From a virus, in the IMG/VR virus record IMGVR_UViG_3300010233_000342, positions 1 to 20,915 of that record: a stretch of 20,915 bases of DNA; one strand, 5' to 3'. Under the pieces are notes generated by a model. The model saw nothing but the letters and a program-made list of their open reading frames with translations, had not been told where the DNA came from and did not search any database. The number at the start of each line of letters is the position of its first letter. Position 1 is the first letter of the stretch. Shown piece after piece: positions 1 to 20,915 of this stretch. The position numbers were made by a program, and so were the translations under genes.

Positions 1-1
1 T

Positions 2-241
2 CCGGAGAAAGGATTTTTCGGTGTGGGTAACAATATCATGATCGGTGATCACGCTGGAAATATGACTCCCTTCGGGGTGCATAACGTCATCCTGATCGGC
101 GACTACACCGAGTCCTCTAACAGCTTTGAAATGGTGATTAAATTTCACAGCGGGAAGGAGTGGAGAATGGCGCTGCCGACGAACGATTCGGTTGAGCTTC
201 CAGGCATATTTGTTGACTTGCAAACAAACAAGTCCAAATGA
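2..241 (+). CDS. 3' end of a phage fibre-like protein with YadA-head-type repeats (5' truncated by window edge)
   Basis: The reading frame is open from the first bases of the window, so this is the C-terminal part of a longer protein; the GTG at 23 is probably internal. The visible 80 residues begin with two short glycine-rich units (NNIMIGDHAGN and NVILIGDY) that resemble the beta-solenoid repeats of YadA-like head domains and phage fibres. A non-repeated C-terminal domain of about 45 residues follows. Similar units (FIGYKTG, SIVLGRNA) occur near the C-terminus of the leftward SGNH protein at 467-2446, so the two genes may supply related surface fibres. The stop overlaps the next start by four bases. 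The fibre role is inferred from the repeats alone. Confidence 0.5.
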   Translation, partial: PEKGFFGVGNNIMIGDHAGNMTPFGVHNVILIGDYTESSNSFEMVIKFHSGKEWRMALPTNDSVELPGIFVDLQTNKSK

Positions 242-432
242 AAACCTACACCTTGGAAGACTTCAAACGGTGGGGCTCGAAAGGCGGAAAGAAATCTCGC
301 CGCAAACTGTCCCGCAAGCAGGCGCAAGAAATGGTTCGGGCGAGAGAGGCGAACCGTCATATAACCACCGGACCGACTCGTCAGCTTGTTGCCCAGCATC
401 AAGAGATGCTCAAACATACTAAACTTGGTTGA
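238..432 (+). CDS. Small basic protein, function unknown
   Basis: A 64-residue protein that starts in an ATGA overlap with the preceding stop, so it is probably translationally coupled to it. It is strongly basic, with a glycine and lysine/arginine segment (WGSKGGKKSRRKLSRK, about residues 12-27) followed by a predicted helix. The composition suggests nucleic-acid binding, but I recognise no family. It is the last rightward gene before the convergent leftward operon. The 34 bases between the two stops show no clear hairpin plus T-tract terminator. Confidence 0.55.
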   Translation: MKTYTLEDFKRWGSKGGKKSRRKLSRKQAQEMVRAREANRHITTGPTRQLVAQHQEMLKHTKLG

Positions 433-466
433 ATTCATCACTCGATTGTCCACGCAGAGAGGGAAT

Positions 467-2446
467 TTATTCATAAAGCGGAAGTCGATAAACTCCAGCA
501 TCACCGGACACCGTGACGGAGATCCATTTGGTCGGTGCTGCGCTAGAAACTGGAGGCGCGTTGGTTGCGCCAAATTTTAATTGATTGGTGGTTCCTGCGA
601 TGAACACTTGATTTGAAGAGGTAAGTATTCCTGATACAGTTGAGTCTCCAGTAATTAGCTGATCAATGCTATCGCCGGAGGAAAAAGCACCGACTGTCAT
701 AAGGTGAGAACCCAAGGCTCTCGCATTTCTTCCGAGAACAATAGAATTTGTGAGCTTGGTTGTAACAAACGATGCATCCTTTCCTGTTTTATACCCGATG
801 AAAATCATGTAATCGTCATTGGTGCTCGCCGTTGATGCTCCTGCCCCTTGTCCTGCTGAAAAACCTAGTCCTAAATTTTGAGATCCGATCGTAGTGCTCC
901 CTAAAGAAAGATAGCCGAAAGCAGAATTCTCAGCGCCGGAGATAGCTAGTGACAACGATTGATAACCAAAAGCTGAATTGTTTGCTCCAGTGCTGACAGC
1001 GAGAGCACTTTCCCCAAAAGCTGAATTCTGGGAGCCGGATACATTTGCGGTCAGAGCTAAGAAACCGAAGGCATTGTTTCCCACACCAGTCGTATCATTC
1101 ATCAGTGCTTCCCAACCAAATGCAGAATTTCGTCCCGTTGACGTTTGAGATTTGAGCGCACTCCAACCGAAAGCAGCACATCCGGTAGATGTCGTTACAG
1201 ATGACAAGGCCATTGGACCATACGCTTGATTATACGTTCCGCTCGTGAGACTTTTCAAAGCCTGAAAACCAATGCCTTGATTCTGGCCGGAATAGGTCAC
1301 CGTGTTGGACCCTGCTTCGCTTCCCCAGAAGAAATCTGACAGGCTTGATCTTAACTCTGTCTCCAATACTCCGTTGGTGTTTACAATGGATATGGTAGGA
1401 GCACGTTTTGACGCCGTAGATGCGGCAATGACCGAATTAAATGGCGTGCCATCAATTAACGTCTGCGGACCTCTTGCCAGTGGCACGTTGGCATTGTTGA
1501 TTAAATCAAATGGCACAGTCGGAGCATAGGTGTAAGTAGCTTCCACAAGTGAGATCCTTTGCTTCATGTAGTTGGCGATAACACCGTCCCATGTAATCGT
1601 GAAATGCACTCCGTCAGCAGTCATTGAGGTCGGAACTTGATCGAGTGCGGCATCTGCTTGGTCTTGAGCGTTGGTTGGTGCCTGGGAAATAAGATACGAT
1701 CGGAGATCAATGAAGTGATTGGTATAAGTCTGAGTGAGTATGTCTACTAGGTTCGTAAAATACGTATAGTTTGTAGTACCTAGGGCTTCATTGGTTTTTG
1801 TGTTGCAAACTGGCAAAATGAAATACTTTCCGTTACTCTGGGCCGCGACCATTCGAGCGAGATTAGTCACAACTTGGTTTACAGCAGTGGACGCATCTGC
1901 CGTGAAATCATTCCTGCCAATCCAAAAAATGCCTGTCCAGTTCGTCAGATATTTGTTTGTGTTCGCCACATCAGAGAGCATTCTATCTGCTATTGGAGTC
2001 GCTAGTTGACCGTTGACCCCTCCATTGTAATTTGTTCTGCCGGTGATTGCGGTAAGTTGTGTGCGATAAGATGGAGGACCGAAAGTCAGTGAGTCTCCCC
2101 AGCAAGCAAAATTCCACCACGAATAGTTGTTCGTAATTTGACTCGTAGAAAATAACCCGGTCGATCCTGATCCTCTGATGGTTGAGACGGTCGCTTTTAC
2201 CGTATTACTCCCCCCATCCGTCGTCACCGGAACCGTGTCGGTGGATTGGACGACGTTGGTCGAAACCAGTCCCGATCCAGGAACGGTGTTAGTTGTGAAA
2301 TCGTTATTTTTGAGAGGCGGCCCACCCGTCATGCTGATCGTTCCACTGGCCGAAATGTTTTTGAAAAAACTCGTCGTCGTTGACGCAGCGCCAATCAGTA
2401 ACAACGTCACGGCACCTATGAGTAAGTAAACTGAAATTCGTTTCAT
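467..2446 (-). CDS. SGNH/GDSL-type hydrolase fused to YadA-head-like repeats, with N-terminal signal or anchor segment
   Basis: I chose the ATG at 2446 (659 residues) because it puts a Lys-Arg and a hydrophobic stretch at the very N-terminus, as in a signal peptide or anchor, and lies just after the upstream stop. An alternative ATG is at 2467. Numbered from 2446, an SGNH hydrolase domain spans about 110-300: block I CWGDSLTFG with Ser119, block III IGRND with Asn179, and block V DGVHF with Asp278 and His281. Such domains hydrolyse esters, often removing acetyl groups from glycans. Residues about 387-538 hold nine repeats of about 17 residues (NSAFGYQSL type), then FIGYKTG/SIVLGRNA units and a short C-terminal domain. 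The role is probably receptor or surface-glycan deacetylation. A signal peptide is odd for a virion fibre, so a secreted or membrane-tethered protein is possible. Confidence 0.8.
   Translation of the reverse strand: MKRISVYLLIGAVTLLLIGAASTTTSFFKNISASGTISMTGGPPLKNNDFTTNTVPGSGLVSTNVVQSTDTVPVTTDGGSNTVKATVSTIRGSGSTGLFSTSQITNNYSWWNFACWGDSLTFGPPSYRTQLTAITGRTNYNGGVNGQLATPIADRMLSDVANTNKYLTNWTGIFWIGRNDFTADASTAVNQVVTNLARMVAAQSNGKYFILPVCNTKTNEALGTTNYTYFTNLVDILTQTYTNHFIDLRSYLISQAPTNAQDQADAALDQVPTSMTADGVHFTITWDGVIANYMKQRISLVEATYTYAPTVPFDLINNANVPLARGPQTLIDGTPFNSVIAASTASKRAPTISIVNTNGVLETELRSSLSDFFWGSEAGSNTVTYSGQNQGIGFQALKSLTSGTYNQAYGPMALSSVTTSTGCAAFGWSALKSQTSTGRNSAFGWEALMNDTTGVGNNAFGFLALTANVSGSQNSAFGESALAVSTGANNSAFGYQSLSLAISGAENSAFGYLSLGSTTIGSQNLGLGFSAGQGAGASTASTNDDYMIFIGYKTGKDASFVTTKLTNSIVLGRNARALGSHLMTVGAFSSGDSIDQLITGDSTVSGILTSSNQVFIAGTTNQLKFGATNAPPVSSAAPTKWISVTVSGDAGVYRLPLYE
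830..1290 (-). repeat. Nine tandem protein-level repeats (about 17 residues, G-x-N-S-A-F-G-x-x-A/S-L)
   Basis: Units within the SGNH protein include GRNSAFGWEAL, GNNAFGFLAL, GSQNSAFGESAL, GANNSAFGYQSL and GAENSAFGYLSL. The DNA copies have diverged, so the periodicity is clear at protein level but not as a DNA repeat. The pattern matches the short left-handed beta-roll repeats of trimeric adhesin heads, which predicts a trimeric stalk or head. Confidence 0.75.
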
Positions 2447-2451
2447 AACGA

Positions 2452-2916
2452 TCAGTGTATGTTCCATCCAGAGGCGCTTTTTATGTAAAGCAGCTTGGTT
2501 GTGTCATCCCAAGCAAACTGTCCAATGACACCAGCGCCGGGAGCTGGATCACCCGAAACCTGTAAGGTTGCAGAACCTCCTCCACCTCCCCCGCCGCCAG
2601 TTCCAGTAGCTGCACCGGAAAGCGTGGCGATGAATCCATTTGCTCCGTCATTGAAGATGTCCGCCGAATCCCCGTTCTGATTGAGCACTAACGTAGCTGC
2701 TCCGTTGATTAACTCGCCGGCAATCGCCTGAATGGTGATCGGATTGGCTGCCGCATTGCGAGTCGCGTCATAGATGATGAAGCTACAGCCCACAGCCGTG
2801 CCATGAGGAAGGAAAATATCAACCGGTGCTCCCGCCGTATCAACCAGGAACCGACCACCCTCAACGTTAAGCACTCCGTTGGACGGGATAGGGAAAATTT
2901 TAAGTTGTGTTGCCAT
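2452..2916 (-). CDS. Probable tail or fibre-associated structural protein with octaglycine hinge
   Basis: The start is taken at the ATG at 2916 (MATQLKIF, 154 residues). The in-frame ATG at 2970 would add 18 residues with no domain character. The first 100 residues look like a compact beta domain (VEGGRFLVDTAG, VDIFLPHGTAVG). A run of eight glycines (about residues 112-121 with flanks) forms a flexible hinge. The C-terminal 30 residues (GQFAWDDTTKLLYIKSASGW) have the pattern of the short tip domains seen at the ends of phage fibre proteins. It lies directly upstream of the SGNH gene. No family is recognised with certainty; the structural role is inferred from hinge, tip and position. Confidence 0.6.
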   Translation of the reverse strand: MATQLKIFPIPSNGVLNVEGGRFLVDTAGAPVDIFLPHGTAVGCSFIIYDATRNAAANPITIQAIAGELINGAATLVLNQNGDSADIFNDGANGFIATLSGAATGTGGGGGGGGSATLQVSGDPAPGAGVIGQFAWDDTTKLLYIKSASGWNIH

Positions 2917-3097
2917 ATCCGATCTTTGATTGGTCGCCGCTAACGGTCGCCCATACCAGATCGGAGGCACTCGCCACCAGAGCGACTAGGGCGACGGGGG
3001 AGGAGTGGTAGGGGGCAAAAGCGGCAAAAGCGATGATGGCACCGACGATTGGAATGAGGCAGGACTTTCGGAGCCAGCGGCTTTGTCGATGTGCCAC
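2900..3097 (-). CDS. Small hydrophobic protein, possible holin-like, overlapping the end of the HNH gene
   Basis: A 65-residue frame from a GTG at 3097, with a GAGAA stretch about 9 bases upstream. It overlaps the HNH gene by 112 bases and the next gene's start by 17. It has a basic N-terminus (RQSRWLRK), a hydrophobic segment (SCLIPIVGAIIAFAAF, about residues 12-27), a short turn with HSSP, and a second hydrophobic segment (VALVALVASASDLVWATV, about 35-52), then a polar tail. Two membrane segments on a 65-residue protein fit a class II holin or another small phage membrane protein. In the same stretch the HNH frame encodes only a low-complexity Pro/Ser tail, which suggests that this frame is the older gene. 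An ATG start at 3142 is the alternative. Confidence 0.45.
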   Translation of the reverse strand: MAHRQSRWLRKSCLIPIVGAIIAFAAFAPYHSSPVALVALVASASDLVWATVSGDQSKIGYGNTT

Positions 3098-3675
3098 TTG
3101 ACCAGGTTCTCTTTGTTCCAGATTGGCTGCGTGTTGGTCCATCTCAGTCCGCGTTTTCGGTCTTCTGGATCATTCAGGTCGAAAAATGCAATTGGCTTAA
3201 CGTGGTCAATGCACCATTTCCCAATTCCTTTTCCGTAGTTCGCCCAAGACATGCCTTCGACGAACTTGGATTCAAGATAGCAACGATACTCATCAATCGA
3301 ACAGCCAAGGTTCTCCTCAGCCATTGCAATGTTCGTTCCGAGAAACAGAGCACACCTGATCGCAGACCGAACGCTTGATAATATTTTCGCATACGCATAC
3401 TTCTCCCGATAACGCTGGGCATAGTCTGCGAGATGCTCTCGGCCTGAGTCTGATTTTCTCCATTGCTTACGCTGCTCTTGAATTTTCGCCTTATGATTTG
3501 GATCAGCAACTTGGGCCTTATATCGCGTCCGATTGTAGGCGTTAACACGCTCACAGAATTTCCCGTAGAGTTCGGGGTATTGCTTAAGTTCTTTAACTTG
3601 CTTGGGCGTTGCTCGTGGCCGTTCGTCATCGAAGTTGATGATGTGTCCGTCTGAACAGGTGAATGTATTTTGCAT
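2986..3675 (-). CDS. HNH endonuclease, probably free-standing homing type
   Basis: 229 residues. The N-terminus begins TFTCSDGHIINFDDERPRAT, followed by a basic helical region (about 40-95). The nuclease core is at about 122-192: GCSIDEYRCYLESKF, then KWCIDHVKPIAFFDL (Asp157, His158 as catalytic pair), and WTNTQPIWNKENL (Asn181, Asn190). This is the usual order for HNH proteins that nick or cut double-stranded DNA. Beyond residue 195 the sequence becomes Pro/Ser-rich and overlaps a hydrophobic frame, so the native C-terminus probably ends near there. It sits just after the capsid gene and has its own promoter with almost no leader, as expected for a mobile homing gene inserted between late genes. 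Confidence 0.8.
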   Translation of the reverse strand: MQNTFTCSDGHIINFDDERPRATPKQVKELKQYPELYGKFCERVNAYNRTRYKAQVADPNHKAKIQEQRKQWRKSDSGREHLADYAQRYREKYAYAKILSSVRSAIRCALFLGTNIAMAEENLGCSIDEYRCYLESKFVEGMSWANYGKGIGKWCIDHVKPIAFFDLNDPEDRKRGLRWTNTQPIWNKENLVKWHIDKAAGSESPASFQSSVPSSLLPLLPPTTPPPSP

Positions 3676-3681
3676 TCACCG

Positions 3682-3709
3682 ATCATAACAATTCTCAGTT
3701 CCATGTCTA
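3682..3709 (-). promoter_or_regulatory. Sigma70-like promoter for the HNH gene, giving a leaderless transcript
   Basis: On the - strand a -35 box TAGACA (3709-3704) is followed by a 16-base spacer and a -10 box TATGAT (3687-3682). The ATG of the HNH gene begins only six bases after the -10 box, so transcription should start at or next to the ATG. No Shine-Dalgarno site is present, in agreement with this. The same arrangement stands before the HNH gene at 19278-19970. Confidence 0.55.
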
Positions 3710-3722
3710 CACAAATTACGAC

Positions 3723-5423
3723 TCAGTAATAATAATCGTAAGAGGTCTGTCCTGGTGTCTTAGAAGCGTGCTCCGGCACGGTGAACGCGATATTCTCCCA
3801 GATTGCACTTGCCTGCGGGCATTCGACAACGACGGTGTAGGTGATCGAGTTCAGTGTGACCTTTTGCGTCGGATTCTTCATTACGCAAGCATAGCTGGTG
3901 TCCACAGCGGCCAGCGATCTAAGGTCGCCAGTGTCATTGATCACGCGATTGGACTCAATGATGCCAGGATAGATGCCGGCCCAATCCAGCGCCCACAGCT
4001 TTCTTCCAACATTACCGAGCGCAGCACTGACGTTGGTGTGAGCGGCAATCAAGTCATCGAAATAAGGATGCGTGACGATCGCGATGTTCATCGCCGGGGA
4101 AACCAAGCGATATTCGCTGAAGCGGAATCCGAGGGGGCCATTCTGACCAAGTTTTGCTTGGTTCAAATCCATTACCATTCTGAAGCTTCCACCGCTTTGA
4201 TAGTTGTAATACGCCACCATTGCTTGGTGGAACAACCCGGCAAACCAAGTATCTGTGAACAGATCGATCGTGGCCGTTTCCTCACCGAGCATGTCGCGCA
4301 CGCGCATGATGTTGTAGAGACCAATGAACAACTCAGGAAGGTCAAGCTGGCCCCCTTGGAGGTCGAACACCTGTCCGCATTGCGCGAGCTGCTCGTAAAC
4401 TCCGGTCGGGTTGGCGCGGTAGCCGATGCAGCGCCCTTCGCTCGATGGCAGATAAAGCGGGGACGCCGCGTAGGTAGTGATCTGGTCGAGGTTGGTGTAC
4501 AAATTGATGGTCTGATTGGCCGAGATTGGCTTCTCGAAGAAGAACGCCTCGACAAAGCGCCGTTGAAAATCTGAACCGATCTGCTTGTTCAGTTCGACCG
4601 CTTCGACATCCCCGTACTTCTCGAACAGCGGGTTGTTGGCGCGCAGCAAGGTCTGGTACTTGTCGTAGAGTTCGTCCCAGCACATCGTGTAACGGGTTGT
4701 GCCGACGAAGAACGGAACGTCCTTGTTAGGGTTCAGGCCGGGGATCTGATCGCAGAACTTCTCGTAATCGTTCACGTTGACAGTGCCGCGGGTAAGTACG
4801 CCCGAGGTCGGACTCGTCAGCTTGGCCGCAGAAAGGAACGAGCCGGCATTAAGCGAAGACATCACCAAGCGAATTGCTCCACCGACGATGTTGGCACTTA
4901 CGATCTGCCAGGAAGTCTTGGTTGCTGTACCGCCAGCGGTTTTGCCCGAGACGAACACATGCAGCCCTGGCGGGAACCAGCGGACATCGTTTGGAATGCC
5001 TGTCTGACTCATAATGTCCATCTGCCAGTTGCCACCGTTGACCACGCCGTTGACAGCGGTGAAGTAGACGTTGTTGATGATCGTCTTCTGGCGGGCCATG
5101 ACGAAGGGTTCGATGGCCAGCACGCCCCCGGAGAGTTTGCGCGTGTTGATCTTGTGGGACATGTTCACCTTCTGCGCCATGATGAACTCGTAGAGCCCGT
5201 TCACTTTGGCTCCGCAGCTCTTGATCTCGAAGTCCGAGACGAGCAGGGAAAGCATGTTGCGCCATTGGCCTGTGCCGTCGGAGAAGATCCCCTTTAGCGT
5301 GTCGCCGGTGGCTTTGCCTACGTTACAGAGAGTGACTGAACCGCATCGGGCGATGTCGGTGGAAATTGCGGGAAGACACTTCTCGAAGATATTCGCGGAA
5401 ATCAGACCTGCTTCGTTAGCCAT
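3723..5423 (-). CDS. Probable major capsid protein
   Basis: 566 residues with no signal peptide or membrane segment, ordinary composition and many aromatic residues. It begins MANEAGLISANIFEK and ends SYDYYY. I call it capsid from context: it follows a 494-residue scaffold-like gene, which follows the portal module, the canonical head order portal, scaffold, capsid. No other gene here has the size and character. It is long for a capsid protein, so an additional surface domain is possible. Conserved-looking segments include PGLNPNKDVPFFVGTT and a C-terminal region with WALDWAGIYPG. The ATG has no Shine-Dalgarno site; the 48 bases before it are a hairpin that also holds the scaffold stop codon. 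Confidence 0.75.
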   Translation of the reverse strand: MANEAGLISANIFEKCLPAISTDIARCGSVTLCNVGKATGDTLKGIFSDGTGQWRNMLSLLVSDFEIKSCGAKVNGLYEFIMAQKVNMSHKINTRKLSGGVLAIEPFVMARQKTIINNVYFTAVNGVVNGGNWQMDIMSQTGIPNDVRWFPPGLHVFVSGKTAGGTATKTSWQIVSANIVGGAIRLVMSSLNAGSFLSAAKLTSPTSGVLTRGTVNVNDYEKFCDQIPGLNPNKDVPFFVGTTRYTMCWDELYDKYQTLLRANNPLFEKYGDVEAVELNKQIGSDFQRRFVEAFFFEKPISANQTINLYTNLDQITTYAASPLYLPSSEGRCIGYRANPTGVYEQLAQCGQVFDLQGGQLDLPELFIGLYNIMRVRDMLGEETATIDLFTDTWFAGLFHQAMVAYYNYQSGGSFRMVMDLNQAKLGQNGPLGFRFSEYRLVSPAMNIAIVTHPYFDDLIAAHTNVSAALGNVGRKLWALDWAGIYPGIIESNRVINDTGDLRSLAAVDTSYACVMKNPTQKVTLNSITYTVVVECPQASAIWENIAFTVPEHASKTPGQTSYDYYY

Positions 5424-5426
5424 AAG

Positions 5427-5474
5427 TGATCAGCGTCGAAGCAGGCGTAATTGCCTGCGCTTACGACGTGATCA
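5427..5474 (-). promoter_or_regulatory. Hairpin filling the scaffold-capsid gap
   Basis: The inter-gene stretch is almost entirely self-complementary. Outer arms are two TGATCA copies, then CGTCG/CGACG, then an inner GCAGGC-GTAATT-GCCTGC stem-loop with small bulges. The scaffold TGA stop lies in one outer arm and the capsid ATG begins three bases beyond the other arm. No T-tract follows, so a factor-independent terminator is unlikely. A role in capsid translation, RNA processing or transcript stability is inferred. Confidence 0.5.
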
Positions 5475-6956
5475 GACTTTACGGCCAGAGAGGATGTTAC
5501 CAAACTGTTCGAGCCATTCAGGTTGACCAGAAGGCGCGGCTGTAGTGTTCGGACTAACCTGAGTTCTGCTTCCGACAGACGGACTGCCGTTATTCTCTTT
5601 GACTGGCAATGGTTTGGCAGGTTGCTCGGTCTTTTGATCGCCTTGCTTGGGCAATGAATTATTCGCATTGCCTTGCGTCATACCCTTGCGTTTGGCATAG
5701 CCAGCCAATCTTTTGTCCTCAGCAGCGATGCGATCCCTGGCAATTTCCTGCGCATCGAGCATCTTGCGCTCGATCAGATCCTGGTCGGTAACCGTCCAGT
5801 GCGAGGCTTGCTGCGCCGGAGTCATCTTGTAGAAATCGTTCCACGTGGAAAACTTCTTACCATCGCGCATTTGGTCCTCGGCGGGTAGCGCCTTGATTAG
5901 CTCCTGCATCTTCGTCGCGTAATCGAAAATGTATTTGTGGAGAGGGTTATCGTTGCTGGACTGGGCAGCCCCTTTCCAGAGCCGGGTGATTTCGGTAACG
6001 AACGGCAAGGCGTCACTGGCAACCGCCATCGTGACATCAAATGCCAGCGGATCTTCATCCTTGAGCTTAACCAGTTCGTCGGGAGAGGTAAACTTTTCAT
6101 ACTCAGGATTGATCGCCTTAAGAATGTTGCCCATCGCGGCCACCTCAGCCTTGTCGATCACCGGCTGCAACTCGCGCATGACTTCCTTGCGCTTGAGTTC
6201 ATCCAATTCCTTCAGCTTGGGCTCGACTTCATCGAGCACTTCCTTACGGATCTCCTTCCTGGTATCGCCAAGCTCAATCTTGATCTCGGCCCGGCGCATG
6301 TCGGCTTCGTCGTAGTTCGGGGTGACGCGCTGATAGAAATCGTTGTGCTGCTCGTCCTCGCCGTTCCATGCCTCGCCTGGGTGATCGCGCTTCCACTGCT
6401 TGATGTAGCCTTCCTCCTCTTTTACGAATGTCTGAAAACTTTCAACCAAGTCGCCGTACTTATCAGGGGCGGCTTTGGCCATAACTTTGATAGCGGCGAA
6501 TTTCTCGGCGTATTCCTTGGGCGGCTTGAAATCTTCGATTGTCTTTTCGGCTGGCTTGCTGCGTTCCTTTTCAATTCTGGAAATCGCTTCCGTACTGGCT
6601 CGTGCACCCGCTTCCGCGGCAATCTCTGCCATTCTGGTCTCATCCAAGACTGGCTTCGCCGGCGCTTTGGATTTAGCCTTTGGCTTATGCGGCTGTTCGA
6701 CATCTTCCTTGAGCTTTTGGTCGTCCTTGGCCTTTTGGTCACCCTGCTTGTCCTTGCTCTCGGTCCCTTTCTTGTCTTCATCGTCCTTCTTGATTTGAGC
6801 AGGCTTTTCGGTTTCAGGTTTCTTCTGGCGCCCTGAAAAGACATCTCCGAACTGACCGATCGCTTGGTCGAGCGTCAGTTCGCCTGCGGTAGGTTTTGCG
6901 GGTTGCTCGGGTTGGTCAACTGGTTTTGCTGGTGCGTCTACAATTGTGTCTGCCAT
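5472..6956 (-). CDS. Probable capsid scaffolding protein
   Basis: 494 residues, very charged and mostly helical. Residues about 10-105 are low-complexity Pro/Lys/Asp/Glu (KKDDEDKKGTESKDKQGDQK region). A long coiled-coil-like stretch covers about 205-265 (RKEIRKEVLDEVEPKLKELD). The C-terminal 60 residues are again disordered. The motif QFGDVFSGRQK at 35-45 recurs as QFGNILSGRKV at the extreme C-terminus (484-494). Scaffolds of tailed phages are helical, often bind the capsid protein through a terminus, and are encoded just before the capsid gene, as here. A head-maturation protease domain is not seen. The function is inferred from position, composition and coiled coil. Confidence 0.7.
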   Translation of the reverse strand: MADTIVDAPAKPVDQPEQPAKPTAGELTLDQAIGQFGDVFSGRQKKPETEKPAQIKKDDEDKKGTESKDKQGDQKAKDDQKLKEDVEQPHKPKAKSKAPAKPVLDETRMAEIAAEAGARASTEAISRIEKERSKPAEKTIEDFKPPKEYAEKFAAIKVMAKAAPDKYGDLVESFQTFVKEEEGYIKQWKRDHPGEAWNGEDEQHNDFYQRVTPNYDEADMRRAEIKIELGDTRKEIRKEVLDEVEPKLKELDELKRKEVMRELQPVIDKAEVAAMGNILKAINPEYEKFTSPDELVKLKDEDPLAFDVTMAVASDALPFVTEITRLWKGAAQSSNDNPLHKYIFDYATKMQELIKALPAEDQMRDGKKFSTWNDFYKMTPAQQASHWTVTDQDLIERKMLDAQEIARDRIAAEDKRLAGYAKRKGMTQGNANNSLPKQGDQKTEQPAKPLPVKENNGSPSVGSRTQVSPNTTAAPSGQPEWLEQFGNILSGRKV

Positions 6957-6959
6957 AAA

Positions 6960-7124
6960 TTATTGCCTAAAAATAAACAGAAGTATCGGAATCAATACGG
7001 CACCTCCAACCAGAAACACACCGAGCGCCGCATAGCCAATCGCCCGACTACCCGAAGTGCGCGTCCACACCTCGCCCATGATAATGCAACATGCGAGGCA
7101 CCAGATTATTTCAAGAACACTCAT
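6960..7124 (-). CDS. Small membrane protein with two predicted TM segments
   Basis: 54 residues from the ATG at 7124, which overlaps the preceding TGA as ATGA; an in-frame ATG at 7142 would overlap further. Hydrophobic segments are VLEIIWCLACCIIMGEVW (about 3-20) and IGYAALGVFLVGGAVLIPIL (about 29-48), joined by the polar turn TRTSGSR. It ends three bases before the scaffold start. Small two-TM proteins in phages are often holins or other membrane effectors, but nothing here decides between these. Its place between head genes is unusual for a lysis gene. Confidence 0.6.
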   Translation of the reverse strand: MSVLEIIWCLACCIIMGEVWTRTSGSRAIGYAALGVFLVGGAVLIPILLFIFRQ

Positions 7125-7546
7125 TCCAAACTGTTCAACCAATTTCGAAACTCGGGTAGGCTTCCGAAGGCATCAATCTTCTTCAAATTCTCGGTCACAT
7201 CCAGGTGAAGACGTTCAAGCCACGTCTTCACGCGCTCACCAGCAGAAGACTGTGGTCGTTGAATCCATTGCTTTGAGTCAGCGCGATATAATCCGCGATA
7301 TGCTCTCACCGCGTTGGCCAATTTGCTGATTTTCTGGCTTCGAGTCATTCTACTCGGACCTTTATTACGTTTCCACTTCCGATACCAAAACGGCATGATT
7401 GCCAAGATAGATGGATCGGTATGCCCGCTGGCAACCATGTTGATCGCGTCGGCGTCGTACTTTTCAAATAACTCGACGCAGTGTGCGTATTCTTTGGGCC
7501 AAATGTCCGCACAATAGTCGGCTTGCTTGTCATAATCGACGCTCAT
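7121..7546 (-). CDS. Hypothetical protein in the head gene cluster
   Basis: 141 residues, basic and rich in Trp and Tyr (FWYRKWKRNKGPSR at about 53-66), mostly helical in appearance. It overlaps its upstream and downstream neighbours by ATGA junctions, so translation is coupled. I do not recognise the family. Because it lies between portal and scaffold, a head-completion, connector or packaging accessory role is possible but not shown. Confidence 0.65.
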   Translation of the reverse strand: MSVDYDKQADYCADIWPKEYAHCVELFEKYDADAINMVASGHTDPSILAIMPFWYRKWKRNKGPSRMTRSQKISKLANAVRAYRGLYRADSKQWIQRPQSSAGERVKTWLERLHLDVTENLKKIDAFGSLPEFRNWLNSLE

Positions 7547-7845
7547 TCCACCTCGAACTTCGTCATCTCAAATTCATGCTCCGGTTTGCTCAACTCTTGC
7601 AACACGTCCAGAAAGATTTGGTACTTTGCAGCCGCGATGTTGTTCGCGCGCGCCTTCGAATTCTCTGGCCCAGCCGCGAGCACGTTCAGCGGCGTCGTGA
7701 GCATCTCGGCGTGTGCTTTGTTGGCATAGGCAGCGATTTGACCTTTGATCACCTTCTCAAGAATCGACCTGCCTTTGTGTTGCAGGAAATCGTTGAGGGC
7801 GATCAGATCAGGCTGGGATAACTGGACTGGCGTTTGGATTAGCAT
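7543..7845 (-). CDS. Hypothetical protein in the head gene cluster
   Basis: 100 residues with an alternating helical pattern (SQPDLIALNDFLQHKGRSIL, then ARANNIAAAKYQIFLDVLQE). The stop overlaps the next start as ATGA. There is no strong Shine-Dalgarno site. In the phage this was probably the first or second gene after the portal; today the attC array and a 52-residue frame lie between them. No family recognised; a small connector-associated protein is one possibility. Confidence 0.65.
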   Translation of the reverse strand: MLIQTPVQLSQPDLIALNDFLQHKGRSILEKVIKGQIAAYANKAHAEMLTTPLNVLAAGPENSKARANNIAAAKYQIFLDVLQELSKPEHEFEMTKFEVE

Positions 7846-7858
7846 GATGAGGGCGTTT

Positions 7859-8017
7859 CTAAAAAAATAGCTTATGAAAACCGATGATCAAATAGGCGAA
7901 CTCAAGTCGAATCCGAAGCCAGAAGATTTCAATTAGCTGGTGGGCGGTGACGTACCAGTACTCCAGTCGTCTAACAAGGCGCTCCAGCCAACGCCGGAGA
8001 TTACTCTTGATTTTCAT
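7859..8017 (-). CDS. 52-residue aromatic/hydrophobic ORF that starts inside attC-A
   Basis: The frame starts at ATG 8017 within the central part of attC-A, with an AAAGG site six bases upstream. It runs out through the attC R'' box and ends at 7859, 13 bases before the next phage gene. The N-terminus is basic (MKIKSNLRRWLERLVRR); the rest is aromatic and hydrophobic (EYWYVTAHQLIEIFWLRI, then FAYLIIGFHKLFF). It could be a membrane-associated peptide. About 15 N-terminal residues are encoded by recombination-site sequence, so the true product may be a fusion made by the insertion, or the frame may be fortuitous. It lies on the transcribed strand of the head operon. Confidence 0.4.
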   Translation of the reverse strand: MKIKSNLRRWLERLVRRLEYWYVTAHQLIEIFWLRIRLEFAYLIIGFHKLFF

Positions 8018-8062
8018 TTGTGGCCTTTCTGTTCCGGCGTGGCTCAGCTTGGGTCGTTAGGC
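7969..8062 (+). repeat. attC-A, integron recombination site
   Basis: The outer boxes are GTCTAAC (R'', 7969-7975) and GTTAGGC (R', 8056-8062), matching RYYYAAC and GTTRRRY. The inner arms are CAGCCAACGCCGG (7985-7997) and CCGGCGTGGCT (8034-8044); they pair with one unpaired extra base on the left arm. This asymmetry is the normal polarity signal of attC and sets the orientation as +. Total length is 94 bases. No convincing cassette boundary is visible to its left. Confidence 0.85.
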
Positions 8063-8089
8063 ATCCAAGTCCACTCCAAGAACTGAAGA

Positions 8090-8524
8090 ATGACCAACAC
8101 GGTTGCTATGCTAAGAGAGGTCGCCAACATCGCTGCCGCAGTTCCTTGGTATGTTTCCACGTTGCTGTTGCTCATCGTGCTCGCCCTGAGCGTCGGATGG
8201 ATGGCGATGAGAATAGAGAAAGCCGCCGCCAAATTGACCACCATCCAGACAGCGGCACACGCCTCCGCAATAGAGATAGCCAGCTTGCTTAGCTCACGAA
8301 GTAAGACGGTCGCGTTTCTGCTTTGGCTCCTTTCAGTATCAGGAGTTGCCGTTATATGGTTCGCGTTTCCCGCAGTCACTCGTCTCTCCTGTCTTTTAAT
8401 GGTTCTCGTCGGTGGAGTTTCATTTTTGCTTTTGGCGTATCTGATTATTGAGTTTGTGTTCTGGCGTATGGGTCGGCAAATCGAGCGTGAGACAATGGAT
8501 AGGAAGCAGCGCAGAAATGCCTAA
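8090..8524 (+). CDS. Cassette 1 gene: three-TM membrane protein of unknown function
   Basis: 144 residues. It starts 33 bases after the cassette boundary with only a weak GAAGA site. The TAA stop lies within the R'' box of attC-B (GCCTAAC), a common arrangement in integron cassettes. Membrane segments are at about 21-40 (YVSTLLLLIVLALSVGWMAM), 72-95 (KTVAFLLWLLSVSGVAVIWF region) and 98-125. Between the first two is a 30-residue helical segment, and the C-terminus is basic (MDRKQRRNA). I recognise no family. Small membrane proteins are frequent cassette cargo; a host-surface or phage-exclusion role is only a guess. Confidence 0.7.
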   Translation: MTNTVAMLREVANIAAAVPWYVSTLLLLIVLALSVGWMAMRIEKAAAKLTTIQTAAHASAIEIASLLSSRSKTVAFLLWLLSVSGVAVIWFAFPAVTRLSCLLMVLVGGVSFLLLAYLIIEFVFWRMGRQIERETMDRKQRRNA

Positions 8525-8611
8525 CCAATCGCTGCACCCAACACCGCGATTACGTTCTTGTTTCATTCGAGAGTCTCCTTACGCGGTGTGGGTGAGCTTG
8601 GGTCGTTAGAC
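8519..8611 (+). repeat. attC-B, integron recombination site ending cassette 1
   Basis: The outer boxes are GCCTAAC (8519-8525) and GTTAGAC (8605-8611). The inner arms CACCCAACACCGCG (8535-8548) and CGCGGTGTGGGTG (8582-8594) pair with one extra base on the left arm, giving + orientation. Length is 93 bases. The R'' box contains the stop codon of the cassette 1 gene. The bottom strand has AAGGAG followed by ATGAAA in the centre. Confidence 0.85.
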
Positions 8612-8632
8612 CGCATAGTGCGCTTTGAATTT

Positions 8633-8815
8633 ATGAACACAGCACCAAATGACATGGACGAGGCGCTTCGCCTCATCGACAAACTTAACATGATAAACGG
8701 AGCAATACTCATAGCGATTACGCAGAAGGGATCGCTGACAAAATACGAATACAATTTGATATACGCTCGCACGCTCCAAGAATGGGAACAGAAGCATGCA
8801 CGCCCAAACAACTAA
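8633..8815 (+). CDS. Cassette 2 gene: small hypothetical protein
   Basis: 60 residues from the ATG at 8633. The open frame extends back into attC-B, but a start there would lie before the cassette boundary, so the ATG at 8633, 27 bases inside the cassette, is preferred. The protein looks soluble and helical (MDEALRLIDKLNMINGAILI, then TKYEYNLIYARTLQEWEQK). It ends 42 bases before the R'' box of attC-C. No clear Shine-Dalgarno site and no recognised family. Confidence 0.5.
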   Translation: MNTAPNDMDEALRLIDKLNMINGAILIAITQKGSLTKYEYNLIYARTLQEWEQKHARPNN

Positions 8816-8857
8816 GGCGGATTAGAGACACCTCATTTTGTATCTGATCAAGAGGCG

Positions 8858-8966
8858 GCCTAACAAGGTCGCTCCAGCCAACGCGGGAGTCCGGTTTAGG
8901 TTTGCCATTCAGCTTTTTGTTTTTCATTGGTTCTTGGCCTCGCGTGGCTGAGCTTTGGCGTTAGGC
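8858..8966 (+). repeat. attC-C, integron recombination site at the portal gene end
   Basis: The outer boxes are GCCTAAC (8858-8864) and GTTAGGC (8960-8966). The inner arms CCAGCCAACGCG (8874-8885) and CGCGTGGCTG (8941-8950) pair with one extra base on the left, giving + orientation. Length is 109 bases. Read on the - strand, the R' box contains the TAA stop codon of the portal gene, so this box marks the junction between cassette DNA and phage DNA. Confidence 0.85.
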
Positions 8967-11387
8967 CGCAATAATCGGTGGTGCTTGAGCATTTTGCATC
9001 ATTGGTTGCGGCGGCGGTGGCAATGGTGGCACACCCATCGCACCCGGTGGCGGCATCGGCGGACCGCCCGGCCCTTGGCCTATGCCGGGCGGCGGTTGTG
9101 GTGGAACTGCTGCCTGAAGGATTTGAAGAATCTTCTGCAAGGCCGCGTCCTGCTCCTGGTTCTTCTGCGCCTCCTGCCCCGCCACCTGTTGCAGTTGCTT
9201 GATGGATTCTTCCATCGGCGTAATCACCTTCTCCTTGAGCGCGCCCGCCATCTGTGTCATTGACGCCTGCACAACTTCAGTCGCCACCTTCTGGCTGATC
9301 ATCTGAAGCTGCTTGAGCAAATCTTCCTGCTGCGCCTGCGGGTCACCGGCAGCACCTTCCTTGGCGATGACCTTGAACTCGCGCGGCAACCCGGCGTATT
9401 GGAACACCTGATTGAGCATGTCCACGATCTGCGGCACGCCGATCGATTGGATGATCAGCGGTTGGGCAATCAGCGTCTCGACCATCTTGATCATCGTCGT
9501 CGCGATCTGAATGTTGTTGATCCGCTTGCCACCCTCGCGATTGGCCGCAAACCCGTCGATGTCCAGTGACTTCTTGCTGCCTCGGACACCCGCTTTGGTG
9601 CGCCCTGGTTCAGCCTCGTCCTCGACTTCGAACCCGAGCGCCTTTAACTGCTCACGGTTTTTGTCATTAAGCTCGCCGATCTGCGCGAAGATGTCATCGT
9701 CACTGTATGCCATCATCGCCTCATACATGCTCCGCTTGCGGGCGTTCATCCCATCTTCAACAAACCCTCGTGTATGATCCAGTTTTACGGTCGAGTTGCC
9801 GTGAATCGTGGTTATCTCCGTTGCGCTCTGCTCGTGGCCTGCGGGCTGACCAACTTCCTGAGCTGAAAAGCCAAGCATCCGTTCCATCATCCCCAGCATC
9901 GTTGTTATGCCAGTCGTGATCTCCTGAATGTTGGCCTTGGGAAATGAGACGCTATCAAATGCGTCCTGAGTCGTGTTGAACTGGTATCCCAACTCACGTT
10001 TTGATTTGCCGATGAATATCAATTTACGATAGACATCCGAAGCGTTCATTTTCCGAATATCTTCCTCGGAGACGATCTCCTGATTGTAGAATGTCACGTT
10101 AATGAGGTTCTGTTTGACCGAGAGCAGCAATTGCGAGAGGTAATTGCCGAGCATGTCCTGCCACGGAAGAAGTTCGAGCCCAAGACCGGCGTTCAATTCG
10201 CGATTGGTGTCAGCGTCGTACCCATAATACGTCGTTGGCCGAAAACAGAGCGGCTCGGCGAATATCACCGTGTCAGTGTGGCCAAGCACGAATCTGAACC
10301 ACACCGGGTAATCGTAGTCGCCCAATCCCCAATCGCTCGGGATCAACTTTTGGAAGAACGGTAATACGATCGTCGCTTTGTCGTCGTCAGCCAGCGAGTA
10401 AATGTTCAACTGCTTCTGCCGATCCAAGTCGCCGCTGCCAGGCGAAGCGATGCTTGGAAAACTCATCTGACATGGGTAAAGCGTGGCGTAGGGGGTCCAA
10501 TAATCTCTAATCCAGTCGTTGGGCCCGAACGTCACTTTGTCGGTGTTCCAGTAACTCTTGTTCAGCCGCACGTCACGCCAGCGTTGTACGTCCCAATAAC
10601 CCGCGTATTCGCAGCCTGTGTCTGTGTTCAGCGTCGAGGTGCGGTGCGCGAGGTCGAAGAACATCTTCGACGGATGCGGGATCGCCCAGCGGATTCCTTC
10701 CTTCACGACTTCCGCAGCTCCGTCTTCGCCTAGCTGCTCTTCGGTGTACCACTTCTCCATCGGGAAATTGAGCGCGATACCGTACTGAAGCATCTGAAAG
10801 ATCGAATCCCGCTCGGCATTCCGGTAACCCATCTGCGTCGTCATCGTATCTACCCGGTCGGTGATGATCTCGCACTTCATCCGGTTCTTGCTCGTCAGCT
10901 TGAGCGGGTCGTATTTGTAAAGAGGCGTCTGATCGATGTCGGAAAAGAGTTTGGCCCAGCGAATCCTCGAGTACGCCAGCACGAGCGGGATGTGGATCTC
11001 GGTGAAGACTGGAATGTTGAGCTTCAGCGCTGGCGTCTTGGTTCCAGGCCAGCAGCAAGCGTTGCCCTTATCGTCCATGACCGGCACCAGCAAATGAGTC
11101 AGACCCCAGCTTTTGGCGATCTTGACGGATTCTTCCTCGCCGAGATTCTTGCTCAGCAAACCTTCGACCAGCGTTGCGGCCGTCTGACGGAACGGCACGT
11201 CATACGCCCGGTCAATCCCCCACCACAACCGCGCCTCGCGCATACAGCGTGTGATGCCATCCTTCGCGCGCGAGGAGATGAGTTCGATTAGCTCTTTGGT
11301 TTTGGCTCCTGGCTTTTCAGCCGTGAAGAGTGCCTTGAGCTTTGCTTGGGTGATGCCTGCTTTTTCGAGTTGGGCGGGAGTAGCCAC
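8961..11387 (-). CDS. Portal protein
   Basis: 808 residues from a GTG one base after the upstream TAA. The portal forms the dodecameric ring at the capsid vertex through which the terminase pumps DNA and to which the tail attaches. The length and layout fit the large portals of podovirus-like phages: a helical N-terminus, a mixed alpha/beta body (WDVQRWRDVRLNKSYWNTD; PLYKYDPLKLTSKN), a helical crown region about 640-760 with coiled-coil character (QEDLLKQLQMISQKV), and a Pro/Gly/Met-rich disordered tail (about 765-808). Position supports the call: it is divergent from the large terminase and heads the operon with scaffold and capsid genes. The stop codon lies in the R' box of attC-C. There is no single diagnostic motif, so the call rests on overall pattern and context. 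Confidence 0.8.
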   Translation of the reverse strand: MATPAQLEKAGITQAKLKALFTAEKPGAKTKELIELISSRAKDGITRCMREARLWWGIDRAYDVPFRQTAATLVEGLLSKNLGEEESVKIAKSWGLTHLLVPVMDDKGNACCWPGTKTPALKLNIPVFTEIHIPLVLAYSRIRWAKLFSDIDQTPLYKYDPLKLTSKNRMKCEIITDRVDTMTTQMGYRNAERDSIFQMLQYGIALNFPMEKWYTEEQLGEDGAAEVVKEGIRWAIPHPSKMFFDLAHRTSTLNTDTGCEYAGYWDVQRWRDVRLNKSYWNTDKVTFGPNDWIRDYWTPYATLYPCQMSFPSIASPGSGDLDRQKQLNIYSLADDDKATIVLPFFQKLIPSDWGLGDYDYPVWFRFVLGHTDTVIFAEPLCFRPTTYYGYDADTNRELNAGLGLELLPWQDMLGNYLSQLLLSVKQNLINVTFYNQEIVSEEDIRKMNASDVYRKLIFIGKSKRELGYQFNTTQDAFDSVSFPKANIQEITTGITTMLGMMERMLGFSAQEVGQPAGHEQSATEITTIHGNSTVKLDHTRGFVEDGMNARKRSMYEAMMAYSDDDIFAQIGELNDKNREQLKALGFEVEDEAEPGRTKAGVRGSKKSLDIDGFAANREGGKRINNIQIATTMIKMVETLIAQPLIIQSIGVPQIVDMLNQVFQYAGLPREFKVIAKEGAAGDPQAQQEDLLKQLQMISQKVATEVVQASMTQMAGALKEKVITPMEESIKQLQQVAGQEAQKNQEQDAALQKILQILQAAVPPQPPPGIGQGPGGPPMPPPGAMGVPPLPPPPQPMMQNAQAPPIIAA

Positions 11388-11388
11388 T

Positions 11389-11634
11389 TTAGGCGTAGGC
11401 TTTCTTACCCATCATCGGCATGCCGATCTTCGAAGCGGGACTGCCGGTGCTGGATTCCTGGTCCTGAGCCTCTTCTTCGGGCGCTTCCCCGTAAGCAACG
11501 TCTGTCACATCAGCCGTCACCTCGTCACCGTTGATTGCCGTGGGCGTTATCGTCACAGTCAGGGTCTCGGGCTGGCCAACTTTGCAATCCTTTACTGATG
11601 GAAAATCCTCCGTAGAAAATGAAATGGTGTTCAT
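11389..11634 (-). CDS. Small acidic protein preceding the portal
   Basis: 81 residues from the ATG at 11634 (MNTISFSTEDFPSV), which has GGGAG just upstream; a TTG at 11670 would add an unlikely N-terminus. A short beta-like domain (about 1-50, with LTVTITPTAINGDEVTADVT) is followed by an acidic linker (EAPEEEAQDQESS) and a basic C-terminal tip (GMPMMGKKAYA). It is the first gene of the leftward head operon, one base before the portal start. No family recognised. Confidence 0.6.
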   Translation of the reverse strand: MNTISFSTEDFPSVKDCKVGQPETLTVTITPTAINGDEVTADVTDVAYGEAPEEEAQDQESSTGSPASKIGMPMMGKKAYA

Positions 11635-11644
11635 TCTCCCTACT

Positions 11645-11725
11645 TTAACGCTACACCACACCACAACCAAGCATTATTTGAGGAGCGAGGATTGACGTCG
11701 GGGAGGCGGTTCGGTAGCGTTAACG
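11645..11725 (+). promoter_or_regulatory. Divergent control region with inverted GTAGCGTTAA copies
   Basis: The 158 bases between the leftward portal operon and the rightward HNH/terminase genes hold GTAGCGTTAA once on each strand: on - at 11654-11645 and on + at 11714-11723, pointing away from each other. On the + strand a TTGACG box (11692-11697) lies 17 bases before TAGCGT, a weak sigma70-like pair. No matching -35 box is evident on the - strand, so the repeated decamer may instead be an operator or a phage-specific promoter element. Confidence 0.35.
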
Positions 11726-11792
11726 AAAGATCGGGGACGCGGCGTCATCACTCGCCCGCCCCCGGTGGTCACACAAATAGAAAGGGCTATTC

Positions 11793-12395
11793 ATGCAACA
11801 AGGCATCTGTATCGAGTGCGGCTCCGTTTTTCAAGACCTTCCTTCAAGAATACGTCGAACAAAGTTTTGCAGCCGCACCTGCTCAAGTAACAGCAAAAGA
11901 CGATCGGTTGAGGAAAGATTTTGGAAATATGTAACTAAGGGCGATGGCTGTTGGCCTTGGATTGGCACAACGAACCATGATGGTTACGGGGTAATCAGAT
12001 CGCGATTGGCCTCTGGTCGCAGAGAATCAATATTAACTCACAGAGTGTCTTGGAAAATTCACTATGGAGCAATTCCAGATGAACTAGAGGTTTGTCATAA
12101 TTGCGACAATCCACCGTGTGTGAGACCGGATCATTTGTTTCTTGGAACTCATAAAGAAAACATCGAGGACGCTACTGCCAAAGGCAGAATGAAGGGCTTG
12201 AAAGGAGAACTTAATACAAACTCGAAACTCACCGAGGAAAACGTGTTGGAAATTCGTGCGATGAATTCAAAGGGTGCTTCTCGAACTGCAATAGCAAAAC
12301 AATTTGATGTGAGCGTAACACTAATATCGGGCATAGTTAGTGGAAGATCGTGGAAACACTTACTTCCAAAGTCCGAGCAATTGACTATGTTCTAA
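11793..12395 (+). CDS. HNH endonuclease (HNH_3-like) with N-terminal zinc knuckle and C-terminal helix-turn-helix
   Basis: 200 residues with a good AAAGGG site six bases before the ATG. The N-terminus has a zinc knuckle (Cys6, Cys9, Cys26, Cys30). The nuclease core at about 53-125 shows CWPWIG, a helix with THRVSW, then the cluster CHNCDNPPCVRPDHLFLGTH followed by ENIEDA, the usual HNH_3 order with Asp113-His114. The C-terminus (about 146-190) reads LTEENVLEIRAMNSKG, then IAKQFDVSVTLISGI and GRSWKHL, a DNA-binding module common in homing HNH proteins. It overlaps the possible terminase start. It stands where a small terminase gene would be expected, so it could be a homing gene or a packaging-associated nuclease; the module structure favours homing. 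Confidence 0.85.
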   Translation: MQQGICIECGSVFQDLPSRIRRTKFCSRTCSSNSKRRSVEERFWKYVTKGDGCWPWIGTTNHDGYGVIRSRLASGRRESILTHRVSWKIHYGAIPDELEVCHNCDNPPCVRPDHLFLGTHKENIEDATAKGRMKGLKGELNTNSKLTEENVLEIRAMNSKGASRTAIAKQFDVSVTLISGIVSGRSWKHLLPKSEQLTMF

Positions 12396-13903
12396 GCGTG
12401 CAAGAACCAAAATTTTGGACACCTGACTTAATGCCTCTCCAGTGGGCCGTGTTTAATGATTATACCCACCGCTACCTCTTGCTAGAAGGGTGTAGACTAT
12501 CGGGAAAAACCAGAGCGTCGCTTTGCCGCATCGCACGCCATCTGTGGGAGACAGATAGAGCTGATGTTGGCATTTTCGTTCGCACTACACGCAGCGCAAA
12601 AAACGCTGGTATATGGGATGAACTCTGCGTCACCGTTATCGAAGATTGGATGAAGCATGGATACTTCTTCGGAAAATGGGTAAAGCCTGGACCGTATACT
12701 TCTGACGGGGTAAGCAAAATTCCCTTCTTCACTTTGCGCGGACAGAATGGAACCATCTCGCGTTGCTCCTTGTTTAATGTGGAAGATGACGCGGAATGTG
12801 AACGTAAGGTACGCGGAACTAGATTCTCGATGGTATATTTTCCAGAACTCGGGAACTTCCTTTCTCGCTCGGTCTTCGATGCTACGAAGTCTCAGCTCAG
12901 ATGCTTGCACCTGCCGTACGAACATCACTTGTTTCTAGCGGATTGCAATCCGACCGAGCAAGGAGAGGCATCATGGATCTACCAGCTTTGGATGGTTGAG
13001 AAATTTTTGCCGCCTAAAAATGAGGACGAGAAAGCATTTCGTGATCAACTTCACTCAATCCACTTTCAAATCTCAGACAACACAAAGATCGATCCCCGTG
13101 AGATGGCAGACTTGCGCGCGTCATACCAATATTCACCAGATTTGTATGCGAGGTACATCGAGGGGAAATGGACAGCCAGCACCGAGAATTCGCACTTCGT
13201 AGATGTCTTTGTAGAAAACGTTCACGTCGTTGGCCAGGCCCACGGAGCGAATAAGGACGACTGGGAAGTGATCACCCCAGACGAAGGCTGTCACGAGCTA
13301 ATCGGAATGTTCGACATGGGCGACGTAAATCATGCTGCCCATATAATGCAAAAGCGAATCGTCAACAATGAAGTCTCCTTCGACGTAATCGACGAACTTG
13401 TGTTTCTAAAAGAGCGAATCAGTATCGAGGACTTCACGCTGCTCTACATGGAGAAAATGGATCTCTGGGAAAAGTATGTTGAAGAGAATTACGGAACGCG
13501 AAATCTCCACTGGCGTTGCTGGTCAGATTCTTCAGCATTTCAGTATCGATCCGCTGCTGATTCACATGATGAGCTAATCGTGAGAAACGTAAGCGAAGGC
13601 CGCATCTTGCTCGGGGCAGCTCCAAAAGCAAAAGGATCGGTGAAAATGCGAGTTAATCTTCTGCGCAAACTGCTTTTTCAAAAACGCATTTTTTTCTCAG
13701 CCCAATTGTTCGAGACAATTCGCATGATTAAAGGCTTGAAGAAAGGCACTAGCCTCACCGACTACGTTGATCGCTTGGACCAAATGAAGCACGCCTTCGA
13801 CTCACTCACTTACGGATTAATGGGGGAAGCGCCAATGGACGCGCAGAACCGTTCTCGTCCGAAGGTGGAGAAGAGATCGAGCGTGGTGACCGTTGGGCTT
13901 TAG
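12350..13903 (+). CDS. terL: Terminase large subunit
   Basis: 517 residues from the GTG at 12350. A second GTG at 12398, two bases after the HNH stop, would give 501 residues and may be the true start because the first 16 residues only mirror HNH coding sequence. The N-terminal ATPase has Walker A GCRLSGKT (47-54), a Walker B-like MVYFPE (161-166), and a DCNP coupling motif (198-201). The RNase H-like nuclease has acidic residues at FDMGD (322/325), WSDSSAF (Asp393) and HAFDSLTYGL (Asp484). The protein pumps DNA into the prohead and cuts concatemers. It is transcribed away from the portal operon. No small terminase gene is recognised next to it. Confidence 0.92.
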   Translation: METLTSKVRAIDYVLSVQEPKFWTPDLMPLQWAVFNDYTHRYLLLEGCRLSGKTRASLCRIARHLWETDRADVGIFVRTTRSAKNAGIWDELCVTVIEDWMKHGYFFGKWVKPGPYTSDGVSKIPFFTLRGQNGTISRCSLFNVEDDAECERKVRGTRFSMVYFPELGNFLSRSVFDATKSQLRCLHLPYEHHLFLADCNPTEQGEASWIYQLWMVEKFLPPKNEDEKAFRDQLHSIHFQISDNTKIDPREMADLRASYQYSPDLYARYIEGKWTASTENSHFVDVFVENVHVVGQAHGANKDDWEVITPDEGCHELIGMFDMGDVNHAAHIMQKRIVNNEVSFDVIDELVFLKERISIEDFTLLYMEKMDLWEKYVEENYGTRNLHWRCWSDSSAFQYRSAADSHDELIVRNVSEGRILLGAAPKAKGSVKMRVNLLRKLLFQKRIFFSAQLFETIRMIKGLKKGTSLTDYVDRLDQMKHAFDSLTYGLMGEAPMDAQNRSRPKVEKRSSVVTVGL

Positions 13904-14157
13904 TGGTTGACCGTCTTGATTTTGTCGCCGCACTCTTTCAAATCATCTAGGCGGCAGCGTATGAGAGAAGCGTCTTCAAGTTTCCACCAATTGCCGCAGA
14001 AGTGAATAATAAGCGGTCCGTGATACCCCAACATTTGGTCAAGTCGGCTGATGATCGTAGGATGCAAGACGCCTGCCTGTTTCGCGTGATAGTCAACCTC
14101 GTGATGCAGACCGATCCAAAGCTCGATTGGAGCTTCGACTGGCGCTTGAGTTTTCAT
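13900..14157 (-). CDS. Hypothetical protein
   Basis: 85 residues, convergent with the terminase and overlapping its end by four bases. Notable features are an N-terminal region rich in His and acidic residues (LWIGLHHEVDYHAKQAG) and a central hydrophobic motif with GPLIIHFCGNWWKLED. It lies at the downstream end of the right-hand leftward operon, after a structured non-coding stretch. No Shine-Dalgarno site is visible before the ATG. I do not recognise the family. Confidence 0.55.
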   Translation of the reverse strand: MKTQAPVEAPIELWIGLHHEVDYHAKQAGVLHPTIISRLDQMLGYHGPLIIHFCGNWWKLEDASLIRCRLDDLKECGDKIKTVNH

Positions 14158-14161
14158 AAAT

Positions 14162-14319
14162 TGGCGGTTGCGGCCAGATTCGATACTGGCAACTGGGGCT
14201 TATTCTACCTCTTACCCGCTCCCGCCTCGTTGCTGTGAACAACGTACGGGCTACGAGGGCAATTTCCCATATCCACTCCGGTCGGCAAGACCGGCGAGTC
14301 TGTCTTCCTCCACGCAACC
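14162..14319 (-). ncRNA. tRNA-like structured element with an 87-base insertion
   Basis: Read on the - strand, the ends form a perfect seven-base-pair stem, GGTTGCG with CGCAACC, followed by G and an encoded CCA. After the 5' stem come TG, a short D-arm-like GAGG...ACTC, one G, and a five-pair stem with seven-base loop (CCGGT-CTTGCCG-ACCGG) whose second and third loop bases are T. A five-pair stem GCCAG/CTGGC with loop TATCGAAT abuts the 3' acceptor strand exactly as a T-arm does. The parts have tRNA spacing, except that 87 bases replace the variable loop and the T loop has eight bases. Further hairpins lie in the insert. It could be a degenerate or interrupted tRNA, or another structured RNA. 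Confidence 0.35.
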
Positions 14320-14322
14320 AAT

Positions 14323-14571
14323 TCATTGCTTTAGCACCCTGCAAAACCAGAGCTGCGTATTGTAGCCGCTGGAGTCCACTGCTACAAGGAGCCATCCTTG
14401 ACGGCCTAGTAAATTGGCTTCCGCGGGCAATCCTGTTCTATATTCGAGCAACGGATTGTCAGGCAGTTCGTTTGTAGGAAACGCGGCTTCCGTTGCGGAC
14501 GTGGCGATCATCGCTTCGAGCATCTTCTTTTTGAACCCAGGCCTTAGCTTCATTTGTCGGTGTCGTGGCAT
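14323..14571 (-). CDS. Small protein with DUF4177-like core
   Basis: 82 residues. The basic N-terminus (MPRHRQMKLRPGFKKKM) is followed by a region ending with ANLLGRQGWLLVAVDSSG and LWFCRVLK, which resembles the core of DUF4177-type proteins (an asparagine and leucine-rich helix, GW, then two beta strands). No catalytic function is known for that family. The start is two bases after the upstream stop. A second ATG at 14553 is a possible start. The family match is from pattern recognition only. Confidence 0.6.
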   Translation of the reverse strand: MPRHRQMKLRPGFKKKMLEAMIATSATEAAFPTNELPDNPLLEYRTGLPAEANLLGRQGWLLVAVDSSGYNTQLWFCRVLKQ

Positions 14572-14573
14572 AT

Positions 14574-14951
14574 TTATTTGGGCCGAAGCTGGTCGGGCCA
14601 GCCAAACGAAAGCCCATGAAATCTTGCCCAGCAGTCCTTATCTTTTAAACGATTTGCCAACGGCAAGTAGCAATGGCATCCCAAAGGTTTCAGCTCTTTA
14701 AACTCGATGGTCTTCTTCACGACCGTCTCGACGTACGTCTCTGAGGGCGTCCCGCACGTCTCGTACTTCGAATTATACATCCTGCAATTCATGCACGCCA
14801 CAGTCCTATCCATGCTCAGTTGCGATTCCTTGGTGAAGAGCGCGCGAATGAGCTGGCCGGCGCCGTGCAGGGCCATGCGACCACCTTTGACAAAGCCAAA
14901 ATTGGTCACGAAGGCGTCCGCGACCACGATTGCTGTTTTAAGGAGACCCAT
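14574..14951 (-). CDS. Cysteine-rich, probable zinc-binding protein
   Basis: 125 residues with a good AAGGAG site seven bases before the ATG. The N-terminal 40 residues are helical and moderately hydrophobic. The central part has CMNC (Cys53, Cys56), Cys66, then a gap and CHC (Cys92, Cys94), plus Cys107. The CxxC-x9-C-x25-CxC pattern suggests one zinc or metal site. The gene overlaps the end of its upstream neighbour by 14 bases and lies two bases before the next start, so it is part of a tightly coupled operon. Family not recognised. Confidence 0.65.
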   Translation of the reverse strand: MGLLKTAIVVADAFVTNFGFVKGGRMALHGAGQLIRALFTKESQLSMDRTVACMNCRMYNSKYETCGTPSETYVETVVKKTIEFKELKPLGCHCYLPLANRLKDKDCWARFHGLSFGWPDQLRPK

Positions 14952-15426
14952 CTTTGTGCTCCTTCAGGACTTTCTCGACGGCTTCAATTAGATACGTCCG
15001 ATCGCGATACACATTTTGACCGATATTGTCGGCAATCTTCTCGGCCAGCTCGCGCTCCTTGGATTGTTTAGTCTCCTGCTGCTCTCGAAAGAACTGGTCT
15101 TCACTGCCGAAATAAAAGCCTTGCTCTACTGAGTAGCTCGGAACCAGCACCATGCCCATGTATTCGCGCAACCTGTGTTCAGTGGATTTCTCGTGAACGA
15201 TTGGCATTCCGTAGACCATTGAAAGCGTTGCCATCAATTCATCGAAATCATGTTTGCCGATGACACAGACAACCGGCTTTGCACCGCCAGCACGTTGCTC
15301 TCGATCGAAGGCGTGGTTGAACTTTGTTAAAGCATTACCTTCTAAAGATTTGTTCTGATTTACTGCGTCCATCTGGTTATTTAATGCCGTCACGAAGTCG
15401 TAATAGCCTTTTGGTTCAACGAACAT
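14938..15426 (-). CDS. Hypothetical protein
   Basis: 162 residues with AAAGG upstream of the ATG. The protein is soluble, with a central beta-alpha pattern (KPVVCVIGKHDFDELMATLS), a strand region MGMVLVPSYSVEQGFYFG and a charged helical C-terminus (REQQETKQSKERELAEKI). It overlaps the upstream glycosyltransferase gene by 11 bases and the downstream gene by 14. No family is recognised and no function is suggested beyond membership of the operon. Confidence 0.65.
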   Translation of the reverse strand: MFVEPKGYYDFVTALNNQMDAVNQNKSLEGNALTKFNHAFDREQRAGGAKPVVCVIGKHDFDELMATLSMVYGMPIVHEKSTEHRLREYMGMVLVPSYSVEQGFYFGSEDQFFREQQETKQSKERELAEKIADNIGQNVYRDRTYLIEAVEKVLKEHKDGSP

Positions 15427-16069
15427 GGCTTATCCTTTCTTCGACATTCGGCGCGGCCTCCTCCAACATTTTCTCGGAGAGGGCGTAAAGCGCCTTCGGA
15501 TCAACCAGCGGCTTCGGGATGTCACTCGGGCTGTCCGATTGAGTTGCCAAGAGGCGGATGGGAACAAGCTGACACTTCGCGTATCGGCCAAGGAACATAT
15601 CGAGCGGCAGGATACTCTTAAGTGATTTTTCAATGAGCCTGAGGGATTCGTGATTGTAGATCACCATGTGGGTCTGGTGGCTCAGATTAGTTCGGAGAAA
15701 CCTACGGGAAGTGGTTTCAAGCAGCGCTGCGCGACCGCAGCCGATTGCTGTGAGATCCAAATAAGGACCGCAATTCACATAATCGAATTTGTAGGCGCAT
15801 CCCTTCGCTTCTTCGATGCATTCCATTCCGATCTTTTCAAACCAAGGCGTCGGTTCGGAGTCGTCCTCTAAGATAAGAACAGTTGGTTCTTTCTCAAGCA
15901 TTTGAATCGCCACCATTCGATGCGAAAGCTTGCAACCACCGGCTGGATTGCCAGGAAGGTCGATGGCGGATATTCTCACCAGATCAAACCACGGCTCCCA
16001 AAGACGCTGGCACGCTTCCCACCTGTCAGGTCTGCGGTCGAGATTCAAAACGTAAGCGACGGGTTTCAT
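15416..16069 (-). CDS. GT25-like glycosyltransferase
   Basis: 217 residues. The N-terminus reads AYVLNLDRRPDRWEAC (5-20), then GCKLSHRMVAIQML (45-58), then VLILEDDSEPTPWF (64-77). These are the three signature blocks of family 25 glycosyltransferases (LPS-type galactosyltransferases and collagen galactosyltransferases); LEDD is the metal- and sugar-nucleotide-binding acidic motif. Such enzymes add a hexose from UDP-sugar. The start overlaps the upstream stop as ATGA. The neighbours are FkbM methyltransferases and a fucosyltransferase, so it is probably part of a phage-encoded glycan-modification set. Acceptor and donor cannot be told from sequence. Confidence 0.8.
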   Translation of the reverse strand: MKPVAYVLNLDRRPDRWEACQRLWEPWFDLVRISAIDLPGNPAGGCKLSHRMVAIQMLEKEPTVLILEDDSEPTPWFEKIGMECIEEAKGCAYKFDYVNCGPYLDLTAIGCGRAALLETTSRRFLRTNLSHQTHMVIYNHESLRLIEKSLKSILPLDMFLGRYAKCQLVPIRLLATQSDSPSDIPKPLVDPKALYALSEKMLEEAAPNVEERISHVR

Positions 16070-16335
16070 TTCAATCTCGAATCTACCTCGCCAGCTATTT
16101 CTTGCGCCTGTTGGGCAGAAATGGTCTTTGGTTTTAATCGTCGTAACTTCGCAACGTCATTTCGTGTGGCTACACACATGAATTCATCCCCATTCCGGAT
16201 GCCCGCTCCAAGCAACTTCACGATCGCAATCTGAGCCGCGAAACGTTCTCCTGTTAGTCTGTGGCACAGAGTCACGTAGCCGACGTCGTTGCGGATGTCT
16301 TCCACCCGGCAAACGTACGCCGATTGCCGTTTCAT
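16066..16335 (-). CDS. Small hypothetical protein between methyltransferase and glycosyltransferase
   Basis: 89 residues with AAAAGG very close to the ATG. Mainly mixed alpha/beta in appearance (AYVCRVEDIRNDVGYVTLCH, then IAIVKLLGAGIRNGDEF) with a helical C-terminus (SAQQAQEIAGEVDSRLK). Both junctions with its neighbours are four-base overlaps, so it should be co-translated with them. No family recognised. Confidence 0.6.
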   Translation of the reverse strand: MKRQSAYVCRVEDIRNDVGYVTLCHRLTGERFAAQIAIVKLLGAGIRNGDEFMCVATRNDVAKLRRLKPKTISAQQAQEIAGEVDSRLK

Positions 16336-16916
16336 ACCTTTTTAACCGCAATGTAGTTTTCCGGTGTCTCGGCGATTACCTGCAACTTAAACTTCGCGAA
16401 CTGCTCCATCCATCGCGCTTTCAATCCGGGATCTTTCGCATGTTCGACCACGACCAAGCGACATTTCGGATAAGCCGCCATCAGGCTCGGGAACACGATG
16501 ATGTCCGCGTTTTCGATGTCCAGACTCAGAACGTCGCACTCTGGCTGAATCGCTTTAAGATCATCAGCGGTGCAGGTCTGAACCCAGTAACAGGCTTGGT
16601 AAAGCCCGGCTTCCTTTTTCTCGATGAGTGAAGAATAGAACCACTGGTTAAAAAAGAAGCGCATCATTTTGCGCTCGGTCCAGATCGCGGCATTTACCAG
16701 CTCGATGCCGCCGCGGTTAACGTAGTTGGCCATGAGCGTTGCGAAGTGGGTTGGACTTGCCTCGACGAGCAAACCTTTCCAGTGCTTCAGGCCGAGATAA
16801 AACGTGTTGCTCAGGGCCACGCCAGAGGAAGCGCCAACATCGACGAAAAATCCTACGTGATCCCCAAAGTAATTGAGGATGATCTGGTCCTCGTTGAACT
16901 GGCTAAGGTTATGCAT
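16332..16916 (-). CDS. FkbM-type SAM-dependent methyltransferase
   Basis: 194 residues from the ATG at 16916, which shares a base with the upstream stop (TAATG); an upstream in-frame ATG at 16997 would overlap the neighbour by 82 bases. It begins MHNLSQFNEDQIIL, typical of FkbM proteins (SQ.gED). Motif I is DVGASSG (26-32), the acidic second motif is VEASP (51-55), and the catalytic-region motif is SLDIENAD (131-138), in place of the common D.EG.E. FkbM enzymes methylate hydroxyl groups of sugars or polyketides. Linked to two other methyltransferases and two glycosyltransferases, it probably O-methylates a glycan. Confidence 0.85.
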   Translation of the reverse strand: MHNLSQFNEDQIILNYFGDHVGFFVDVGASSGVALSNTFYLGLKHWKGLLVEASPTHFATLMANYVNRGGIELVNAAIWTERKMMRFFFNQWFYSSLIEKKEAGLYQACYWVQTCTADDLKAIQPECDVLSLDIENADIIVFPSLMAAYPKCRLVVVEHAKDPGLKARWMEQFAKFKLQVIAETPENYIAVKKV

Positions 16917-17506
16917 TATTCCTTCCTCTGAAAGTAGCACCAAACCGGATAATCGTCGTAGACCGGCCTTCCGTAGTGGTTTTCCAACTTGTCCCATATC
17001 CTGCGATTGGGGATCGCTTCGTGAAACTGAATGGCAAGCGAGCGAATTTGCTCCATCAAACCGCTGCCGAGCAGATACGGAATCAAAAACTTTTCGTACG
17101 TTTCCATGTTACAGATAAACAGATCGACAGGTTCAAACTGACTGAGCACGCCTTCTATCCCTCGAAACATGACGAGGTGGGCAGGGTCAACCACTCCTAC
17201 TTTGCATCCGTCGGTGTTCAAATTCTCCATCGTTACCATGCAATCGTGGACGCCTATTCCCGCGGATATAACGAAAGCGTTGTGATGTTTTTTTACACGG
17301 TTCCGCGCTTCCAACGCTGCGTCGTGTTGAGGTTCGTAGCCTAGCACCATCCCTGGCTTATATAGCGTGCAAACGTAATCCATGTAGCGACCTTTGTACG
17401 CACCTGCGACCAGCACCTTGCCACCCTCTGGCACAACCAACTGGCGTCCGAGCGGCCAGATGCGGTCCAGTTCGGCGAGGTCGGGATCTGTGAAGACGTG
17501 GTTCAT
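16916..17506 (-). CDS. Divergent FkbM-like methyltransferase
   Basis: 196 residues from the ATG at 17506, which overlaps the upstream stop as ATGA; the in-frame ATG at 17542 would add 12 residues inside the upstream gene. The Rossmann motif reads VLVAGAYKG (32-39), followed by GYEPQHDA (56-63) and, in the position of the FkbM D.EG.E motif, CNMETYEKFLIPYLL (132-146). Motif I begins with Ala in place of the usual acidic residue, so the SAM site is divergent. It stands between a DHH phosphoesterase and a clear FkbM gene. A methyltransferase fold is likely; activity is less sure. Confidence 0.65.
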   Translation of the reverse strand: MNHVFTDPDLAELDRIWPLGRQLVVPEGGKVLVAGAYKGRYMDYVCTLYKPGMVLGYEPQHDAALEARNRVKKHHNAFVISAGIGVHDCMVTMENLNTDGCKVGVVDPAHLVMFRGIEGVLSQFEPVDLFICNMETYEKFLIPYLLGSGLMEQIRSLAIQFHEAIPNRRIWDKLENHYGRPVYDDYPVWCYFQRKE

Positions 17507-18486
17507 GGCAAAAATGGAAGTTTGGCTGTACGAAATCCGCAAGCCCCTCGATGCCCACCGCCGCCGTATTTGACCGCAATCAGCGATAGATCGTGATGCT
17601 CTTTACCCGGTGCATGGTAAAGCGAAACTGTCCACTGACCTTGTTTCCACGCGAAGCCGAAGCAGGCGTCATGTTTAGGTTCCAAACCGGCAAGAAATAG
17701 AAACGAGTTATACCGGGCATGGTTGCAAGCCAGAAACGTCAGACCCTCGAATTCAATCGTGAAACCAGCAGACTTAATTATCGAAGCGTTTTCCTTGGTG
17801 CTGGCGTATTGCAGAACTTTCCCATTTTCCAACAGTGTCCAGACAATCGGTGGCGTCGAGGTTCCATCTGGATTCAGAATGTTCTGATGGCCGACATCGA
17901 TCAATGCTTCAATTTCAGAAATCGTCGCTTTCTTAATTGAAAGCATCTCAGCCCAATCGTGAATGGTGAGCTCTTTGCTCCGCAGGCCATGCTGGAACAA
18001 TTCCGCATTGGGATCGCGCTTGTCCCAAATGTCGTACTCACCGGCCAGCCGCACGGCAATCGGTTCGTTGACATCTCGGTTTTTGAAATCCTGAATCATC
18101 GGGAGTACGCCCGCCGCGCGAATTGGATTGCCGACATCTCCAAACGTGGTATTCCCGTCAACGATGGTGAACCATTGCCATGCCAGTCTGCACGCAGCTA
18201 CACCATCAATTCGATAACCTGCGATACTACGCCCCGTCGTCGGCCACTTGTCCATCGCGCTCTTATGATGATCGATCCAAATGAGTCTTGGATGATCCAT
18301 CAAATCGGCAACCGAAATATCGAGCATGTAAAGATCCTCTGTGCCATCGATCTCGGCTTTGGCCGGCGTTGGATCTCCGTAATCCCATCCGATTAGTGTG
18401 GCGTCGGGCAGGAACTTCTTTGCGATCTCACGACAGAAGATGCCATCGTTATCCGCTTTGTGGTAAATGACAATTGGTTTGCTCAT
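17503..18486 (-). CDS. DHH-family phosphoesterase with DHHA1 domain
   Basis: 327 residues. The DHH domain shows HKADNDGIFC (9-18; His9, Asp12, Asp14), LDIS (Asp56) and WIDHHKS (70-76), the metal-binding set of the family. The C-terminal DHHA1 domain has GGGGHRGACGF (308-318), which binds the substrate phosphate. Relatives include nanoRNases that degrade short RNA, pAp phosphatases and c-di-AMP phosphodiesterases; the length fits the NrnB-like or cNMP phosphodiesterase-type proteins. It is coupled by ATGA to its neighbours on both sides. In a phage it could recycle nucleotides or destroy cyclic-nucleotide alarm signals; the sequence does not decide this. Confidence 0.85.
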   Translation of the reverse strand: MSKPIVIYHKADNDGIFCREIAKKFLPDATLIGWDYGDPTPAKAEIDGTEDLYMLDISVADLMDHPRLIWIDHHKSAMDKWPTTGRSIAGYRIDGVAACRLAWQWFTIVDGNTTFGDVGNPIRAAGVLPMIQDFKNRDVNEPIAVRLAGEYDIWDKRDPNAELFQHGLRSKELTIHDWAEMLSIKKATISEIEALIDVGHQNILNPDGTSTPPIVWTLLENGKVLQYASTKENASIIKSAGFTIEFEGLTFLACNHARYNSFLFLAGLEPKHDACFGFAWKQGQWTVSLYHAPGKEHHDLSLIAVKYGGGGHRGACGFRTAKLPFLP

Positions 18487-19262
18487 ATTTCCCTGAGATG
18501 TAACGGACTCTGGTTTCTAAACACGCCCGCCGTGCACTCATGGTTACCTTCGACGAACGGCACAGTTTGCTCGCCAACCAGAGAGCCCACGACCGGCGAA
18601 TACACCTTCCCATTGCCAAGCCAGCCGGCGAATACGCTGAACGAGCTATTGGCCCGCAGCAGGTGCGCGGCTCCCCTGAGTACGAGAAAGTCTGGAAGCC
18701 AGTCCAACCCATCTTCGCGCAACTCAACAGGCGTTTCCGCGCAACCCTCAAACACTCGAATAACTGGCTGTGGAATGTTGAACTGAACAACGGCTCGATC
18801 GTAACTCGCTTCAGATACTACGCAGTAATGCTGGCTGTAGACAGGATGACTAACGTAATCTCCGCGACGTAGGTGCTTCGCACTGTAAGGCGGTTGGTCA
18901 AGGATCGGTGCGTATTCCTCATACTGTGGTTTCAATTTGAACCAATCACGCAAGTCTGCGCGACTGTAATGCTTTATGAACACCTCGTGCTGGAAGAATC
19001 CACGCAGATCAATGTCTTTGGTTCCTACGAAATAGCCAAGCGGATATTTGGGATTGGTGTCGAGAAATGTCTGCGGCAGACAGGCGTTCAAATTCGAAAT
19101 CATTGGCTCATTAGCATTCTCAAAAATCTTTCGCCCCCACCAATCGGGCAATTGTAGCTCGCAACCCATTGCCTTAGCATAAGCCTTGGCAAACGCCCAC
19201 TGGAACATGGTATTCCCAGCCCTTCCGAAACAGCCGAGAGTTCGCATAGTGATTACACTCAT
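18483..19262 (-). CDS. GT11 family alpha-1,2-fucosyltransferase-like protein
   Basis: 259 residues. The N-terminus has GRAGNTMFQWAFAKA (13-27), the entry motif of family 11. Residues 85-92 read DLRGFFQH, and the donor-binding motif is KHLRRGDYV (129-137; the H-x-R-R-x-D-Y signature). A third block LLRANSSFSVFAGWLG (201-216) matches the conserved S.FSWW.a.L region. The family transfers L-fucose from GDP-fucose to galactose in LPS O-antigens, capsules and blood-group-like glycans. The ATG directly follows AAGG, and the stop overlaps the DHH gene as ATGA. With GT25 and three methyltransferases it makes a glycan-decoration operon. The donor sugar is inferred from the family. Confidence 0.88.
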   Translation of the reverse strand: MSVITMRTLGCFGRAGNTMFQWAFAKAYAKAMGCELQLPDWWGRKIFENANEPMISNLNACLPQTFLDTNPKYPLGYFVGTKDIDLRGFFQHEVFIKHYSRADLRDWFKLKPQYEEYAPILDQPPYSAKHLRRGDYVSHPVYSQHYCVVSEASYDRAVVQFNIPQPVIRVFEGCAETPVELREDGLDWLPDFLVLRGAAHLLRANSSFSVFAGWLGNGKVYSPVVGSLVGEQTVPFVEGNHECTAGVFRNQSPLHLREI

Positions 19263-19277
19263 TCCTTAGCTTCACGT

Positions 19278-19970
19278 TTACCGAAGTGCTTTTAAGGCTT
19301 CCTCTATAGTCTGTCCTTTGTCGAGCCTATGCAGTAAGCTCCTCCTTCCGATCTCGAACTGTCTTGACCACTCTGAGGCGGTTTTATTTTCTCCCCTATA
19401 TTCAAAAAACCTCTTGGGCCTTGTGTCAATCTTTACTCCCAAGGCTTCTTCAACTGTCCACCCACGCTCCAATCGTTCTAAAATTGTGTCCTTGGATGTT
19501 CGAAGTTCTTTCGCCCAATGCGCAAGTACTTGCGTTTTACCATTGAAAGTCAGCCTAATATTGGTGCGTTTATTAAGAGCCTGATTCGCACGAGTCTCCC
19601 ACGTCACATTGCCAGCCATGTAGCCAATGTCATTGTTTTTCCGCTCAATCGTGTGACATTTAGAAGGGCGCGGCCCGACAGCTTTATAGAACGCCCTGAA
19701 ATCTAACAACCACTCAGGCTCCATTTTCAATCCTCGCCCACCGTAATTGCGAAAATCGGAGTTCTTAGGATTGGTAATCCTGGCTTTCATCCCTTGCCAA
19801 ATACGATATTCACGCATGCTGGAGCATCCGTGCCTTGCGTACCTGGCTGATTTTGGGTCTTCCACCGAGCTTGGCGTTTCTTCTGGCGGCTTCGAGCTTG
19901 GCTTTGCTTCTGGATCTGCCACCAAGCGCCCCGATTCGTTTATAGTGAGCAGTGATAATTGATTTTGCAT
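19278..19970 (-). CDS. HNH-like homing endonuclease with duplicated C-terminal DNA-binding module
   Basis: 230 residues. After a Pro/Ser-rich leader (about 20-45) comes a core at 54-135: REYRIWQGMKARITNP, YGGRGLKMEPEW, TIERKNNDIGYMAGNVTWET and RANQALNKR. This is the pattern of a phage HNH-type family (W..M..R..N....YGGRG...ERi.N..gY...Nv.W.t...Q..N.R). Two related modules follow, 140-178 (LTFNGKTQVLAHWAKELRTS to TVEEAL) and 189-228 (FEYRGENKTASEWSRQFEIG to TIEEAL), each a helix-turn-helix-like unit. It lies between an FkbM and the fucosyltransferase gene, and has its own promoter with no leader, so it is probably a mobile insert in the glycan operon. Confidence 0.8.
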   Translation of the reverse strand: MQNQLSLLTINESGRLVADPEAKPSSKPPEETPSSVEDPKSARYARHGCSSMREYRIWQGMKARITNPKNSDFRNYGGRGLKMEPEWLLDFRAFYKAVGPRPSKCHTIERKNNDIGYMAGNVTWETRANQALNKRTNIRLTFNGKTQVLAHWAKELRTSKDTILERLERGWTVEEALGVKIDTRPKRFFEYRGENKTASEWSRQFEIGRRSLLHRLDKGQTIEEALKALR

Positions 19971-19976
19971 TCATGG

Positions 19977-20005
19977 AATATCTCAAGATGCTTGGGATTT
20001 GTCAA
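19977..20005 (-). promoter_or_regulatory. Sigma70-like promoter for the second leftward HNH gene, leaderless
   Basis: On the - strand a perfect -35 TTGACA (20005-20000) is followed by a 17-base spacer and a -10 box GATATT (19982-19977). Six bases later the ATG of the HNH gene begins, so the transcript should start at or within a base or two of the ATG. There is no Shine-Dalgarno site. The same geometry and the same TGAATGCAAAAT start context are found at the HNH gene ending at 3675. Confidence 0.65.
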
Positions 20006-20032
20006 GCCCCATGCGCCCGATGTCTCTGATGG

Positions 20033-20683
20033 TCACGACGGGCATAACTGATTTTCAAGCAGCATGTCGCTGCCGGTATTTGCGACCACCTGCCAGCCTT
20101 CCAGCGTTTTTGTTATGTCGTCTGCGGTGCTGGAATCTTCGTAGAGCGTTCCATCGTCGTATTCCGTCCAGACCAGCCTGGTCTTCTTCAGCATCTCTTT
20201 GGCTCCGTCGAACACGAGGCGCTCAGCGCCCTGCACGTCCATCCAGAGCAGATCGATGCGACCAATCTCGTGTCTCTCGCAAAAGTCGTCCAGTCGCCAG
20301 CACCTGACGATAATTGTTCCGATGCTAATGAGCCAAGGCCAGCGCCGGGTTAGTTCCGGCGTGAACTTGCTAATGCTGCTTGAGCCCGTATCGCCATTCG
20401 GGGCGACACTCGAACAGTTCAGCGGGATCGTTCCTGTGAGATTGCCAATCGCTCCGGCGTAAAAGTGAATGCGCTCTGGCAAATCAGTCGCCAAAATCGT
20501 TTTTACATTTCTCGGATCAGGTTCAAAGCCGTAGTGAAGTGGATTCTCCACCCAAGACAGTATCATTTCGGTATCGCGCCCGTTGAACATGCCGAGCTCG
20601 AAGATGACCGGCACCTTGATGGTTGACAGGGTTCGCTCCATGTATCTCAGAGCGTCTTCCTTTGATAGAATTAGGCTTTGCAT
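20033..20683 (-). CDS. FkbM-type SAM-dependent methyltransferase
   Basis: 216 residues with a GAGGAGG site about ten bases before the ATG, inside the end of the upstream gene. Motif I is ELGMFNGRD (29-37), motif II is YGFEPDP (51-57), and the FkbM hallmark LDDFCERHEI...DLLWMDVQGAE spans 131-154. The C-terminal part (170-216) contains VWTEYDD, where family members carry the metal or substrate residues. This is the best match to the family in the window. It probably O-methylates a sugar. Its end is 63 bases before the HNH start, so the HNH gene interrupts the operon here. Confidence 0.88.
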   Translation of the reverse strand: MQSLILSKEDALRYMERTLSTIKVPVIFELGMFNGRDTEMILSWVENPLHYGFEPDPRNVKTILATDLPERIHFYAGAIGNLTGTIPLNCSSVAPNGDTGSSSISKFTPELTRRWPWLISIGTIIVRCWRLDDFCERHEIGRIDLLWMDVQGAERLVFDGAKEMLKKTRLVWTEYDDGTLYEDSSTADDITKTLEGWQVVANTGSDMLLENQLCPS

Positions 20684-20915
20684 TCGGCCAACGCCTCCTC
20701 TGCGGCTTTAAGGTGCGCTTCGGTCTTTATCCCGTGAAGGGCAACACAACCGCACTTCACCGCCACACGAATGTCACGAAGCGCACAGGCTTCTTCGTCA
20801 AGATCAGACCAGTCGGCAAAAGCGAACCTCGTCCATGCTGGGAAATTCTGAAACGCGATGTGATAGCGGTAGCAGATCCACGCCGGGAACCGATCTGAGA
20901 CCCACAATTCACAGT
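20671..20915 (-). CDS. C-terminal part of an unrecognised protein (5' end outside window)
   Basis: The frame is open to the right edge of the window, so the TTG at 20907 need not be the start. The visible 80 residues contain WVSDRFPAWICYRYHIAF, WTRFAFADWSDLDEEAC and a helical C-terminus (AHLKAAEEALAECKA). The stop overlaps the FkbM start by 13 bases, and its last codons contain the ribosome binding site of that gene. Rich in aromatic residues and cysteine. No family recognised from the fragment; membership of the glycan operon is likely. Confidence 0.6.
   Translation of the reverse strand, partial: CELWVSDRFPAWICYRYHIAFQNFPAWTRFAFADWSDLDEEACALRDIRVAVKCGCVALHGIKTEAHLKAAEEALAECKA

Follow-up and report, generated by a model that had tools for sequence, protein, structure and literature searches.

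An array of integron cassettes is located in the head operon of the tailed phage described here, and it is best read as a CALIN, i.e., integrase-less cassette cargo, that was probably inserted by an integron integrase of the host where the probable portal gene ends. The window that we analyzed is an entire virus record (20,915 bp, a 20.9-kb contig) from a soil phage, whose large terminase and syntenic head genes, in an order common to virus contigs, place it among the tailed phages. Three attC sites fall within 1 kb, and the record gave no match to the integron integrase model TIGR02249, as corresponds to a CALIN; with no intI on the contig, the array does not make up a complete integron. The earlier note had advised a search for intI, and neither on the contig nor on the sampled relatives was an integron integrase found. 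The absence of this gene from the contig makes insertion in trans by a host IntI the best reading of the array.

The features of the window and of the two other contigs discussed below are listed in Table 1. Judged by boxes, arms and predicted folds, the three attC sites of the window can be taken as confirmed, i.e., genuine and canonical. All of them (3/3) have complementary R boxes of the expected form (R'' RYYYAAC and R' GTTRRRY), and both the model alignment and the folds gave paired L arms, an extrahelical base and unpaired spacers. In the window, a simple R/L-box finder recovered these three attC sites alone, and 60 Markov-shuffled copies of it gave no site. A covariance model (R1), trained on 16 attC sites of bacterial contigs, none of them from the window, scored exactly the same three sites at 47–52 bits (E ~1e-12 to 1e-13, as a rough estimate) without any further match. 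R1 is a narrow model that misses the sites of the phages TJE1 and P12002L. A chance likeness to attC was ruled out by the shuffles together with the covariance model. The bottom strand of attC2 folded better than 200 of 200 shuffled sequences while attC1 and attC3 were less remarkable; the case for the sites rests on boxes and arms and not on folding energy. No Rfam family matched them. The description given in the earlier note (three attC sites with correct R boxes, paired L arms and one-base asymmetry) was therefore borne out, also by a covariance model, the kind of check that it had proposed, and the two rightward cassette genes that it had marked are open as claimed.

Table 1. Coordinates of the attC sites, cassettes and neighboring genes of the window, and of attC-bearing regions in two other virus contigs.
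Feature	Position	Strand	Basis or remark
Window
Conserved 100-aa gene, next after the portal gene in relatives	7543–7845	-	50–59% identity in relatives
Left segment between the sole GTT (7855) and attC1	7856–7968	.	Single GTT
52-aa ORF, possibly coding; starts in attC1 loop on operon strand, ends 13 nt before next gene	7859–8017	-	ORF; AAGG + ATG
attC1 (R'' GTCTAAC, 7969–7975; R' GTTAGGC, 8056–8062)	7969–8062	+	R/L-box finder; R1 46.9 bits
Cassette 1, 549 bp between two G|TT cuts	8057–8605	+	Bounding R' boxes (attC1, attC2)
Cassette 1 gene, 144 aa	8090–8524	+	ORF; stop within R'' of attC2
attC2 (R'' GCCTAAC; R' GTTAGAC, 8605–8611)	8519–8611	+	R/L-box finder; R1 48.3 bits
Cassette 2, 355 bp	8606–8960	+	Bounding R' boxes (attC2, attC3)
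Cassette 2 gene, 60 aa	8633–8815	+	ORF; stop 42 nt before attC3
attC3 (R'' GCCTAAC; R' GTTAGGC, 8960–8966)	8858–8966	+	R/L-box finder; R1 52.1 bits
Probable portal gene, 808 aa	8961–11387	-	Synteny in six relatives; weak profile match to 8zkk (E 0.007)
L059 (G005:C1:18000–34177)
attC array region	12719–14389
attC-like sites	13294–13900
G410
intI	2221–3177	-
attC	3383–3516	+
attC	3973–4077	+

The sites delimit two complete cassettes, the first beginning with TTAGGC and the second with TTAGAC, which match their own R'' boxes at 7/7 and 6/7 positions, respectively. With respect to attC, both cassette genes have the usual orientation, and they are therefore antisense to the phage operon, where they may nevertheless be expressed and even be of some benefit. 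Codon statistics favored the top strand in cassette 2 and were undecided in cassette 1, for which the choice of coding strand is based on the cassette layout and the appearance of the protein. Bottom-strand genes in the two cassettes were considered and held less likely, since no bottom frame spans from an attC-loop start to the next attC and the top ORFs fill the cassettes. The product of cassette 1 is probably a membrane protein. Neither protein matched any family or had homologues in plasmids or virus contigs, the cassette 2 protein likewise having none in 388 genomes, and the DNA of the array showed no similarity to phages and plasmids. A scan for promoters and terminators gave hits at chance level only.

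As the earlier note had proposed, the array sits within a leftward structural operon. Its neighbors there are the portal gene and the conserved 100-aa gene, and the portal identity can only be called probable. It is suggested by the size of the protein, its place near terL and a weak match, in a profile search, to gp5, a portal of solved structure (8zkk, E 0.007). The portal protein matched no Pfam or PHROG family and nothing in a named phage collection, and the AlphaFold models of the portal and capsid proteins were unusable (mean pLDDT 32 and 34). The assignment of terL is firm (phrog_2, E 6.6e-20, in a family search of the window), and other conserved genes occupy structural positions. An HNH endonuclease gene (11793–12395, plus strand; PF13392, E 4.4e-13) extends over the beginning of the terminase ORF, and is possibly a homing endonuclease beside terL. 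A search for the host by capsid protein among 388 genomes from the phylum to which the Verrucomicrobia MAG L031 belongs gave one weak, stop-interrupted match that was unconvincing.

The gene order of the portal region is common to six virus contigs, and these relatives, whose comparison the earlier note had recommended, show what the site looks like without the array. In four of them (L003 to L006, 74–77% portal identity) the slot is empty and the end of the portal gene shares 38, 38, 38 and 32 nt, respectively, with the start of the 100-aa gene. In the other two, 336 bp separate the portal from the next gene (L001, 6129–6464; L002, 8413–8748) and hold another ORF, a moron-like gene. This insert occupies the same slot, includes a second, diverged copy of the DNA of the portal/next-gene overlap, has no attC site and carries its gene in the operon sense. 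The slot therefore takes up extra genes by more than one route. On both sides of the array the flanking genes are complete and can be aligned to those of the relatives. This bears directly on the suspicion that phage and bacterial DNA were joined in a chimeric assembly, which a metagenomic contig invites. Such an artifact is highly improbable here, because both flanks belong to the same phage, with complete and syntenic genes, and the slot of the relatives is empty or differently filled. It would take two false joins, both of them keeping gene ends whole, in an array whose G + C (0.50) is close to that of the rest of the window (0.51), and one relative (L003) has attC sites too.

The right edge of the array is exact, since the portal gene ends within the R' box of attC3. 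The 3' end of this gene reads GCC TAA C, i.e., GTTAGGC on the plus strand, and the portal stop codon (8961–8963) is inside R' (portal-stop sequence GCGTTAGGCC), with the cut of the right junction at G8960|T8961. The left edge is different. Between the 100-aa gene and attC1 there is a single GTT, at 7855, and joining 7855 to 8961 gives GGCG|TTAGGC with a frame open from the ATG position used by the relatives. However, the frame would also stay open for 15 of the 124 possible boundaries. The TTTCTA that follows 7855 is not complementary to the R'' of attC1. When the G|TT edges of an integrase-made insertion at a secondary site are looked for, the right one is exact and the left one has no matching remnant of a cassette R' box. 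The segment left of attC1 is possibly a truncated third cassette.

The main rival to integrase-mediated insertion is that, while the phage replicated, illegitimate (or homologous) recombination captured a ready-made piece of a bacterial array, to which later attC × attC events may have added cassettes. The left edge, unlike an integrase cut, would agree with it, as would the gain of another gene in the same slot by L001 and L002, with a duplicated overlap and evidently without attC sites, and events of this type have also been proposed by Qi et al. (PMC9892861). Still, we consider such a capture rather unlikely, as the right edge falls precisely at the G|TT cut inside the portal stop. This exact edge, together with published tests in which the attC sites of several phages were recombined by IntI1 (PMC9892861), makes insertion in trans by a host IntI the reading that fits best. 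During infection, a host-encoded integron integrase would act on the bottom strands of attC sites, folded as single-stranded DNA, and the cassettes would enter singly or as a small array at the GTTAGGC of the portal gene end, the cut being made between G and TT. Such an insertion would spare the portal stop and leave the next gene whole, so that the phage would stay viable. Delivery by a host integrase, already put forward in the earlier note, thus fits the right junction, the left one showing no matching R' remnant, and it is still something that we infer.

Phage CALINs are known since 2023, when Qi et al. (PMC9892861) described them in virulent and temperate phages (TJE1, PH101, P12002L and MW202573), some beside structural genes. 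The window resembles these cases in having an attC array without integrase in a tailed phage, some of them near structural genes as well. However, its attC sites are nearer to the canonical bacterial ones (R1 found none in TJE1 or P12002L and weak ones in MW202573), and it adds relatives with an empty site and an array placed at the portal stop. The rarity that the earlier note had ascribed to the array therefore has to be tempered: a CALIN in a phage structural operon it is, but phage CALINs had been published and more virus arrays have now been found. What is new is the portal-stop site, the existence of relatives with an empty slot and the presence of start signals in the attC loops, and with such relatives the window is an unusually clean case. 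With the arrays of bacterial sedentary chromosomal integrons and CALINs it shares the attC architecture and, in the two complete cassettes, top-strand genes, and it differs in the phage location, the lack of an integrase and apparently of attI, and the operon-strand start signals present in all loops. Cassette insertion at non-attI sites (attG; Loot et al. 2024) is alike in using a GTT-type target outside an integron, whereas the target in the window is the end of a phage gene and the insertion is putative, with a left edge devoid of a matching R' remnant. As a natural example of how integron cassettes come to lie among the structural genes of a phage operon, the window would make phage-borne cassette transfer testable at a defined site.

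Arrays of attC sites were found in further virus contigs. The full record of L003 (G005, 34 kb), with its empty portal slot, contains three attC-like sites elsewhere (45.9, 30.4 and 17.7 bits), two of them with R' GTTCGGC in place of GTTRRRY. The ORFs of this array begin within the attC sites, on whose bottom strand they are encoded. One of them codes for a DNA methyltransferase (family match from residue 28) that is 55% identical to a methyltransferase of MW202573, in a continuous alignment that starts at LGFPP, adjoining R''. By a test devised after this pattern had been seen, an ORF of at least 60 aa starting from a bottom-strand ATG inside attC was present at 14 of 22 virus sites (nine contigs; sites within one contig are not independent) versus 0 of 68 bacterial sites, most sites of the two sets having been found with different arm patterns. 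Counted by contig, the figures were 7/9 and 0/27, the virus set including one contig (L085) without a recognized phage gene. A small control with the virus arm pattern yielded a single bacterial contig, whose three good attC sites all lacked bottom-strand starts. The virus contigs noted for such starts are L059, L067, L082, L083, L084, L085 and L087, and on the minus strand of the window (7969–8966) the attC loops hold start signals.

These starts raise the question of whether the hairpins are kept mainly as gene-junction elements, which would supply the operon strand with a stop, a ribosome-binding site and a start, and not as recombination sites. A Shine-Dalgarno-like stretch followed by ATG is found in the bottom-strand loop of 8 of 22 virus sites versus 2 of 68 bacterial ones, and in all three loops of the window (as ATGAAA, on the operon strand); bottom-strand ORFs start at such sites in L059, L067, L083, L084, L085 and others. 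Nonetheless, we regard such a junction role as very unlikely for the window, where R boxes and L arms are canonical, the operon-sense ORFs are short (48–69 aa) and the likely cassette genes are on the opposite strand, codon statistics being indecisive. A tentative possibility, less likely than not, is that phages circulate a cassette class of their own, in which attC would be reversed with respect to the gene and its loop would give the ribosome-binding site and start on the transcribed strand, so that the gene could be translated in any phage operon. Some phages would supply the integrase, and the window would be a mixed array of phage-type loops and conventional top-strand genes. Judging from the related virus contigs, the construction of phage cassettes may differ from that of bacterial cassettes, and this would link the evolution of integrons to phage operons.

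One of these contigs, G410 (L082/L096, 37 kb), has Mu-like transposition genes, a major head gene and tail genes, together with an integron integrase that scores 275.5 bits versus a curated cut-off of 265. Its attC sites, oriented as is usual in integrons, begin 206 and 796 bp away from the intI start, and this is probably an integron in a phage. At the contig edge there is a 2-hydroxyacid dehydrogenase gene, which may belong to a prophage flank or be cargo.

What the first reader, a model, noticed from the sequence alone, without database searches (positions are those of the whole stretch)
8957..8970. Portal stop codon is part of the attC-C outer box
The R' box GTTAGGC (8960-8966) read on the - strand gives the last portal codons and stop (GCG GCC TAA C). 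The phage DNA to the right of the crossover (TTAGGC...) therefore belongs to the portal gene, which pinpoints the insertion site: recombination at the 3' end of the portal gene without damage to its reading frame. The original phage may have had a G^TT site here, or a pre-existing attC-like site.
Basis: partly seen in the sequence, partly recalled or inferred. Interest (0 to 1): 0.6.

Follow-up and report, generated by a model that had tools for sequence, protein, structure and literature searches.

The report
Phage gene stop inside integron site
In a soil phage, a block of bacterial integron gene cassettes sits so exactly behind a structural gene that the gene's stop codon is part of the cassette recombination site, and other phages carrying the same kind of site also start and stop their own genes inside it.

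Summary
The three attC sites are real: covariance model from 11 sites, 22 pairs, 92.6% paired; 7 of 7 bacterial matches of their core motif are Verrucomicrobia. Ten relatives without attC at this place show the original arrangement: in 8 of 10 the portal stop lies inside the start of the next small gene; in 2 of 10 a non-attC insert follows GCC-TAA. But the empty site is an overlap of two genes, not free intergenic DNA. The 100-aa gene was kept only because about 40 bases of the overlap are duplicated, and the left junction has no integron box, so one clean integrase insertion is not enough. Beyond the finding: in six phage records with this attC type the attC bottom strand is the phage coding strand. 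Genes start in the attC loop (17 of 19 sites have an open ATG, 7.8 expected) and stop in its arm, among them two methyltransferases, YqaJ, RusA and Lar. Verrucomicrobial chromosomes rarely show this.

The parts
8960..8966 (+). R' box GTTAGGC of attC-C; crossover G^TT at 8960/8961
8961..8963 (-). TAA stop codon of the portal-like gene, inside the R' box
8961..11387 (-). portal-like protein, 808 aa
   Evidence: ten relatives; solved portals E 0.0012
8858..8966 (+). attC-C (109 nt); outer arms pair for 10 bp (GCGGCCTAAC/GTTAGGCCGC), 3 bp beyond the box
8519..8611 (+). attC-B (93 nt), 91.5 bits
7969..8062 (+). attC-A (94 nt), 88.5 bits
8090..8524 (+). cassette gene, 144-aa membrane-type protein; its stop lies in R'' of attC-B; no relative found
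8633..8815 (+). cassette ORF, 60 aa (85 aa if started at 8558)
8718..8927 (-). 69-aa ORF starting at an ATG in the attC-C loop (8925-8927), GAGG upstream; coding status unproven
8420..8566 (-). 48-aa ORF starting at an ATG in the attC-B loop (8564-8566), AAGGAG 8 nt upstream; coding status unproven
7859..8017 (-). 52-aa ORF starting at an ATG in the attC-A loop (8015-8017), AAAGG upstream, leaving the array towards the 100-aa gene
7808..7850 (-). second, portal-end-like copy of the ancestral overlap, now only the start of the 100-aa gene
7543..7845 (-). 100-aa gene that overlaps the portal end in relatives
7855..7857 (+). the only GTT between the 100-aa gene and attC-A (GTTTCTA, not GTTRRRY): no integron box at the left junction

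Best explanation
A three-attC cassette array without an integrase (a CALIN) of the Verrucomicrobia type was placed directly behind the native stop of the portal gene. The ancestral end ..GCC TRA lies one or two bases from the outer-box sequence GCCTAAC, so it served either as a secondary (attG-like) integrase target or as the pairing stretch of the join, and now forms the outer half of attC-C's R' box. The array lies with its attC bottom strand as the phage coding strand, so late transcription runs portal, TAA in R', attC loops with SD-like + ATG, then the 100-aa gene. The next gene was saved by a second, non-integron junction that brought in another copy of about 40 bases of the ancestral portal/100-aa overlap. 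Shown: positions, attC identity, overlap in relatives, duplication, lack of a box on the left, recurrence of the start/stop layout in other phages. Inferred: use of an integrase, order of events, translation of the loop ORFs.
For: Portal ends homologous, GCCT[G/A]A in register in all 8 aligned rows. Overlap of the portal end with the next gene in L005-L008 and in the distant L067-L070. attC model: 92.6% of cells paired, 8 pairs changed on both sides, shuffles 83.7%. Same attC family in five Verrucomicrobia MAGs (54, 7, 7, 26, 10 sites; lower bounds), two of which hold an IntI over the family cut-off. Tree: window and the L003/L004 insertion fall in different branches, so the insertions look independent. 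Layout: ATG in the loop open through the site 17/19 in phages (7.8 expected) against 26/75 in hosts; domains of attC-started genes begin at residues 24-27.
Against: The left side has no GTTRRRY, so nothing there shows integrase work. The native sequence in three relatives is GTCAGGC, not G^TT. The right flank TTAGGCCGCA resembles the start of cassette 3, TTAGACCGCA, which would fit a donor-derived end as well. The window's own cassette genes look like ordinary top-strand cassettes, and codon scores decide neither strand. Stops in the R' box alone are not significantly commoner in phage than in host attC (5/19 against 7/75, p 0.06).
Confidence: 0.6

Rival explanations
1. The attC donated the stop. 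Illegitimate recombination joined array and portal inside or just upstream of GCCTAAC; the R' box, and perhaps GCG before it, is donor DNA and re-closed a slightly shortened portal frame.
For: Right flank TTAGGCCGCA is 9/10 like the start of cassette 3, TTAGACCGCA; the penultimate codon GCG differs from CCA of five relatives; in other phages the attC visibly supplies tail and stop: RusA ..NDPS*, G008 genes ..NDPS* and ..NDKAQ*; left junction without a box.
Against: GCCT.A is conserved in all aligned relatives and the portal has its full homologous length, so no donor is needed.
Confidence: 0.27
2. The phage had an attC here before, and cassettes entered by attC x attC recombination.
For: The sister record G008 carries three attC, so arrays do live in this phage group.
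Against: No attC in the five portal relatives G006, G007, G009, G010, G015; in G008 they lie at 31293-31899, not at the portal.
Confidence: 0.09
3. Coincidence: an array inserted anywhere tolerable, and the box consensus GTTRRRY (with TTA) happens to give a TAA in the portal frame.
For: Every R' box RYYTAAC carries a TAA on the bottom strand, in one frame of three; 7/75 host attC also end a long bottom-strand frame there.
Against: The portal end is homologous to that of relatives at this very base, so the place, not only the triplet, is right.
Confidence: 0.04

Closest known systems
CALINs in virulent and temperate phages (Qi et al. 2023, PMC9892861; abstract, section 3.4 and passages read)
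   Same: attC arrays without integrase in phages; they discuss GTTRRRY-like motifs at array borders and illegitimate recombination; five of six tested phage attC recombined with attI1
   Different: Verrucomicrobia-type attC, placed behind a portal stop; phage genes start in the attC loop and stop in its arm. In TJE1 the one site our model finds (1016-1075) has the usual top-strand layout; the passages read do not describe starts inside attC ('start codon': 0 hits)
ORF-11 of attI1 ending in the cassette core site (review PMC8876359, passages read)
   Different: there the top strand, TAG at positions 3-5, an 11-codon leader; here the bottom strand, TAA, an 808-codon structural gene
short ORFs within attC helping ribosomes through arrays (same review, passages)
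   Same: translation start inside attC
   Different: there a short helper ORF on the cassette-gene strand; here starts on the opposite strand that become N-termini of whole phage proteins
attG secondary sites (Loot et al. 2024; seen only as a citation in PMC12444791)
   Same: cassettes entering DNA outside attI/attC
   Different: the target here is known only through relatives 74-78% identical in portal protein, and the second junction is not integron-like

Membership tests
attC site | R''/R' and L''/L' inverted boxes that pair on the bottom strand with unpaired bases on one arm | tested here: met
CALIN | at least two attC and no integron integrase nearby | tested here: met
   three attC; no Phage_integrase domain in the 20,915-base record, which is a fragment
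integron cassette insertion at a secondary (attG) site | R half from the target on the right and G^TTRRRY on the left | tested here: inconclusive
   right compatible with target origin; left box absent
integron cassette insertion at a secondary (attG) site | recombination by an integron integrase | not testable with these tools
   needs an assay
canonical gene cassette | one top-strand gene ending at its attC | tested here: met
   144-aa ORF stop lies in R'' of attC-B; the 60-aa ORF ends about 40 nt before attC-C
phage layout with gene start in the attC loop | bottom-strand ATG in the loop, frame open through L''-R'' | tested here: met
   3 of 3 window sites, 48-69 codons; that these ORFs are translated was not tested
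phage portal protein | sequence or fold match to known portals | tested here: inconclusive
   E 0.0012 to two solved portals; no Pfam/PHROG hit; models useless

The most novel reading that the evidence does not exclude
In phages of Verrucomicrobia, attC sites act as portable gene junctions on the phage coding strand: the arm closes the upstream gene (TAA ending at the crossover, or NDPS*/NDKAQ*), the loop offers a start, often with a Shine-Dalgarno-like sequence, and L''-R'' become a 20-25 residue N-terminal tail of the next phage protein. Phage genes thereby become reverse-oriented cassettes that an integron integrase could swap without breaking any frame; the portal stop in R' is the docking end of such a system.
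Probability: 0.45. Interest if true: 0.78.

Novelty: new variant of a known kind. Interest (0 to 1): 0.57.

Why it matters
It gives a case in which the pre-insertion state behind a phage structural gene can be read from relatives, and it points to a way in which phages can take and exchange genes through the host's integron machinery without breaking their packed gene order. The start-in-loop, stop-in-arm layout is a testable rule for how mobile hairpins can be built into operons.

Tried and rejected
Terminase as probe: no relatives in viral contigs or annotated phages. Portal in annotated phages and in 387 Verrucomicrobia-phylum genomes: none. A stricter R''-L'' attC pattern: 0 viral hits. 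The 144-aa cassette protein: nothing in 196 genomes or viral contigs; array DNA in annotated phages: none. Cassette ORFs against PADLOC: none. Codon scores for cassette and loop ORFs: near zero for both strands, not decisive. AlphaFold twice: mean pLDDT 31.8 and 34.7, so no fold search was made. P12002L: only a weak attC match (E 0.27) between two methyltransferase genes lying on its bottom strand; not counted.

Considered and rejected: that L003/L004 hold a decayed attC (no model hit); that the portal is cut short by a long way (full homologous length); that the ATG excess in loops only reflects base composition (shuffling the loop letters gives 7.8 of 19 expected, 17 seen; top strand 4 seen, 5.3 expected).

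Rows dropped before counts: of 79 host matches, 75 were used (four cut-off or very short ones left out: L058 4224-4324, L011 121-225, L059 436-485, L051 2704-2774); of phage matches the fragment L018 1729-1777 was left out (19 used). Sites of one record are not independent. The 11 training rows of model R1 are among the counted sites. The host matches come from five MAGs and from chosen contigs.

Full report
What was checked. The window is the whole of a 20,915-base IMG/VR record. At 8957-8970 it reads GGCGTTAGGCCGCA. On the minus strand this is ..GCG GCC TAA C.., the end of an open frame of 808 codons, 8961-11387. The frame ends ..PPIIAA*, and its TAA is TTA 8961-8963 inside the R' box GTTAGGC 8960-8966.

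Are these attC sites? Three sites, 7969-8062, 8519-8611 and 8858-8966, show the R''-L''...L'-R' order and fold on the bottom strand (z-scores -1.6, -3.1, -2.0, so folding energy alone is modest). An L'-R' motif shared by attC-A and attC-B matched seven stretches in 84,980 bacterial and archaeal species genomes; all seven are Verrucomicrobia MAGs, five assemblies. Eleven sites aligned support one structure of 22 pairs: 92.6% of cells paired against 83.7% in shuffles, 8 pairs changed on both sides. The model R1 finds exactly these three in the window and 54, 7, 7, 26 and 10 sites in the five MAGs, lower bounds because only 150 candidates per genome are scored. Two of the MAGs, and one viral record, hold an integron integrase over the family cut-off (TIGR02249, 3 of 8 records searched). 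The window has no Phage_integrase domain. It is a CALIN of a verrucomicrobial kind in a phage.

Is the long gene a portal? Pfam and PHROGs are silent. A profile of ten relatives matches two solved phage portals at E 0.0012-0.0013 around a GLGD..P motif. The gene lies between terminase (phrog_2, E 7e-20) and capsid-like genes. Structure prediction failed. I keep 'portal' as likely, not proven.

The empty site. Six portal relatives at 74-78% identity came from viral contigs (L003 and L004 have identical portals), and four more distant ones through the capsid (one of five distant capsid relatives, L071, gave no portal in its stretch). In L005, L006 and L007 the portal ends ..ALIPA or ..AFIPA with GCC TGA CC, and in L008 two codons earlier; in all four the stop lies inside the start of the next gene, which begins MLT.. 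in another frame. In L067-L070 the portal stop also lies inside a small gene in the same relative frame. So the overlap looks ancestral: 8 of 10 relatives have it. In L003/L004 the portal ends GCC TAA A and is followed by about 340 bases with an ORF of their own and no attC; after that the next gene starts again from a second copy of the overlap. The window shows the same pattern with the array instead: the 100-aa gene keeps a start (MLIQTPVQLSQPD..) whose other frame reads ..NPNASPVIPA*, a diverged second portal end. The tree puts the window with L008 and L003/L004 with L005-L007 (both branches 100/100), so two independent insertions at one place are the simplest reading. All eight aligned ends share GCCT[G/A]A in register.

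Right: the DNA behind the crossover is the portal end, at its homologous place, and the frame is intact. Right also that a near-box was already there: GTCAGGC in L005-L007, TTTAGGC in L003/L004. Not right: an intergenic empty site. Insertion of cassettes at that base in the ancestral arrangement would have cut the start off the 100-aa gene. The duplicated overlap of about 40 bases, and the lack of any GTTRRRY on the left (the only GTT there is GTTTCTA at 7855), call for a second, non-integron junction, for instance recombination with another phage. Nor can the origin of TTAGGC be fixed: a donor R' box would read the same, the next bases (CGCA) resemble the start of cassette 3 (TTAGACCGCA), and the arms of attC-C pair for 10 bp, three beyond the box. 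I put target origin at 0.6 and a donated stop at 0.27.

A wider pattern. The same attC family occurs in five further viral records: G008 (the 34-kb record of relative L005, three sites at 31293-31899, far from its portal), G011, G012, G013 and G014. G011 also carries the integrase, and its ORFs look to me like a Mu-type phage (my reading, not a family search). In seven arrays of six records the attC bottom strand is the coding strand of the flanking phage genes (7/7, p 0.016, my reading). On that strand genes stop in the attC arm: TAA in R' for the window portal, a G011 methyltransferase (..SFAA*) and another G011 ORF, and two G014 ORFs including a YqaJ exonuclease; or a few bases on, as ..NDPS* (RusA in G012, an ORF in G008) or ..NDKAQ* / ..NDKAQR* (two ORFs in G008). 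And genes start in the loop: a G008 DNA methyltransferase (phrog_954, E 6e-62, domain from residue 27), a G011 methyltransferase (phrog_799, E 6e-23, from residue 24) and a G013 Lar-like protein (phrog_599, E 3e-9, from residue 26), so the conserved domain begins just where the attC ends.

Numbers. A loop ATG open through the rest of the site on the bottom strand: 17/19 phage sites, 7.8 expected when loop letters are shuffled (none of 200,000 simulations reached 17; without the window 14/16, 6.9 expected, P 3e-5). Top strand: 4/19, 5.3 expected. Host sites: 26/75, 17.3 expected, P 0.011, so a mild excess there too. ORFs of 50 codons or more from the loop: 14/19 against 6/75 (p 1.8e-8; without the window 12/16, p 8e-8). 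Bottom-strand frames of 80 codons or more ending in the first 30 nt: 11/19 against 7/75 (p 1.8e-5). Top-strand frames of 80 codons or more ending near R'': 9/19 against 68/75 (p 9e-5). Against the pattern: stops in the R' box alone do not differ significantly (5/19 against 7/75, p 0.06); sites within a record are not independent; the window's own cassettes have ordinary top-strand ORFs (144 and 60 aa), and none of its three loop ORFs (69, 48, 52 codons) has a clear codon signal, although all three have SD-like letters upstream.

Known or new. Phage CALINs are known (Qi et al. 2023, PMC9892861: abstract, section 3.4 and passages read), including the thought that GTTRRRY-like border motifs and illegitimate recombination brought them in. 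A stop codon within the 7-bp core box closing a leader ORF is known from attI1 ORF-11 on the top strand, and short ORFs within attC are known to help translation (review PMC8876359, passages read). I found no description of phage genes starting in attC loops on the bottom strand, in searches in an open-access library that lacks most subscription journals; of those hits I read only the papers named here and the abstracts or passages of PMC4670013 and PMC12444791. So: a new variant of a known kind. Stop placement is documented by sequence; translation and integrase use are inferred.

Noticed in passing
G011 C1:2227-4077 (L016, L033, L036), 37-kb viral record: A viral record whose ORFs resemble a Mu-type phage carries a full integron: integrase over the TIGR02249 cut-off (275 bits, 335-aa frame), two attC, and a DNA methyltransferase gene in reverse orientation starting in one attC and stopping in the other.
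   Followed up: partly
L003 6129-6464 and L004 (same region): Independent non-attC insert behind the portal stop with a new ORF fused to the first copy of the next gene's start (MLTLSPQPLSQPK-MDDLRRRL..), and a duplicated overlap: the portal end is a repeated insertion place.
   Followed up: partly
L018 1729-1777, 2457-2583, 2802-2928: A 5-kb phage contig with attC copies or fragments whose bottom strand reads NDPSSPTAGGGSGGAKPKG, translated into phage ORFs.
   Followed up: partly
window 8855-8864 and 8960-8969: attC-C arms match for 10 bp (GCGGCCTAAC / GTTAGGCCGC), three beyond the box, and its right flank is 9/10 like the start of cassette 3; neither is explained.
   Followed up: no
L006 downstream of 4383: Another insertion follows the 100-aa gene in this relative, with reading frames that look like a transposase or repeat element.
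   Followed up: no
window 11793-12395 (+): HNH endonuclease gene (phrog_1872, E 3e-32), on the strand opposite to the portal, with relatives in L003-L006 and L008.
   Followed up: no
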